A model generated the notes under the pieces. It made no database searches. It saw nothing but the letters and a program-made list of their open reading frames with translations, and was not told the origin of the DNA. This document shows, in pieces, positions 1 to 64,000 of a stretch of DNA of 64,000 bases (its first letter is position 1; every line of letters starts with the position of its first letter). This DNA comes from Streptomyces sp. MMBL 11-1. Its GTDB lineage: Bacteria > Actinomycetota > Actinomycetes > Streptomycetales > Streptomycetaceae. The translations under genes and the position numbers were made by a program. Location of the stretch: contig NZ_CP117709.1 in the NCBI RefSeq assembly GCF_028622875.1, positions 4,963,001 to 5,027,000 of the forward strand, in the 5' to 3' direction.

Positions 1-944
1 TCAAGGGCCACACGGTCCACAAGGTGATGATCGCCGAGCTGTCCCCGGAGATCGAGGCGGAGTACTACGTCTCGTACCTCCTCGACCGCACCAACCGCAC
101 CTTCCTGGCCATGGCCTCGGTGCAGGGCGGCATGGACATCGAGGAGGTCGCGGAGAAGACCCCCGAGGCCCTCGCGAAGGTCCCGGTCAACGCCGTCGAC
201 GGGGTCGACATCGCCAAGGCCCGCGAGATCGTGGCCCAGGCGAAGTTCCCGGCCGACGTGGCCGAGGGCGTGGCCGAGGCCATGGTGACCCTGTGGGACA
301 CCTTCGTCGCCGAGGACGCGCTCCTCGTCGAGGTCAACCCGCTGGTGAAGACCAAGGACGGCCGGATCCTGGCCCTGGACGGCAAGGTGTCTCTCGACGA
401 GAACGCCGACTTCCGTCAGCCGGGTCACGAGGCGCTCGAGGACAAGGCCGCAGCCAACCCGCTCGAGGCTGCCGCCAAGGCCAAGAACCTCAACTACGTC
501 AAGCTCGACGGCGAGGTCGGCATCATCGGTAACGGTGCCGGTCTGGTCATGTCGACCCTGGACGTCGTCGCGTACGCCGGTGAGAACCACGGCAACGTGA
601 AGCCCGCCAACTTCCTCGACATCGGCGGCGGCGCCTCCGCGGAGGTCATGGCGAACGGCCTGGAGATCATCCTCGGCGACCCGGACGTCAAGTCCGTCTT
701 CGTCAACGTCTTCGGTGGCATCACCGCCTGTGACGAGGTCGCCAACGGCATCGTGCAGGCGCTCGCGCTGCTCGAGTCCAAGGGCGAGAAGGTCGAGAAG
801 CCGCTGGTCGTGCGTCTCGACGGCAACAACGCGGAGCTGGGTCGCAAGATCCTTTCCGACGCCAACCACCCGCTCGTGCAGCGCGTGGACACCATGGACG
901 GCGCGGCCGACAAGGCCGCCGAGCTCGCCGCGGCTGCGAAGTAA
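1..944 (+). CDS. sucC: Succinyl-CoA ligase (ADP-forming) beta subunit, 5'-truncated by window edge
   Basis: This is the beta subunit of succinyl-CoA synthetase, a TCA-cycle enzyme that conserves the succinyl-CoA thioester energy as ATP or GTP. The reading frame is open from base 3, with no start codon inside the window, so the N-terminal part of the ATP-grasp domain lies upstream. The visible part begins [20 protein letters not shown], which is typical SucC. It continues through the C-terminal ligase-CoA domain, with the glycine-rich [18 protein letters not shown] and the [10 protein letters not shown] stretch that faces the alpha-subunit active site. It ends 21 nt before sucD and is surely co-transcribed with it. 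Identification is secure; only the start is missing. Confidence 0.97.
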
Positions 945-965
945 GGAAGAGGGACTCAGACCACC

Positions 966-1850
966 ATGGCTATCTTCCTCACCAAGGACAGCAAGGTCAT
1001 CGTCCAGGGGATGACCGGCGCGACGGGCATGAAGCACACCAAGCTCATGCTCGCCGACGGCACCAACATCGTCGGCGGCGTGAACCCGCGCAAGGCCGGC
1101 ACCTCCGTCGACTTCGACGGCACCGAGGTACCGGTCTTCGGCTCCGTCGCCGAGGCGATGGAGAAGACCGGCGCGAACGTGTCCGTCCTCTTCGTGCCGC
1201 CGGCCTTCTCGAAGGCCGCCGTCGTCGAGGCGATCGACGCCGAGATCCCGCTCGCCGTCGTGATCACCGAGGGCATCGCCGTCCACGACTCGGCCGCCTT
1301 CTGGGCGTACGCCGGCGCGAAGGGCAACAAGACCCGGATCATCGGCCCGAACTGCCCGGGTCTCATCACCCCCGGCCAGTCCAACGCCGGCATCATCCCG
1401 GGCGACATCACCAAGCCCGGCCGCATCGGTCTCGTGTCGAAGTCCGGCACGCTGACCTACCAGATGATGTACGAGCTCCGTGACATCGGCTTCTCGTCCG
1501 CCGTCGGCATCGGTGGCGACCCGGTCATCGGCACCACGCACATCGACGCCCTCGCGGCGTTCGAGGCGGACCCGGAGACCGACCTCATCGTGATGATCGG
1601 CGAGATCGGCGGCGACGCCGAGGAGCGTGCCGCCGACTTCATCGCGAAGAACGTCACCAAGCCGGTCGTCGGTTACGTCGCGGGCTTCACCGCCCCGGAG
1701 GGCAAGACCATGGGCCACGCCGGCGCCATCGTCTCCGGCTCCTCGGGCACCGCCCAGGCGAAGAAGGAGGCCCTTGAGGCCGCCGGCGTCAAGGTCGGCA
1801 AGACGCCGACCGAGACCGCCAAGCTGGCGCGCGAGATCCTCGGCGCCTGA
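966..1850 (+). CDS. sucD: Succinyl-CoA ligase alpha subunit
   Basis: This is the alpha subunit (294 aa) of succinyl-CoA synthetase. It binds CoA and carries the phosphohistidine intermediate. The N-terminal CoA-binding Rossmann domain shows [15 protein letters not shown], and the Cys-containing NCPG loop is present as [13 protein letters not shown]. The catalytic histidine is His251 in the motif [12 protein letters not shown]. The length is normal for the family. The ATG at 966 follows a GGAAGAGGGA ribosome-binding sequence and lies 21 nt after sucC. A perfect 20-bp hairpin follows, so sucCD ends here. Confidence 0.98.
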
Positions 1851-1880
1851 CGCCGTCGGTCAGGCGGCGGAGACACGCTG

Positions 1881-1936
1881 CGAACGGCCCGGGCCCGCAC
1901 TTCCTGTGATGCAGGGGTGCGGGCCCGGGCCGTTCG
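1881..1936. terminator. Perfect 20-bp hairpin after sucCD, shared with the convergent gene
   Basis: The arms 1881-1900 and 1917-1936 are exact reverse complements with a 16-nt loop. The hairpin lies between sucD (+) and the convergent HTH gene (-), so it can stop transcription in both directions. There is no U-tract, as is usual in Streptomyces. Confidence 0.9.
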
Positions 1937-1981
1937 AGTACGCGCCTGCCGCCCGGGTGACGGCCCGGTCCGCGTGACGGC

Positions 1982-3286
1982 TCATCGCAGCTGCGGGACC
2001 AGCCGCTCCGGGCCGTGCGCCAGCTGCTCGCGCAGCGTCTTCTGGAGCTCCAGGTCCTGCGCGGTGAGCTTCTGCGGACCACCGCGGGGCGGTACGCCCC
2101 CGACCCGCTCGCCGGGGGAGATCGGCGGCTCGTAGTGGGTGGGCGCGGTGTACAGGGTCAGCCCGGTGACGGCGATGAGGAGCGCGACGCCCACGATGGC
2201 GGCCCGCGTCCACAGCCGGGCCCTGTCCTCGCTGCCGGTGCGCACGGCCCGGGCCGGCCGCGGTACGGGAACGTGCTCGGCGCGCGCGAGGCCGCCGAGC
2301 CGGTCGTGCAGCAGGGCCGACTGCTCGGCGGGCGAGCCGGCGGCCGCGAGTTCGGGAAGGCGCTCGGCGACGGCCGCGCGGGCGGTCATCAGACGGCCCG
2401 CCGCCGCCGGGGTGCTGGCCTCCGTCTCGGCCGCGGTCTCCGGGAGGTCCAGGCCGACCCCGTCGTACAGGAGGAGCGTGCGCCGGTAGGCCGGGGGCAG
2501 GTCGAGCAGCGCGCCGAACAGCGCCTGCTTCCCCGGCTCGGTGGGCGGGGCGTCGGGGTGCCGGTGCGCGCGGCGCAGCCGGTGCCAGGGGGACATCGCG
2601 TACTCGTACGCCGCCGCGCGCACCCAGCCGGCCGGGTCCCGGTCGACGGCCACCTCGGGCCAGCGGTGCCAGGCCAGTTCGAAGGCGCGCTCGACGGACT
2701 CGCGGGCCAGGGCGCGGCGGCCGGTCAGCAGGTAGGCCTGCCGGACGAGGCCGGGGGCGGTGCGGGTGTACAGCTCGTCGAACGCCTCGGCGGGGGAGAG
2801 GCATCGCCCTTCCTTCTCCGCCTGCTTGTCCGCCTCCGCCGCCGCCTCCTTCTCCGCCTCCTTCGCCCCTTCCGCCTCCGCACGGGTGCCCGTGGCCGTA
2901 ACCGCCTCCGCCCGCACCGTCGGCTTCACCTCCGGAACGGCTTGGGGGCGGGCTTCCGGAGCGGCTTCGGGAAGGGGTTCCGGCGTGGCTTCCGCAGCGG
3001 GGGCCGGGAGGGGCTCCGGAGCCGTCGGCGTCGGAGCCGCCACGGCCGGGGGCGGTGGCGCGGCGGGCGCCTCCGGCCCGGGGGCGATGAGCTTCGCGTA
3101 CAGCGCGCGCTTGCGCCCGCGCGGGCTCGTGCGCCCCGTCTCCCAGGAGCGCACGGTGGCGCGCGTGACGCCGACGGCCGCCGCTACCTGTTCCTCGCTC
3201 AGTGACTTCGCCTCGCGCAGTCTGCGGCGCTCCTTGGGGGAGGGCAGCGGCGGCGCGGCGGCCTCGTCGGTCGTGCTCCGGGTCAT
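1982..3286 (-). CDS. HTH (XRE-like) protein with sigma-70-like domain and C-terminal membrane anchor
   Basis: This is a 434-aa conserved actinobacterial protein of unknown role. Residues about 17-60 form an XRE-type helix-turn-helix (LSEEQVAAAVGVTRATVRSWETGR). A long Pro/Ala/Glu-rich linker follows (about 65-160). Residues about 163-315 resemble an ECF sigma factor: AEAFDELYTRTAPGLVRQAY like region 2, and LLDLPPAYRRTLLLYDGVGL like region 4. A single membrane helix (about 365-385, AAIVGVALLIAVTGLTLY) precedes a short tail. The frame is open to 3349, but the ATG at 3286 is preferred because the HTH follows directly and the upstream residues look non-coding. It is convergent with sucD. A role as a membrane-tethered regulator is inference. 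Confidence 0.8.
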   Translation of the reverse strand: MTRSTTDEAAAPPLPSPKERRRLREAKSLSEEQVAAAVGVTRATVRSWETGRTSPRGRKRALYAKLIAPGPEAPAAPPPPAVAAPTPTAPEPLPAPAAEATPEPLPEAAPEARPQAVPEVKPTVRAEAVTATGTRAEAEGAKEAEKEAAAEADKQAEKEGRCLSPAEAFDELYTRTAPGLVRQAYLLTGRRALARESVERAFELAWHRWPEVAVDRDPAGWVRAAAYEYAMSPWHRLRRAHRHPDAPPTEPGKQALFGALLDLPPAYRRTLLLYDGVGLDLPETAAETEASTPAAAGRLMTARAAVAERLPELAAAGSPAEQSALLHDRLGGLARAEHVPVPRPARAVRTGSEDRARLWTRAAIVGVALLIAVTGLTLYTAPTHYEPPISPGERVGGVPPRGGPQKLTAQDLELQKTLREQLAHGPERLVPQLR

Positions 3287-3394
3287 GGACGACCCCCGGC
3301 AGCGCCGCACTGGGTGAAAAAGTACATAAACGTATATTGAGCGACACAACGGCTGTTAGCGCGTTACGCGATATAAGCGCGTGTCGTTGGCAGC

Positions 3395-5242
3395 ATGGGC
3401 CGCGTGACCCAAATGACGCAGCGCGGCCCGAAGGCGACGGCCGAGCGGAACCGCACCCTGGCCCTGGCCTCCGCCCTGGTGCGGGGAGCCGTCGCCGCCG
3501 GACTCGGCCTCGGGGCGTTGGCCGTGCTGGTCATGGTGGTGTGGATCAGCTCCCCGTACCCCGACAGCGGACCGGGCGGGGCACTGCGTGCGGCGGCCGG
3601 GATCTGGCTGCTCGCGCACGGCGCGGGACTCGTGCGGCCCGACACCCTGAGCGGCGTTCCCGCCCCCGTCGGCGTGGTGCCGTTGCTGCTCGTCGTGGGC
3701 CCGGTCTGGCTGGCGCATCGCGCGGCACGCGATGCGGCGGTGCCGGAGGACGGTCGGCCCAGGCCTTCACCGGCGGGCGCGTTCTGCGCGGTGACCGCGG
3801 GATACCTGCTGGTCGTGGCGGGGGCTGCGGCCTGGGCGAGGGACGGTTCGCTGCGCCCGGACGCGGACACGCTGGTGTTCCCGGTGGCGCTGGTGGTGGC
3901 CGGTGCGGCGGCGGCCGGGGTGTGGACGGCGGCCGGGCGGCCACTCGGGCCCCTGCCGTCCTGGTCGCCCCTGGCGCTTCAGGAGGCGATCGCGCGGACG
4001 CTCTTCCGCGACCGGGCCGAGGCGGCGTGCCGGTCGGCGGCGGTGGGCGTGACGGTGCTGCTCGGCGGCGGTGCGCTGCTGGTCGCGGTGGCGCTCGGCC
4101 GGAACGCGGGGGCGGCGCAGGACGCGTTCCTGGGGCTCGCGGGCGACTGGCCGGGGCGGTTCGCCGTGCTCCTGCTGGCCGCCTCGCTGGTGCCGAACGC
4201 CGCGTTGTGGGGAGCGTCGTACGGGCTCGGACCCGGCTTCTCGCTCGGTACGGGAGCCACCGCCACCCCGCTGGGCCTCGACGGTACCCCGACGGCGCCC
4301 TCCTTCCCCCTGCTGGCGGCCGTGCCGGACCAGGGGCCGGGCTCCCCGCTGTACGGGGCGGCCCTGGCGGTGCCGGTGGCGGCCGGGCTGGCGGTCGCCT
4401 GGTTCACCGCCCGCAGGGCCGTGCCCGCCGACGCGCCCCGTGCTCACGCGTGGGGCCGCCGCGAGACGGTGCTGGTGACCCTGCTCGCCGCGCTGGGGTG
4501 CGGTGCCGTGACGGCGCTGCTCACGGCGGTGGCCGGCGGGCCGCTCGGTACCGGGGCGCTGCGGGAGTTCGGCCCGGTGTGGTGGCTGGCCGGCCCGGCG
4601 GCGCTGGCGTGGACCGCGGGCATCGGCGTACCGGCGGTCCTGCTGCTGCGCCGGTGGCGACTGCGTACCCCGGGCTGGGCCTGGCGCAGGGACGTACCGG
4701 AAGGGGATGGACCTCCGTTGACGGCGGCGGCAACAGCAGCGGCCACAGCGAAGGCGGCGGGACCGACAGCGGCCGAGGACGAGGAAGTGCAGGCGGGGGC
4801 CGTCATCGGGCGCCCGCGCCGCTGGTGGGCGCCGTGGCGTGGGCGGGGGAGGAAGGCGGGCGCGTCCGGCGATGCGGCGCCGGGCGGTTACGCGGCACGC
4901 GCCGCTTCCTCCGTTCCGGCCCCCGGGGCGGCCCTCGTTCCGGCCGCCGGTACTCCGGCCGGCGCGGCCGGAACGGCCGGCCCCGGGGCGGGGCGGGGCG
5001 ACGCGGGGTTCGAGCCGTACGACTTCCTGCCGACCGACCCGTGGCACGGAAAAGACTTCAGGGAGGCCCGTTGGGCCTCCCTGAAGCAGGGTTCCGGCGG
5101 ACTGATGGCCGACTTTCCCGCTGGTTCGACTGATCCAGCTGATTCAACTGATCCAGCTGGTTCGACTGATCCAGTCGGTCCGACTTCAACTGATCCAGCT
5201 GACTCCACGGGCCCGGCTGACTCCACGGGCGGGTCCGGCTGA
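3395..5242 (+). CDS. DUF6350 / PerM-like multi-pass membrane protein
   Basis: This is a 615-aa integral membrane protein with about 8-10 hydrophobic segments between residues 20 and 430, beginning [21 protein letters not shown] charged, low-complexity cytoplasmic tail follows. The position directly upstream of purN-purH, close to sucCD, matches M. tuberculosis PerM (Rv0955), which supports cell division in that organism; transferring that role here is inference. The tail contains [20 protein letters not shown], a segment probably conserved. The last 35 residues are degenerate DSTDPA repeats encoded by an 18-bp tandem repeat, which also runs slightly past the stop. Start: ATG 3395; a later in-frame start is possible. 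Confidence 0.82.
5121..5235 (+). repeat. Degenerate 18-bp tandem repeat at the 3' end of the DUF6350 gene
   Basis: Copies of a unit like ACTGATCCAGCTGRTTCG are repeated head to tail and encode D/A-S-T-D-P-A repeats. More diverged GACTCCACGGGCCCGGCT copies follow and continue past the stop codon. Slippage here would change the length of the tail. Confidence 0.8.
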
Positions 5243-5361
5243 CTCCACGGGGCCGGCTGGTCCCCCGGGGCCGGCTGACCCCCCGGATGCGGCTGTCCCC
5301 ACCGATGCCGCCGCGGGCCGCCCCGCGCCGAGGCCCGATCCGGAGCCGGGGCGCCGGTGAC

Positions 5362-6321
5362 CTACTCCTTGACGCCGAAGAACGGCTCCAGCGGCTTCGG
5401 CAGCTGGTCGTTGCAGGCCAGCGCGCCGGTCCTGGTCAGGGCGTCGTCCACGCAGGTGTAGTAGTCGCGGTAGACGAGTTGCACGGTGAACGTGGTCGCC
5501 ACGATGAGCAGCGCCAGCAGGCCGGTCACCAGGCCGCTCACCGCCGCCGTGGTCTGCTGCCTGCTGCTGACGCCCTGCGACGCGGCGGGCGTGGGCGCGG
5601 TGGGCGAGGCTCCGGAGACGTCGCCCGCCGTGGCTCCCGTGCCGGTCCCGGTCCCCGCGGCGGTTCCCGCCGCCCCGGAGCCGTCGGCCGCCGTACGGTC
5701 CGTCGCGGAGGCGTTCCCCGGCGGGGTGCGGAGCGCGCTGATCGCCCAGTACGTCGCGAGCGCGCCCAGCAGCAGGGCGAGCTCCGAGAATTCGAAGAGG
5801 GCGAAGAAGAAGGCCCACATACCGCCGAGCACCGCGTAGCGGGCGCGCCGCTGTGCGGGGTCGGTGGGGTCCCAGCGCAGTCCGCCCGGACCGCCGCGCT
5901 CGGGTCCGCCCTTGCCTCCCGGGCCGCCGGAGCCGTTCCCGCCGGGGCCGCCGCCGAAGCCGCCGTTGCCCCGGCCGGGCTGCTTGCTGCTCCACTGGCT
6001 GCCCCACGCCGGGCGGTCCCCGCTGGAGCCGCTCCCGTCGGACCCGCCGTTCCCGTCCGACCCCTCCGGCCCGTCGGTCCCGGCGGGGCGGCGCGGCTGC
6101 CACGGCTGGTCAGGACGGTCCGCGGGCGGTGCCGCGAACGGGTTGTCCTCCTGCGGCTTCCCGGCGGAGCCGGACGCCGGTGCGGATCCCGAGGAGGACC
6201 CCGGCGAGGAGGACCCCGGAGGGGAGGAGTCCGGCGAAGAGGGCCGGCGTTCCCGCATCAGCGGAGCGGACCGCTCGGGCAGGGGGAAGCGGAAGGCGGT
6301 GCGACGGCGTCGGTCCGGCAT
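5362..6321 (-). CDS. Conserved hypothetical membrane protein
   Basis: This 319-aa protein is of unknown function. Residues 1-150 are a disordered Pro/Ser/Gly-rich region. Two hydrophobic hairpins follow: about 166-200 (VLGGMWAFFFALFEFSELAL) and about 262-290 (VSGLVTGLLALLIVATTFTV). The C-terminal segment YYTCVDDALTRTGALACNDQ has two cysteines that could pair outside the membrane. The ATG at 6321 begins MPDRRRRTAFRFPLPERSAP; later starts are possible. It is divergent from purN and convergent with the DUF6350 gene. Pathway-level inference is not justified. Confidence 0.75.
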   Translation of the reverse strand: MPDRRRRTAFRFPLPERSAPLMRERRPSSPDSSPPGSSSPGSSSGSAPASGSAGKPQEDNPFAAPPADRPDQPWQPRRPAGTDGPEGSDGNGGSDGSGSSGDRPAWGSQWSSKQPGRGNGGFGGGPGGNGSGGPGGKGGPERGGPGGLRWDPTDPAQRRARYAVLGGMWAFFFALFEFSELALLLGALATYWAISALRTPPGNASATDRTAADGSGAAGTAAGTGTGTGATAGDVSGASPTAPTPAASQGVSSRQQTTAAVSGLVTGLLALLIVATTFTVQLVYRDYYTCVDDALTRTGALACNDQLPKPLEPFFGVKE

Positions 6322-6582
6322 GTGGTGAACGTCTTCCCCATCTCGTCATGTCCGCCCGTAGGACGGTTCGTCCGCCCGGTGGACGGCTCGCTGTCCCCTG
6401 ACGCTACCTCCCGGTCACGCCCCCGTCCCGTGGGGGCCGTCGGGTGTGCCGGTATCGTTGCTGACGGTCGACTCGTTCGTAGGGTTCCCCGTATCGGGTG
6501 AGGCGATACTTTCGTACGACCCTACAAAGAGCATGCCGTACCTGCGCCATCATGCGGTCATCACGTGAGAAAGGGCCCCGAC
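6322..6582. promoter_or_regulatory. Divergent promoter region upstream of purN
   Basis: This 261-bp gap separates the membrane-protein gene (-) from purN (+). It holds an inverted repeat, GTAGGGT at about 6479 and ACCCTAC ending at about 6526, and no open gene. It probably contains the purNH promoter and possibly a leader hairpin. I could not fit it to a known riboswitch. Confidence 0.4.
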
Positions 6583-7239
6583 GTGGCCTCCCCGCCCCCC
6601 TCCGCCTCTCCCGCCCGGCTGGTCGTGCTGGTCTCCGGATCGGGTACGAATCTCCAGGCCCTGCTCGACGCCATCGGCGACGACCCGGCGGCGTACGGGG
6701 CGCGGATCGTCGCCGTCGGCGCGGACCGCGACGGCACCAGTGGCGTGGAGCGCGCGGAGCGGGCCGGAATCCCCACCTTCGTGTGCAGGCTCAAGGACCA
6801 CGCGACCCGCGCCGAGTGGGACGAGGCGCTCACCGCACAGGTCGCCGCGCACCGCCCGGACCTCGTCGTCTCCGCCGGCTTCATGAAGATCGTCGGCCCT
6901 GCGTTCCTCGCCGCGTTCGGCGGCCGGACCGTCAACACCCACCCCGCCCTGCTGCCCAGCTTTCCCGGTGCCCACGGAGTGCGTGACGCGCTCGCGTACG
7001 GCGTGAAGGTCACCGGCTGCACCGTCCACTTCGTCGACGACGGCGTCGACACCGGTCCGATCATCGCGCAGGGCGTGGTCGAGGTGACCGAGGAGGACAC
7101 CCCGGAGGGTGAAGCCGCCCTCCATGAACGGATCAAGGAAGTCGAGCGCTCGCTGCTCGTCGAGGCCGTGGGGCGGATCGCCCGTGACGGCCATCGCATT
7201 GAGGGACGAAAGGTTCATCTCGGTCATGTCGGTGAATAA
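6583..7239 (+). CDS. purN: Phosphoribosylglycinamide formyltransferase
   Basis: This is GAR transformylase (218 aa), the third step of de novo purine synthesis; it uses 10-formyl-THF. The N-terminal motif [19 protein letters not shown] binds the phosphoribosyl substrate. The catalytic segment [20 protein letters not shown] contains the conserved Asn/His pair, and the Asp is in [13 protein letters not shown]. The GTG at 6583 is chosen because AGAAAGGG lies 8 nt upstream; an upstream GTG at 6565 would add six residues. It overlaps purH by 14 nt, which implies translational coupling. Confidence 0.96.
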
Positions 7240-8779
7240 GCCCATCCGCCGCGCTCTGGTCAGTGTCTACGACAAGACGGGGCTCGAAGACCTCGCCCGC
7301 GGCCTGCACGAGGCGGGCGTCGAACTCGTCTCCACCGGCTCCACCGCCGGGAGGATCGCCGCCGCCGGAGTGCCGGTCACCAAGGTCGAGGAGCTCACCG
7401 GTTTCCCCGAGTGCCTGGACGGCCGGGTCAAGACGCTGCACCCCCGCGTCCACGCCGGCATCCTCGCCGACCTCCGTCTCGACGCCCACCGCGAGCAGCT
7501 CGCCGAGCTCGGCGTCGAGCCCTTCGACCTGGTCGTGGTGAACCTCTACCCGTTCAAGGAGACGGTCGCCTCGGGCGCCTCCGACGACGCGTGCGTCGAG
7601 CAGATCGACATCGGCGGTCCCTCGATGGTCCGCGCCGCCGCCAAGAACCACCCGTCGGTCGCCGTCGTCACGAGCCCCGGGCGGTACGCCGACGTCCTCG
7701 CGGCCGTGAAGGCGGGCGGCTTCGACCTGACCGCCCGCAAGCGGCTCGCCGCCGAGGCCTTCCAGCACACCGCCGCGTACGACGTCGCCGTTGCCTCCTG
7801 GTTCGCGGCGGACTACGCCGCCGACGGCGACTCGGGCCTCCCCGAGTTCCTCGGTGACACCTTCACGCGCAAGAACGTCCTGCGCTACGGCGAGAACCCG
7901 CACCAGCCGGCCGCGCTCTACACCTCCGGCGACGGCGGTCTCGCCGAGGCCGAGCAGCTGCACGGCAAGGAGATGTCCTACAACAACTACACGGACACCG
8001 ACGCCGCCCGCCGCGCCGCCTACGACCACGCCGAGCCCTGCGTCGCGATCATCAAGCACGCCAACCCGTGCGGCATCGCCATCGCCGACGACGTCGCGAC
8101 CGCACACCGCAACGCGCACGCCTGCGACCCGCTCTCCGCGTTCGGCGGCGTCATCGCGGTCAACCGGCCGGTCACCGTGGAGATGGCCGAGCAGGTCGCG
8201 GAGATCTTCACCGAGGTCATCGTCGCCCCGGCGTACGAGGACGGCGCGGTCGAGGTGCTGGCCCGCAAGAAGAACATCCGCGTGCTGCGCGCCCCCGAGG
8301 CCCCGGCCTCCGCGTTCGAGGTGAAGCCGATCGACGGCGGCGCGCTGCTCCAGGTCGCCGACCGCCTCCAGGCCGACGGCGACGACCCGGCCAACTGGAC
8401 GCTCGCCACCGGCGACGCGCTCTCCGAGGCCGAGCTGAAGGAGCTGGCCTTCGCCTGGAAGGCGTCCCGGGCCGTCAAGTCCAACGCGATCCTCCTCGCC
8501 AAGGGCGGCGCCTCGGTCGGCGTCGGCATGGGCCAGGTCAACCGGGTGGACTCCGCGAAGCTCGCCGTCGAGCGGGCGGGTGCGGAGCGGGCAGCCGGTT
8601 CGTACGCCGCGTCCGACGCGTTCTTCCCGTTCCCCGACGGTCTGGAGATCCTCACGGCCGCCGGCGTCAAGGCCGTCGCGCAGCCCGGCGGATCCGTCCG
8701 CGACGAACTGGTGATCGAGGCCGCGAAGAAGGCCGGCGTGACGATGTACTTCACGGGCACGCGCCACTTCTTCCACTGA
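7226..8779 (+). CDS. purH: Bifunctional AICAR formyltransferase / IMP cyclohydrolase
   Basis: PurH (517 aa) catalyses the last two steps of IMP synthesis. The N-terminal MGS-like cyclohydrolase domain has [15 protein letters not shown]. The C-terminal AICAR transformylase domain has [13 protein letters not shown] and the catalytic Lys-His motif [11 protein letters not shown]. The conserved end, [11 protein letters not shown], is intact. The ATG at 7226 overlaps purN; a GTG six bases on is also in frame. The order purN-purH is the standard actinobacterial pair, and FolD, encoded 2.7 kb away, supplies the same formyl-THF pool. Confidence 0.97.
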
Positions 8780-8797
8780 CCGCCCCGGCGTACCCCC

Positions 8798-8830
8798 GGT
8801 GGCCGCACCTCGTCCAGGGGTGCGGCCACC
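8798..8830. terminator. Hairpin terminator after purNH
   Basis: The 12-bp arms GGTGGCCGCACC (8798-8809) and GGTGCGGCCACC (8819-8830) pair perfectly with a 9-nt loop, 19 nt after the purH stop. Confidence 0.88.
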
Positions 8831-8926
8831 GTCGTGTCCGTCGTACGGAATCCGCTCGCCGCTCTGTTCTAATGACACGGCCGTGGCCAACCCACGGCCG
8901 TACCCATCCCAGCGGGAGCAGCCACC

Positions 8927-10468
8927 GTGCTTGAGCTGAACAAGAGTGGAACGGACGACCGGCCGGGGCCGGGCCACCTGCCCGCCCAGGACCCGGGGCC
9001 CGATGCCGCCCCGGCCACCCGCCCGGCCGGCGACGCCCCGAGTGCGGCCGGAGCCGCCGAACGCGTCCCCCTGCGCCCGTACCTCATCGCCGGCGCGATC
9101 CTGTGCGCGCTCTACTTCCTCTACTCGTACTTCCAGTACAGCCGCTTCGGATCACCCTCCTGGGACCTGGGCATCTTCGAGCAGGAGGTCCGGGCGTACG
9201 CCGGGTTCGACGCCCCGGTCGTCGACATCAAGGGCCCCGGATATCTGATCCTCGGCGACCACTTCTCGCCGATCGTGGCGCTGCTGGCACCGCTGTACTG
9301 GCTGTGGCCGTCGGCCGAGTCCCTGCTGTTCGCCCAGGCCGCGCTGTTCGCGCTGGGAGCGGTCATCGTCGGCCGCACCGCCCAGCAGCTTCTCGGCGGG
9401 CGCTCCGGGCTCTGCGTCACCGTCGCGTACGGGCTCTCCTGGGGGATCCAGGAAGCGGTCAAGGCCGACTTCCACGAGATCGCGTTCGCCGTACCGCTGC
9501 TGGCCCTCGTCTGCCGGGCCCTGCTCCTGGAGCGGTACACGGCCGCGCTCCTGTGGTCGCTCCCCCTGGTCCTCGTCAAGGAGGACCTGGGCGCCACCGT
9601 GGCGGTCGTCGGCTTCCTGCTCTTCGTGCACGGCCGCCGGCTCCAGGGCGCGCTGCTCGCCGCCTTCGGGGTCGCCGCCTTCGTCGTCACGCTCATGGTC
9701 CTCATCCCGGCGGCCAGCAGCGCGGGCACCTACGACTACTGGCAGAAGATCGACAAGAACGGCGAGCAGGACGTCTCGATGCTGGACTCCGTCCTCGGCG
9801 TCCTCAACTCCTCCGTCAAGATCGAGATGCTGGTCTTCCTGCTCGGCATCACCGCGTTCATGGCGCTGCGTTCACCGCTGACGCTGCTGATCGTGCCCAC
9901 GCTCGGCTGGCGGCTGCTCTCGCAGGACAGCAACCACTGGGGCATGGTCTGGCACTACAGCGCGATCCTCATGCCGGTCCTCTTCCTCGCGCTGGCCGAC
10001 GGCGTCCGCCGCAGCCGCGGTTCGGACCGGCCCTGGCTCGCCTCGTACGCGAAGGTCGCCGTGCCCGTCGCCGCCGCGATCGCCGTCGCGATGACCCAGC
10101 ACCTGCCCCTGCGCGATCTGCTGCGCCCGGAGACCTACCGCACCGACGACGCCCGCAGCCAGGCCGCCCGGGCGGCGCTCGACGTCATCCCGGCCGGGGC
10201 GCGGGTCGAGACGGACATCACGCTGATGGCGCACCTCACCTCCGACCGCACCGTCTACTGGATCGGCGGAGCCCCGGGCACCGCACCCGACATCGTCGCC
10301 ATCAACCTGGACTTCGGCTGGTCCCGCCCGATCCAGGACCCGGTGGCGTACGCCGAGCAGCTGCACCCCGAGGCGTCCTACCGGCTCAAGCACCAGGGCG
10401 GCAGCTTCGTGGTGATGGAGCGCACCTCACCGGAGCCGGCGGAGATCCCGGGCGTCCGGGGCGACTGA
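8927..10468 (+). CDS. DUF2079 multi-pass membrane protein
   Basis: This 513-aa membrane protein of the DUF2079 family is distantly related in layout to GT-C-type glycosyltransferases. After a disordered 45-residue N-terminus come about ten hydrophobic segments, beginning YLIAGAILCALYFLYSY. The family signature is in the first outside loop: SPSWDLGIFEQEVRAYAGFD and ILGDHFSPIVAL, with WDLGIFEQ and the Asp-His pair. The GTG at 8927 follows GGGAGCA. The substrate is unknown; a lipid-linked sugar transfer role would be inference from fold only. It ends inside a 21-bp tandem repeat. Confidence 0.85.
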   Translation: MLELNKSGTDDRPGPGHLPAQDPGPDAAPATRPAGDAPSAAGAAERVPLRPYLIAGAILCALYFLYSYFQYSRFGSPSWDLGIFEQEVRAYAGFDAPVVDIKGPGYLILGDHFSPIVALLAPLYWLWPSAESLLFAQAALFALGAVIVGRTAQQLLGGRSGLCVTVAYGLSWGIQEAVKADFHEIAFAVPLLALVCRALLLERYTAALLWSLPLVLVKEDLGATVAVVGFLLFVHGRRLQGALLAAFGVAAFVVTLMVLIPAASSAGTYDYWQKIDKNGEQDVSMLDSVLGVLNSSVKIEMLVFLLGITAFMALRSPLTLLIVPTLGWRLLSQDSNHWGMVWHYSAILMPVLFLALADGVRRSRGSDRPWLASYAKVAVPVAAAIAVAMTQHLPLRDLLRPETYRTDDARSQAARAALDVIPAGARVETDITLMAHLTSDRTVYWIGGAPGTAPDIVAINLDFGWSRPIQDPVAYAEQLHPEASYRLKHQGGSFVVMERTSPEPAEIPGVRGD

Positions 10469-10510
10469 CCGGGCGTCAGGGGTGGCCGACCGGGCGTCCG
10501 GGGTGGCTGG
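10448..10510 (+). repeat. Three 21-bp tandem repeats across the DUF2079 stop codon
   Basis: Units start at 10448, 10469 and 10490, each CCGGGCGTCMGGGGYGRCYGR. The first unit encodes the C-terminus and stop; the next two are untranslated. It looks like a recent slippage duplication. Confidence 0.85.
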
Positions 10511-10539
10511 CAGCGGCCCCGGGCCCGTACGCGCGAACG

Positions 10540-10574
10540 CGAAGGCCGCACCCGTCCACCGGGTGCGGCCTTCG
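10540..10574. terminator. Bidirectional hairpin between convergent genes
   Basis: Perfect 14-bp arms (CGAAGGCCGCACCC and its complement) with a 7-nt loop lie between the DUF2079 gene (+) and the RDD gene (-). A second, outer pairing of GTACGCGCG-type sequence extends the stem. Confidence 0.9.
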
Positions 10575-10597
10575 TACGCGCGAGGTGGCGCGGCGGA

Positions 10598-11236
10598 TCA
10601 GTTGGCCTTGACGACCACCGACGAGCAGACCTTGTCCGCGAACGTCTGCTTCTTCGCGTCCCACAGCGGCCACAGCCAGCCGATGTAGCAGGCGATGCTG
10701 TCCAGGAAGTGGGCCAGGCGGCGCACGAAGGCCATGCCGAAGCCCAGCGGACGGCCGTCGGCCTCGCGCAGCAGGCGGATGCCCACGGCCTTCTTGCCGA
10801 TCGTCTGGCCGGTGGTGCCCTCCTGGTACAGCTGCCAGATGGCCACGGCGAGGAGACCGATGAAGCCGATGACACCGAGGATCGCGCCGAACGAGTCGCC
10901 GACCCCACCACCGATGATGACCAGGATGTACGGGACCATCATGACGAGCCCGTCGACGATCAGCCCGCCGAAGCGCAGACCCCAATGGGCCAGCTCCGGC
11001 ATGCCGCCCTGGCCCGGCTGCTGCGGGTAGCCGCCGCCGTAGGGCTGACCGGGCTGCTGCGGGTAGCCGGGCTGCTGGGGGTACCCCGGCTGCTGCTGCG
11101 GGTAGCCGTAGCCCTGCGGCGGGACACCCTGCGGAGCCTGCTGCGGGTAGCCGTAACCGGGCTGACCCTGCGGCGGGCCCTGGGGCGGCTGACCGGGCTG
11201 CTGCCCGTACGGGTTGTTCGGGTCGCCGAAGCTCAT
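10598..11236 (-). CDS. RDD-family membrane protein with Pro/Gln/Gly-rich N-terminus
   Basis: This 212-aa protein starts with about 75 residues of GYPQQPG-type repeats and ends in an RDD domain of three membrane helices. The domain shows the Arg in [19 protein letters not shown] and the Asp pair typical of the family. [20 protein letters not shown] is the conserved RDD cytoplasmic loop. RDD proteins are sometimes ion (Na+/H+) transporters but mostly uncharacterised. The ATG at 11236 is chosen because AAGGAAC lies 8-14 nt upstream and the repeat region follows. It is divergent from folD. Confidence 0.85.
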
Positions 11237-11456
11237 AAGGGGTGTTCCTTCAACAGACGTGTGGGGACGAGATGGCCACACGGAGGAAGGACATCGATCA
11301 GCGGCCCGCCCCCCGTACAACCGCGGCCCTCATCGTTATGAGCGAGACCCGTGTTTGTCCAGTCCGGGGCTTCCGACGTTGTGCAAGTGCAATGTCCGGT
11401 ACGGGGGCGGCACCGGCAATTGGTATGCGGGCGGGGTCATCCGCGAGGATGGGGCC

Positions 11457-12341
11457 ATGACTGCCCAGATTCTCGATGGCAAGGCCACCGCTGCCGCGAT
11501 CAAAACCGATCTGACCGTCCGTGTGGCGGCTCTCAAGGCCCAGGGGATCACTCCCGGCCTCGGAACCCTGCTCGTCGGGGACGACCCGGGCAGCCGGTGG
11601 TACGTCAACGGCAAGCACCGTGACTGCGCCCAGGTCGGCATCGGCTCCATCCAGCGCGAACTTCCCGACACCGCCACGCAGGAGGAGATCGAGGACGTCG
11701 TCCGGGAGCTCAATGCCAACCCCGAGTGCACCGGTTACATCGTCCAGCTGCCGCTGCCCAAGGGCATCGACACCAACCGGGTCCTGGAGCTGATGGACCC
11801 GGCGAAGGACGCCGACGGGCTGCACCCGATGAGCCTCGGCCGTCTCGTCCTCAACGAGGCCGGCCCGTTGCCCTGCACCCCGCAGGGCGTCGTCCAGCTG
11901 CTGCGCGCGCACGGTGTGGAGATCAACGGGGCGCATGTCGTGGTCGTCGGACGCGGTGTCACCATCGGCCGGTCGATCCCGCTCCTGCTGACCCGCAAGT
12001 CGGAGAACGCCACGGTGACCCAGTGCCACACCGGCACCCGGGATCTCTCCTCCCACCTGCGGCAGGCCGACATCATCGTCGCCGCCGCCGGTGTGCAGCA
12101 CCTGATCAAGCCGGAGGACGTGAAGCCGGGCGCGGCGGTGCTCGACGTCGGCGTCAGCCGGGACGCGGACGGCAAGATCGTCGGCGACGTGCACCCGGGG
12201 GTCCGCGAGGTGGCCGCCTGGGTCGCCCCGAACCCCGGGGGCGTCGGCCCGATGACCCGTGCGCAGCTGCTGGTCAACGTGGTCGAGGCCGCCGAGCTGG
12301 CCGCTGCCGAGGCCGCCGACGCCGCCGCCGCGACGAGCTGA
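11457..12341 (+). CDS. folD: Methylenetetrahydrofolate dehydrogenase / methenyl-THF cyclohydrolase
   Basis: FolD (294 aa) interconverts 5,10-methylene-THF and 10-formyl-THF and so feeds PurN and PurH. The active-site Tyr-Lys pair is in [12 protein letters not shown]. The substrate loop is [12 protein letters not shown] and [14 protein letters not shown]. The Rossmann motif is [18 protein letters not shown], and the C-terminus has [21 protein letters not shown]. The ATG at 11457 gives the usual family length; the frame is open further upstream without typical FolD sequence. A DUF3017 gene follows 23 nt later, in operon arrangement. Confidence 0.97.
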
Positions 12342-12364
12342 CGGCCGGATCCGGAGGGAACCTC

Positions 12365-13036
12365 ATGGGTGCTGGTACGAGTCCGGCCGACCCCGCCCCC
12401 GCCGGCCGGGCGGCGGACGAGCCGCGCGAACCGGACGAGCGGGACGGGGCCGCCGGGTCCACCGAATCCACCGAATCCACCGGGGCCGCTGGACCGGACC
12501 AGGCCTCGGGCGTGGCCTCGGACCCGGCCCCGGACATGGACACGGAAACCGCCACGTCCGTATCCACGGACACGGATGCGGACACGGCTACGGCTATGGA
12601 CACGGAGGAGGCCGAGGGCGCGGCCGGCGGGCGGCCCCGTCGGTCGCGGCGGTTCCCACGGTTCACCCGGGACACCGCCCGGCCGGAGGGCGGCGGCAGG
12701 GCGGCGTCCGGCGACGCGCCCGCTCCGGCCCGGCAGTGGCCGCTGCTCACCGTGCTCTGCGCGGCGGGCCTCGGCCTGCTGATCGTGGTGCTCGACCCGT
12801 TCGACCAGGCGTTCCGCATCGGCACGATCCTGATCGGCGGCGCGCTGATCGCCGGTGCCGTGCTGCGCTGGGTGGTGCCGTCGGTCGGGATGCTGGCGGT
12901 ACGTTCCCGCTTCACCGACCTGGTCACGTACGGGCTGATGGGCACGCTGATCGTGCTGCTCGCGCTGGTCGCACAGCCCGCACCGTGGCTCGACGTCCCG
13001 ATCCTGGAGGACGCGGTCCACTTCACGATCCGCTAG
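12365..13036 (+). CDS. DUF3017 small membrane protein
   Basis: This 223-aa protein has an acidic, low-complexity N-terminus (residues 1-120, with TESTESTG and MDTETATSVSTDTDADTATA runs). The C-terminal DUF3017 domain has three membrane helices (WPLLTVLCAAGLGLLIVVLD; IGTILIGGALIAGAVLRWVV; LVTYGLMGTLIVLLALVAQP). The family normally sits downstream of folD in actinobacteria. The ATG at 12365 has GGAGGG 7 nt upstream. The function is unknown. Confidence 0.85.
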   Translation: MGAGTSPADPAPAGRAADEPREPDERDGAAGSTESTESTGAAGPDQASGVASDPAPDMDTETATSVSTDTDADTATAMDTEEAEGAAGGRPRRSRRFPRFTRDTARPEGGGRAASGDAPAPARQWPLLTVLCAAGLGLLIVVLDPFDQAFRIGTILIGGALIAGAVLRWVVPSVGMLAVRSRFTDLVTYGLMGTLIVLLALVAQPAPWLDVPILEDAVHFTIR

Positions 13037-13055
13037 GGCCGTCCCGTCCCGATCA

Positions 13056-13108
13056 GCTCCGTGGTGCCCGTCCCTACCCCCGAGGAGGGACGGACACCAC
13101 GACGGAGC
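13056..13108 (+). terminator. Imperfect hairpin after folD-DUF3017
   Basis: GCTCCGTGGTGCCCGTCCCT (13056-13075) pairs with AGGGACGGACACCACGACGGAGC (13086-13108) apart from small bulges, about 20 nt after the stop codon. Confidence 0.75.
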
Positions 13109-13537
13109 GGGACAACCGGGCGACAGCCCCGGTATGCGGGGAGATGAGCGGCCTTGCCCCGTCCGGACTCCAGCGTCATGGACATGGATGACCGGAACAA
13201 GCGATCACTGTGGCCTGTGGCACGGAAGTGACCATTCCGGCACGGTGTGATCGCCGCGCAACGATGGCAGACTGGCACGGCGCACCGAGCGGCACGGAGC
13301 AGACGGAGCGGTGACCGGCGCGGTGTTCGGGGCGCGCGAGGACACGCACCTCGTCCCGGACGCTCCCGTGCGCCTCCTCGTCAGGAACCGACACCCTGGC
13401 TCCGTGCATCCTCCCGGGTGGTCCGGCTGACGTCCTCGCCGGACGGACAGCGGACGGGCCGGGGAACGCGCGGACCGGGGGCCGTCCGCGGCGGGGCACA
13501 GCAAGTACGTCCGGGGGAGATGAGGGGGGAACACACG
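13109..13537. other. Intergenic region upstream of the DUF2690 gene
   Basis: About 430 bases show no convincing gene. The long open frames across it in several phases are the usual GC-rich artefacts. It must hold the promoter of the following gene; I see no clear operator or structured RNA. Confidence 0.5.
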
Positions 13538-14665
13538 ATGCCTCGTTGGCAGGCACTGCCCGAAGAGCTCGACCCGCAGATCAGGGAGTCCGCCGGCCGG
13601 CTGCGCGGGCTCGTCGACCGCAGCGGGCTGGACCTCGACGCGGTGGCCGACCGCACGGGCTACAGCGTGACGTCCTGGGAGGGGTACCTCAACGGGAGGC
13701 TGCTCGCCCCGCGCGGAGCCGTCGTGGCCCTCGCCGAGGTGACGGGCACTCCGCAGCACCACCTCACGGCCGGCCACGGGCAGGGCGGCCCCGGGCCGGG
13801 CGGTCAGGCGACCGGCGCTCACGGCCCGGGCGGTTATGGGTCCGAGTGGTTCGGGCCGGACAGTCAGGCGACCGGCACTCACGGGCCTGACGGCCACGGG
13901 GCCGAAGCGTACGGGCCGGGCGGCCACGGGCCGGGCGGTCATGGGGCCGAGGCGTACAGGCCGGGCGGCCACGCGGCCGGCGCTCACGGGCCGGGCGGTT
14001 TCGGGGCCGAGGCGTACGGGCCGGACGGTCACGCGACCGACGCCCATGGGCCCGGCGACCGTGACACGGCGCGCCCGCCGTCCGTGCCCCACCAGCGCGG
14101 CAGCGCACCGGAGGCCCCCGGGACGCCGCACGGCGGTCGGCCGGCGGCCCGCAGCGCCGGGAGCAGGACCCCGGGGTTCCGCAGCCAGGGCGCCATGCTC
14201 GCCGTCGGGGCCGTCGGCGCCCTGATCGTCATGGCCGGCGCGGTGCTGCTCGCACCCGGCGACGACGGTGCCGAGGCCACCCCGCCCCCGTCGGCGACCC
14301 CCACCGCGATCGCTCCGGAGCTGCCCGCGGGCGTCGGATGCAGCGGCGCGGACTGCGTCGGGCAGGACCCCGAGGCGATGGGCTGCGGCGGCGAGTTCGC
14401 CCGTACGGTCGCCGGCGCCGTGGTCGGCGGCAGCAAGGTCGAGGTCCGCTACAGCGAGGTCTGCGCCGCCGCCTGGGCCCGGCTCACCGAGGCGGCCGTC
14501 GGCGACACCGTGCGGATCACCGGGAGCGCCGACGGGCAGGACGGGGAGGTCATGGGGGACACCGCCGCGTACACCCCGATGGTCGCGGTGAAGAAGGCGT
14601 CCGACGCGAAGGCCTGCGCGACGCTCACCTCCGGTACGAAGGGGTGCACCGGCCCGGGCGAGTGA
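13538..14665 (+). CDS. XRE-type HTH and DUF2690 membrane protein with internal repeats
   Basis: This 375-aa protein has an N-terminal regulator-like helix-turn-helix (LDLDAVADRTGYSVTSWEGY, residues about 30-60). A low-complexity region of repeated GPGGHGAEAY-type units follows (about 80-175). A single membrane helix (about 216-237, AMLAVGAVGALIVMAGAVLL) leads to an extracytoplasmic DUF2690 domain from about 265. That domain has paired cysteines in CSGADCVGQDPEAMGCGG and a final Cys pair (KACATLTSGTKGC). The ATG at 13538 is preceded by GATGAGGGGGGA. The layout suggests a membrane-anchored sensor or regulator, but no ligand is known. Confidence 0.82.
   Translation: MPRWQALPEELDPQIRESAGRLRGLVDRSGLDLDAVADRTGYSVTSWEGYLNGRLLAPRGAVVALAEVTGTPQHHLTAGHGQGGPGPGGQATGAHGPGGYGSEWFGPDSQATGTHGPDGHGAEAYGPGGHGPGGHGAEAYRPGGHAAGAHGPGGFGAEAYGPDGHATDAHGPGDRDTARPPSVPHQRGSAPEAPGTPHGGRPAARSAGSRTPGFRSQGAMLAVGAVGALIVMAGAVLLAPGDDGAEATPPPSATPTAIAPELPAGVGCSGADCVGQDPEAMGCGGEFARTVAGAVVGGSKVEVRYSEVCAAAWARLTEAAVGDTVRITGSADGQDGEVMGDTAAYTPMVAVKKASDAKACATLTSGTKGCTGPGE
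13790..14060 (+). repeat. In-frame degenerate repeat array in the DUF2690 gene
   Basis: About nine in-frame copies of a degenerate CACGGGCCGGGCGGTCAC-type unit encode GPGGHA/GAEAY repeats. All spacings are multiples of three, so length variation would keep the frame. Confidence 0.75.
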
Positions 14666-14676
14666 CGACGGCGCCG

Positions 14677-14696
14677 GACGCCCCGCCCGGGGCGTC
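14677..14696 (+). terminator. Short hairpin after the DUF2690 gene
   Basis: GACGCCCC-GCCC-GGGGCGTC is an 8-bp perfect stem 12 nt after the stop. It is followed by a strongly C-biased 70-nt run. Confidence 0.7.
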
Positions 14697-14840
14697 CCGC
14701 CGCCCCCGCCGCCCCCCGGCGGGGCCCCCTCGCCCCCGCCGCGCCCCGCCGCCCCCGCATGCGCTGCGTGACCGGTTGTGTGCGGTGCCACAGGGGGGCG
14801 GGCGGCCCGGCCCGGCCGGGTCCGATAGCCTGACCGCTGG

Positions 14841-14862
14841 ATATCTCTTCACGTCAAGATTC
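14841..14862. promoter_or_regulatory. Near-palindromic candidate operator upstream of mdh
   Basis: TCTTCACGTCAAGA at 14846-14859 is a 14-bp palindrome broken by one base pair; the ideal form is TCTTGACGTCAAGA. It lies 88 nt before the mdh start, where the local GC falls sharply, consistent with a promoter-operator. The regulator is not known from this sequence. Confidence 0.45.
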
Positions 14863-14934
14863 GTCGGGGCGCGGAGGGTGTCCAGCACCAGGGTCCGGCA
14901 CCAGGGGCCGGGACCCCCACCGCCAGCTGTCTAA

Positions 14935-15936
<1,002 letters not shown>

Positions 15937-15954
15937 CCCGCACCCGAGCCTCGT

Positions 15955-15989
15955 CGAGCGCCCCCGGCAGCTGCTGCCGGGGGCGCTCG
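15955..15989. terminator. 16-bp perfect hairpin after mdh
   Basis: The arms 15955-15970 and 15974-15989 pair perfectly with a 3-nt loop. The hairpin sits between convergent mdh (+) and the AhpD-like gene (-). Confidence 0.92.
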
Positions 15990-16014
15990 CGCATGCTCTC
16001 CGCAGGGCCCTCGG

Positions 16015-16530
16015 TCAGCCCTTGTGGTCGCCCGGCGTGTAGTGGCCGGGCCCCAGACGGCCCGTGACACCGAAGCGGTTCCAGGAGTTGATCACGCTGA
16101 TCGAGGCGATCAGCCGGGCCAGTTCGGTCTCCTCGAAGTGCTTCTCGGCCTCCGCGTACACCTCGTCCGGGACGAAACCGTCGGTCAGGACGGTGACCGC
16201 CTCGGTCAGGGCGAGCGCCGCCAGCTCCTTCGCGGTGTAGAAGTGCCGCGACTCCCTCCACGCGCTGAGCTGGACGATCCGCTCGACGGACTCGCCCGCC
16301 GCCAGCGCGTCCTTGCTGTGCATGTCCAGGCAGAACGCGCAGTGGTTGAGCTGCGAGGCCCGGATCTTCACCAGCTCGACCAGGACGGGGTCCAGGCCTT
16401 CGCGGGCGGCGGTGTCCAGCCGGACCAGCGCCTTGTAGACGTCGGGGAGGAGCCGGGAGACGGAGATCCGGGGCGGGTGCTCCGGGGCGAGGGCGGCCGG
16501 GGCGTGGTGGTGGGCGTGCGACGTGGTCAT
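16015..16530 (-). CDS. Carboxymuconolactone decarboxylase / AhpD-like protein
   Basis: This 171-aa protein carries the AhpD core motif. The CxxC pair and downstream His are in SQLNHCAFCLDMHSKDALAA, with an upstream Glu in LVELVKIRAS. These proteins are peroxidase-cycle thiol reductants or decarboxylase relatives. The start MTTSHAHHHAPAAL (ATG 16530) is His-rich. It is divergent from the MocR regulator across only 48 bp, so that regulator may control it; that is inference from context. Confidence 0.9.
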   Translation of the reverse strand: MTTSHAHHHAPAALAPEHPPRISVSRLLPDVYKALVRLDTAAREGLDPVLVELVKIRASQLNHCAFCLDMHSKDALAAGESVERIVQLSAWRESRHFYTAKELAALALTEAVTVLTDGFVPDEVYAEAEKHFEETELARLIASISVINSWNRFGVTGRLGPGHYTPGDHKG

Positions 16531-16578
16531 GAGGACGACGCTACGGCCCCCGGTGGCACCTCGGTATGGTCCATTGGC
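16531..16578. promoter_or_regulatory. Shared 48-bp divergent promoter between AhpD-like and mocR-type genes
   Basis: The whole space between the two divergent starts is 48 bp. It contains ATGGTCCATTGGCATG, with an ATGG-T-CCAT dyad, placed right in front of the MocR start. The mRNAs in one or both directions may be leaderless or nearly so. Confidence 0.45.
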
Positions 16579-17982
16579 ATGACGAATTCCTGGGCCACTT
16601 TCGGTGCGGACCTGCATCTGGAACCGGTCGGCCGGGGGCTGCGCGCCGGGCTGATGGCCGCGCTGCGGGAGGCGGTGCGCACCGGCCGGCTGACGCCCGG
16701 CACCCGGCTGCCGTCCTCCCGGGTGCTCGCCGCCGACCTGGGCGTCGCCCGCAACACCGTCGCCGACGCCTACGCCGAACTGGTCGCCGAGGGCTGGCTC
16801 ACCGCCCGGCAGGGCTCGGGGACCCGGGTCGCCCAGCGGTCGGCGCCGCGCCGGACGGGCCCGGCGGTGGCCGCCCCCGCCCGGCCGGCGCGGCCGGGGG
16901 CCGGGTACAACCTGAAGCCCGGCTCCCCGGACCTGTCCGCCTTCCCGCGCTCGGCCTGGCTCAGGGCGGCCCGCAAAGCGCTCACCGCCGCGCCCGACGA
17001 GGCGTTCGGCTACGTCGACCCGTACGGCCGCGTCGAGCTGCGGACCGTGCTGGCCGAGTACCTGGCGCGGGCGCGCGGCGTCCACGCCGACCCGGAGCGC
17101 ATCGTGATCTGCTCCGGCTTCGCCCACGGGCTGACGCTGCTGGGCCGGGCGCTGCGCCGGCGCCGGGTCCGGGACGTCGCCGTCGAGTCGTACGGCCTCG
17201 ACCTCCACAGAGACCTTCTCACCGAGGCCGGGCTGCGCACCCCGTGCCTGCCCCTGGACGAGCACGGGTCCCGGACCGGCGAGCTGTCCGCGATGCGCGG
17301 CGCGGGCGCGGTCCTGCTGACTCCGGCGCACCAGTTCCCCACCGGCGTACCGCTGCACCCGGACCGGCGGGCCACCGTCGTCGACTGGGCCCGGTCCACC
17401 GGCGGGCTGATCCTGGAGGACGACTACGACGGGGAGCTCCGGTACGACCGGCAGCCGGTGGGCGCGCTCCAGGGCCTCGACCCGGAGCGGGTCGTCCATC
17501 TCGGCACCGTCAGCAAGTCGCTGGCCCCGGGGCTGCGCCTCGGCTGGATGGTGCTGCCCCGGAGCCTGGTCGGGGAAGTGGTGGCGGTCAAGGGCGTGTC
17601 CGACTGGATGTGCGGCTCCCCCGACCAGCTGACGCTCGCGGAGTTCATCGCCTCGGGGGCGTACGACCGGCATGTGCGCTCCATGCGGCTGCGCTACCGA
17701 CGCCGCCGCGACGAGCTCGTCGCGGCGCTCGCCGACCGCGCGCCGGGCACCGAGGTCAGCGGCATCGCGGCGGGGCTGCACGCGGTCCTCGGGCTCCCGG
17801 CGGGTGCCGAGCGTTCGGTGATCCAGGCGGCGGCGTTCCAGGGGCTGGCGCTGGAGGGCCTCGCGCGCTACCGCCACCCGGACGCCCCGGCCGCCCGCGA
17901 CGCCCTGGTGATCGGCTACGGCTCCCCGTCGGAGAGCGCCTGGGCGGGCACGCTCGACGCCCTGTGCCGGGTGCTGCCGTGA
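16579..17982 (+). CDS. MocR/PdxR-family PLP-dependent transcriptional regulator
   Basis: This 467-aa protein joins a GntR-type winged helix (residues about 15-80: TRLPSSRVLAADLGVARNTV) to a fold-type-I aminotransferase domain. The PLP lysine is Lys313 in TVSKSLAPGLRLGW, and the PLP-binding Asp/Tyr is in LILEDDYDGELRYD. MocR regulators sense PLP or amino-compound adducts. The divergent neighbour is the likely target. The ATG at 16579 opens MTNSWATFGADLHLE, a standard family start. Confidence 0.93.
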   Translation: MTNSWATFGADLHLEPVGRGLRAGLMAALREAVRTGRLTPGTRLPSSRVLAADLGVARNTVADAYAELVAEGWLTARQGSGTRVAQRSAPRRTGPAVAAPARPARPGAGYNLKPGSPDLSAFPRSAWLRAARKALTAAPDEAFGYVDPYGRVELRTVLAEYLARARGVHADPERIVICSGFAHGLTLLGRALRRRRVRDVAVESYGLDLHRDLLTEAGLRTPCLPLDEHGSRTGELSAMRGAGAVLLTPAHQFPTGVPLHPDRRATVVDWARSTGGLILEDDYDGELRYDRQPVGALQGLDPERVVHLGTVSKSLAPGLRLGWMVLPRSLVGEVVAVKGVSDWMCGSPDQLTLAEFIASGAYDRHVRSMRLRYRRRRDELVAALADRAPGTEVSGIAAGLHAVLGLPAGAERSVIQAAAFQGLALEGLARYRHPDAPAARDALVIGYGSPSESAWAGTLDALCRVLP

Positions 17983-18086
17983 GGGCAAGGTTCCGAACGG
18001 GCCATCACTCCCACTAATCTGACAAGAGGTCCGGTGGCGGAAAAGGGTCGCCGGATGCGATCGCACACCACGGGGGAGAACCGAAC

Positions 18087-18392
18087 ATGGCCATACGAAG
18101 GCTGAGGTCGAGCACGGTCGTGCTCGGCGGCATGGGGCTGCTCGCCCTGACGATCACGTCCTGCGGCTCGGAGCCGGACAAGCGCTGCGCCGACCGGACG
18201 ACCCGCGAGACCCTGCCCAGTTACGAGTGCCGGGGCGGCAGCGGCGGCACGGGCGGTTCCGGCGGGGGCCGGGGCTCGTACTACTACGGCGGCAGCACCA
18301 GCAGCTACGACGGCAAGGTCCAGGGCGGCAGCTTCGACAAGTCGGCGGTCGACCGCGGCGGCTTCGGCTGCTCCAAGACCGGCGGGGGCTGA
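18087..18392 (+). CDS. Small Gly/Ser-rich lipoprotein
   Basis: This 101-aa protein has a signal peptide with lipobox LTITSC (Cys at residue 31). A Gly/Ser/Tyr-rich linker (GGTGGSGGGRGSYYYGG) follows. The C-terminal segment GGFGCSKTGGG has a lone Cys. It lies 5 nt before the ATP-grasp gene and probably forms an operon with it, suggesting a surface partner or substrate. The function is unknown. Confidence 0.78.
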   Translation: MAIRRLRSSTVVLGGMGLLALTITSCGSEPDKRCADRTTRETLPSYECRGGSGGTGGSGGGRGSYYYGGSTSSYDGKVQGGSFDKSAVDRGGFGCSKTGGG

Positions 18393-18397
18393 GCGCG

Positions 18398-19585
18398 ATG
18401 GAGCGCCGCACGACCGAGCCGCGCCCCGGCTGGCAGGAGACCGTCGAGTCGCAGGGCGTCGTCTACCCGCTCACCCGCTACCCGGACGACTCGCTGCGTC
18501 CGTACTGGGACGAGAGCGCCTACTACGTCTTCTCGCTGCCCGAGGTCGAGGCGCTGGAGGAGACCGTCGAGGAACTGCACAGGATGTGCCTGGCCGCCGC
18601 CGCGCACATCGTCGAGCGGGACCGCTTCGCCGACCTCGGCATCACCGACCCCCGACTCGCCGCGCTGGTCGCCGAGTCCTGGCGCCGGCGCGCCGAACTG
18701 CCGTCCGTGTACGGGCGGTTCGACCTGCGCTACGACGGCAGCGGCCCGGCGAAGATGCTGGAGTACAACGCCGACACCCCGACCTCGCTGGTGGAGGCCG
18801 CGAGCGCGCAGTGGTTCTGGATGGAGGACCGGTTCCCCGGGGCCGACCAGTGGAACTCCCTGCACGAGCGGCTGGTCGACGCCTGGAAGCGGCAGGCGCC
18901 CCTGCTGCCGCCCGGGCCGCTGCACTTCGTCCACTCCGACGGCGACGAGGCGGGCGAGGACCTGATGACGGTCGCGTATCTGCGCGAGACCGCCCAGCAG
19001 GCCGGGCTCGACACCGAGGCGCTGTCCGTCGAGGAGATCGGCTGGGACCGGCTGTCGGGCCGGTTCGTCGACGACCGGCTGCGGTTCATCCGCAGCTGCT
19101 TCAAGCTCTACCCCTGGGAGTGGCTGGCCACGGACCGCTTCGGCCCGCAGGTGCTGGACACCCTCGACAACGGCGGCGGCTCCGGCACCACCTGCTGGAT
19201 CGAGCCCGCCTGGAAGATGCTCCTCTCCAACAAGGCGCTGCTCGCGATCCTCTGGGAGCTGTACCCCGGCCACCCGAACCTGCTGCCCGCGTATCTCGAC
19301 GGGCCGCGCGAGCTGGCCGGGCCGGGCGGGGCCGGATACGTGTCCAAGCCGCTGCTCGGCCGCGAGGGCGCCGGCGTCGAGCTGCACGGCCCCGGCTCCC
19401 CGCCCGTGTCGCGCGACGAGCCGTGCTGCTACCAGGAGGTGGCCCCGCTGCCCGACTTCGACGGCAACCGGGTGGTGCTCGGCGCGTGGGTCGTCGAGGA
19501 CGAGGCGGCGGGGCTCGGCATCCGGGAGTCGGCGGGGCCGGTCACGGACGAGTACGCCCGCTTCCTGCCCCACGTCATCCTCTGA
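18398..19585 (+). CDS. Glutathionylspermidine-synthase-family ATP-grasp ligase
   Basis: This 395-aa protein matches the Gsp synthase C-terminal amidase-less family (YjfC/YgiC type): RFDLRYDGSGPAKMLEYNADTPTSLVE near residue 105, EPAWKMLLSNKALLAILWEL, and GYVSKPLLGREGAGV with the ATP-binding lysine. The family makes amide bonds using ATP. Streptomycetes use mycothiol and normally lack glutathione, so the true substrate is probably another peptide or amine. The ATG at 18398 lies 5 nt after the lipoprotein stop. Confidence 0.88.
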   Translation: MERRTTEPRPGWQETVESQGVVYPLTRYPDDSLRPYWDESAYYVFSLPEVEALEETVEELHRMCLAAAAHIVERDRFADLGITDPRLAALVAESWRRRAELPSVYGRFDLRYDGSGPAKMLEYNADTPTSLVEAASAQWFWMEDRFPGADQWNSLHERLVDAWKRQAPLLPPGPLHFVHSDGDEAGEDLMTVAYLRETAQQAGLDTEALSVEEIGWDRLSGRFVDDRLRFIRSCFKLYPWEWLATDRFGPQVLDTLDNGGGSGTTCWIEPAWKMLLSNKALLAILWELYPGHPNLLPAYLDGPRELAGPGGAGYVSKPLLGREGAGVELHGPGSPPVSRDEPCCYQEVAPLPDFDGNRVVLGAWVVEDEAAGLGIRESAGPVTDEYARFLPHVIL

Positions 19586-19586
19586 G

Positions 19587-19616
19587 GCCCAGGCCCAGGC
19601 CCAGGCCCAGGCCCAG
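19587..19616 (+). repeat. Hexanucleotide array (GGCCCA)x5
   Basis: Five exact GGCCCA units follow the ATP-grasp stop by two bases. A twofold repeat of GACAGGGCCGGGC comes next. Confidence 0.9.
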
Positions 19617-19674
19617 GGACAGGGCCGGGCCCGAGGACAGGGCCGGGCAGGGGGGGGCGGGTCCCCTGTGTCCG

Positions 19675-19790
19675 GCCTCCCGGGCCCTCGGCCCTCGGCC
19701 CCCGCCTCCCGGGCCCTCGGCCCTCGGCCCCCGCCTCCCGGCCCCGGGCCCTCGGCCCCCGCCTCCCGGCCCCGGGCCCCGCCCCCCTCA
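19675..19790 (+). repeat. Four tandem ~29-bp GC-only repeats
   Basis: Units beginning GCCTCCCGG start at 19675, 19704, 19733 and 19761, made of GCCCTCGGCC blocks. They fill the gap between convergent genes. Strong secondary structure here could act as a terminator. Confidence 0.85.
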
Positions 19791-19799
19791 GCCCGGGTC

Positions 19800-21005
19800 T
19801 CAGGCGCTCAGCACCGACCGCAGCCGGTCCAGACCCCAGTCCAGGTCCTCCTTGCTGATCACCAGCGGCGGAGCGATCCGGATCGTGGAGCCGTGGGTGT
19901 CCTTCACCAGCACCCCCAGCTCCATCAGCTTCTCGGAGATCTCCCGGCCGGTGCCCAGCGCCGGAGCGATGTCGACGCCCGCCCACAGACCCCGGCCGCG
20001 CACCGACTCCACCGCGCCGCCGCCCGCCAACAGGCCCAGCTCCCGGTGCAGATGGTCGCCCAGCTCGGCCGCCCGCTGCTGGTACTCGCCGGTCCGCAGC
20101 ATCGCGATCACCTCCAGCGCCACCGCGCAGGCCAGCGGGTTCCCGCCGAACGTGGAGCCGTGCTCGCCGGGCCGGAACACGCCGAGCACCGCAGCGGAGG
20201 AGACCACCGCGGAGACCGGCACCACCCCGCCGCCCAGCGCCTTGCCGAGCACGTACATGTCCGGCACCACGCCCTCGTGGTCCAGCGCGAACGTCTTCCC
20301 CGTACGCCCCAGGCCCGACTGGATCTCGTCCGCGATGAACAGGACGTTCCGCTCGCGGGTCAGCTCCCGTACGCCGGGGAGATAGCCGGCCGGCGGCACC
20401 AGCACCCCGGCCTCGCCCTGGACCGGCTCGATCAGCACCGCCACGGTGTTCTCGGTCATCGCCTCCCGCATCGCGGTGAGGTCCCCGTACGGGACGATCT
20501 CGAAGCCGGGGGTGTACGGGCCGAAGTCGGCCCGGGCCTCCGGGTCGGTGGAGAAGCTGACGATCGTGGTCGTGCGGCCGTGGAAGTTGTCCGAGGCCAC
20601 GATGATCTTCGCCATGCCGTCCGGCACGCCCTTGACCCGGTAGCCCCACTTGCGGGCGGTCTTCACCGCGGTCTCCACGGCCTCCGCCCCGGTGTTCATC
20701 GGCAGCACCGTCTCCATGCCGCACAGCGCCGCCAGCTCCGTACAGAAGTCGGCGAACCGGTCGTGGTGGAAGGCCCGGGACGTCAGGGTCACCCGGTCCA
20801 GCTGGGCCTTGGCCGCGTCGATGAGCCGACGGTTGCCGTGGCCGAAATTGAGCGCCGAGTACCCGGCGAGCAGATCGAGGTACCGGCGGCCCTCGACATC
20901 CGTCATCCAGGCGCCCTCCGCCGAGGCCACGACGACCGGCAACGGGTGGTAGTTGTGCGCGCTGTGCGCCTCGGCGGAGGCGATGGCAGTTTCCGTGGTC
21001 GACAC
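19800..21005 (-). CDS. rocD: Ornithine--oxo-acid aminotransferase
   Basis: This is ornithine delta-aminotransferase (401 aa), a PLP enzyme converting ornithine and 2-oxoglutarate to glutamate semialdehyde and glutamate. The catalytic lysine is Lys255 in YVLGKALGGGVVPVS. The cofactor Asp is in VLFIADEIQSGLGRTG, and NTGAEAVETAVKTAR is the phosphate-binding region. The GTG at 21005 has GGAG 7 nt upstream; the longer frame to 21050 adds nothing conserved. No other arginine-catabolism gene is adjacent. Confidence 0.94.
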   Translation of the reverse strand: MSTTETAIASAEAHSAHNYHPLPVVVASAEGAWMTDVEGRRYLDLLAGYSALNFGHGNRRLIDAAKAQLDRVTLTSRAFHHDRFADFCTELAALCGMETVLPMNTGAEAVETAVKTARKWGYRVKGVPDGMAKIIVASDNFHGRTTTIVSFSTDPEARADFGPYTPGFEIVPYGDLTAMREAMTENTVAVLIEPVQGEAGVLVPPAGYLPGVRELTRERNVLFIADEIQSGLGRTGKTFALDHEGVVPDMYVLGKALGGGVVPVSAVVSSAAVLGVFRPGEHGSTFGGNPLACAVALEVIAMLRTGEYQQRAAELGDHLHRELGLLAGGGAVESVRGRGLWAGVDIAPALGTGREISEKLMELGVLVKDTHGSTIRIAPPLVISKEDLDWGLDRLRSVLSA

Positions 21006-21221
21006 GGGATCTCCGTTCGTCGTGCGGCGTGGGCGGGGGGTCGTGCCCACTTTGTATCGTCGGTCGGAACCCGCGCCGGGAAACCTCTCTCACCCGGCGC
21101 GCCCGCCGTCGCACGCCGGGCGGCCGGAATGCGCGGTTCGTCTCAGGCGCGTGCTCCCGTGCTCCGGGCCCGGGGCCCTCCCCGCCCCGCACCGGCTGCC
21201 GGAGATCGCCCCCGTACCTGA

Positions 21222-22292
<1,071 letters not shown>

Positions 22293-22347
22293 GTCCAAGG
22301 ACCCTGGCGAGATCATGGCCCCAGGGGTCACACTTGCGGCGGCGGAA

Positions 22348-22375
22348 CGCGTGGGCCGGAAACCCGGCCCACGCG
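22348..22375 (+). terminator. 12-bp hairpin after trpS
   Basis: CGCGTGGGCCGG and its exact complement flank a 4-nt AAAC loop, 55 nt after the trpS stop. Confidence 0.88.
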
Positions 22376-22416
22376 GCATGACCGGAAATCGACCATCGAC
22401 GGTGGAGGAGAACGAC

Positions 22417-23016
22417 GTGGGGACCGTAACGCTCGGCGTTTCGATCGCGGTCCCGGAGCCCTACGGCAGCCTGCTCCAGGACCGCCGCGCGAGCTTCGGG
22501 GACCCTGCCGCCTTCGGCATTCCCACCCACGTCACCCTGCTCCCGCCGACCGAGGTGCAGTCGGCCGACCTCCCGGCGATCGAGGCGCACCTCGACAGGA
22601 TCGCCACGGCCGGCCGCCCCTTCCCGATGCGACTGTCCGGCACGGGCACCTTCCGCCCGCTGTCGCCGGTCGTCTTCGTCCAGGTCGCCGCGGGCGCCTC
22701 GGCCTGCTCCTGGCTCCAGAAGCGGGTACGGGACGCCTCCGGCCCCCTGGTGCGCGAGCTCCAGTTCCCGTACCACCCGCACGTCACCGTGGCCCACGGC
22801 ATCGCCGAGGAAGCCATGGACCGGGCCTACCAGGAGCTCGCGGACTACGAGGCCGCCTGGACCTGCGGATCCTTCGCGCTGTACGAGCAGGGCCCGGACG
22901 CCGTCTGGCGCAAGATCAGGGACTTCCCGTTCGGCGGGGGCGGCGGGGCTCCAGTGGTCCCCGCCCAGGGCGGCTGCGCGGCCGACGCCCCGTCGACGCC
23001 GTCGCTGCGGCCCTGA
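22417..23016 (+). CDS. 2'-5' RNA ligase / cyclic phosphodiesterase-like (2H family) protein
   Basis: This 199-aa 2H phosphoesterase-superfamily protein has both His-x-Thr motifs: HVTLLPP (residues about 38-44) and HVTVAHG (about 121-127). Such enzymes hydrolyse or form 2',3'-cyclic or 2'-5' phosphodiesters. The GTG at 22417 has GGAGGAG 8 nt upstream. The C-terminal 25 residues are low-complexity. The natural substrate is unknown. Confidence 0.88.
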   Translation: MGTVTLGVSIAVPEPYGSLLQDRRASFGDPAAFGIPTHVTLLPPTEVQSADLPAIEAHLDRIATAGRPFPMRLSGTGTFRPLSPVVFVQVAAGASACSWLQKRVRDASGPLVRELQFPYHPHVTVAHGIAEEAMDRAYQELADYEAAWTCGSFALYEQGPDAVWRKIRDFPFGGGGGAPVVPAQGGCAADAPSTPSLRP

Positions 23017-23034
23017 GCACCCGGGGCCGCACAC

Positions 23035-23104
23035 CTAGGTCCTGTCGCCAAACTGCCGACTGCCGCCCTACGGGCGACGACGGCAGTTTGACGACAGGAC
23101 CTAG
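23035..23104. repeat. 70-bp near-perfect inverted repeat (terminator or MITE-like)
   Basis: The 24-bp arms 23035-23058 and 23081-23104 differ at one position only. The 22-nt centre can itself form a short GCCC/GGGC hairpin. The outer ends are CTAG on both sides, and the right end overlaps the stop of the convergent DprE2-like gene. It is longer and more regular than the other terminators here. Confidence 0.85.
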
Positions 23105-23856
23105 AGCGGCAGCCGACGGAACAGCGGGCGCGGGACGTGCCGCAGCGCCGCCATCACCGCCCGGAGCGAACCGGGCACCCACACGGTCTCCGAGCGCCGC
23201 CGCAGCCCCGTGACGATCGCCTCCGCGACCTCCTCCGGGCCGGTCGCGAACGGCTGCTCCGGCCGCCCCGCCGTGGCCCGGGTCCGGACGAAGCCGGGGC
23301 GGACGACCATCACCTGCACCCCGGTCCCCTGAAGCGCGTCGCCGAGCCCCTGCGCGAACGCGTCGAGGCCCGCCTTGCTGGAGCCGTAGATGAAGTCCGC
23401 GCGCCGGGCGCGCTCCCCGGCCACCGAGGACAGCACCACCAGCGAACCGTGCCCCTGCGCCTGCAGTGCGCCGGCGCACACCAGCCCGGCGGAGACCGCC
23501 CCCGTGTAGTTGGTCTGGGCGACCCGGACCGCGGCCATCGGCTCCTCCTCGTCCCGGGCCTGATCGCCGAGGACTCCGAACGCCATCAGCACCACGTCGA
23601 CGTCGCCCTCCGCGAAGACCTTGCCGAGGACGACCTCGTGGGAGGCGGAGTCCAGCGCGTCGAAGTCGACGGTCCGCACCTCCGCCCCCCGGCCGCGCAG
23701 CTCGGCGGCGGCCGACTCCAGGGCCGGGGAGGGGCGGCCGGCCAGCCAGACCCGGCGGGTGCGCAGGGCGATCAGCCGGCGCGCCGTGGCCAGGGCGATC
23801 TCGGAGGTGCCGCCGAGGACGAGCAGGGACTGGGGGGCGCCGAAGGCATCCTTCAC
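23101..23856 (-). CDS. DprE2-like short-chain dehydrogenase
   Basis: This 251-aa SDR enzyme resembles decaprenylphospho-erythro-pentofuranosid-2-ulose 2-reductase. The NAD site is LLVLGGTSEIALATARRL, and the catalytic Ser and Tyr-x3-Lys are in LSSVAGERARRADFIYGSSK. In mycobacteria DprE1 and DprE2 together epimerise the ribose of decaprenyl-phospho-ribose to arabinose. The upstream gene here is DprE1-like, which supports the pairing. The GTG at 23856 has AGGAG 7 nt upstream. The product in Streptomyces is inferred, not shown. Confidence 0.85.
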   Translation of the reverse strand: MKDAFGAPQSLLVLGGTSEIALATARRLIALRTRRVWLAGRPSPALESAAAELRGRGAEVRTVDFDALDSASHEVVLGKVFAEGDVDVVLMAFGVLGDQARDEEEPMAAVRVAQTNYTGAVSAGLVCAGALQAQGHGSLVVLSSVAGERARRADFIYGSSKAGLDAFAQGLGDALQGTGVQVMVVRPGFVRTRATAGRPEQPFATGPEEVAEAIVTGLRRRSETVWVPGSLRAVMAALRHVPRPLFRRLPL

Positions 23857-23902
23857 GGAGAAACTCCTGGTCGGTCGAGGTGGAGGGGCGGGAGAAAGAG
23901 GC

Positions 23903-25267
23903 TTACAGCCCGAGGCGGCGCGACAGGTCGGAGCGGAACGCCTCCGTCGGGTCCAGCCGCGCCCGCAGCTCCCGGAAGTCCGCGAGACCCGGGTACATCG
24001 AGGCCGCCGTCTCCGGCCGCATCCGGGAGTCCTTCGCCAGGCAGACCCGGCCACCGGCGGCGGCCACCTCCTCGTCGACGTCGTCCAGGAAGCGGGCCAG
24101 GCCGGGCAGGGCCGCGGGCAGATCCAGGGCCAGGGACCAGCCGGGCGCGGCGAACGACAGCGGGCCGGGGTCCGCCGCCCCGAACCGCTGGAGCACGGCC
24201 CGCACGGCGGGGCTCCGGCGCGCCGCGATCCGCCGTACGACCCGGTGGAGGGTCTCCTCCTGGCCGTACCCGAGGGCGAACCGGTACCGCACCAGGCCGC
24301 CCCGGCCGTACAGCAGGTTCGCCTCCGGGAAGGCGTCCGGGGCGTGGAAGAACGCGGGGACCGGCCGCAGCTCACCGGTCCGCGCGCGGGATGCGCCGCG
24401 GTAGCGCACCTCGTTGTACAGGGCGGCCGAGGCCGGGCCGAGCAGCCCACCCGGCACCGGCGGGAAGCCGGCGAGCCGGAACCCTCCCCGGGCCCCTCCG
24501 GAGCGCGAGGAGTGCACAGTGCGCTCCGCGTGCGCCGGGCTCATGTCGGGGGTCGCATGCTCCCCCCGGGTGAGGATCCCGCGTCCGGTCGCCCGGCCCC
24601 GGGCCATCAGGTCGACCCAGGCGGAGGCGTACGGCAGCCGGTCGCCGCCCGAGGTGAAGCGGGCCAGCAGATCGTCCAGGTCCCCGGCGCGCTCGGTGGA
24701 GACGGACATCAACCCGGTCGCCACGCGCCGGAGGCGCAGGGTGGCGCCCAGGATCACCCCGGTCAGCCCCAGACCCCCGGCGGTCGCGTCGAAGAGGGCG
24801 GTGCCGGGCAGTACCGTACGCACCTCGCCCTCGGCGGTGAGCAGCTCCAGGGCGCTCACATGCCGGGCGAACGAGCCCGAGCGGCGGTGGTCGAGGCCGG
24901 GCAGATCGGAGCCGATCGCCCCGCCGACCGTCACCCTGCCGGTCCCGGGCACGACCGGCGGGAGCCAGCCGAGCGGCAGCAGCACCCGCAGCAGACGCTC
25001 CAGGCTCACCCCGGCGTCGCAGCGCACCACACCCGCGACGGCGTCGACCCCGCCGACCCGGGCCAGGCCCGTCAGGTCGAGCACCGAGCCGCCCGCGTTC
25101 TGCGCCGCGTCGCCGGGCGACCGCCCCAGCCCGCGCGCGATGACACCCCGGGGCCCGCGCCCCCGGACGACGGCGGCCGCCTCCTCGTGGGTACGGGGGC
25201 GAAACCGCACGGCGGTCGTCGGGGCGGTGCGGCCCCAGCCGGTCAAGGACACCGTGTCGACGGACAT
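23903..25267 (-). CDS. DprE1-like FAD-dependent oxidase with altered active-site residues
   Basis: This 454-aa protein has the PCMH-type FAD domain (VTVGGAIGSDLPGLDHRRSG, SGSFARHVSALELLT) and the DprE1 C-terminal end RRLGL. The catalytic-lysine segment AKDSR (Lys412) is kept. Positions that in M. tuberculosis DprE1 are His132 and Cys387 appear to be Pro123 and Ala380 here (SDLPGLDH; PGWSLALD). The Cys is the benzothiazinone target, so this enzyme should lack that reaction. It lies upstream of the DprE2-like gene in the same direction, 46 nt apart. Confidence 0.85.
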   Translation of the reverse strand: MSVDTVSLTGWGRTAPTTAVRFRPRTHEEAAAVVRGRGPRGVIARGLGRSPGDAAQNAGGSVLDLTGLARVGGVDAVAGVVRCDAGVSLERLLRVLLPLGWLPPVVPGTGRVTVGGAIGSDLPGLDHRRSGSFARHVSALELLTAEGEVRTVLPGTALFDATAGGLGLTGVILGATLRLRRVATGLMSVSTERAGDLDDLLARFTSGGDRLPYASAWVDLMARGRATGRGILTRGEHATPDMSPAHAERTVHSSRSGGARGGFRLAGFPPVPGGLLGPASAALYNEVRYRGASRARTGELRPVPAFFHAPDAFPEANLLYGRGGLVRYRFALGYGQEETLHRVVRRIAARRSPAVRAVLQRFGAADPGPLSFAAPGWSLALDLPAALPGLARFLDDVDEEVAAAGGRVCLAKDSRMRPETAASMYPGLADFRELRARLDPTEAFRSDLSRRLGL

Positions 25268-25439
25268 GAGGGTGACCGTATCGTCCGGGAAATCCCCTTC
25301 GCGGCATTGGTGAATTCGCTCACCGGAACGGGTGATGGAGCGAGTGTCAGCGAAGCGTGACGGAGTTCCGCCGGACGGGTCCGGGAGAGTCCGGGGCGGG
25401 CCGTCGGTGTTCCGGGCCCAGGAGGGTACGCGTGAGGTC

Positions 25440-26417
25440 ATGGACTGGCTGAAGAAACTCCCGGTGATCGGGCCCCTGGTCGCCCGGCTGATGGAGACGC
25501 ACGTGTGGCGTTCGTACGAGCGGCTGGACCGGGTCCACTGGGCCAGGCTCGCGGCGGCGATCACCTTCATCAGCTTCCTGGCCCTCTTCCCGCTGATCGC
25601 GGTCGGCGCTGCCGTCGCCGCCGCCCTGCTCAGCGACAAGCAGCTCGACACCATCAAGGAGAAGCTCGCCGACCAGGTGCCCGGCATCTCCGACCAGCTG
25701 GGCATCGACGGGCTGGTCGCCAACGCGGGCACGGTCGGCCTGGTGGCCGGCGCGCTGCTGTTGTTCACGGGCATCGGCTGGGTCGGCTCGATGCGGGAGT
25801 GCCTGCGCGCGGTCTGGGAGCTGGACGACGTCCAGGAGGCCAACCCCGTCGTCGCCAAGGTGAAGGACGCCGTGCTGCTGGTCGGCCTCGGCGGCGCGGC
25901 GCTCGCCACCCTGGCGGTCTCCACCATCGGCTCGACGGCGGTCGGCTGGACCGCCGACCTGATCGGCATCCCCGAGGACGGGGCCGGCGGCATCCTGCTG
26001 CGGGTGGCCGCCCTGGCGGTCGCGGTCGCCGCCGGTTTCCTGCTGCTGCTCTACCTGCTGACGCTGCTGCCCGGGGTGGAGCCGCCCCGGCGGCGGCTGG
26101 TGGTCGCGGCCCTGCTCGGGGCGGTCGGCTTCGAACTGCTCAAGCTGCTGCTCGGCAGCTACATGCGGGAGGTCGCGGGCAAGAGCATGTACGGCGCGTT
26201 CGGCGTGCCGATCGCGCTGCTCCTGTGGATCAACTTCACCGCGAAGCTGCTGCTGTTCTGCGCCGCCTGGACGGCGACCGGCAGCAAGGACGAGGAGGCC
26301 GGCGAAGACACCGGCCAGGACCCCGGCGCGGACGGTGCCGGCGCGGACGGTGCCGGCGCTGACGCTCCCGGCCCGGGTGGAGCCGCCACGGAGTCCGGCG
26401 GCTCCACCCGGGTCTGA
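25440..26417 (+). CDS. YihY/virulence factor BrkB-family membrane protein
   Basis: This 325-aa protein has six hydrophobic segments (AAAITFISFLALFPLIAVGA, LVAGALLLFTGIGWVGSMRE, VLLVGLGGAALATLAVSTIG and later). The YihY signature YGAFGVPIALLLWINFTAKL lies near residues 246-270. The tail is disordered, with GADGAGADGAG repeats. It was once misannotated as RNase BN; it is not a nuclease. The ATG at 25440 is preferred, although the frame opens further upstream without family sequence. It is divergent from the DprE1-like gene. Confidence 0.85.
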   Translation: MDWLKKLPVIGPLVARLMETHVWRSYERLDRVHWARLAAAITFISFLALFPLIAVGAAVAAALLSDKQLDTIKEKLADQVPGISDQLGIDGLVANAGTVGLVAGALLLFTGIGWVGSMRECLRAVWELDDVQEANPVVAKVKDAVLLVGLGGAALATLAVSTIGSTAVGWTADLIGIPEDGAGGILLRVAALAVAVAAGFLLLLYLLTLLPGVEPPRRRLVVAALLGAVGFELLKLLLGSYMREVAGKSMYGAFGVPIALLLWINFTAKLLLFCAAWTATGSKDEEAGEDTGQDPGADGAGADGAGADAPGPGGAATESGGSTRV

Positions 26418-26434
26418 GGGCTGTCCCGCCGAGC

Positions 26435-26449
26435 CCGCCCTCCGGGCGG
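26435..26449. terminator. Small hairpin between convergent YihY and dac genes
   Basis: CCGCCC-TCC-GGGCGG, a 6-bp stem with a 3-nt loop, lies in the 54-bp gap between convergent genes. Confidence 0.5.
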
Positions 26450-26471
26450 ACGGCGCTCCTTCCGGAACGCC

Positions 26472-27809
26472 CTATGACTTGTCGGTCGGGGCGGCCGAGG
26501 CCGTCGGCTCGGCCGGCTCGGCGGTGCCGGCCGGGCCGGCCTCCGGCGGGGTGCGGCGGGCCAGGCCGGTCAGCGGCCAGCGACGGTTGACGAGGAACAC
26601 CCCGCCGGCCAGGAACACCAGCAGCCCGCCGATGATCGCCAGGACGACCCCGACCCCGCTGGAACCGTTCGAGGCCGCCGACGCGTGCGCGGCCTCCGCC
26701 TGTCCGCCCGAGCCCTGGTCGGCTCCGGCGGCGGGCTTCGCCGCACCCTTGCCGCCGGTGCCGGTGCCGGTGCCGGTGTCCACGGACTTCGGTGGCACCA
26801 GCTCGCCGACGGGCGTCACCTTGCCGCTCGCGGCGAAGCCCCAGTCGAGCAGGCTCGCGGCCTCCTTGTAGACGGCGTGGCTCTCCTCCGCCGACGGATT
26901 CATGACCGTGACCAGCAGGACCTTGCCGTTGCGCTCGGCGACGCCGGTGAACGTGTTGCCCGCGTGGGTGGTGTAGCCGTTCTTGACGCCCGCGATGCCC
27001 TGGTACGGTTCCACGCCGATGTCGCCGGTGATCAGCCGGTTGGTGTTCTGGATCTCGAAGGAGCCACGCTTCTTCCCCTTCTTCTCCTCGCCCGGGAAGT
27101 CGGCCGACGCGGTCGCCGCGTACTCGCGGAAGTCCTTCTTCTGGAGTCCGCTGCGGGCGATCAGGGTCAGGTCGTAGGCGCTGGAGACCTGGCGCGGGGC
27201 GTCGTACCCGTCCGGCGAGACCACCCGGGTGTCCAGGGCCTGGAGCTCCTCGGCGTGCTTCTGCATCGCGGCCACCGTCTTCGGGATGCCGCCGTACATC
27301 TCCGACAGGACGTGCACCGCGTCGTTGCCCGACCGCAGGAACACCCCGAGCCACAGGTCGTGGACCGTGTAGGTGTGGTCCTCCTTGATCCCGACCAGGC
27401 TGCTGCCCTCGCCGACCCCGGACAGCTCACCTTCCGTCACCTTGTGGGTCAGGGTGGTGGGCTGGAGCGCGGGCAGGACGGTGTCCGCGAAGAGCATCTT
27501 CATGGTGGAGGCGGGCGGCAGCCGCCAGTGCGAGTTGTGCGCCGCCAGAACGTCCCCGTTCTCCGCGTCCGCGACGATCCAGGACCGGCCGGTCAGCGCC
27601 TTGGGCAGCACCGGTGCCCCCGGGCCCAGATTGACCTGGGTACCGGCCCTGCCGAGCTGCTCCCCACCGAGGCTGGACATCGTGCTCGGCGGCTTGGGCT
27701 GTTTGTCGTCGCTCTTGTCCTTGTCGGCCGCCGTGGCGGGACTCAGGACGAAACCGGACAACAAGGCGGCGGATGTGACCGTGAGGGCGATCTTTTTCAG
27801 AGCTGGCAC
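26472..27809 (-). CDS. D-alanyl-D-alanine carboxypeptidase (class A, S11)
   Basis: This 445-aa penicillin-binding carboxypeptidase trims pentapeptide stems in the wall. The signal peptide is MPALKKIALTVTSAALLSGF with AxA cleavage. The active-site SxxK is Ser101-Lys104 (PASTMKM), SxN is SGN in FLRSGNDAVHVL, and the third motif reads KNG (AGVKNGYTTHAGN) rather than the usual KTG. A C-terminal Ala/Ser-rich stretch precedes one membrane helix (VVLAIIGGLLVFLAGGVFLV). The GTG at 27809 starts a clean signal peptide. It resembles S. coelicolor SCO4847. Confidence 0.92.
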   Translation of the reverse strand: MPALKKIALTVTSAALLSGFVLSPATAADKDKSDDKQPKPPSTMSSLGGEQLGRAGTQVNLGPGAPVLPKALTGRSWIVADAENGDVLAAHNSHWRLPPASTMKMLFADTVLPALQPTTLTHKVTEGELSGVGEGSSLVGIKEDHTYTVHDLWLGVFLRSGNDAVHVLSEMYGGIPKTVAAMQKHAEELQALDTRVVSPDGYDAPRQVSSAYDLTLIARSGLQKKDFREYAATASADFPGEEKKGKKRGSFEIQNTNRLITGDIGVEPYQGIAGVKNGYTTHAGNTFTGVAERNGKVLLVTVMNPSAEESHAVYKEAASLLDWGFAASGKVTPVGELVPPKSVDTGTGTGTGGKGAAKPAAGADQGSGGQAEAAHASAASNGSSGVGVVLAIIGGLLVFLAGGVFLVNRRWPLTGLARRTPPEAGPAGTAEPAEPTASAAPTDKS

Positions 27810-27942
27810 GGTCGGAAACGTACAGGGCGAAGGTGTGGATGCGGACCCGGACCGGCTGACCCGCCGCAGGGAACGCCGGGACGGCCCTGTTCGGACGCCA
27901 CCCCGGGAGAGGGAGCCGGGCGGCGGCGGCGATACTGGACCC

Positions 27943-28188
27943 ATGAAGCTCAGCCGCCGCGTGTCCTGGTTCCTGCTCGCGTTCGGGGTGTGGAGCTGGT
28001 TCATCTGGATCACTTTCGTCAAGAACCTGTGGCAGGACGGCAGCGGGCTCGCCTTCGACGACGCGGGCGAACCGACCGGGTACTTCTGGGTGCACCTGCT
28101 GCTCGCCATCACGTCCTTTTCTCTGGGGACGGCGGTCGGCGTGATCGGGTTGCGCGGAGTCCGGGCTTTGCGCGACGACCGCGCATGA
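27943..28188 (+). CDS. SCO4848-type small two-helix membrane protein
   Basis: This 81-aa protein has two membrane helices (VSWFLLAFGVWSWFIWITFV and HLLLAITSFSLGTAVGVIGL) and a conserved loop, NLWQDGSGLAFDDAGEPTGY. It is a streptomycete family normally found next to this carboxypeptidase. It is divergent from dac across 133 bp. The function is unknown. Confidence 0.85.
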   Translation: MKLSRRVSWFLLAFGVWSWFIWITFVKNLWQDGSGLAFDDAGEPTGYFWVHLLLAITSFSLGTAVGVIGLRGVRALRDDRA

Positions 28189-28212
28189 CGACGGGAACAT
28201 GGGGGAGCTCGG

Positions 28213-29766
28213 ATGGCTGCAGTGGTCTTCGCTCTGATGGGGCTCGTGGTGCTGGTGCTGCTCGGCACCGTGCACCGGTATCTGTGGCGCCGCTTCGTCG
28301 GTGACACGACGGCGCCGGGCAGCCCGCTGCGCCGGGTGGGCACCGTCGCGGCCTTCGTCCTGCCCCTGCTGAGCGTCGGCGCGATGATGTCCGGCCGGGT
28401 GGGTGCCCCCTTCTGGCTCCAGCAGGTGCTGGCCTGGCCGGGCTTCCTGTGGCTCGCCTGTCTGCTCTACCTGACGCTGGCGCTGCTCGTGGGCGAGGTC
28501 GTACGTCCGGTTCTCCTGCGGGTCCTCGCCCGGCGCGACGGGGCGAGGCCGGGGGGCGATGCCCGGACCGTTCCGGAGCCGGCCGCGGCGGCCCCGGTGG
28601 AAGGAAACGGAAGCGGAACCGGAACCCCCGCCGACGTCCCGGGCGAGCCCCGCCCCCGTACCGAAGAACTGGTGCCGTCCGGCCCGGCCGGGGCCTCCGC
28701 CCGATCGGAAGCGGCCGGGAATGCGGCACCGGCCCCCGTGACGGGGACGGAAAGGGAACGGGAAGCGGAACCGGCCGCCGAAGACCCGGCCGCCCCGGCC
28801 ACCTCGACCACCGCCCCCGCCATCACCCCTGCCGCCGCGCCCGGTCCTGCCTCGGCGCCGGCTCCTGCCTCCGTGGCTGTCTCCGCCCTCGCGCCCGGCC
28901 CTGCCTCGGCTTCTGTCTCCGCGCCGGCTCCCGCCATCGGCCCCTCCCGGCGGCTCTTCGTCTCCCGGGTCGTCGGCGGCGCGGCGGCCGCCGCCGGACT
29001 CGCCACCGTCGGGTACGGCGCGTACGGCGTGCTGCGCGGGCCCAGCGTCCGGCGGATCACCGTCCCGCTGGCCAAACTGCCCCGCGCCGCCCACGGCTTC
29101 CGGATCGCCGTGGTCAGCGACATCCACATCGGCCCGATCCTCGGCCGCGCCCATACCCGCCGGATCGTCGACACGATCAACGCGACCTCGCCCGACCTGG
29201 TCGCCGTCGTCGGCGACCTCGTCGACGGGTCCGTCGCGGACCTGGGCTCCGCCGCCGAACCGCTGGCCGCCCTGCGCGCCCGGCACGGCAGCTTCTTCGT
29301 CACCGGCAACCACGAGTACTTCTCCGGTGCCGAACAGTGGGTCGACCACGTCCGCGAGCTGGGCCTGCACCCCTTGGAGAACGCCCGGGTCGAGATCGAG
29401 GGCTTCGACCTCGCCGGCGTCAACGACATCGCGGGCGAGACCGAGGGGCAGGGCCCCGACTTCGCCCGCGCGCTGGGCGACCGGGACCGCGGCCGGGCCG
29501 CCGTCCTCCTCGCCCACCAGCCCGTCGTCATCCACGACGCCGTCGAGCACGGTGTCGACCTCCAGCTCTCCGGCCACACCCACGGCGGACAGCTCTGGCC
29601 CGGCAACTTCCTCGCCGAGCTGGCCAACCCCACCGTCGACGGACTCGAACGCTACGGCGACACCCAGCTCTTCGTCTCGCGCGGCGCGGGCGCCTGGGGC
29701 CCGCCGGTCCGGGTGGGCGCCCCCTCCGACATCACCGTCGTGGAGCTGGCGTCCCGTCAGGCGTAG
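28213..29766 (+). CDS. Membrane-anchored metallophosphoesterase
   Basis: This 517-aa protein has three or four N-terminal membrane helices (residues 1-110), a 140-residue Ala/Pro linker and a C-terminal calcineurin-like domain. Metal ligands appear in order: VVSDIHIG, VGDLVDG, TGNHEYF, LAHQP and SGHTHGGQLWP. This is the YkuE/LpxH-like layout. A twin-arginine-like RRLFVSRVVGG segment opens the catalytic half, which may therefore be extracytoplasmic. ATG 28213. Confidence 0.92.
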   Translation: MAAVVFALMGLVVLVLLGTVHRYLWRRFVGDTTAPGSPLRRVGTVAAFVLPLLSVGAMMSGRVGAPFWLQQVLAWPGFLWLACLLYLTLALLVGEVVRPVLLRVLARRDGARPGGDARTVPEPAAAAPVEGNGSGTGTPADVPGEPRPRTEELVPSGPAGASARSEAAGNAAPAPVTGTEREREAEPAAEDPAAPATSTTAPAITPAAAPGPASAPAPASVAVSALAPGPASASVSAPAPAIGPSRRLFVSRVVGGAAAAAGLATVGYGAYGVLRGPSVRRITVPLAKLPRAAHGFRIAVVSDIHIGPILGRAHTRRIVDTINATSPDLVAVVGDLVDGSVADLGSAAEPLAALRARHGSFFVTGNHEYFSGAEQWVDHVRELGLHPLENARVEIEGFDLAGVNDIAGETEGQGPDFARALGDRDRGRAAVLLAHQPVVIHDAVEHGVDLQLSGHTHGGQLWPGNFLAELANPTVDGLERYGDTQLFVSRGAGAWGPPVRVGAPSDITVVELASRQA

Positions 29767-29783
29767 TTCCGTTGCGGGTGCGA

Positions 29784-29804
29784 CGGTCCGGGAGCCCCGG
29801 ACCG
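29784..29804 (+). terminator. 9-bp hairpin after the phosphoesterase
   Basis: CGGTCCGGG-AGC-CCCGGACCG lies 18 nt after the stop. The next 230 bp have lower GC and hold the promoter of the following gene. Confidence 0.8.
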
Positions 29805-30037
29805 ACATCATGAAATCCACACCGAAGAGTCACCGTCAGCTACGGAAACGCGCAGGCAGGAGGCAGGAAACAGCCTTTTCGGACAGGGTTTCGGGTGCGT
29901 GTCCAATAAAAGGCTGTGAGAGCCCCATTTACTCTTCCAGATGTGAAAATCGTGTGATTGGGTAAGCGCGAACATGCGGCGATGTGCGCGTCACAAACGC
30001 GACCGCCGAGGTGGGGCTGGTAAGGGAGAGCACGGCA

Positions 30038-31591
30038 ATGCGGTCGGTCCGGGTACGGATTCTCGCGATTCTCGCGGTTTTGGTCATAGCGGGCGTCGGC
30101 GCCTGGCAGCTGCTCCCGTCCGGGGAGGCGAAGACCGATGCGATCACTGTCGGGACATCGGACGTCGTCACCTCCCTCGACCCGGCCGGCGCGTACGACG
30201 CGGGTTCCTGGGCGATCTACAGCAACATCTACCAGTCGCTGATGACCTTCAAGCCCGGTGCGGTCACGCCGGAACCGGACGCCGCCGAGAGTTGCGGGTT
30301 CGTCGGGCAGAAGCTCCAGACGTACCAGTGCAAGCTCCGTGACGACCTGACCTTCTCCAACGGCCGCAAGATCACCGCCGAGGACGTCAAGCACTCCTTC
30401 GACCGGATCTTCACGATCAAGTCGGACGTCGGCCCCGCGGGCCTCTTCCCCACGCTCGACACGGTGACGACCGAGGGCCGCACGATCACGTTCAACCTCT
30501 CGGGCAAGGACGCGACCTTCCCGCAGAAGATCGCCACCGGCGCCGCCGCGATCGTCGACCCGACGAAGTACCCGAAGGACAAGCTCCGCCGGGACAACCA
30601 GGCCGACGGCTCCGGCCCGTACGTCCTCAAGTCGTACGAGCCGGGGAACAGCGCCGAGCTGGTGCCGAACCTGAAGTACAAGGGCGCGCTCAAGAAGACC
30701 GGCGAGGCGGTGAACATCCGCTACTTCAAGACCTCCGAGGAGCTTCAGACGGCCTGGGACGCCGACGACGTGGACATCGCCCACCGCCAGCTGCCGTCCG
30801 AGACGCTCGCCGAGCTGAACGTGAACGACCCGGACGTGCGGGTCACCGAGGCGGCCAGCGCCGAGATCCGCAACGTCATCTTCAACCTGCGCGAGGACTC
30901 CCCGTTCAAGGAGAAGAAGGTCCGCCAGGCTGTCGCCACGCTCCTCGACCGGGGGCCCCTGGTCCGGAAGGTCTACCAGGGCACGGTCGACCCGCTGTAC
31001 TCGCTGATCCCCACCGGCTACATCGGGCACAGCACCCCCTTCTTCGACGTCTACCCCTCCTCCGACCCCAAGCGGGCGGCGCAACTGCTGAAGGAAGCCG
31101 GCGTGGAGACGCCGGTCGCCGTCAACTTCGCCTACCGCGAGGGCGACATGTACACCAAGGAGACCGCCGAGCTGCGCCGGCAGATGGAGAAGGACGGGCT
31201 GTTCGAGGTCTCGGTCAAGGCCGTGGAGTGGACGAAGTACCAGAAGGAGTACGCGGCCGGTAAGTACGACATGTACACCGTCGGCTGGTTCCCCGACTTC
31301 CCGGACCCCGACACCTTCAGCCAGCCGCTTGTCGGCACCGGGAACGTCCTGCACAACGGCTACTCCAGCAAGAAGATGGACCAGCTGATCGCCGCCACGC
31401 AGCAGTTCAGCGACCGCAGCCGGACGGCGGGCGACTTCAAGGACATGCAGTCGCTGGTCGGCGAGGACGTCCCCCTGCTGCCGCTGTGGCAGAAGAAGGA
31501 CTACGTCGTCGCCAAGTCCGAGGTCGCCGGTTCCCAGTACCTCTCCGACGGCACCGGCACCTGGCGCCTGTGGGAACTCAGCTGGATCTGA
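30038..31591 (+). CDS. Orphan ABC-type peptide-binding protein (SBP family 5)
   Basis: This 517-aa solute-binding protein resembles OppA/DppA. The family-5 signature region lies near FSNGRKITAEDVKHSFDRIF. The N-terminus is an uncleaved-looking helix (ILAILAVLVIAGVGAWQLLP) with no lipobox cysteine, unusual for a Gram-positive binding protein. No permease or ATPase gene is adjacent. The ATG at 30038 follows GGGAGA. It is convergent with a TetR gene across a shared hairpin. Confidence 0.9.
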   Translation: MRSVRVRILAILAVLVIAGVGAWQLLPSGEAKTDAITVGTSDVVTSLDPAGAYDAGSWAIYSNIYQSLMTFKPGAVTPEPDAAESCGFVGQKLQTYQCKLRDDLTFSNGRKITAEDVKHSFDRIFTIKSDVGPAGLFPTLDTVTTEGRTITFNLSGKDATFPQKIATGAAAIVDPTKYPKDKLRRDNQADGSGPYVLKSYEPGNSAELVPNLKYKGALKKTGEAVNIRYFKTSEELQTAWDADDVDIAHRQLPSETLAELNVNDPDVRVTEAASAEIRNVIFNLREDSPFKEKKVRQAVATLLDRGPLVRKVYQGTVDPLYSLIPTGYIGHSTPFFDVYPSSDPKRAAQLLKEAGVETPVAVNFAYREGDMYTKETAELRRQMEKDGLFEVSVKAVEWTKYQKEYAAGKYDMYTVGWFPDFPDPDTFSQPLVGTGNVLHNGYSSKKMDQLIAATQQFSDRSRTAGDFKDMQSLVGEDVPLLPLWQKKDYVVAKSEVAGSQYLSDGTGTWRLWELSWI

Positions 31592-31601
31592 TCCGGACGG
31601 A

Positions 31602-32357
31602 TCAGCCGGCCGGCCGGGCCTCGGGGGGTGTACCGCCCCCGGGCCCGGCCGTCTCCGTACCCGGCAGGAACTCCACCAGCAGCGCGTGAATCTGCCGCAC
31701 CAGCGGTCGCAGCACCCGGAACCGGGAGAGCGAGATGGCCCGTGCGGCGATCGGCGCGGTGCGCTCGACCAGCCGGCGGCTGCGCTCGGCGCCCTCGCTG
31801 CGGTCGTACACCCAGAACAGCACCAGACCCATCTGCATCAGCCACATCAACTGCGGCAGCAGCGGAGCCAGTTCCGGGTCGCTCTTGACGTCCGCCCCCG
31901 CGACGCAGCGTTCGTGGATGGAGATCGCCGCGTCGCGGGCGGCGGCCGAGTCCTCGGAGAACGGGGAGAGCGGGCTGTCCGGATCGGCGGCGTTCTTGAA
32001 GAACTGGGCGGCGAAACGGTGGTACGGCTCCGCCACGTCCAGCCAGCCGAGCAGCACGCCCCTGACGCGTACGGTCAGATCCCCGTCGCCCTCCAGCACG
32101 GGCCGGACCGCCGCGGCGTGTTCGTCGGCGATGCGGTCGTAGAAGCCCTGGACCAGGTGTTCCTTCGAGGAGAAGTAGTAGTAGGCGTTCCCGACCGAGA
32201 CGCCCGCCTCCTGGGCGATGGCCCGCATGGTCGTCCGGTCGTAGCCGCGCTCCGCGAAGAGCCGGAGCGCCGTCTCGAGAATCAGCGTGCGGGTCTGCTC
32301 GCTCTTCGCGGCCCTGGCCGGTTTCTTCTCCTGCACGTTCTTCTCTTCCTTCACCAC
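31602..32357 (-). CDS. TetR-family transcriptional regulator
   Basis: This 251-aa regulator has an N-terminal TetR HTH (TLILETALRLFAERGYDRTT, VSVGNAYYYFSSKEHLVQGF). The C-terminal ligand domain is long and contains LLPQLMWLMQMGLVLFWVYD. The start is GTG 32357 or the next GTG. It is not divergent from an obvious target, so its regulon is unclear. Confidence 0.9.
   Translation of the reverse strand: MVKEEKNVQEKKPARAAKSEQTRTLILETALRLFAERGYDRTTMRAIAQEAGVSVGNAYYYFSSKEHLVQGFYDRIADEHAAAVRPVLEGDGDLTVRVRGVLLGWLDVAEPYHRFAAQFFKNAADPDSPLSPFSEDSAAARDAAISIHERCVAGADVKSDPELAPLLPQLMWLMQMGLVLFWVYDRSEGAERSRRLVERTAPIAARAISLSRFRVLRPLVRQIHALLVEFLPGTETAGPGGGTPPEARPAG
31611..31651. terminator. Bidirectional hairpin between the SBP and tetR genes
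   Basis: CGGCCGGGCC (31611-31620) pairs with GGCCCGGCCG (31642-31651), with an inner GGGGG/CCCCC stem. It overlaps the 3' end of the TetR gene. Confidence 0.7.
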
Positions 32358-32514
32358 GGGCCCAAGGCTATCGGGGCCCCCACGGCCCCCACGGCCCTCC
32401 GGGTGGAACGGCGCACTCGCGGACCCCGGGGGCGCGGGGCGGCAGGACCGACGAGCGGCAGCGGGCGGCGGCCTGGACGGCCCCGGGGCGAAGGGCCGCC
32501 CCGCCGGGGTGGGG

Positions 32515-33417
32515 TCAAAGAGCCTTGGGCCCGGTCGGCCCGGTCGGCCCGGTCTGCTCCGTCAGGGCGTCGGCGATCTCCTCGCGCAACGCCTCGCCGT
32601 ACAGCGGTGTCACCTCCGCGAGCGCCGTGTTCCACTCCTCGGCCGCACGGTCCACCGCCTCCCGGAAGCCCCGCGTCACCAGGCCCCGGGCGAAGAACAG
32701 CGCCACCGCGCCCACCGGCCGCAGCAGCCACCGCCCGCGCACGACCAGCACCACGGAGACCTGCCAGGAACCGTCGTGCGCGGCCGGGCGCGGGGTGATG
32801 GTCAGGCGGGCCTTGCCCAGCCGGTGCACCGCCCGGCCGGCCACCGCGGGCCGGGCGGCCGGGGGCGCGGAGGCGGGCCGGTCCACCGCCGCCCACCAGG
32901 CGGCCGGATCGGCCTTGCCGCGGCCCGAGAAGCGGTACAGCGAGCCGCCCTGCGGATTGTGCCCGGACAGGGAGAGCTCCAGGGCCCCGGGCGTCAGCGG
33001 ATCGCGCAGCCGTACGCGCGCCCGGACGGAGAAGGAGGGCTCCTCCAGGACGCTCTCCACCTCGATGGAGCGGGAGGGCCGCCACTCACGCAGGACCGTC
33101 GCCCCCGTCAACGGGACAGCGCCCGGGACAGCGCCCGGGACGGCGCCCGGCGCGGCGTCCGGGACGGCGCCCGGCGCGGCGTCCGGGGCATCGTCCGTCC
33201 CGGTCCCGTCCGGTGTGCTCCTGTACCGCGCCCCCGGCCGCAGGTGACGTCCCTTCACCAGCCGGAGGCCGTCCACAACCCGTCCGTCGGCCAGCAGGAT
33301 CGCCCCGCCCTCGCCCTCCCGGGAGGCGTCGAGGAGGTCCAGCAGCGTCCTGGTGGCCTCCTCGAACCAGTCACGGTCCAGGGCCCCGACGGTGACCGTG
33401 TGCTCGAAGCGTGCCAT
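32515..33417 (-). CDS. Conserved hypothetical protein
   Basis: This 300-aa protein shows no recognisable domain. It begins MARFEHTVTVGALDRDWFEE and has a low-complexity insert of AAPGAVP/GAVP repeats (residues about 75-105). The C-terminal half is basic, with a hydrophobic stretch (WLLRPVGAVALFFARGLVTR) that may be a membrane-proximal helix. It lies 16 nt after the next upstream gene in the same direction and is likely in an operon with it. Confidence 0.72.
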   Translation of the reverse strand: MARFEHTVTVGALDRDWFEEATRTLLDLLDASREGEGGAILLADGRVVDGLRLVKGRHLRPGARYRSTPDGTGTDDAPDAAPGAVPDAAPGAVPGAVPGAVPLTGATVLREWRPSRSIEVESVLEEPSFSVRARVRLRDPLTPGALELSLSGHNPQGGSLYRFSGRGKADPAAWWAAVDRPASAPPAARPAVAGRAVHRLGKARLTITPRPAAHDGSWQVSVVLVVRGRWLLRPVGAVALFFARGLVTRGFREAVDRAAEEWNTALAEVTPLYGEALREEIADALTEQTGPTGPTGPKAL

Positions 33418-33433
33418 GCGTGCGGTCCGTGAC

Positions 33434-34033
33434 TCAGGCGCTCATGGAGCGGGCCTGGTTGAGCTGGCCCATGACCGCGGGGAAGGTGTGCGGGCCCATG
33501 GCCGGGATCATCGTGGAGTGGTGCCGGCCGCCGCTGGTGACCGTGACCTGGATGAAGCCGGTGGTCCGCTTCTCCTTCATCAGCAGGAACAGCAGCCCGA
33601 TCAGGCAGAACAGCGCGAAGACGATCGCCAGCACGACCGCGTGCGTCGGGATCTTCTCCTCCGTGCGCGACATGTCCGTGGCCGTCCAGACCGCGCCCTT
33701 GAGCGGCATCGAGCCGGAGGGCGTGACGATCGCGTCGTTCATCACGGTGATGTCGCCGATCGTCAGCACCGGCACGCCGCCCTGGCCGGGCGCTCCCTGC
33801 GGCACCGGGAGGTACTGGCCGGGCATCGTCGGCTGCGCGTGCTGGGGGTACCCGTAACCCGGGCCCGGCTGGGCCGCGGAGTCCGGCAGGGGCTGCGGAT
33901 AGCCGTAGGCGGGCGGGGCGCCCGGCGCCGCGTAGCCGTACCCCTGGCCGTCGGCGACGGTGGGCTGGTGGCCCGGCTGCTGGGGAGGGCCCCACTTGTA
34001 CGCGTCGTCCGCGTACGGATTCGGCTCGCTCAC
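33434..34033 (-). CDS. Hypothetical single-pass membrane protein with P/Q/G/Y-rich N-terminus
   Basis: This 199-aa protein has about 85 residues of PAYGYPQPLP-type sequence. A short globular part follows (VLTIGDITVMNDAIVTPSGS), then one membrane helix (HAVVLAIVFALFCLIGLLFL) and a conserved tail, FIQVTVTSGGRHHSTMIPAM. The layout recalls SPFH- or RDD-associated streptomycete proteins but no function is known. Confidence 0.78.
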   Translation of the reverse strand: MSEPNPYADDAYKWGPPQQPGHQPTVADGQGYGYAAPGAPPAYGYPQPLPDSAAQPGPGYGYPQHAQPTMPGQYLPVPQGAPGQGGVPVLTIGDITVMNDAIVTPSGSMPLKGAVWTATDMSRTEEKIPTHAVVLAIVFALFCLIGLLFLLMKEKRTTGFIQVTVTSGGRHHSTMIPAMGPHTFPAVMGQLNQARSMSA

Positions 34034-34101
34034 GACGATCCCCGTTCTCTTTCGGTCTTAAGCTCGCTGAACCGTACCGCCCGTCCGGCTCCGGCGCAGC
34101 A

Positions 34102-34147
34102 ACAGGCCCCGCCCCCGCGAGGTCAAGGCTGCGGGGGCGGGGCCTGT
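34102..34147 (-). terminator. 17-bp perfect hairpin after sdhB
   Basis: The arms 34102-34118 and 34131-34147 pair exactly with a 12-nt loop, just past the end of the sdhCDAB operon. Confidence 0.92.
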
Positions 34148-34172
34148 CGGCGTAACAGGTGCTACGGGAGGG

Positions 34173-34940
34173 TCAGAAGCGACGCGTGATGAGCGCGCGC
34201 TTCACCTCCTGGATCGCCTTGGTGACCTCGATGCCACGCGGGCAGGCGTCCGTGCAGTTGAACGTGGTGCGGCAACGCCACACGCCGTCACGGTCGTTGA
34301 GGATCTCCAGCCGCTGCTCGCCGGCCTCGTCGCGCGAGTCGAAGATGAAGCGGTGCGCGTTGACGATCGCCGCCGGGCCGAAGTACTGGCCGTCGTTCCA
34401 GAACACCGGGCACGAGGACGTGCACGCGGCGCACAGGATGCACTTGGTGGTGTCGTCGAACCGCTCGCGGTCCTCGGGGGACTGCAGACGCTCGCGGGTC
34501 GGCTCGTTCCCCTTGGTGATGAGGAAGGGCATGACATCGTGGTACGCCTGGAAGAACGGGTCCATGTCGACCACGAGGTCCTTGAGGACCGTGAGGCCCT
34601 TGATGGCCTCGACCATGATCGGCTTGTCCGGGTTGATGTCCTTGATCAGCGTCTTGCAGGCGAGCCTGTTCTTGCCGTTGATCCGCATCGCGTCGGAACC
34701 GCAGATGCCGTGCGCGCAGGAACGGCGGAACGTCAGGGTTCCGTCGAGCTCCCACTTGATCTTGTGAAGGGCGTCGAGGACACGCTCCTTCGGGTCGATC
34801 TCGATCTGGAAGTCCTGCCACTGGACCTCGTCCGACACCTCGGGGTTGAAGCGGCGGATCCGGAACGTGGCCGTGATGAACGGCGAGTCGGCGAAGCCGG
34901 CCTCGGCGTTGCCGGTCTTGTCCAGGGTCGGGGTAGCCAT
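34173..34940 (-). CDS. sdhB: Succinate dehydrogenase iron-sulfur subunit
   Basis: SdhB (255 aa) carries electrons from SdhA flavin to the membrane anchor. The [2Fe-2S] ligands are in CAHGICGSDAMRINGKNRLA and the following Cys. The next clusters use CILCAACTSSCPVF and CRTTFNCTDACPRGI. The ATG overlaps the sdhA stop by one base (TGATG), so translation is coupled. It is the last gene of sdhCDAB. Confidence 0.97.
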   Translation of the reverse strand: MATPTLDKTGNAEAGFADSPFITATFRIRRFNPEVSDEVQWQDFQIEIDPKERVLDALHKIKWELDGTLTFRRSCAHGICGSDAMRINGKNRLACKTLIKDINPDKPIMVEAIKGLTVLKDLVVDMDPFFQAYHDVMPFLITKGNEPTRERLQSPEDRERFDDTTKCILCAACTSSCPVFWNDGQYFGPAAIVNAHRFIFDSRDEAGEQRLEILNDRDGVWRCRTTFNCTDACPRGIEVTKAIQEVKRALITRRF

Positions 34941-36694
34941 CAGTACTTACGCTCCATCGGCTGGTAGCGGGTCGTCACGACCGGCTTGTAGTCGAGCCGG
35001 ATCGACTCGGCGCCGTCGGCGGCCACCTCGCGGTACGCCATGGTGTGGCGCATGAAGTTGACGTCGTCGCGGTTCGGGAAGTCCTCGCGGTAGTGACCGC
35101 CGCGGGACTCCTTGCGGGCGAGCGCGGAGACCGCCATGACCTCGGCCAGGTCGAGCAGGTTGCCCAGCTCGATGGCCTCCAGCAGGTCGGTGTTGAACCG
35201 CTTGCCCTTGTCCTGGATGGACACGTTGAGGTACCGCGCGCGCAGCTCGGTGATCTTGTCGACCGCCGTCTTGATCGTCTGCTCGGTGCGGAACACCATC
35301 ACGTTGGCGTCCATGCACTCCTGGAGCTCCGTGCGCAGCGTGGAGACGCGCTCGGTGCCGGTGGAGTTGCGCAGCCGCTCGACCTGGTCGGCGACCAGCT
35401 GGGCGGGGTTCTCGGGCAGCTCGACGAAGTCGCTCTTCGACGCGTACTCGGCGGCGGCGATGCCCGAGCGCTTGCCGAAGACGTTGATGTCGAGCAGCGA
35501 GTTGGTGCCCAGGCGGTTGGCGCCGTGCACGGAGACACAGGCGACCTCGCCGGCGGCGTACAGGCCCGGGACGACGGTGGTGTTGTCGGCCAGCACCTCG
35601 CCCTCGACGTTGGTCGGGATGCCGCCCATGGCGTAGTGCGCGGTCGGCTGGATCGGGATCGGGTCCGTGTAGGGCTCGATGCCGAGGTACGTCCGCGCGA
35701 ACTCGGTGATGTCCGGGAGCTTGGCGTCCAGCTGCTCCGGCGGCAGGTGCGTCAGGTCCAGGTACACGTGGTCGCCGGCCGGACCGCAGCCGCGGCCCTC
35801 ACGGATCTCCGTGTAGATGGAGCGCGAGACGACGTCACGGGACGCGAGGTCCTTCATGACCGGCGCGTACTTCTCCATGAAGCGCTCGCCGTCCTTGTTG
35901 CGGAGGATGCCGCCCTCACCGCGGGCGCCCTCCGTCAGCAGGATGCCCATGCGCCAGATGCCCGTCGGGTGGAACTGGAAGAACTCCATGTCCTCCAGCG
36001 GCAGGCCGCGCCGGTAGCAGGCGGCCTGGCCGTCACCGGTCAGGGTGTGGGCGTTGGAGGTCACCTTGAAGAACTTGCCGGTGCCGCCGGAGGCGTAGAT
36101 GACCGACTTCGCCTGGAAGACGTGGATCTCGCCGGTCGCCAGCTCGTAGGCGACGACGCCGGCGGACTTCTTGACCCCGTCGACCTCGGTGATCAGCTGG
36201 TCCAGGACGTAGAACTCGTTGAAGAACTCCACACCCTCCTTGACGCAGTTCTGGTACAGCGTCTGGAGGATCATGTGGCCGGTGCGGTCGCCCGAGTAGC
36301 AGGCGCGACGGACCGGGGCCTCACCGTGGCCACGGGTGTGACCACCGAAGCGGCGCTGGTCGATCCTGCCCTCGGGCGTGCGGCCGAACGGCAGGCCCAT
36401 CTTCTCCAGGTCGAGGACGGCGTCGATGGCCTCCCTCGCCAGGATCTCGGCGGCGTCCTGGTCGACCAGGTAGTCGCCGCCCTTGACCGTGTCGAAGGTG
36501 TGCCACTCCCAGTTGTCCTCCTCCACGTTGGCGAGCGCGGCGGCCATGCCGCCCTGCGCCGCGCCCGTGTGGGAGCGGGTGGGGTAGAGCTTCGTCAGCA
36601 CGGCGGTACGGCTGCGCTTGGTCGACTCGATGGCCGCGCGCATGCCGGCGCCGCCGGCGCCGACGATGACGGTGTCGTACTTGTGGATCTGCAT
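34940..36694 (-). CDS. sdhA: Succinate dehydrogenase flavoprotein subunit
   Basis: SdhA (584 aa) oxidises succinate to fumarate. The FAD dinucleotide motif is YDTVIVGAGGAGMRAAIES, and the FAD-linking His region is TRSHTGAAQGGMAAAL. Substrate residues lie in FHPTGIW, and the catalytic Arg is in the SRSIYTEIREGRGCG region. The ATG at 36694 follows AGAGGAAA; the longer open frame upstream runs across sdhD. It lies 29 nt after sdhD. Confidence 0.97.
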   Translation of the reverse strand: MQIHKYDTVIVGAGGAGMRAAIESTKRSRTAVLTKLYPTRSHTGAAQGGMAAALANVEEDNWEWHTFDTVKGGDYLVDQDAAEILAREAIDAVLDLEKMGLPFGRTPEGRIDQRRFGGHTRGHGEAPVRRACYSGDRTGHMILQTLYQNCVKEGVEFFNEFYVLDQLITEVDGVKKSAGVVAYELATGEIHVFQAKSVIYASGGTGKFFKVTSNAHTLTGDGQAACYRRGLPLEDMEFFQFHPTGIWRMGILLTEGARGEGGILRNKDGERFMEKYAPVMKDLASRDVVSRSIYTEIREGRGCGPAGDHVYLDLTHLPPEQLDAKLPDITEFARTYLGIEPYTDPIPIQPTAHYAMGGIPTNVEGEVLADNTTVVPGLYAAGEVACVSVHGANRLGTNSLLDINVFGKRSGIAAAEYASKSDFVELPENPAQLVADQVERLRNSTGTERVSTLRTELQECMDANVMVFRTEQTIKTAVDKITELRARYLNVSIQDKGKRFNTDLLEAIELGNLLDLAEVMAVSALARKESRGGHYREDFPNRDDVNFMRHTMAYREVAADGAESIRLDYKPVVTTRYQPMERKY

Positions 36695-36723
36695 GGTTTC
36701 CTCTGGTCCCTCTGTCCCGGCGC

Positions 36724-37206
36724 CTAGCGGATGTTCGGGTCGAAGGTGAAGATCACCAGCGTGCCCAGCAGGACGGTGAACACCGTGGCGGTGTACAGGA
36801 GCATCTTCAGCCAGAAGCGGGTGTTGTCCCGTTCGGCGTAGTCGTTGATGACCGTACGGAGACCGTTGGCGCCGTGGAGCATGGCGAGCCACAGCATCAT
36901 CAGGTCCCAGACCTGCCAGAACGGCGAGGCCCAGCGGCCCGCCACGAAGGCGAAGCCGATCTTGGAGACGCCGCCGTCGAGCACCAGCTGGATCAGCAGG
37001 TGGCCGATGACGAGGACGGTCAGGAGGATGCCCGACAGGCGCATGAAGAGCCAGGCGTACATCTCGAAGTTGGTGCGCGAAGCCTTGGGTGTCTTGCCCG
37101 TGCGCTTGCGCGGGGGCTCGATCACCGGGGCCGGGTGGTCGACGTCGTAGAGGCTCACGCCTTCGACGTCGCCGATCGCGGCTGCGGAAGAAGTCTCGCT
37201 GGACAT
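36724..37206 (-). CDS. sdhD: Succinate dehydrogenase membrane anchor subunit
   Basis: This 160-aa anchor has three membrane helices: LFMRLSGILLTVLVIGHLLI, VWDLMMLWLAMLHGANGLRT and LYTATVFTVLLGTLVIFTF. The histidine in MLHGANGLR is a likely heme b ligand. It lies 5 nt after sdhC. Actinobacterial complexes of this type hold two hemes and reduce menaquinone. Confidence 0.93.
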   Translation of the reverse strand: MSSETSSAAAIGDVEGVSLYDVDHPAPVIEPPRKRTGKTPKASRTNFEMYAWLFMRLSGILLTVLVIGHLLIQLVLDGGVSKIGFAFVAGRWASPFWQVWDLMMLWLAMLHGANGLRTVINDYAERDNTRFWLKMLLYTATVFTVLLGTLVIFTFDPNIR

Positions 37207-37211
37207 GGGCC

Positions 37212-37592
37212 TCAGCTCCCGAAGACGTCGCGTACGGCGTGACCGAGGACGGGGTACAGGGCCCCGACCATCAGCACGATCCAGATGCCCACCACGGTCC
37301 AGAGCATCTGCTTCTGGAGTCGCGGGCCCTTGGCCCAGAAGTCCACGGCGATGATCCGGAGACCGTTCAGCGCGTGGAAGAGAATCGCGGCCACGAGGCC
37401 GTATTCGAGGAGCGCGACGATCGGCGTCTTGTACGTGGCCACGACTACGTCGTAGGCCTCGGGGGAGACGCGGACGAGAGCGGTGTCCAGGACATGTACG
37501 AACAGGAAGAAGAAAATGAGGACACCGGTGACTCGATGAGCCACCCAGGACCACATGCCTTCCCGGCCGCGGTACAGCGTTCCAGCCGGCAC
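37212..37592 (-). CDS. sdhC: Succinate dehydrogenase cytochrome b556 subunit
   Basis: SdhC (126 aa) is the first gene of the operon. Three helices include VTGVLIFFFLFVHVLDTALV and VAAILFHALNGLRIIAVDFW, with conserved heme-ligand His in FHALNGLR. The GTG at 37592 is chosen because GGAGGG lies 7 nt upstream; the frame continues to 37706 without family sequence. The upstream 178 bp must contain the operon promoter. Confidence 0.93.
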   Translation of the reverse strand: MPAGTLYRGREGMWSWVAHRVTGVLIFFFLFVHVLDTALVRVSPEAYDVVVATYKTPIVALLEYGLVAAILFHALNGLRIIAVDFWAKGPRLQKQMLWTVVGIWIVLMVGALYPVLGHAVRDVFGS

Positions 37593-37770
37593 GGAAGAAC
37601 CCTCCGGGAGCGGGGATTGGGGTCGGCCGGCTTGACTGTCGGTCTGACCCGGCCGGGTACGGTCCACCGGCCCCGGCCATCGTAGCGACGCATTGTCGGT
37701 TCGCATCCGCCGGGGCCTCTGGTGTGATCAAAGTGGCAATCAAACAGGCACGTACGGGCTAGCGCGCCCC

Positions 37771-38436
37771 TTACCGCCGGGGGTCCGCCGTCACCAGCTC
37801 GACGATCCTGCTCCGGGCGAGTCGCCGCAGCTCCTCGGCGGTCACGGCCCGCTCCTCGTCCGGGTCGTGCGCCAGCCGGACCCGGATCCCGGCCAGCACC
37901 TGGTCCACGTGCTGGGAGGGCCGGCAGGCGTCCAGGCAGATCACGAAGGCGTGGCCGAACCGGCTCTCGTACGCCGCGTGCGCGGCCCGCAGCGCCAGAT
38001 GGGCGGCGCGGGGAGCGTCGTGGTGCAGGCAGGGGGCCGGCTCCGCGGCCAGGGCCTCCGCGATGTCCCGGGGCGCGAGGTCGTAGCCCGCCTCGTCGGA
38101 CGCGGCCAGTAGAGCGCCGAGATCCGGGTAGGGGCGGTGGGCGGCCATCCGGTGGGCCCAGCGGAGACTTCCGCAGCACTCCAGGAAGGCCGCCTCGGCG
38201 GCGGCGAAGGGCAGGTTGTTGAAATGGGCCAGGCCGACGGCATGATCGACCTGCGGCGCGCCGGTGGACGGTGCTCCCGGGCCGTCGGCCGGAAGCGGGG
38301 GGTGCGGCTGCGCGGGCACGGCCGGGTGGCCGGCCGGGGGCGCGGATCGCTTCGGCAGGCCGGCGGGGGACTCGCTGGACCTGGACAGCGTGGACTCCTC
38401 GTATTCAACGACAGCTATGACTCCGTGGCCCCGCAA
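37771..38436 (-). CDS. uraD: 2-oxo-4-hydroxy-4-carboxy-5-ureidoimidazoline (OHCU) decarboxylase-like
   Basis: This protein of up to 221 aa matches OHCU decarboxylase, the last step of urate to S-allantoin. Hallmarks are HFNNLPFAAAEAAFLECCGS, the catalytic His in RMAAHRPYPDLGAL, and YESRFGHAFVICLDACRP. The first 60 residues are disordered and the only upstream start is TTG 38436; GTG 38319 is a plausible alternative. No other urate gene is adjacent, so a role in purine catabolism is inferred from family. Confidence 0.82.
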   Translation of the reverse strand: MRGHGVIAVVEYEESTLSRSSESPAGLPKRSAPPAGHPAVPAQPHPPLPADGPGAPSTGAPQVDHAVGLAHFNNLPFAAAEAAFLECCGSLRWAHRMAAHRPYPDLGALLAASDEAGYDLAPRDIAEALAAEPAPCLHHDAPRAAHLALRAAHAAYESRFGHAFVICLDACRPSQHVDQVLAGIRVRLAHDPDEERAVTAEELRRLARSRIVELVTADPRR

Positions 38437-38834
38437 GGAGCCCTCTGCCCCTGGAAGACAGACCAGGGCGCACCGAGGTTGCCCGGCGTGGGAGTGAGTT
38501 CCGCGGGGGCGGGAGTGATGGGTGGCGGGGGCGAAGGGGGTGGGGGTGAAGGGAGAAGTGACGGGAGAAGTGAAGGGAGGGACGAATGTGCCGCAACGCT
38601 AGCGAGATCGGTCGACGGCCGTCCGGTGGACCGCGGAAGAATCACCCGAACGGGAGAGTTTCGGAACGCGTGATGGACGTCTGACCTGCGCCGACCGGGG
38701 TTCTGTTCGATCTCCCGGAGCCCTCGATGGGCGAGGCCCCGGCAAAAATGTCAACCTTGCACCCACTTCACCCGTTTCATCGTCTCTTCACTCGTTTCAC
38801 CCGTACTTGCCCCCTCAACGGAGGAATCTGCCCG
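38437..38834. promoter_or_regulatory. Divergent control region between uraD-like and GH20 genes
   Basis: This 398-bp region has no gene. It contains GGGAGAAGTGAMGGGA purine-rich direct repeats (about 38545-38582). A twofold repeat of TTCAC(C/T)CGTTTCA (38768-38805) lies just before the GH20 start, a possible operator. I did not find a convincing DasR-type site. Confidence 0.4.
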
Positions 38835-40445
38835 ATGTCGCCCACGCGTGGTGCCCTCGTCACCGGCGCGGCTGTCACGGCCGCGGCCGCCGTCGCCCTC
38901 ACCGTCGTCGTCTGGCCGGAGGGGTCCGGCAGCGGATCGTCCGGCGACACGGCGTCGCCCTCCGGCACCTCCGCCGAGGCCGCCGCCCCGTCGCCCTCCC
39001 GCAGCTACCCGATGTCCAGCACACCGAGCACGATCCCCGCCGTGCGCGAGCACACCCCGGCCCGGGGGCCCGGTTGGCAGCCGGGCAAGGACAGCACCGT
39101 CGTCATCGCCCGGGGCAGCCAGGTGCTCGCCGACGAGGCGGAGCTGCTCGCCAAGGAGCTGAAGATCCGCTACCGGGGCGCCGAGCCGGCGCGGACGGGC
39201 GACGTCGAGCTGGCGCTCGGCGACAAGGACGCGGGCCCCGCCGAGTCGTACACGCTCACCGTGCGCGACCGGAAGGTGAAGATCACCGCGCCCGACGAGT
39301 CGGGCGTCTTCTACGGCACCCGCACGCTGAAGCAGTCGCTCAAGGCGGACAGCACGGTCCCCGAGGGCGTCGTCAACGACCGGCCGGACCGGCCGCAGCG
39401 CGGACTCAACCTCGACATCGCGCGCAAGCACTACAGCGCGGAGTGGATAGAGGACCGCATACGCGAGATGGGCGACCTCAAGCTCAACCAGCTCGGCCTG
39501 CACTTCTCCGACGACCAGGCCTTCCGGATCGAGTCGAAGACCCACCCCGAGGTGGTCTCCGACGAGGCCCTCACCCAGGACGAGGTCCGCGGCATCGTCG
39601 CCCTCGCCAACAGCCGGCACATCGAGGTCGTCCCCGAGATCGACTCGCCCGGACACCTCGGCGCGGTGCTGGCCGCCCACCCCGACCTCCAGCTGCGCAA
39701 CACCGCGGGCGTCGAGTCGAAGGGGTCCATCGACATCTCCGAGCCGGACGCGGCCAAGCTCATCGACGAACTGCTCGACGAGTACACCGAGCTGTTCCCG
39801 GGGCGGTACTGGCACCTCGGCGCGGATGAGTACCAGGCGCTGACGGTCCAGAACCCGGCCGCCTCCTACCCGCAGCTCCAGCGCGCGGCGGAGGAGAAGT
39901 ACGGCGCCGGGGCCACGATCGAGGACCTGGCCACCGGCTGGCTGAACGACCGCGCGGCCGTCGTCGTCCCGAAGGGCCGGACCGCCAAGGCCTGGAACGA
40001 CGGGCTCTTCCGGGACACGAAGGTCAAGGCCGACGAGAACATCGAGATCGAGTACTGGACCGGCAAGGAGATCGGCGCCCGCCCGCCGCTGGAGTACCTC
40101 GCCGCGGGGTACAAGATGCTGAACCTCAACGACGAGTTCCTCTACTACGTACTCGGCGAGCCCAACGAGTTCGTCTATCCGACCGGCGAGCGGATCTACG
40201 AGCAGTGGACCCCGCTGGTCATGCGCGGCACCGAACCGGTGGCGGAGCGCTACTCGCCGCAGATCCTCGGCGGCCGGTTCGCCGTCTGGGGCGACCTGCC
40301 GAACGCGCAGACCACCCAGCAGGTGGCGGACGGCATCAGGATGCCGCTGGTGGCGACCTCGCAGAAGCTGTGGGATCCCCGGAAGCCCTCGCTGAGCTGG
40401 GCGCGGTTCCAGGAACTGGCGAAGCGGACCGGCAGCGCGGGCTGA
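38835..40445 (+). CDS. Secreted beta-N-acetylhexosaminidase (GH20)
   Basis: This 536-aa enzyme releases GlcNAc from chitin oligomers or glycans. A signal anchor (ALVTGAAVTAAAAVALTVVV) and a Ser/Pro linker precede a GH20b-like domain and the (beta/alpha)8 barrel. The catalytic Asp-Glu pair is in YWHLGADEYQAL. NLDIARKHYSAEWIEDRIRE marks the barrel start. The ATG at 38835 has GGAGGA 9 nt upstream. A perfect hairpin follows. Confidence 0.93.
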   Translation: MSPTRGALVTGAAVTAAAAVALTVVVWPEGSGSGSSGDTASPSGTSAEAAAPSPSRSYPMSSTPSTIPAVREHTPARGPGWQPGKDSTVVIARGSQVLADEAELLAKELKIRYRGAEPARTGDVELALGDKDAGPAESYTLTVRDRKVKITAPDESGVFYGTRTLKQSLKADSTVPEGVVNDRPDRPQRGLNLDIARKHYSAEWIEDRIREMGDLKLNQLGLHFSDDQAFRIESKTHPEVVSDEALTQDEVRGIVALANSRHIEVVPEIDSPGHLGAVLAAHPDLQLRNTAGVESKGSIDISEPDAAKLIDELLDEYTELFPGRYWHLGADEYQALTVQNPAASYPQLQRAAEEKYGAGATIEDLATGWLNDRAAVVVPKGRTAKAWNDGLFRDTKVKADENIEIEYWTGKEIGARPPLEYLAAGYKMLNLNDEFLYYVLGEPNEFVYPTGERIYEQWTPLVMRGTEPVAERYSPQILGGRFAVWGDLPNAQTTQQVADGIRMPLVATSQKLWDPRKPSLSWARFQELAKRTGSAG

Positions 40446-40473
40446 GGCCGGGGGCGCCCCCCGGCGGCGTGTG

Positions 40474-40504
40474 AGCCCGTGGACAGCGCCGCTGTCCACG
40501 GGCT
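40474..40504 (+). terminator. 14-bp hairpin after the hexosaminidase
   Basis: AGCCCGTGGACAGC-GCC-GCTGTCCACGGGCT is a perfect stem with a 3-nt loop, 28 nt after the stop. Confidence 0.92.
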
Positions 40505-40582
40505 ACGGTCCGCCGACCGCTCGGTTCCTGGGGAGGACGTGAGGTCACACGCCGACACCGCGTCCTGTGGGGGGACTTCTTC

Positions 40583-41464
40583 ATGCTCTGCATCCGTTGC
40601 CGCATCAGAACGGCCGTGACCGAGGACGACCTGTGCACCTTCTGCTCGGGCACCCGGCCCCCGCTGCCGGGCGGCCCGACGGCCCTGACCCCGGCCGCCC
40701 CTGTACCCGGCTCCGCCCCTGTACCCGGCTCCGGCTCCGGTTCCGGAGCCTGGAGTGTCGCCCCGTGGCCGCGTTCGCCGGTCGGCCTGTCCCGTGCGGT
40801 GATCGCCCTGCTGGGCTGCGTCATCGCGAGTGACCTGTTCGTCATCGGAGCCGGTCTGCACCTGCGCGGCCTGTGGGAAGGGCTGGCGGCTGACGAGACC
40901 CTGGACATCTACACCGACCCCGGCCTGCGGGCGTGGGAGCTGTACGACCTGGCCGGGACCGTCCAGACGGCGGCATTCCTGGCCACCGGCGTCCTCTTCA
41001 TCGTCTGGTTCCACCGGGCCCGCCGGAACGCCGAGGTCTTCGAGTCCGGCGTGCAGAGGATGGGGCCCGGCTGGGCGGTGGGCGGCTGGTTCGTCCCGGT
41101 CGCCAACCTCTGGTTCCCCTACCGCGTCGCGAGCGGCATCTGGGAGGCGAGTGTCCGGCTCCACCCCGACGGCGGTTGGCGCACGGTTCCGAAGACGGTG
41201 CTGAACCTGTGGTGGGGTGGCTGGATCGTCTCCGTCCTCGCCTCCCGGATCGCCGTGAGCCGGTGGAACCGGGCCGAGGGGCCGGAGGAGATCTCCGACG
41301 CGGCGGCCCTGGTCGCGGCCGCCGACGCGCTGGACCTCGTGGCCGCGGTGCTCGCCATCGTCTTCGTACGCGCGGTGACCCGGATGCAGGCGGAGCGCGC
41401 CGCCCTCCGACAGACGGCGACCGCCCCGGAGCGGGCGGCCCTGGAGTCAACCACCCCGCAGTGA
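40583..41464 (+). CDS. DUF4328 membrane protein with N-terminal zinc-ribbon-like motif
   Basis: This 293-aa protein begins with a four-Cys motif (CIRCRIRTAVTEDDLCTFCS), a likely zinc ribbon. A short PVPGSAPVPGSGSGSG linker follows, then a DUF4328 domain of five or six helices with VGGWFVPVANLWFPYRVASG. ATG 40583. The function is unknown; the family is common in streptomycetes. Confidence 0.85.
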   Translation: MLCIRCRIRTAVTEDDLCTFCSGTRPPLPGGPTALTPAAPVPGSAPVPGSGSGSGAWSVAPWPRSPVGLSRAVIALLGCVIASDLFVIGAGLHLRGLWEGLAADETLDIYTDPGLRAWELYDLAGTVQTAAFLATGVLFIVWFHRARRNAEVFESGVQRMGPGWAVGGWFVPVANLWFPYRVASGIWEASVRLHPDGGWRTVPKTVLNLWWGGWIVSVLASRIAVSRWNRAEGPEEISDAAALVAAADALDLVAAVLAIVFVRAVTRMQAERAALRQTATAPERAALESTTPQ

Positions 41465-41513
41465 CGATTTTCAGCCATTCGGCGCAGTACCCGGTAGACC
41501 GAGGGAGACGTCG

Positions 41514-42092
41514 ATGAGTCTGCTGGAACTGATCGAACGAGCCGACGAGCGCGCACTGGCCGCCGGGGCGCTGGCCTGCCTGGACCGGTGTCTGCCGCTG
41601 CTCGCGGAGGCCGGGGCCGAGCCCCTGCGCCCGCTCTGGGCGAGCTGCGAGAACGGGCGGGATTGGGCCATCCGGCTCGCGGCGGTGCGGACGGGGATGG
41701 AGCACACGTCCGTCACCGAGGACCCGGCCGCGCTCGTGCGGACCATGCTCGCCGCCGCCCCCTCCGAGTTCGCCGCCGTACCGCTGCGGGAGTGGGCGGA
41801 GGCCTGTTCGCTCGTCGCGCTCCGGATCCACGGGCGGCTCGACGCGCCGGCCGGAGAGGCGGCGCCGGACGAGGAGCAGCTGCTCAAGGCGGCCCGCGCC
41901 GGTGAACCGGCCGCCGTGGGGCCGCTGGCCGCCGGGGAGCTGGAACGGCAGGTCCGCATCCTGGAGATCCTCGCGGAGACCGCCGGCACGGCCGGCAGCG
42001 GCGCCGGACTCCGCAAGGCACTGGACCTGTCCACGGAGGGCCGCCGCGTCCTGCGCGCGGTGATGTCACGGCGGGCCCGCGGCCGGGGCTGA
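41514..42092 (+). CDS. Conserved hypothetical protein, helical
   Basis: This 192-aa protein is rich in Ala, Leu and Glu and predicted all-helical (MSLLELIERADERALAAGAL). No catalytic motif, signal or membrane segment is visible. GGAGACG lies before ATG 41514. It starts 50 nt after the DUF4328 gene. Confidence 0.72.
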   Translation: MSLLELIERADERALAAGALACLDRCLPLLAEAGAEPLRPLWASCENGRDWAIRLAAVRTGMEHTSVTEDPAALVRTMLAAAPSEFAAVPLREWAEACSLVALRIHGRLDAPAGEAAPDEEQLLKAARAGEPAAVGPLAAGELERQVRILEILAETAGTAGSGAGLRKALDLSTEGRRVLRAVMSRRARGRG

Positions 42093-42124
42093 CGAGCGGC
42101 GCCACGCCGACGGCCTTCCCGGGC

Positions 42125-42156
42125 CCGCCCCCCTCCCCGCAGCCGGCAGGGGGCGG
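42125..42156 (+). terminator. Hairpin between the hypothetical gene and kdp
   Basis: CCGCCCCCCT (42125-42134) pairs with AGGGGGCGG (42148-42156) across a 13-nt loop. Confidence 0.7.
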
Positions 42157-42284
42157 TGCCGCATGCCCGGACGGCCGTGCCGCGGGCCGGGCGTTCGCGT
42201 CAGACCGGCGTCAAGGCTCTCCCGGAATTCGTATGGACCCCGTCAAGGTGGCTTATCGCCCTGATGAAGTCGAGGTTTGCTCGT

Positions 42285-42302
42285 ATCGGCCGAACGGCCG
42301 AT
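42285..42302. promoter_or_regulatory. 8-bp inverted repeat upstream of the kdp genes
   Basis: ATCGGCCG-AA-CGGCCGAT ends 30 nt before the first kdp-linked start codon. It could be an operator or a small leader hairpin. Confidence 0.4.
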
Positions 42303-42332
42303 TCCCTTCCTCACATCAATCAGGAGCTCGCG

Positions 42333-42416
42333 ATGGCCGATCCGGCCTTCGTCGTCACCACGATCGCGGTATTCGCGCTGGTGTCCCTCATAGCCCGGGC
42401 GGTGACCAAGCTGTGA
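42333..42416 (+). CDS. 27-residue membrane microprotein coupled to kdpF
   Basis: A 27-codon frame ([20 protein letters not shown]...) encodes a single membrane helix followed by a basic end (RAVTKL). CAGGAGCTCGCG before the ATG is a strong ribosome site. Its TGA overlaps the kdpF GTG (GTGA), a translational-coupling arrangement. It may be an accessory Kdp peptide, a second KdpF-like subunit, or a leader; which one is unknown. Confidence 0.7.
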
Positions 42417-42502
42417 CCGCCGAAAACATCGTCGGCCTCGTCGTGGCCGTGTCCCTGCTCGGCTATCTCGTCCTGGCTCTCCTTTACCCGGAGAGGTTCT
42501 GA
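42413..42502 (+). CDS. kdpF: KdpF, small subunit of the K+-transporting ATPase
   Basis: This 29-aa peptide is [20 protein letters not shown] plus ALLYPERF, a typical KdpF with the conserved LLYPERF end. KdpF is a one-helix stabilising subunit of the KdpFABC potassium pump. GTG start; kdpA begins 8 nt after its stop. Confidence 0.92.
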
Positions 42503-42510
42503 GTACGGAA

Positions 42511-44175
42511 ATGAGCCCCCAGGTCGCTGGTCTGCTCCAGCTCACAGCCCTGATCGCCGCCCTCGCCCTCGCATACCGCCCGCTGGGCGATTACATGGCC
42601 AGGGTCTATTCCGCCGAGAAGAACTACCGGCCGGAGAAATGGATATACAAAGCCATCGGCGCCGATCCGGCCGCCGAGATGCCCTGGCCCGCCTATCTGC
42701 GCGGCGTACTCGCCTTCTCGGCGGTGAGCGTCGTCTTCCTCTATCTGATGCAACGGGTGCAGGGCTCGCTGCCTGGTTCGCTGGGCTTCTCCTCGATCGA
42801 CCCGGACCAGGCGTTCAACACCGCCGCGTCCTTCGTCGCCAACACCAACTGGCAGTCGTACGCCGGCGAACAGGCCATGGGCCACGTCGTGCAGACCGGC
42901 GGTCTGGCCGTGCAGAACTTCCTGTCCGCGGCGGTCGGCATGGCCGTGGCGGTGGCGCTCGTACGCGGCTTCGCCCGGTCGCGTACGGGTGAACTCGGCA
43001 ACTTCTGGGCCGACCTGGTGCGCGGGACCGTCCGCGTCCTGGTCCCGGTCTCGGTGATCGGAGCGATCGTCCTGGTCGCCTGCGGCGCGATCCAGAACTT
43101 CTCCGGCATCCACCAGGTCGGCCAGTTCATGGGCGGTACGCAGGAGTGGAACGGCGGCGCGGTCGCCTCCCAGGAGGCCATCAAGGAACTCGGCACCAAC
43201 GGCGGCGGCTACTTCAATGCCAACGCCTCCCACCCCTTCGAGAATCCCAACCCCCTGTCGAACCTGTTCGAGATCTTCCTCATCCTGCTGATCCCGTTCG
43301 CGCTGACGCGGACCTTCGGGCGGATGGTCGGATCGCTGAAGCAGGGGTACGCGATCCTCGGCGCGATGGCCGTCATCTGGATCGGCTTCACGGCGCTGAT
43401 GATGTGGACCGAATTCGCGCACCGCGGGCCCGCGTTCGAGATCGCGGGCGGCGCGATGGAGGGCAAGGAGACCCGCTTCGGGATCGCCGGCTCGTCGATC
43501 TTCGCGGTCGCCACGACGCTGACCTCCACCGGCGCGGTGAACTCCTTCCACTCCTCGTACACAGGCTTCGGCGGCGGCATCACCCTGCTCGGCATGCAGC
43601 TCGGCGAGATCGCTCCCGGCGGTGTCGGCTCCGGCCTCTACGGCATGCTGATCATGGCGGTCATCGCGGTGTTCATCGCCGGGCTGATGGTCGGACGCAC
43701 CCCGGAGTACCTCGGCAAGAAGATCGGCACCCGCCAGATCAAGCTCGCGGCCTGCTACCTCCTCATCACCCCGGCCCTCGTACTCGGCTTCACCGCCGTC
43801 GCGATGGCCCTGCCGACCCCCGCCGACTCGATGACCAACACGGGCGCGCACGGCTTCTCCGAGATCCTGTACGCCTACACCTCCGGCGCCAACAACAACG
43901 GCTCCGCCTTCGCCGGGCTGGGCGCCGACACCCCGTGGTTCAACACGACCATCGGCATCGCGATGCTGCTCGGCCGGTTCCTGCCGATGGTGTTCGTCCT
44001 GGCCCTGGCCGGCTCGCTCGCCGAGCAGAAGCCGGTGCCCGAGACCGCGGGCACGCTGCGCACCGACAAGCCCCTCTACGCGGGGCTGCTCGTCGGCACG
44101 ATCCTCGTCATCTCCGGACTCACCTACTTCCCGGCCCTGGCGCTGGGCCCGCTCGCCGAAGGGCTCGCCTCATGA
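42511..44175 (+). CDS. kdpA: Potassium-transporting ATPase, KdpA channel-like subunit
   Basis: KdpA (554 aa) is the K+-selective membrane subunit, related to SKT channels. Selectivity-filter-like segments include [43 protein letters not shown]-type ([20 protein letters not shown]) and [20 protein letters not shown]. About ten helices; normal length. Its stop overlaps the kdpB start (ATGA). Confidence 0.97.
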
Positions 44176-46310
44176 GCACCCCCGCCCCCGCCCCCACGCG
44201 CGCTCCCGCCCCCGCCTCCACGCGCGCTCCGCACGGAGACATACCGCCGGCCGGTGGCCCCGGGGCCACCAACCGGGTCGCCGGCGGGCTGTTCGACCCC
44301 CGGCAGCTGCTCAGATCGTTCCCGGACGCACTGCGCAAGCTCGACCCGCGCGTGATGGTCACGTCGCCGGTGATGTTCGTCGTGCTGGTCGGTTCGGTGG
44401 TCACCACCGTGCTGGCGCTCACCGACCCGACCGACTGGTTCGGCTGGGCGATCACCGCCTGGCTCTGGCTGACCACCGTCTTCGCCAACCTCGCCGAGGC
44501 GGTCGCCGAAGGCCGTGGCAAGGCCCAGGCCGACACCCTCCGCAAGGCCAAGACCGGCACCGTCGCCCGCCGGGTCATCGGATCGAACGAGGAGAGCGTC
44601 GCGGGGACGGACCTGCGCATCGGGGACCTGGTGGTCTGCGAGGCCGGCGACATCATCCCCGGGGACGGCGACGTCGTGGAAGGCGTCGCCTCCGTCGACG
44701 AGTCCGCGATCACCGGCGAGTCCGCCCCGGTCATCCGCGAGTCCGGCGGCGACCGCTCGGCCGTCACCGGTGGTACGAAGGTGCTGTCCGACCGCGTCGT
44801 CATCAGGATCACGACGAAGCCGGGCGAGACCTTCATCGACCGCATGATCAACCTGGTGGAGGGCGCCTCCCGGCAGAAGACGCCCAACGAGATCGCCCTG
44901 AACATCCTGCTGGCGTCCCTCACGATCGTCTTCCTGCTGGCCGTCGTCACCCTGAAGCCCTTCGCGATCTACGCGGGCGCGGACGACCAGACGTCGCTGA
45001 TCGTGCTCGCCGCCCTGCTGGTGTGCCTGATCCCCACCACGATCGGGGCCCTGCTGTCCGCGATCGGCATCGCGGGCATGGACCGCCTGGTGCAGCGCAA
45101 CGTCCTGGCCATGTCGGGGCGCGCGGTCGAGGCCGCGGGCGACGTGTCCACCCTGCTCCTCGACAAGACCGGGACCATCACCCTGGGCAACCGGCAGGCA
45201 GCCGAGTTCCTCGCGGTCAGGGGCGTCACCGAGGGCGCGCTCGCGGACGCCGCCCAACTCTCCTCGCTCGCCGACGAGACCCCGGAGGGCCGGTCGATCG
45301 TCGTGCTCGCCAAGGAGAAGTACGGGCTGCGGGAGCGGACCCCGGGGGAGCTGACGGAAGCCGCGTGGGTGGAGTTCACCGCACAGACCCGGATGTCGGG
45401 TGTCGACCTGGACGGACGGAAGGTCCGCAAGGGCGCCACCGGCTCGGTCATCGCCTGGGTGAAGGAGCGGAACGGCGCCGTCTCCGAGGACGCGCAGGTG
45501 CTCACCGACCGGATCTCCCAGGCCGGCGGCACACCGCTGCTGGTCGCCGTCCAGGACGCGGACGGCGCGCGGGTCCTCGGGGTCGTCCACCTCAAGGACG
45601 TGGTGAAGGAGGGGATGCGGGAGCGGTTCGACGAGCTGCGCCGGATGGGCATCCGTACGGTCATGATCACGGGCGACAACCCGCTGACCGCGAAGGCGAT
45701 CGCGGAGGAGGCAGGGGTCGACGACTTCCTGGCCGAGGCGACGCCCGAGGACAAGATGGCCCTCATCAAGCGGGAACAGGCCGGGGGCAAGCTCGTCGCG
45801 ATGACCGGCGACGGCACCAACGACGCGCCCGCGCTGGCCCAGGCGGACGTCGGCGTCGCGATGAACACCGGAACCTCGGCCGCCAAGGAGGCCGGGAACA
45901 TGGTGGACCTCGACTCCAACCCCACCAAACTCATCGAGATCGTCGAGATCGGCAAGCAACTCCTCATCACGCGGGGAGCGTTGACCACCTTCTCCATCGC
46001 CAACGACGTCGCGAAGTACTTCGCGATCATCCCCGCCATGTTCGCCGTGGCGTACCCGTCGCTGGACCGGCTCAACATCATGGGGCTCGCCTCGCCCGAG
46101 TCCGCGATCCTGTCCGCGGTCATCTTCAACGCCCTGGTCATCGTCGCGCTGGTGCCCCTCGCCCTCAAGGGCGTGCGCTACCGGCCCGCCGGCGCCGACC
46201 GGATGCTGCGGCGCAACCTGGCCGTCTACGGACTCGGCGGCGTCGTCGCCCCGTTCGTCGGCATCAAGATCATCGACCTGCTTCTCTCCCTCCTTCCCGG
46301 AATCGGCTGA
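44172..46310 (+). CDS. kdpB: Potassium-transporting P-type ATPase, KdpB catalytic subunit
   Basis: KdpB (712 aa) hydrolyses ATP. The phosphorylated aspartate is Asp331 in [12 protein letters not shown]. Also present are the actuator motif [17 protein letters not shown], the hinge [20 protein letters not shown], and the membrane Asp/Lys region [18 protein letters not shown]. The extra N-terminal [16 protein letters not shown] stretch is low-complexity. It overlaps kdpA by 4 nt; kdpC follows 6 nt later. Confidence 0.97.
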
Positions 46311-46316
46311 TCCGCC

Positions 46317-46988
46317 ATGACCAACAACTCCGTGAGCAGTACCGCGCGCGTGCTCGGGGCCGGACTGCGAGCCCTGCTCGTCCTCACCCTGGTGTGCGGG
46401 GTCCTCTACCCGCTGGCCGTCACCGGGGTCGCCCAGGCCCTGTTCAACGACGAGGCCAACGGTTCCGAGATCAAGGACAGGAACGGGCAGGTCGTCGGCT
46501 CCTCCCTCATCGGCCAGCGGTACGACCTCCCGCTGAAGGACGGCGAGGAGTCACCCGCCCCGGACCTGAAGTGGTTCCAGCCGCGCCCCTCCAACGGCCT
46601 TGGCAGCAACAGCGTCAACACGCGGTACTCCCTGCTTCTCTCCGGCGCCACCAACCGCTCCGGCGACAACGAGGAGCTGATCCGGTGGGTGACCGAAGCC
46701 AAGGCGGCCGTGGTCGAGGACAACTCCACCCCCACGTACCGGGTGCGGCCCGCGGACGTGCCGCCCGACGCCGTCACCTCGTCGGCCTCCGGCCTGGACC
46801 CGGACATCTCACCCGCGTACGCCGAACTCCAGGTCCACCGGGTCGCCGAGAGGAACGGCCTCGACGTCAAGCAGGTCGAGGACCTCGTCGCCGACCACAC
46901 CACCGGCCGCCTGCTCGGCTTCATGGGCGAGCCCCGGGTGAACGTCCTCGAACTGAACACGGCACTCAGGAACCTGATCCGAGGCTGA
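46317..46988 (+). CDS. kdpC: Potassium-transporting ATPase, KdpC subunit
   Basis: KdpC (223 aa) has one N-terminal helix (ALLVLTLVCGVLYPLAVTGV) and a periplasm-side domain. Conserved stretches are GSSLIGQ, WFQPRPS, SGLDPDISPAYAELQVHRVA and EPRVNVLELN. It completes the pump. No kdpD/kdpE sensor genes follow, so regulation is from elsewhere. Confidence 0.96.
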   Translation: MTNNSVSSTARVLGAGLRALLVLTLVCGVLYPLAVTGVAQALFNDEANGSEIKDRNGQVVGSSLIGQRYDLPLKDGEESPAPDLKWFQPRPSNGLGSNSVNTRYSLLLSGATNRSGDNEELIRWVTEAKAAVVEDNSTPTYRVRPADVPPDAVTSSASGLDPDISPAYAELQVHRVAERNGLDVKQVEDLVADHTTGRLLGFMGEPRVNVLELNTALRNLIRG

Positions 46989-47055
46989 CGCGCCGCCGAG
47001 GGACACCGGTGGGGACGGAAGCCCGCAGGGAGCTCGACGCCGAGCTCCCGTTCCC

Positions 47056-47083
47056 CGTTCCCCGTTCGATCGAACGGGGAACG
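47056..47083. terminator. 28-bp perfect palindrome downstream of kdpC
   Basis: CGTTCCCCGTTCG-AT-CGAACGGGGAACG has no unpaired centre and is preceded by another CGTTCCC copy. It may end the kdp transcript or bind a dimeric protein. Confidence 0.6.
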
Positions 47084-47180
47084 CACCGCGCGCGCCGGGT
47101 GCGCCCGGGTGCCGCAGGTGCGTGCGGGGCCCGCCGACGCGGGCGGGTTCGAGGCCGGGCGATGTGGGTAGGCGCGCCGC

Positions 47181-47235
47181 CAGGTCCGGGCTTCCGTCGT
47201 GCGACGGCATCAGGTCCGGGTATTCGTCGTGCGAC
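47181..47235 (+). repeat. Two imperfect 25-bp direct repeats, 30 bp apart
   Basis: CAGGTCCGGG-nnTnCGTCGTGCGAC occurs at 47181 and 47211, in the promoter region of the next small gene; possible paired regulator sites. Confidence 0.6.
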
Positions 47236-47273
47236 CGCCTCGGAGACGGTCGGCGTGCCATGGGGAGGTCTCG

Positions 47274-47687
47274 TTGCTCGACCTGGTCATCAGGGTGTCC
47301 GGCGTAGCTGTCGGTCTGTGCACCGTGCTGCTCGCCCGCAGGAACCAGCGGGCAGAGGCGGAACTCACCGCTCGCCGGCAGGCCGGCGAGCTGAACCGAC
47401 TGCAGGCGGGTGAGGCCCTGCTGCGGCTGCTGCGCAGGTCACGGGCGGTGGGAGTCTTCGCCACCACGGCCATCGCCGGCCTGCTCGCCGCTGTGCTGAT
47501 CCGGGCCGTCGTGACGGGCGACTGGGGCGCCATGACGCTGTACTACGTGGCCTTGTTGTCCGTGCTCCTCGTGTGGACGGGCGTCGGCCACCGCCGGGTC
47601 ACCGTGCGGATCACCCAGGCCGAGGCGGAGGTCGCGGCCCTCACACGAGCCGACGGACGCCGACTGCCGCCGGATCCGCCTGTGTAG
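47274..47687 (+). CDS. Small two-helix membrane protein of unknown function
   Basis: A 137-aa product is proposed from TTG 47274, which has GGGGAGG 5 nt upstream. It shows a first helix (LVIRVSGVAVGLCTVLLAR), a charged coiled-coil-like stretch (NQRAEAELTARRQAGELNRL) and two further helices (VFATTAIAGLLAAVLIRAVV, MTLYYVALLSVLLVWTGVGH). The frame stays open upstream to 47199. I do not recognise a family. Confidence 0.6.
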   Translation: MLDLVIRVSGVAVGLCTVLLARRNQRAEAELTARRQAGELNRLQAGEALLRLLRRSRAVGVFATTAIAGLLAAVLIRAVVTGDWGAMTLYYVALLSVLLVWTGVGHRRVTVRITQAEAEVAALTRADGRRLPPDPPV

Positions 47688-47815
47688 GTGTCGCCGCGCG
47701 TCTGCCGGCATGCGCCGGCGCGGCGAGGCGCCCGAGACCAGCGCCGCGTGCACCCCGCCAACTCCTCGTGGCCGAAGCGCATAGAGGCCACGGCTGACAA
47801 GCGACGTCCTTGCTG

Positions 47816-49000
47816 CTACGGGGACGCCGCGGACAGGATCACGTCCACGAGCCTTTCCGCAGCGTCCGGGCGGCCGTGCGCCCTGGCCGCAGCGGCCATC
47901 GTCGCCCGGCGCTCCGGATCGTCGAGGAGCGGGCCGACCGCCTCGCGCAGGTGGCCGCCGGTGACCTCGCCGAGCAGGGCGACCGCTGCCCCGGAGTCCT
48001 CCAGGTGCCGGGCGTTGTGGGCCTGTTCGTTCCCGGCCGCGGTCGCGAGCGGGATGAACACGGCGGGCTTGCCCAGGGCGGTCAGCTCGGCCAGGGTGCC
48101 CGCGCCGCTACGGGAGATTACGAGATCTGCCAGGGCCAGGACGTCCGGCAGCTCCGGGCCGACGAAGGCTGTGAGGTGGTACCGGGCGGCCAGGGAGGCC
48201 GGAAGCCCTGCGGCGCGCGCGGACAGCGCCTCCTGGTGGGCCGGACCGCACTGGTGCACCACGTTGGCGCGCTCCAGCAGCCACGGCAGTTCGCCGCCGA
48301 CCACGTCGTTGATCTGCTGCGAGCCCTGTGCGCCTCCGGTGACGTACACCGTCGGAAGCCGCCGGTCGAACGCGTGCAGTCCCAGCGCGGTCACGGCCTT
48401 GTCCGGGTGTCCGGACAGCACCTCCGGGCGTACGGGGTTGCCGGTGACCACCGCCGCTGACCGGACGCTCTCCGGCAGGAGCGGCACGGTCGACTCCGAG
48501 GACACGGCGATCCGCGCGGCGGAACCGGCGAGCTTACGGTTGGCGAGGCCGAGGCGGACGGTCTGCTCGTGGAGGACCAGCGGGACGCGGCACATCCTGG
48601 CGGCGAGCCCGGCCGGCACGGCTACGTAACCGCCCGTGGCGAGCACGACGTGCGGCCGGAAGGCGGAGACAGCGCTGCGTGCCTGGGCGACCCCGAGCGG
48701 CACGCGCGCCATGTCCCGGACGTTGGCCGGCGACACCATCTTCAGCGGGTTGGCGTGACGCCGGATCTTGCCCGTGGCAACGGTGGTGAACGGGATGCCC
48801 TCTGCGCCCGCGACCCGGGCCTCCAAGCCCTCGGCCGTTCCGATCCACAGGACGTCGAGGGTGCGACCGGAAGCCGCCAGGCGTGCCTGCAAGGTGCGGA
48901 TCGCGGTGAGAGCGGGGTACGTGTGACCGCCGGTGCCCCCGCCCGTCACGATCAGGCGGAAGACGGCCGTCTGCTGAGGCGCGGTGTTCACGCTGGGCAC
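47816..49000 (-). CDS. MurG-type UDP-GlcNAc transferase, orphan paralogue
   Basis: This 394-aa GT28-family protein is like MurG, which adds GlcNAc to lipid I. The N-terminal donor/acceptor loop LIVTGGGTGGHTYPALTAIR, the second glycine loop VLATGGYVAVPAGLAARM, and the C-terminal UDP-GlcNAc region SRSGAGTLAELTALGKPAVF with GNEQAHNARHLE are intact. No mur or fts gene is nearby, so it is a second copy outside the dcw cluster. It could act on an altered wall precursor or a glycolipid. Start: GTG 49000 or an inner GTG. Confidence 0.88.
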   Translation of the reverse strand: MPSVNTAPQQTAVFRLIVTGGGTGGHTYPALTAIRTLQARLAASGRTLDVLWIGTAEGLEARVAGAEGIPFTTVATGKIRRHANPLKMVSPANVRDMARVPLGVAQARSAVSAFRPHVVLATGGYVAVPAGLAARMCRVPLVLHEQTVRLGLANRKLAGSAARIAVSSESTVPLLPESVRSAAVVTGNPVRPEVLSGHPDKAVTALGLHAFDRRLPTVYVTGGAQGSQQINDVVGGELPWLLERANVVHQCGPAHQEALSARAAGLPASLAARYHLTAFVGPELPDVLALADLVISRSGAGTLAELTALGKPAVFIPLATAAGNEQAHNARHLEDSGAAVALLGEVTGGHLREAVGPLLDDPERRATMAAAARAHGRPDAAERLVDVILSAASP

Positions 49001-49558
49001 TTTAATGGCTGCTGTCCGGTGGCCGTTCGCGGTCGTCTCGGCGACGGGGGCACCTGGGTCGCCCCTTCGGGCGCGATCTTCGCGTGGATTCCCCGCGGCG
49101 CCGAAGGGAGGTGCCAGGAGCTTGTTCTGAGCTCACGCGACGACTGAACGCTGCTGGGTCGGGTGAGCGCTGGACCGTGCTGGTCACTGGGGTGCCTGGC
49201 GTACGAGAACGCGCTCACCCGAAAGGATTCGCCGGCGCGTTGGTCACGCCGTTGGTCACGGAGGAGGTAGGCGGTCCGTAAAGCGCCTGGTCGAGCGAGC
49301 ACGTGTTGGAGCGACGACCGGGGCCGCCACCCCCCACAGGAGAGGCCCCGGCCGTCTTCCACGGGGTCGCAGCACGACCCCGTACTCATCTCAGCGCCAT
49401 GACTGCGTTTTCTGTCACACCGTCGGCCGGCCGACGAATTGTTGCGGGTTGTACAAGTCATGGACGTGGCCCCCGCCGAGCACGTAGCGTGCTGCTTCGC
49501 GCAGGGTTGCGCAGCAGTTGACCAGCTGCGATGGAGAACGGCAGGGCGGGTTGAGGGA
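49001..49558. promoter_or_regulatory. 558-bp region upstream of the ECF sigma gene with several hairpins
   Basis: No convincing gene is present. It contains an 11-bp perfect inverted repeat, CGGGTGAGCGC (49160-49170) and GCGCTCACCCG (49211-49221), enclosing 40 nt. An 8-bp stem lies at 49318-49351, and a perfect 9-bp stem-loop at 49361-49383 (ACGGGGTCG-CAGCA-CGACCCCGT). The lower-GC stretch near 49400-49450 is the likely promoter of the sigma gene. Confidence 0.5.
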
Positions 49559-50338
49559 GTGCTGGGGGACGACGCGGAGCTGACTGCCGCGGTGCTCGCG
49601 GCACAGGACGGGGACGAGGACGCCTTCCGTGCTGTGTACCGCGCGGTGCAGCCACGGTTGTTGGGCTACATACGGACACTGGTCGGGGAGCCGGACGCCG
49701 AGGACGTGGCGTCCGAGGCGTGGCTGCAGATAGCGCGCGACCTCGACCGCTTCAGTGGTGACGCCGACCGGTTCCGGGGCTGGGCCGCCCGGATCGCGCG
49801 CAACCGCTCGCTGGACCACCTGCGGATGCGCAGCCGCCGCCCCGCGATCGGCGGTGACGAGACCGAGCTGGCCGCGCGCGCCGCCGACTCCGACACCGCG
49901 GGCGACGCCATCGAGGCGCTGGACACCGACCGCACCATGTCCCTCATCGCCCAGCTGCCGCAGGACCAGGCCGAGGCCGTCGTGCTCCGGGTGGTCGTCG
50001 GGCTCGACGCGAAGAGTGCGGCGCGGACCCTGGGCAAGCGGCCCGGGGCCGTACGCACCGCTGCCCACCGCGGCCTCAAGCGACTGGCCGAGCTGCTCGG
50101 CGCGGAGCAGTCCGGGACGAACCGGGCCGACGGCGGGTCCGCCGCGGACGGCGCCTCCACGGACGGCGCCCCGGACCCGGCGCGGGACGCCGACGACGGC
50201 GCGGGTCCGGCGGCGGGCGATGGCGCGGGACTCGGCGCCGTGCCCGCGCAACGCCCCGGGCGGGGCGGTCCGGCGGCGCCCGCCGGGGTCACTCCCGGTG
50301 TGACGCATTCGCGACCGTGGACGCAGAAGGACATGTGA
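49559..50338 (+). CDS. ECF RNA polymerase sigma factor
   Basis: This 259-aa sigma-70-family ECF factor has region 2 (FRAVYRAVQPRLLGYIRTLV, EPDAEDVASEAWLQIARDL, WAARIARNRSLDHLRMR) and region 4 (QLPQDQAEAVVLRVVVGLDA, GKRPGAVRTAAHRGLKRL). A 70-residue low-complexity Asp/Gly/Ala tail follows. The GTG at 49559 lies near a GGGTTGAGGGA site. Its stop overlaps the next ATG by one base (TGATG), marking the next gene as its coupled partner. Confidence 0.9.
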   Translation: MLGDDAELTAAVLAAQDGDEDAFRAVYRAVQPRLLGYIRTLVGEPDAEDVASEAWLQIARDLDRFSGDADRFRGWAARIARNRSLDHLRMRSRRPAIGGDETELAARAADSDTAGDAIEALDTDRTMSLIAQLPQDQAEAVVLRVVVGLDAKSAARTLGKRPGAVRTAAHRGLKRLAELLGAEQSGTNRADGGSAADGASTDGAPDPARDADDGAGPAAGDGAGLGAVPAQRPGRGGPAAPAGVTPGVTHSRPWTQKDM

Positions 50339-51501
50339 TGGCCGACGAGCACTACGAGTGGCTTGACAAGGACGCGGCGGAGACATTGCTCCGCGGCGAA
50401 CCGGTCGTCCCCGTCGGCGACGAGGCCCGCACCGATGCCCTCCGGCTCGCCGAAGCGCTCGGCGCGGCGCGTGAGGAGCTGAGGCCGCCGGCAGGTGAAC
50501 TTCCCGGCGAGGACGCGGCCCTCGCCGCGTTCCGGCAGGCCGGTCACGGCAACGGCGTGGACCGGTTCGCCGCCGCCGGCCGTTCCGCCCCGCTGCACGC
50601 CGTCCACATCGGTTCCCCTCCCGACACCCCGGCCCGCCGCCCGCGCTGGAACCGGCCGGTCCGCTTCGGGCTGGTCGCCTCGCTCGCGGGCTGCGCGCTC
50701 GGCGGGGTGGCGGTGGCCGCCGGTACCGGCGTGTTCGCCGGAGCCTTCGGTGGGCAGGGCTCGCCCACGCCCGCCAGCTCCGTATCGGCCGCCGTGACCC
50801 CCGGGCCGCTGGTCTCCGACGGACACACCGATGACCCGTCGTCCCCGGCGGACCCGTCCTCGCCCGACGAGTCGGAGGAGCCCTCCTCGCCCGCCGCCCG
50901 GGAATCCGACGCGTCCGAGAAGCCCGACGGCGCGCGAACGGACCCCGCCGGCACGGAGCCCGGTGAGACCCGTCCGGGCAGCCCGGACCAGCCGGGCGGC
51001 GGCGGCCGCGAGGAGGCGGCCGGGGGCGGTGACGGCCAGGGCGAACAGCCTGGCGGCTCCGGCGACGACAAGGGCTCCGGGAGCTGGTACGAGCAGTCCG
51101 TCAAGGCCTGCAAGGCCTTCCGCGACGGCACCCTGGACGACCGGACCCGACGGCAGCTGATCCAGTACGCCAAGGGCGAGAAGAACCTGGAGCGCTTCTG
51201 CGACCGCCTCCTCGGCGGAAGCGGCGGAAGCGGCGGAAGCGGTGGGAACGGCGGAAGCGGCGGGAACGGTGGGAGCGGAGGCTCCGGCGGCTCCGGGGGC
51301 TCCGGTGGTTCCGGTGGCGGGGACGACGACGATGACGGCGGTGACGGCGGTCAGAGCGGGCCGGGCGGCGGCTCGCTGCCGCCCGTCTCCTTCCAGCCCG
51401 TACCGCGCTCCGCCATGGCCCCGGAGACGGGGGCCGGGACGGACACCGAGGCCCCGCCGCGCCCGGAGAGCACCGGCATGGCCTCCGTAATCACCCGCTG
51501 A
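50338..51501 (+). CDS. Membrane protein coupled to the sigma factor (putative anti-sigma)
   Basis: This 387-aa protein has a cytoplasmic N-terminus (MADEHYEWLDKDAAETLLRG, helical), one membrane helix (about 118-140, FGLVASLAGCALGGVAVAAG) and an extracytoplasmic acidic Ser/Pro/Glu linker. A conserved block follows (ACKAFRDGTLDDRTRRQLIQ, NLERFCDRLLGG), then a GGS/GGN repeat run and an Asp-rich tail. One-base overlap with the sigma gene supports an anti-sigma role. No zinc ZAS motif is visible, so that is inference. Confidence 0.78.
   Translation: MADEHYEWLDKDAAETLLRGEPVVPVGDEARTDALRLAEALGAAREELRPPAGELPGEDAALAAFRQAGHGNGVDRFAAAGRSAPLHAVHIGSPPDTPARRPRWNRPVRFGLVASLAGCALGGVAVAAGTGVFAGAFGGQGSPTPASSVSAAVTPGPLVSDGHTDDPSSPADPSSPDESEEPSSPAARESDASEKPDGARTDPAGTEPGETRPGSPDQPGGGGREEAAGGGDGQGEQPGGSGDDKGSGSWYEQSVKACKAFRDGTLDDRTRRQLIQYAKGEKNLERFCDRLLGGSGGSGGSGGNGGSGGNGGSGGSGGSGGSGGSGGGDDDDDGGDGGQSGPGGGSLPPVSFQPVPRSAMAPETGAGTDTEAPPRPESTGMASVITR
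51213..51320 (+). repeat. GGS/GGN-coding microsatellite in the anti-sigma-like gene
   Basis: About twelve 9-bp GGCGGAAGC/GGCTCCGGT units encode (GGS)n. The frame-keeping period means it can vary in length without frameshift. Confidence 0.85.
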
Positions 51502-51813
51502 CCTGCGGGTCCGTTGTCCCGTGCGAGCGGCCCTCGGCCCTGTCGTCACCCTGCTTCGCAGGGCTGCCCCTCGGGGGCGGACAGAACGTTCGAGGACAGG
51601 GCCCGGCGGCCAGGTGTGACGCTTTCCGGAGGTTGGGCGCAGTACAGAGTGAGCCGACTGGTCATCGGCCGCGCAACGAGCCGGGGTTCCCCCCGTACCT
51701 TCGGCTCAGCGCATCGGCGCGGGCGGGACACGTTCCCCCGGTCCCGCCCGCGCCCTCTCCTCCCTCGTACCGGCCGTACGCCGGATCACCGGTATCGGAT
51801 CACCGGCACCGGA
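51502..51813. other. Intergenic region with a nested hairpin element
   Basis: This 312-bp gap lies between convergent genes and shows no gene. The notable part is 51537-51603: outer arms GGCCCTGTC and GACAGGGCC, an inner CCCTG-CTTCG-CAGGG stem with a TTCG loop, and GCCCC-TC-GGGGGC. Near its end, ACCGG/CGGATCACCGGTATCGG repeats (about 51781-51820) run into the L,D-transpeptidase 3' end. Confidence 0.7.
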
Positions 51814-52755
51814 TCACCAGTAGACGACGACCTTGTCGCCGTTCTTCACCTGGTCGAACAGCGCCGAGACCTTCTTCTTGTCCCGTACGTTGACGCAGCC
51901 GTGCGAGGCGCCGCCGTAACCGTTGGCCGCGAAGTCGGCGGAGTAGTGCACCGCCTGGCCGCCGCTGAAGAACAGGGCGTACGGCATCGGGGTGTCGTAG
52001 AGCGTCGACACATGGTCCCGGGACTTCCAGAACACCTCGAACACGCCCTCGCGGGTAGGCGTGTACTCCGAGCCGAAGCGCACGTCCATCGCGGAGACGA
52101 CCTTGCCGTCGTTCATCCACGCCAGGGTGCGGCTCTTCTTGCTGATGCACAGGACCCGGCCCGTCAGGCACCGCTTGTCCGGCGTGGCCACCGGCCGCTC
52201 GGTCGGCGGGGCCAGCTCGGTGGCCGTCGGCACCCGGGTCATGGCCAGCAGCCGCTGCCAGGTGACCGCGTCGGTGCTTCCGGTGACCGGCAGCCGCCGC
52301 TTGGCCTGAAAAGACCGTACGGCGTCGGCGGTGACGGAGCCGTAGTAGCCGGTGGGATTGCGCCCGAAGTGGCCGATCTGGCGCAGCCGGGCCTGGAGTT
52401 CCCGCACCCGGTCGCTCTCGGACCCCGTACGCATCAGGACGCGCGGGGGCGGTGCGGTGCTCGGCTCCGGAGCCGGCCGGGCCGTCGTCGGGGCCGGGGC
52501 CGGGGTGGACGTTGACGGGCTCGGCGGTGGCGCGGTGCTCGGCTTCGCGTCCTCGGTCGTGGGTGCGGGGGCCGTGAGGAAGGGGCTCGGGGTCGGTGCG
52601 GCCGCCTGGGTGGCCCGCACCGGCGGCGGCGCGTCCTGCGCCCCTGCGGCGGTCCCGGGCTCGCACCCCGTCGCGAGGGCGGCCAGCGCGACGAGGGAGA
52701 CGGCGGTGACGCGACGCCCCTGGGGCCGCCCGCCCCCACACCGCTCGGCGGTCAT
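51814..52755 (-). CDS. L,D-transpeptidase lipoprotein with peptidoglycan-binding domain
   Basis: This protein of about 313 aa carries a YkuD L,D-transpeptidase domain, forming 3-3 crosslinks or anchoring proteins. The catalytic motif is HYSADFAANGYGGASHGCVN with Cys287. An N-terminal peptidoglycan-binding domain (SDRVRELQARLRQIGHFGRN) precedes it. The signal peptide ends in lipobox LAALATGC. The ATG at 52755 (GGAGCGG upstream) gives this clean lipoprotein signal; the frame also starts at ATG 52890 with GGGGGA upstream, adding 45 residues. Confidence 0.9.
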   Translation of the reverse strand: MTAERCGGGRPQGRRVTAVSLVALAALATGCEPGTAAGAQDAPPPVRATQAAAPTPSPFLTAPAPTTEDAKPSTAPPPSPSTSTPAPAPTTARPAPEPSTAPPPRVLMRTGSESDRVRELQARLRQIGHFGRNPTGYYGSVTADAVRSFQAKRRLPVTGSTDAVTWQRLLAMTRVPTATELAPPTERPVATPDKRCLTGRVLCISKKSRTLAWMNDGKVVSAMDVRFGSEYTPTREGVFEVFWKSRDHVSTLYDTPMPYALFFSGGQAVHYSADFAANGYGGASHGCVNVRDKKKVSALFDQVKNGDKVVVYW

Positions 52756-53131
52756 GTCCGCTCCGTGTCCCCGTTCCGGTCCCAGTTGCGGTCCCGGCCC
52801 CAGTTCCGGCCCCGGTATCGCTGCCGTCGTCCGTGCTTCGCCCGGGCCCCATGCTCCCCGGCCGTCCCACCCGCTGTTCGTGTCCGCCATGTTCGGTCCC
52901 CCTGGCTCACCCGCCGGCCCGGTGCCTCCTGTACGGAATTCCCGTCCGGCCCGGTCACCGAATCCTCCGCCGGACGCCGGTCGCGCGTCCAGACCCCCGA
53001 GGGGTGGCCCGGTGGATCATGGCCGGTCCGGCCCGCCGCGCCCCTGCCTCTCCCGGGCGCCGCCGGACGGCCGGCATCGCCTGGTGAAACCCCCTGGACG
53101 GCGCCCCGTACGGGCGTGCGAGACTCCGTTC

Positions 53132-53815
53132 ATGCTGGGTGTCACCGATCTTCCGACCTATCTCGCCGGTCTGGCGCTGATCGTTCTTCTGCCGGGGCCG
53201 AACTCGCTGTACGTGCTCTCCGTCGCCGCCCGGCGCGGCGTGCGCACCGGCTATTCGGCCGCCGCGGGTGTCTGGACCGGGGACGCCATCCTGATGACGC
53301 TCTCCGCGCTCGGCGCCGCGTCCCTGCTCCAGACCACGCCCCTGCTCTTCGCGATCGTCAAGTACGCGGGCGCGGCCTATCTGACCTGGATGGCCATCGG
53401 GATGCTGCGGGCGGCCGTGTCCCTGTGGCGCGAGCGGCATCAGCGCACCGCCGAGCTGGTGGAGACGGTCGACACGGCGCAGACGGCTGGGGCCCCCGGG
53501 GCGAAGGCTCCCGCGGAGAGGCCCTACCGCCGGGCGCTGGTGGTCAGCCTGATCAATCCGAAGGCGATCCTGTTCCTGATCTCCTTCTTCGTCCAGTTCG
53601 TCGACCCGGGCTATGCCTACCCGGCGCTCTCGTTCCTGGTGCTGGGCACGCTGCTCCAGCTCGCCAGCTTCGCGTACCTCTCGGTGCTGATCTTCGGCGG
53701 CACCCGCCTGGCCGCCGCCTTCCGTCGCCGTAAGCGACTGTCGGCGGGGGCCACTTCGGCGGCCGGCGTTCTGTTTCTCGGGTTCGCGGCCAAGCTCTCG
53801 CTGAGCAGCGTGTAG
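53132..53815 (+). CDS. leuE: LysE/RhtB-family exporter, leucine efflux LeuE-like
   Basis: This 227-aa amino-acid exporter has the family's six-helix layout, starting LPTYLAGLALIVLLPGPNSL with the conserved PGPN motif, and GVWTGDAILMTLSALGAASL. ATG 53132. A central charged loop is longer than average. The exact substrate is inferred from LeuE similarity only. Confidence 0.88.
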   Translation: MLGVTDLPTYLAGLALIVLLPGPNSLYVLSVAARRGVRTGYSAAAGVWTGDAILMTLSALGAASLLQTTPLLFAIVKYAGAAYLTWMAIGMLRAAVSLWRERHQRTAELVETVDTAQTAGAPGAKAPAERPYRRALVVSLINPKAILFLISFFVQFVDPGYAYPALSFLVLGTLLQLASFAYLSVLIFGGTRLAAAFRRRKRLSAGATSAAGVLFLGFAAKLSLSSV

Positions 53816-53888
53816 CCGCACACAGGGGGAAGAGCCGGGGGAGGAGCCACGGGAAGAGCCGGTCGCACCCCTCGGCGCTGCCGGGTCC

Positions 53889-54064
53889 TCAGTGGTGCCA
53901 GGCTTTTCCCCCGACGTTGTGGATCATCCGCTGGAGCACCTTGGGCGCGGCGACGAACTCCGCCTCGGGGATGCCCTCGTGGATCTCCGAGCTCGCCCGC
54001 GCGACCCGGGCGTACGCCTTCCCGCGCAGCGCCCGGCGGGCGAGTCCCCCGCGTCGTCGTGTGA
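53889..54064 (-). pseudogene. 3' gene fragment next to the IS right end
   Basis: On the minus strand an open frame, without start, ends at TGA 53889-53891. It encodes LARRALRGKAYARVARASSE, IHEGIPEAEFVAAPKVLQRM and IHNVGGKAWHH. Composition and regular acidic/basic pattern look coding. Upstream it runs straight into the right end of the TnpB element, so it is probably the tail of a gene split or truncated by the insertion. The family is not recognised. Confidence 0.5.
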
Positions 54065-54250
54065 TTGACCATCCTCGCCCTCATAAGTGGGGGCGATTCC
54101 CTTCAGCTCGCGTGAGCGGGCTTGGGGGTTTCACGCATCCGCCTCCGTCTGGTGGCCGGGACTCGCACCCGAGGGGTGCTGCGCGTGCTGTTGGTGACCG
54201 TGCCACCGGTCCGGCGGGCACGGGCCTCGATCTCTACCGAGGCGTTGTGG
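54065..54250 (-). ncRNA. Putative omega-RNA (reRNA) of TnpB, scaffold part
   Basis: TnpB proteins use a guide RNA transcribed from the 3' part of tnpB through the element right end. The terminal hairpin and TCAA end fit. The guide would then be read from the flank: TCACACGACGACGCGGGGGA on the minus strand from 54064 downward. The 5' limit is a guess. Expression is not shown. Confidence 0.5.
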
Positions 54251-55386
54251 TCGGCGTCGTCCTCGTGTCCGCAGTGGACACAGGCGAACAGCCGGCCGCA
54301 TCCCTTGCGGGATTGGGGGTCGACCCGGCCGCAGGCGGCGCAGGTCCGGGAGGTGTGGAACGGTGGTACGACCCGCAGTTCCGAGCCGTACTGGCGGGCC
54401 TTGTAGGCGAGCTGGCGCCGTCGTTCGCCGGGGGTGTTGTCCAGGATCGACCGGTTGAGTCCGGCCTTGGCCCTGACGTTCTTGCCCGGCTTCTCGGCGG
54501 TGCCCTTGGCGGAAGCCGTCATGTTCTTCACGCGCAGGTCCTCGATACCGACCATGCCGTGGTTTTTGGCGAGGTCGGTGGTGAGTTTGTGCGTGAAGTC
54601 CTGGCGGCGGTTGGCCTGCCTGGTCCTGAGCTTGCCGATGCCCTCGATCGTCTTGCGCAGGCGGCGACTGTACTTCCCTCCGTTGTGCTTCTTGGCGTAC
54701 GTGAGCTGGCGGGCCTTCCTCTGTTCCAGGTGCTTGAGCCGCTTCTTCTCGCTGTCCGTCAGCGACGGTGGCATGAGGCGCGGTGCGGACTCGGTGGAGA
54801 CGTACGCGGATGCGGAGACGCCGAAGTCCACGCCGCAGCCGGGTTTGCCGTTCGGGGTGGCGGGCTTGGTCCCGGTGTGGACGCCGAAGGAGATGTGCCA
54901 GCCGTTGCCGTCCCGCGAGATGGTGGCGTTGCGGATCGTCCCCCCGATGGCACGGGACAACCGGAACCGGAGCCGTCCCAGCTTCGGAATACGCACCTCG
55001 GCCCATTTGCGGTTGAGCTTGCGGACTTCGACCGCCTGTCCTGGGAACGGGATGGACAGGCGGTGGCCGCGCTTCTTCCATGCCGGGAACCTCGCCGGGT
55101 GGTCCGGGTTCCAGAAGTTGTCGTACGCGGCGTCGAGACGGCGAAGGATCTGCTGCCCGGCCTGTGCGGGCAGGTCCCCCACCCAGTCCAGCTCGGCGCG
55201 GGCGGCGGTGAGGTGCTTGCACTGCTCGACGGAGCGCAGCGTGTACCCCCGCTGCTCCCACAGGTACACCCGCTGTTCCAGGGTGACGTTCCACAGAGCA
55301 CGCCCGGTGTGCCCCCACCCGGTCAGGACCGACTCCTGCTCCCCGGTGGGGTACGCACGGTACTTGCGCCCCGCATCCGCCTTCAC
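54103..55386 (-). CDS. tnpB: TnpB, RNA-guided nuclease of an IS605-type element
   Basis: This 427-aa TnpB/OrfB is a compact relative of Cas12. The RuvC residues are all present: Asp187 (GCGVDFGVSASAYV), Glu282 (GMVGIEDLRVKNM) and Asp379 (DDADHNASVEIEA). The zinc ribbon is CAACGRVDPQSRKGCGRLFA plus CVHCG. The N-terminal WED/REC-like part has RKYRAYPTGEQESVLTGWGH. The GTG at 55386 is preferred over TTG 55395; the open frame to 55572 runs into non-TnpB sequence. It seems intact. Confidence 0.93.
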   Translation of the reverse strand: MKADAGRKYRAYPTGEQESVLTGWGHTGRALWNVTLEQRVYLWEQRGYTLRSVEQCKHLTAARAELDWVGDLPAQAGQQILRRLDAAYDNFWNPDHPARFPAWKKRGHRLSIPFPGQAVEVRKLNRKWAEVRIPKLGRLRFRLSRAIGGTIRNATISRDGNGWHISFGVHTGTKPATPNGKPGCGVDFGVSASAYVSTESAPRLMPPSLTDSEKKRLKHLEQRKARQLTYAKKHNGGKYSRRLRKTIEGIGKLRTRQANRRQDFTHKLTTDLAKNHGMVGIEDLRVKNMTASAKGTAEKPGKNVRAKAGLNRSILDNTPGERRRQLAYKARQYGSELRVVPPFHTSRTCAACGRVDPQSRKGCGRLFACVHCGHEDDADHNASVEIEARARRTGGTVTNSTRSTPRVRVPATRRRRMRETPKPAHAS

Positions 55387-55512
55387 ACCGACCAACGTAC
55401 TCAGAGCACACGACAACTGCCCCTGGCATAGCAGTCGTTCACCCCTACGAGAGCAACAGGGAACATTCGTTCGGATGGAAAACGAAGGAGCGGGCATCTT
55501 CGTATCAGGTAG

Positions 55513-55815
55513 CCGTCGACCGCCACTCGACCCCGCAGGCTCTGCCAGGAGTTCTCCGGTCTCGTCCAGCACTACTACCGAGCCGACAAGCTCTGGTCCG
55601 GCTCCTGCTTCGCCGGGTCAGCGGGCGGGGCGCCTCTGAGCCTCGTGAACCAGCACATCGAGCAGCGAAACCGTCCGCTGCGACCTGCAGGGCAGAGCGC
55701 TTCTCGGAACCGCCTCACCGCCGGGCCGAAGCCCGATGCGCTGCGATTGAACCCGGTAGTCCATGCATCGGAACGTAGAACCTCAAGCAAAGTTGAGGTC
55801 AAACCCTCCTCGTAA
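55513..55815 (+). pseudogene. tnpA (IS200 Y1 transposase) 3' remnant
   Basis: An open frame without start contains RLCQEFSGLVQHYYRADKLW, SGSCFAGSAGGAPLSLVNQH and IEQRNRPL. This closely follows the C-terminal end of IS200-like TnpA (LWSxSYFAxSxGGAP...IEQQ). The catalytic HUH motif and Tyr-bearing N-terminal two-thirds are missing; a stop codon precedes 55513. The last 45 codons are not TnpA-like. It cannot mobilise the element itself. Confidence 0.72.
55772..55802 (-). promoter_or_regulatory. MerR/SoxR-type promoter with operator in a 19-bp spacer
   Basis: On the minus strand: -35 TTGACC (55797-55802), exactly 19 bp, then -10 TACGTT (55772-55777). The spacer holds most of the dyad CCTCAACTTTGCTTGAGG, one or two bases from the SoxR consensus. 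MerR-family activators use this over-long spacer. It points into the tnpA remnant, so its original gene seems lost or displaced. Confidence 0.65.
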
Positions 55816-55944
55816 GGCGTTCTCCGGCGCGCGCCCGGTCATCCCACGGACGCGCAGAGTTCACCCGCTGTCGTGGCGGGCGTCACCCGATCCTTCCGCC
55901 GTCTCACTAGGTTGTCGGGACCATGATCGAAGGCGAGGGCACGC

Positions 55945-56910
55945 GTGCCGAAACTGTCCGTTGTCGTACCGCTCCACAATGTCGCGCCCTACGCTCCGAC
56001 CACGCTGGGCAGCCTGGCCCGCAACGCGGACCCGGACATCGAGTTCCTGCTGGTCGATGACGCGTCCACCGACGGAACGCAGGACATCGTCGACCACTGG
56101 GCCGACCGCCTGCCGCGCGCACGGGTGATCAGGCACGGTACGAACGTCGGCATCGCGGCCGCCCGCAACAGCGGCATCGACGCCGCCGAGGGCGACTACC
56201 TCACCTTCCTCGACGGCGACGACTGGTACGCCCCCGGCCATCTGGACCGGCTCGTGCGCGCCGCCCAGGATCTCGACTGCGACTTCGCCCGCACCGACCA
56301 CGTCCAGTCCACCGGCACCACCCGCGTCGTGCGGCGCGCCCCCGCCCCCCTCCGGGACACCCTGCTCGACCCCCGCGAGGGGATAGGGGTACCCGAGCGG
56401 GAGACCATGGTCGACTACCCGTTCGTCTGGGCCGGGATCTACCACCGGCGGCTCTTCGCGGACGGCGCCCAGCGCTTCGCCACCGAACTGCGCACCGCCG
56501 AGGACCGGCTGTGGATCTGGCAGCTCCATCTGCGCGCCCGCACCTACGCGGCGCTCGGGCTGTACGGCATCTTCTACCGGCGCGGGGTCACCACCTCCCT
56601 GACCCAGATCAAGGACGCCCGCCAGCTCGACTTCTTCCCCGCCTACGACACGCTGCTCGACCAGCTGCGCACGGACCGGGACGCGAAGACCCTGCTGCCC
56701 AAGGCCGTCCGCACCTACTGCGCGATGATCGCCTTCCACAACGAGAAGGCCGGCGACTACGAGCCCGCCACCGCCCGGCGGCTGCGCTCCGAGTCGGCCG
56801 CCGCGCTGCACCGGATGCCGCAGGACGTGCTCGACCGCACCCTGACGATGATCGACGACAAGCGCGGCACGCTGCTCAGCCGTCTGCGCACCAAGCAGAA
56901 GGCCGCCTGA
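55945..56910 (+). CDS. GT2-family glycosyltransferase
   Basis: This 321-aa enzyme has the GT-A fold start LSVVVPLHNVAPYAPTTLGS, the first Asp pair in FLLVDDASTDGTQDIV, the DxD motif in TFLDGDDWYAPGHL, and the base-like EDRLWIWQLHLRA. It should transfer a sugar from a nucleotide donor. GTG 55945 follows GCGAGGGC. It opens the glycan gene series; the polysialyltransferase gene starts 3 nt after its stop. Confidence 0.9.
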   Translation: MPKLSVVVPLHNVAPYAPTTLGSLARNADPDIEFLLVDDASTDGTQDIVDHWADRLPRARVIRHGTNVGIAAARNSGIDAAEGDYLTFLDGDDWYAPGHLDRLVRAAQDLDCDFARTDHVQSTGTTRVVRRAPAPLRDTLLDPREGIGVPERETMVDYPFVWAGIYHRRLFADGAQRFATELRTAEDRLWIWQLHLRARTYAALGLYGIFYRRGVTTSLTQIKDARQLDFFPAYDTLLDQLRTDRDAKTLLPKAVRTYCAMIAFHNEKAGDYEPATARRLRSESAAALHRMPQDVLDRTLTMIDDKRGTLLSRLRTKQKAA

Positions 56911-56913
56911 CCC

Positions 56914-58308
56914 ATGCCTGTACCGCAGCCCGCACCGCAGCCCGCACCCGCGCCCGCGCACCGGCCGGTGCGTACCCAGATCTTCCAGGTGTCCACGCTG
57001 TACGGGGCGGCCACCCTGGCCGCCGCACTCGACGCCGGACAGTTCGGCCGGGCCCTAGACAGCCACCGCGTCCTGCTGGTCTCCAACAACGCGGCCGTCC
57101 CCGAAACGGCCCTGCGCCTGGAGGAGATGCGCGGTTACGGGTCCATCGCCGCCCGCTTCGACGCCGTCGTCGACTGGAACGAGGCGATCAGCCCGCACCA
57201 CCCCAGCGGCTGGGGCCCCCGCTCCGAGGAGACCGTCCTGTGGCAGCGGGCCTTCCGCCTGGCCTGGGACATCGCCCCCGACGCCCCCGTCGACCTGGCC
57301 GTGGAGTCCATCCAGGTCAACCCGGCCCGCGCGCTGGCCGCGATCTTCTCCGAGAGCGCCGTGCACGTCTACGCCGACGGCCTGATGAGCTACGGCCCCA
57401 CCCGCAACCGGCTGCCCCAGTCCATCGCCTGCCGTATCCGGCGCGTCCTCCACCTCGACCTGGTCACCGGGCTGCGCCCGCTCCTCCTCGCCGAGGCCGG
57501 CGTCGAACCCGAACTCGTCCCCGACGACGCCTTCCGCGCCGTCCTCTCCGAGATCGCCGCCGCGGCCGACGGGGACAAGAAGCTCGCCGCCGCCGAGGCC
57601 GCCGCCCCCACCGCGATGCTGCTCGGCCAGTACCTCGCCGCCCTCAACATCCTCACCCCGGAGGAGGAAGAGGACCTGCACGTGCGGATGTTGCGAGGAG
57701 CCGTACGCGCCGGGCACACATCCCTCCTCTTCAAGCCGCACCCCACCGCCCCGGCCGGCTACTCCCGCGCCCTGGACGAGGCCGCCGCCGAGGCCGGCGT
57801 ACGGCTCACCACCCTGGACGGTCCGCTGCTCGCCGAGACGCTGTACGAGCGGTGCGCGCCCACCCTGGTCGTCGGCTGCTTCTCCACCGCGATGTTCACC
57901 GCCGCCGCCTACTACGGCATCCCCGTCGCCCGCGTGGGCACCCGCCTGGTCCTCGACCGCATCACCCCGTACGAGAACAGCAACCGCGTCCCGCTGACGA
58001 TCACCGACCACCTCGTGCCCGACCTGGACGCGGACGGCGCCGGGACCGTCCCCCTGCTGCCGCGCACCGCGCCGGACACCCTCGCCCCGCTGGTGCGGAC
58101 CGTCGGCTACTGCATGCAGGCCAAGCTCAACCCGGGGCTGCGCCCCGACGCCGAGGCCTGGCTGCGGGAGCGGCTCGACCCCACGACCCAGCACTACTTC
58201 AAACGCCGCCGCCTGCAGAGCCTCACCCTGCCCGGCGGCGGCCCCCGGGGAGCGGCGGTCCGGCTGCGCCGCACCGTACGGCGCACCCGGAGCACCCTGG
58301 GCCTCTGA
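56914..58308 (+). CDS. Polysialyltransferase-family protein (alpha-2,8-PST-like)
   Basis: This 464-aa protein resembles the bacterial polysialyltransferase family (Pfam polyST). The family motifs are visible: the acidic D/E-x-G type VHVYADGLMSYG, the HP motif LLFKPHPTAPAG, and the Ser/Thr-rich FSTAMFTAAAYYGIPVARVG near the C-terminus. It ends in a basic tail (HYFKRRRLQSLTLPG) for membrane contact. It probably polymerises or starts a sialic-acid-like (Kdn/teichulosonic) chain; the exact sugar is inference. Confidence 0.85.
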   Translation: MPVPQPAPQPAPAPAHRPVRTQIFQVSTLYGAATLAAALDAGQFGRALDSHRVLLVSNNAAVPETALRLEEMRGYGSIAARFDAVVDWNEAISPHHPSGWGPRSEETVLWQRAFRLAWDIAPDAPVDLAVESIQVNPARALAAIFSESAVHVYADGLMSYGPTRNRLPQSIACRIRRVLHLDLVTGLRPLLLAEAGVEPELVPDDAFRAVLSEIAAAADGDKKLAAAEAAAPTAMLLGQYLAALNILTPEEEEDLHVRMLRGAVRAGHTSLLFKPHPTAPAGYSRALDEAAAEAGVRLTTLDGPLLAETLYERCAPTLVVGCFSTAMFTAAAYYGIPVARVGTRLVLDRITPYENSNRVPLTITDHLVPDLDADGAGTVPLLPRTAPDTLAPLVRTVGYCMQAKLNPGLRPDAEAWLRERLDPTTQHYFKRRRLQSLTLPGGGPRGAAVRLRRTVRRTRSTLGL

Positions 58309-58366
58309 CCCGGGGCCGGGGGCGTGCCCCCGGCCGGCGTCCGACTCACAGAACGGCGGAACGAGC

Positions 58367-59743
58367 ATGGGCCAGACCCTCACCGGGCTGCTCACGTCAG
58401 TACGTGCGATAGCGGGACGGCCGACGGCGCCGGGCCGGGGACGCCCCGGTGGCGGACCGGACCCGGCACTCCTGGCCGCCCTGCGGCTCTGCGGCGACCA
58501 CCTGGCCGCCCTCGCCGCCGCCGGCCCCCTCACCGACGCCCGCCGCACCCGGCTCATCGCGTCGATCGGCGCCCTGACCACCGCGTGCTCCACTCCGGGC
58601 GCCGACGCGTTCGACGCGCTGCTGCGGACCGGACAACAGGCCCTGGACAGCGGGGGCGAGGCCGAGGCCCGCCTCGCGCTGGCCCTCGCCGACGAGGCGA
58701 CCGCCCTGCGCAGCCGCTCCAAGGGCGCCTGGCGGCTGCGCGGCGACGCCCTGGACGCGCTCGGCCGGGGCGAGGAGGCGATCACCGCGTACGAACGCCA
58801 CCTCGCGCTCCAGCAGAACACCACCGCCTCCCGCGACGTCGAACGCCGGATCGCCGCCCTCCGCGCCGCGGGGGACCGCATCGACGAGGCGCTGGCACTG
58901 TTCCGGGAGACGGCGAGGGCCGGAACGGAGACGGCGGGGGCCGATACAAGGGCCGGCACGGAGACGTCCGGTGCCGCCGTCCGCCTGTCGCGCCACCTGC
59001 CCGCCGCCGAGGCCCGCGCCGCCTTCACCGACCTCGTCCGGCTCCGTACCGCCGAACGCGGGGCCGCCGACCCGGCGGTACGCCGGCTCGCCGCGCTCTA
59101 CGCCGAGCACCGCCGGCTCTCGGACCGCGACCCGATGGCGGACCCGCTGCTGGGCGGGGCCGCGCCCATCGGCGTACCGGGTCTGCGCCGGCTCGTCGCG
59201 GGCAGGACGGTGTGCCTGGTCGCCGACACGCCGCGCACCGCCGAGCAGGAGCAGCGGCCCGGCAGCCCGCTGGCCGCCCTGATCGAGGGCTACGACCTCG
59301 TCGTGCGCTGCGACGAGCCGCGCCACACCGCGCCCGCCGCCCGCACCGACCTGCACGTCTGCACCCTGCGCGGCGACGCCCCGTGGAAGGGCCCCCGCTG
59401 GGACCGGCGGGCGGGCGCCCGGCTGGTCTTCGGCGACCCGCTCCCGCACTGGCGGCTCGCCCTGCGCAGCCGCCTCGTCCCCGGCGCCCAGGACCGCGTC
59501 GGCGACGCCTCGCTGCGCCGCCCGCTGCACGATCCGGCGCTGCTCGGCGAGGAGCCCGCCGGCGCGGGGCCCGCGAGCACCGCGTACACCGTGCTGCGGC
59601 TCCTCGACTTCCTGGGCACCCCCGCCCGGGTGGACCTCATCGGGTTCGAAGGGCCGGCCGCCCTGCCCCCGCGCGAACGGGAATGGGTCCGGACGAGGAC
59701 CGCGAACACGGACGACACCGCGGTGAGGATCACCCTGCGATGA
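58367..59743 (+). CDS. TPR protein with C-terminal GT29-like domain
   Basis: This 458-aa protein has a helical repeat N-terminal half (TPR-like, GAWRLRGDALDALGRGEEAI near residue 125). From about residue 270 a sialyltransferase-like pattern appears: RLVAGRTVCLVADTPR, EGYDLVVRCDEPRH, ARTDLHVCTLRG. This follows the GT29 layout (V-x-V-x-x-S, D-V-V-R). The link to sialylation fits the neighbours, but motif match is partial. Its stop overlaps the next ATG (ATGA). Confidence 0.72.
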   Translation: MGQTLTGLLTSVRAIAGRPTAPGRGRPGGGPDPALLAALRLCGDHLAALAAAGPLTDARRTRLIASIGALTTACSTPGADAFDALLRTGQQALDSGGEAEARLALALADEATALRSRSKGAWRLRGDALDALGRGEEAITAYERHLALQQNTTASRDVERRIAALRAAGDRIDEALALFRETARAGTETAGADTRAGTETSGAAVRLSRHLPAAEARAAFTDLVRLRTAERGAADPAVRRLAALYAEHRRLSDRDPMADPLLGGAAPIGVPGLRRLVAGRTVCLVADTPRTAEQEQRPGSPLAALIEGYDLVVRCDEPRHTAPAARTDLHVCTLRGDAPWKGPRWDRRAGARLVFGDPLPHWRLALRSRLVPGAQDRVGDASLRRPLHDPALLGEEPAGAGPASTAYTVLRLLDFLGTPARVDLIGFEGPAALPPREREWVRTRTANTDDTAVRITLR

Positions 59744-62268
59744 CACACCCCGACCCCGCGACGACGACGCCCGGCTCCGAGACGACGCGGCCCGGCTCCG
59801 AGGCGACGACGCCCGGCTCCGCGACGACGCCCGTCTCCGCCACCGCCACGGCACCCACCCCCGCCACGGCGACCGCCACCGCCTCCGCATCCGCCGACGA
59901 CCGCCGTGCCGTCACCGGAAAGCGCCGGATCGCCTTCGCCGTGCACGTCGCCGGTGCGGACGACCTGCCCGGGCTCCACACCCTCCTGCGCAGCCTCGCG
60001 CTGACCAACCCGGCGCTCTGCGAGGACCTTGTCGTCCTGCACCCCGGTCTGCCGGACACCGCCTTCGACGCCGCCCGCCGGCTGCGCCCCCGGCTGATCC
60101 CGCGCCCCGCCGGCGGACGCGACGACGTGTTCCGCCTCGACGGGTACGACACCGTGGTCGCCCTCACCCCCGCCATGGTGGTCCTCGGCCGCCTCGACCC
60201 CCTCCTGAGACTCCGTACGGGCGTGGCCGCCGTGCCGCCACGACCCGGACCCGATCGCGCCCCGGGTCCGCGCGGCGGTGTCCCCGACGACGGGCTGCTG
60301 GTGATCCAGCGTCAGGACCTCGGTCCGGTGCCGCCCGCCGCGAAGGACATCCCGGCAGACCTCCTCGTACCCCTGGACTCCCGTGACGACTTCCGGGCGT
60401 GGCGGCTCCACGACGACCTGCCGGTCCCCGAGGACGTCGTCGTCCTGAACTTCGCCGACGCCCCCGAGGCCCGTACCGGCCTCGCCCCCGCCCACGCCGC
60501 CAGGGACCGCTTCGAACTGGACCACGAGACGTTCCGGGCCGCCTACCTCGCCCTCCCGGGCGCCAAACACCCCGACCTGCTGCTGCACCTCGCGCTCCCG
60601 TTGCCCGGCCGGCCCCGGCCGCCGATCGACCTGGTCCGGCAGCTCGCCGAGATCCACCGGGGGCGCGGCCACCACGACCTGGCCGTCGCCCTCCTGAGTG
60701 AGGCCGTCGCGGGCCGCCCCGACCTGCCGCGCTGCCACGAGACGCTCGGTGTCTGCCTGATGGCGCTGTCCCGGTACGAGGAGGCCGAGACGCACCTGCT
60801 GCTGGCGACCGCCTCACCCGACTTCGCTCCCCGGGCCTTTGGCCAACTGGCCCGGCTGGCCTGGCTGCTGGGTCGCACCGAGGACGCCCGGGGCTATGCG
60901 CTCGCGGGGCTGGAGGCCGACCCGACCGACGCCAACTGCCGTGCCTGGTACGCCCGTACGTCCGAGATGACCGCAGCCGATCGGAAGCCCGTCAGCGTGC
61001 TGCCCGGCGAACAGCTCGCCCATGTGGCCCTGTTCGCCGACGGCGAGGAGAACGCGGGCGACAAGGTGCTGCCCGAGGCGGTCCGCAGCTGTTTCACCGC
61101 CGACACCGGCCCGGACCGCTGGCACCAGCGCCACGCCCACCTGCTCGTCGACGAGGCCGCCCTCGAACACCTCAACGCCCGGCGGGCGGTGATCGTCGGC
61201 GGCGGCGGGCTCTTCCTCCCCGACACCGCGCCCAACGGCAACAGCGGCTGGCAGTGGAACATCCCCGATGACGTCCTCGCCCGGATCACCACCCCGCTGG
61301 CGGTCTTCGCCGTCGGCTACAACGTCTTCGACGGCCAGCGCTACCGCCGCGAGCGGTTCGCGGCCTCCCTGCGGGCCCTCGTCGAACGGTCCGCGTTCTT
61401 CGGGCTGCGCAACCACGGCTCCGTCGCCCGGGTCAGGGAACTGCTGCCCGCGTCGCTCCGCGAGAAGGTGCGCTACCAGCCCTGCCCCACCACGGTCGCC
61501 CGCCACCTCGACCCCCGCCTCGCCGAACCGGCGGCGCGCGAGGACACCGTGCTCGTCAACTGCGCCTACGACCGGGCCGGGCTCCGCTTCGGCCACGACT
61601 ACGGGCACTTCCTCGCGGAGATGGCCGCGGCGATCCGGGCCGTGTCCGCGTCGGCGGAGGTCCGTTACGCCGCGCACATGCCCGCCGACGAACGCTTCGT
61701 CGACGACCTGCGCCGGGAGCACGGTCTCGCCCTCCCGGTGGAGCCGCTGTACCTGCTCTCCAACGACGCCATTCGGGACCTCTACCGGCGCACCCGGCTG
61801 GTGATCGGGATGCGCGGGCACGCCGGGATGATCCCCTTCGGCTGCGGCACCCCCGTCATCAGCCTGGTCTCGCACCCCAAGCTGGCCTACTTCCTGGCCG
61901 ACATCGACCGGCCCGACTGGGGCGTCTCCGTCCACGAGCGTGCCCTCGGCGCCCGGCTCGCGGAACGGGCCCGCGCGGTGCTGGCCGACCACCCGGCGGC
62001 GGTGGCCGACGTCCACGACCGGCAGCGGGCGCTGTGGTCGGTGACCCGGGACAACCTCGCCCGACTGCGCGAACTCACCGGCCTGCCAGACCTGTTCGGC
62101 GATGAGGGCGCCAGCCTTCCGGATCCGTCCGGCGATCCGGGCCCCGGTCTTGCGGGCCCGTCCGGGAGCCGGGGCGCGGGCTCGGGGAGCCGGGACGCGG
62201 GCCCTGTGTTCCCCGCGCCCCGGCCCGCCGCAGAGGACCACGTCACCCGCCCCCGGGACCGCGCGTGA
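59740..62268 (+). CDS. Three-part protein: GT-A-like, TPR and polysaccharide pyruvyl transferase
   Basis: This 842-aa protein begins with a 24-bp-repeat-coded Thr/Pro/Gly/Ser tract (TTPGSETTRPGSEATTPGSA). Residues about 65-260 look like a GT8/GT-A-type domain (IAFAVHVAGADDLPGLHTLL, VVLHPGLPD). A TPR section follows (about 305-390). The C-terminal half matches PS_pyruv_trans: ENAGDKVLPEAVRSCF, VIVGGGGLFLPDT, VIGMRGHAGMIPFGCGTPVI, SHPKLAYFLADI. It would add ketal pyruvate to a surface sugar. A low-complexity tail ends it. Confidence 0.85.
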   Translation: MTHPDPATTTPGSETTRPGSEATTPGSATTPVSATATAPTPATATATASASADDRRAVTGKRRIAFAVHVAGADDLPGLHTLLRSLALTNPALCEDLVVLHPGLPDTAFDAARRLRPRLIPRPAGGRDDVFRLDGYDTVVALTPAMVVLGRLDPLLRLRTGVAAVPPRPGPDRAPGPRGGVPDDGLLVIQRQDLGPVPPAAKDIPADLLVPLDSRDDFRAWRLHDDLPVPEDVVVLNFADAPEARTGLAPAHAARDRFELDHETFRAAYLALPGAKHPDLLLHLALPLPGRPRPPIDLVRQLAEIHRGRGHHDLAVALLSEAVAGRPDLPRCHETLGVCLMALSRYEEAETHLLLATASPDFAPRAFGQLARLAWLLGRTEDARGYALAGLEADPTDANCRAWYARTSEMTAADRKPVSVLPGEQLAHVALFADGEENAGDKVLPEAVRSCFTADTGPDRWHQRHAHLLVDEAALEHLNARRAVIVGGGGLFLPDTAPNGNSGWQWNIPDDVLARITTPLAVFAVGYNVFDGQRYRRERFAASLRALVERSAFFGLRNHGSVARVRELLPASLREKVRYQPCPTTVARHLDPRLAEPAAREDTVLVNCAYDRAGLRFGHDYGHFLAEMAAAIRAVSASAEVRYAAHMPADERFVDDLRREHGLALPVEPLYLLSNDAIRDLYRRTRLVIGMRGHAGMIPFGCGTPVISLVSHPKLAYFLADIDRPDWGVSVHERALGARLAERARAVLADHPAAVADVHDRQRALWSVTRDNLARLRELTGLPDLFGDEGASLPDPSGDPGPGLAGPSGSRGAGSGSRDAGPVFPAPRPAAEDHVTRPRDRA
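59758..59830 (+). repeat. Three 18-24-bp repeats coding TTPGSE-type units
   Basis: Copies of ACGACGCCCGGCTCCGAG occur three times in frame near the 5' end of the pyruvyl-transferase gene. Confidence 0.75.
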
Positions 62269-63383
62269 CGCCCGACCCCGCCCCCGCCCACCCTCTGAGG
62301 ACCATGCCGACCACACCCCCAGCCCCCGCCCCGGCGCCGACGGTCCCGGAGACGCCCCGTCCCGTCCGCGAGCACCGCTACGACATCGACCTGATCCGGC
62401 TGCTCTGCTCGGTCGGCGTGATCGGCCTCCACGCCGGATCGGCCTTCGTGAACTCCGTGGGCCGCACGGCGTCGCAGGGGCCCGGCACCTACTGGGCCGG
62501 GCTGACCGCCGACTCCGTCGGCCGCTTCGCCGTGCCCCTCTTCTTCGCCATCGCCGGCTGGGTGGTCCTGGTCGGGGCCCCGCCGAAGGACGGTGCGCGG
62601 CTGCGGCGGCGCATCGTGCGGATCGTGGTGCCCCTCGCCGTCTGGACGGCGCTCTACCTCGCCTGGGGCAGGCTGCGCGGCACCAACGACGACCCGGTGG
62701 GCGACCTGGCGCTGGACTCCGTGTTCGCCTCGGTCCGCCCCGCCTACCACCTCTGGTACCTCTACGCCTACCTCCCCGTGATCATGGTCCTGGGTCTGGT
62801 GGTGCTGGTCAGGTCGGGGAAGCGGCCGTGGGGTCTCGGCGCGGCGCTGCTGGTCCTGGCGTCCGCGCCGTCGCTCTTCGGCGACCTGGCCGAGGCCACC
62901 GGCCGTGAACTGCCCCGCTTCGGCTGGGCGTTCGGTCCCTACCAGCTGATCTACGCGGTGCTCGGGGCGCTGTTGCTCGCCGCCCCGGCCGGTACGTTCG
63001 GCCGACGCCGGCTCCCCTGGCTGCTGCTCGCGGCGGCCGGGCTGGCCGGGGTGATCGCGTACCAGCACGAGGTGCACTACGCGATCCCGTACGCACACGT
63101 CCTGGTGGCCCTGTTCAGCTGCGGCGTCCTGATCTCCCTGCACGGCCTGCGCGTCCCGGAGCGGATGCGCCCCGCCCTGACCCGGCTGGCCGACGCGTCG
63201 TTCGGGGCCTATCTCGTGCACGTACTCGTGCTCGGCGTCCTCACCGACGCCCTCGTCCGGGCGGACCTGGGCGGCCCGGCCGCCGCCGCGCTCGTGGCCG
63301 GGATCACGGTGGCCACGACGGCCCTGTCGTTCGGCGCGGCCATGCTGTGGGGCCGCGCGGGCGCGAGCAAGGTGCTGGGCTGA
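62265..63383 (+). CDS. Acyltransferase-3 (AT3) membrane protein
   Basis: This 372-aa protein with about ten helices is a likely O-acetyltransferase of surface sugars. The AT3 signature is RYDIDLIRLLCSVGVIGLHA (Arg-Asp/His near the start), and the histidine-bearing segment VRPAYHLWYLYAYLPVIMVL is the family H-x-W-F/Y motif. GTG 62265 overlaps the upstream stop (GTGA); ATG 62304 is a possible later start. Confidence 0.88.
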   Translation: MTPDPAPAHPLRTMPTTPPAPAPAPTVPETPRPVREHRYDIDLIRLLCSVGVIGLHAGSAFVNSVGRTASQGPGTYWAGLTADSVGRFAVPLFFAIAGWVVLVGAPPKDGARLRRRIVRIVVPLAVWTALYLAWGRLRGTNDDPVGDLALDSVFASVRPAYHLWYLYAYLPVIMVLGLVVLVRSGKRPWGLGAALLVLASAPSLFGDLAEATGRELPRFGWAFGPYQLIYAVLGALLLAAPAGTFGRRRLPWLLLAAAGLAGVIAYQHEVHYAIPYAHVLVALFSCGVLISLHGLRVPERMRPALTRLADASFGAYLVHVLVLGVLTDALVRADLGGPAAAALVAGITVATTALSFGAAMLWGRAGASKVLG

Positions 63384-63390
63384 CCGTCCC

Positions 63391-63502
63391 GCGCGCCTGC
63401 CGCGCCCCGGGGGACGACACACCAGGAGCCCCCAGGGGCAGCACGGCAGGCGTGCGTGCCCTCGCCCCCCGGGGCAGGGCCCGCCGCGTGTGCGCCCTGC
63501 CC
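63391..63502. terminator. Two hairpins between convergent glycan genes
   Basis: First: GCGCGCCTGCCG (63391-63402) with CGGCAGGCGTGC (63444-63455). Second: GGGCAGGGC (63472-63480) with GCCCTGCCC (63494-63502). They serve the AT3 gene (+) and the polysialyltransferase-like gene (-). Confidence 0.65.
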
Positions 63503-63519
63503 GCCGCCCCGGAGGCTCC

Positions 63520-64000
63520 TCAGCCCCGGCCGCTGCGCAGGGCCTTGGCCCGCCGGGCCACCCGGCGCAGGGCCGGGCTGCTCCGCAGGAACGCCAGCCG
63601 GGCCGGGACCACTCCCGGAAGCGCGAGCGAGGCCAGCCGGCGGCGCTTGAAGTAGCGCCAGGTGCGATCGTCCAGGTGCGCGGAGAGATAGCGCTCGGCG
63701 GCCGGGCGCAGATCGGGGCGGACCTTCGGCCGCATCGCGAAGGCGACGGCCGCGAGCAGACCGTCCAACTCCGCACCGGAGCACGGCGGCTGCACCGCGA
63801 TCGCCTCCGTGCCGCCCGTAGCACCGGAACTCGGCGGCTGCACCGCGACCGTCTCCGTGCCGCCCGCCGCACCGGAGCACGGTGGCTGCACCGCGACCGC
63901 CTCCGTGCCGCCCGTCGCACCGGTGCGGGGCGTCCGCGCGGCCACCGCCTCCGCGTCACCGATCCCCGGCAGCAGGGCGTCGGCGAGCGTCGCCGGTATC
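63520..64000 (-). CDS. Second polysialyltransferase-like protein, C-terminal part (cut by window end)
   Basis: The frame is open to the window end and its start lies beyond 64000. The C-terminus RPKVRPDLRPAAERYLSAHL, TWRYFKRRRLASLALPG is clearly homologous to that of the 56914-58308 gene (LNPGLRPDAEAWL, HYFKRRRLQSLTLPGGG). Upstream it has IPATLADALLPGIGDAEA. Three 16-residue GGTEAVAVQPPCSGA repeats interrupt the middle. It is convergent with the AT3 gene. Confidence 0.8.
   Translation of the reverse strand, partial: IPATLADALLPGIGDAEAVAARTPRTGATGGTEAVAVQPPCSGAAGGTETVAVQPPSSGATGGTEAIAVQPPCSGAELDGLLAAVAFAMRPKVRPDLRPAAERYLSAHLDDRTWRYFKRRRLASLALPGVVPARLAFLRSSPALRRVARRAKALRSGRG
63773..63916 (-). 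repeat. Three 48-bp tandem repeats in the second polyST-like gene
   Basis: GCACCGGA starts at 63773, 63821, 63869 (and a partial at 63917): exact 48-bp spacing. Each encodes a 16-residue unit like TGGTEAVAVQPPCSGA with small changes. In frame, so length variants stay coding. Confidence 0.92.

Follow-up and report, generated by a model that had tools for sequence, protein, structure and literature searches.

What would an unbroken tnpB do in a genome where the tnpA beside it has decayed? The locus that raises this question lies in a 64,000-nucleotide stretch of Streptomyces sp. MMBL 11-1 (contig NZ_CP117709.1, positions 4,963,001 to 5,027,000), here called the window. An earlier note on this DNA had proposed an apparently active TnpB, as a candidate domesticated or stranded RNA-guided nuclease. 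We find the element to be an unexceptional representative of a known family. The likely explanation of the locus is a 1,691-bp IS608-like IS200/IS605 element whose unbroken TnpB, loaded with a right-end RNA, would cut the empty allele and so keep the insertion. The features on which the argument draws are the following.

54065..55755, minus strand: whole element, 1,691 bp (left end 55755, right end 54065)
54103..55386, minus strand: tnpB, 427 aa, GTG start
54065..54254, minus strand: predicted omega-RNA scaffold (the folded stretch), overlapping the end of tnpB; its 5' limit is that of the stretch chosen
54075..54096, minus strand: right-end hairpin, 10 nt from the end, with GAAT just before it
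54045..54064, minus strand: predicted guide, 20 nt, matching the G088 empty site perfectly over its first 17
55722..55735, minus strand: left-end hairpin CGGGCTTCGGCCCG, recognised by eye, at the same position in relatives
55534..55680, plus strand: tnpA remnant, 49 codons (tblastn, about residues 87-135)
55756..55759, minus strand: target and predicted TAM, CTAC (host codon 3, TAC, plus one base)
55756..55764, minus strand: 5' stub of the interrupted gene, ATG GAC TAC, from the comparison with G029 and G088
53889..54064, minus strand: what remains of the 3' part of the interrupted gene, ~275 bp being deleted internally
55772..55802, minus strand: SoxR-type promoter of the interrupted gene (TTGACC, a 19-bp spacer with CCTCAACTTTGCTTGAGG, TACGTT)

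Ends and insertion site of the element

We compared 18 right ends, from the window, L005 and 16 Streptomyces loci (L034-L044, L050, L053, L054, L062, L109); L082 and L083, which carry no recognisable right end, and L046 and L049, from another genus, were left out of the end counts. The likeness among copies ceases at GTCAA in 16 of the 18 and at GTCAC in two. GAAT stands ahead of the hairpin in 16 copies and the terminus is TCAA in 16; the window has both. Its right end thus reads GGTCAA followed by TCACACGACG, with the boundary after 54065, and the 17 other copies set it exactly where the earlier note had seen a hairpin and a TCAA terminus. The two copies that end in GTCAC are L038 and L041; at L041 the deviating base, judged by eye, keeps the last codon (GAG) of the neighbouring gene.

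The left end was located from elements with intact tnpA, the left ends of relatives being read by eye. It lies at 55755, directly after CTAC, as CTAC/CGGG, the arrangement seen in relatives. CTAC precedes the left end in the window and in all nine readable elements of the same tnpA clade, and seven of these ten start with CGGG (L053, L163, L165, L167 and L168 have unreadable left ends and are not in the count). The same tetranucleotide is found at the left end of three more distant elements, L169-L171. The stretch between tnpB and the tnpA remnant (55387-55533, ~150 bp) had no match at E 1e-3 in the upstream stretches of 14 relatives. No second copy of the right end was found in the same genome among the best 40 of 86 candidates.

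Subterminal hairpins, a right TCAA and GAAT before the hairpin are IS608-like features. In IS608 of Helicobacter pylori, the right cleavage site is TCAA and the guide is GAAT, according to an excerpt of PMC5934647; the two elements share these and insertion 3' of a tetranucleotide, but the target of IS608 is TTAC, that of the window element is CTAC, and the window tnpA is a remnant.

Two Streptomyces genomes, G029 and G088, keep the uninterrupted site, ATGGACTAC^TCACA(C/T)GACGACGC, the caret standing at the insertion point. In G029 an uninterrupted 152-aa ORF begins ATGGACTAC^TCACATGACGACGC, and the G088 site reads ATGGACTAC^TCACACGACGACGCGGG; in the window the element stands between ATGGACTAC and TCACACGACGACGC. 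Because of these empty sites, sequence comparison places the insertion after CTAC, between host codons 3 and 4, without target duplication. Insertion 3' of a short target with no duplication is what is expected of IS200/IS605 elements. Downstream, G088 resembles the window neighbourhood (309 bp at 91%); upstream, the stretch compared shows no likeness beyond the gene start. Compared with G029, what is left of the host gene is short by ~275 bp, a loss that followed the insertion; compared with G088, its length differs by 2 bases near the junction. The interrupted gene likely encodes a regulator, and weak NCBIfam matches (MarR-type HpaR, E 0.0065; SlyA, 0.029) point faintly to a MarR-like one. 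Pfam gave no match at 0.001 and one weak match, to a phage family, at 0.053.

TnpB and the right-end RNA

The tnpB frame runs from the GTG at 55386 to a stop at 54103-54105, with neither an internal stop nor a frameshift in its 427 codons. The RuvC residues D187, E282 and D379 and the zinc-ribbon cysteines C349/C352 and C369/C372 (two CxxC pairs) stand exactly where the earlier note had placed an intact catalytic triad and zinc ribbon. All seven residues align with the motifs of ISDra2 TnpB and are invariant across the 17-protein alignment used for structure prediction (17 of 25 sequences kept, eight left out; L051 has a reported stop). The protein carries three Pfam TnpB domains and scores 237.8 bits with NCBIfam guided_TnpB (cut-off 100). 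By RuvC residues, zinc ribbon and family score, its sequence is that of a putative TnpB nuclease. The structural model built from the 17-protein alignment is of medium confidence (mean pLDDT 75.9, pTM 0.55); its top Foldseek matches are the TnpB structures 8h1j, 8iaz and 8exa.

The best PDB match by sequence is RdCas12n (9j09; 138.7 bits, residues 128-393). RdCas12n is a CRISPR effector, and this match prompted a search for a CRISPR array beside TnpB, an idea rejected as no suitable repeats occur in 52500-57500. Since it lies between transposon ends with a predicted right-end RNA, we take the window protein to be a TnpB and not a CRISPR effector.

Pairwise dN/dS between the window TnpB and eight relatives was 0.18-0.32, a span that includes time before the loss of tnpA. 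The set held nine of the 18 coding sequences, one of which, L054, carries a stop. Three pairs gave a coarse estimate for the window branch of dN 0.037 and dS 0.14, a ratio of ~0.26. The window RuvC-III motif is DADHN, where the typical TnpB has DRDxN (PMC10278001, in part). An open reading frame is no proof of activity, because 27 of 59 TnpB orthologues were active in a TAM screen described in the same excerpt.

We folded the 190 nt before the right end and obtained -88.4 kcal/mol (z -3.37), a value reached by none of 200 shuffles. In an alignment of 17 of the 18 copies (L050 left out), the consensus fold has 39 pairs, ten of them with two-sided changes, and 94.3% of cells are paired; slid versions of the alignment pair 39-43%. 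Of 500 shuffles, none attained four of the five covariation measures, and 101 attained the fifth (further pair types). Most of the covariation resides in the right-end hairpin, where six of eight pairs show two-sided changes. Constancy in the remaining scaffold is weak evidence because much of it is coding sequence. A search of the window against Rfam gave no hit at the gathering score. An omega-RNA processed from tnpB mRNA, with a hairpin at most 10 nt from the 3' end of the scaffold, is described in PMC10278001.

The guide, which would begin at 54064 and reads TCACACGACGACGCGGGGGA, is the one that the earlier note had written out. Its first 17 nt match the G088 allele perfectly, beside CTAC; against the G029 allele there is one mismatch within the first 14 nt. 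Within the element, TCAA and not CTAC stands before the guide DNA. CTAC plus 16 nt of guide had no genomic match with fewer than three mismatches and five with three (one of them the element itself), against four for a backward control. Other genomic guide targets were therefore rejected, none standing above the control level.

One of the closest known systems is ISDra2 TnpB (8bf8, 8exa, 8h1j): the fold and the catalytic positions are alike, as is the predicted right-end RNA with the flank as guide, but only about a quarter of the residues are identical (24% to 8exa), and ISDra2 uses the target TTGAT where the window element uses CTAC. PMC8612924 describes a partly overlapping tnpA in ISDra2, whereas the window remnant is on the other strand; it equates target and TAM, proposes cutting of the donor joint and mentions isolated tnpB elements in the IS200/IS605 family. 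By this precedent, TnpB would load the RNA from the element's right end, with the flank as guide, and together they would cut CTAC followed by TCACACGACGACGCGGG, that is, the uninterrupted allele. Cutting of the empty allele would keep the insertion in place; the element would be spared from its own TnpB because TCAA precedes its guide DNA. We infer that tnpB is transcribed, that TnpB would make and use its omega-RNA in the manner of ISDra2 TnpB, and that CTAC would be its TAM.

Loss of tnpA in cis and its relatives

The earlier note had called the matching tnpA decayed, and tblastn indeed recovered 49 codons only. The remnant lacks the HUH part, and RQYIEQQ has become NQHIEQR, with His in place of the Tyr that we take to be the catalytic tyrosine of TnpA. 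An autonomous element requires its own working HUH/Y1 TnpA, and here only 49 C-terminal codons are left. The window element is thus a degenerate, non-autonomous member of its family. Beside the 18 TnpB loci, tnpA is full length at three (L034, L038, L053) and a remnant at three (the window, L039, L035). It was not found at E 0.01 beside the other 12, of which L043 offers only 402 bases. Seven of the eight open TnpBs from the dN/dS set adjoin no full-length tnpA.

The window's genome has two intact tnpA genes, C1:2166057-2166458 and C1:1860047-1860442, whose products are 82% and 68% identical, respectively, to the L034 TnpA, the partner of a TnpB of the window class. The former belongs to a complete IS605-type element (G000:C1:2164739-2166569) with a different TnpB, 28% identical to that of the window. 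This element sits inside a transporter-like gene whose frame, by eye, continues across it; its left end is CTAC/CGGGATTC and its right end AAGTCAA. An intact tnpA of this lineage thus stands in the same genome, in an element that shares the CTAC target and has similar ends, so mobilisation of the window element in trans is possible and, on these sequences, plausible; we infer that the distant TnpA could act on its ends. "Stranded" is therefore right in cis only.

From a scan of named genomes, 80 of 85 loci with a relative were retained. Of the 61 genomes compared around the window, one other, G012 (L005), encodes a TnpB more than 80% identical. All 17 other copies lie at other sites, 16 by right-flank BLAST and L050 by eye. 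In that BLAST (17 flanks, L050 left out) only L035 and L036 share the start of the flank; a match between L005 and L036 lies far downstream. L035 and L036, from two species, represent one common insertion; their nearest flanks are 85-88% identical, and neither has a full tnpA. Their TnpBs give dN/dS 0.198 at dS 0.395, and the neighbouring gene 0.229 at dS 0.278. With a common insertion and this ratio, retention of TnpB by selection without tnpA does seem to occur in that pair.

The tnpAs of L034 and L038 are ~90% identical to those of L159, L160 and L161, and the left ends are alike; the TnpBs are ~26% identical. As judged from these sequences, TnpB/right-end cassettes have been exchanged at least once on one tnpA/left-end chassis. 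No higher number is claimed, because an AU test did not reject a single clade for the three tnpAs of the window TnpB class (p 0.18).

At five of 17 independent sites of the window TnpB class (L034, L035/L036, L040, L041, L062), the insertion falls on the stop codon of an opposite-strand gene; the neighbour at L041 is presumably GlmS, by its C-terminus. The sequence is NN/G TAG before insertion and NN/T TGA after it, so the TTGA end of the element restores the stop. Such sites are expected at 2.3% (21 of 916 CTAC sites; binomial 3e-5); the cases were picked by eye from ten long-frame copies, judged by a real-protein-like end, and CTAC itself was seen only at L034 among the five. Perhaps one or two of nine sites of the other TnpB class are of this kind, the flanks being too short to score. 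Searches of open-access papers, covering few subscription journals, turned up no paper on the window element, on the exchange of TnpBs in Streptomyces or on insertion at stop codons.

Weighing the explanations

The SoxR-type promoter ends 16 bp before the left end and is directed towards tnpB, which starts 386 bp further on, beyond the tnpA remnant. It shares 30 of 31 bases with G029 and 15 of 18 with the E. coli SoxR box given in an excerpt of PMC4411124; the G088 variant is TCTCAAGCGGACTTGAGG. CCTCAA and TTGAGG, 5 to 7 bases apart, occur at L115, L131 and L132, three of the 17 loci that carry a host-gene homologue, and their position directly before the gene was confirmed at L115 (G029). The window genome encodes a SoxR (233.8 bits, cut-off 116.9). 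A hairpin at 55781-55798, tried as the left end of the element, was rejected; it is the operator of the host-gene promoter. A -10-like sequence, seen by eye, seems to lie just before tnpB in the family. One could imagine a redox-switched, transposase-less homing nuclease: an element caught between a SoxR-controlled promoter and its gene, with TnpB induced by redox-cycling antibiotics, a guide that would cut the intact allele in DNA arriving from other Streptomyces, and a sister element's TnpA that would move the window element in trans. As a whole this combination is improbable.

Could the element instead be a dying relic, its TnpB open only because the insertion is recent, and inactive at present? 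We hold this unlikely, though it is the strongest of the rivals. Large parts of both the host gene and tnpA are already gone, as would suit a relic, but 427 codons are unbroken, the catalytic positions are present and the right-end fold is kept. A 160-base query across the right junction found no spanning match in 99 other genomes (up to eight best candidates each), which suits a relic and speaks against domestication, that is, the idea that TnpB persists here because it serves the host in some role independent of the element. The lost tnpA and open TnpB would fit domestication, as would L035/L036, another lineage that retains TnpB without full tnpA. However, the guide consists of the beginning of the disrupted gene, two relatives have empty sites, the other copies lie elsewhere, and the retention at one locus in several lineages, with a conserved guide or partner, that would mark a domesticated TnpB was not seen for this junction in the 99 genomes. 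The earlier suggestion of domestication thus finds no support, and we regard it as very unlikely. TldRs, TnpBs whose nuclease domain is described as inactivated (PMC13418256, in part), are likewise parted from tnpA; a nuclease-dead RNA-guided repressor of this type is scarcely credible here, as all three RuvC residues are present.

Taken together, dN/dS, RNA covariation, the fold, the empty sites, the guide match and the like ends of the element with the distant tnpA favour an element whose TnpB would cut the empty allele. Against it count the medium-confidence model, the DADHN motif, the dN/dS span that predates the loss of tnpA, the fifth covariation measure and the mismatch to G029. Gene drive by IS200/605 elements in plasmids via TnpB has been reported (PMC11870625, in part). 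Because another genome offers an empty site that is base-exact and matches the guide over 17 nt, the homing model can be put to the test on natural sequences. The exchange of cassettes on one chassis and the TnpBs without full-length tnpA bear on how TnpB spreads and persists.
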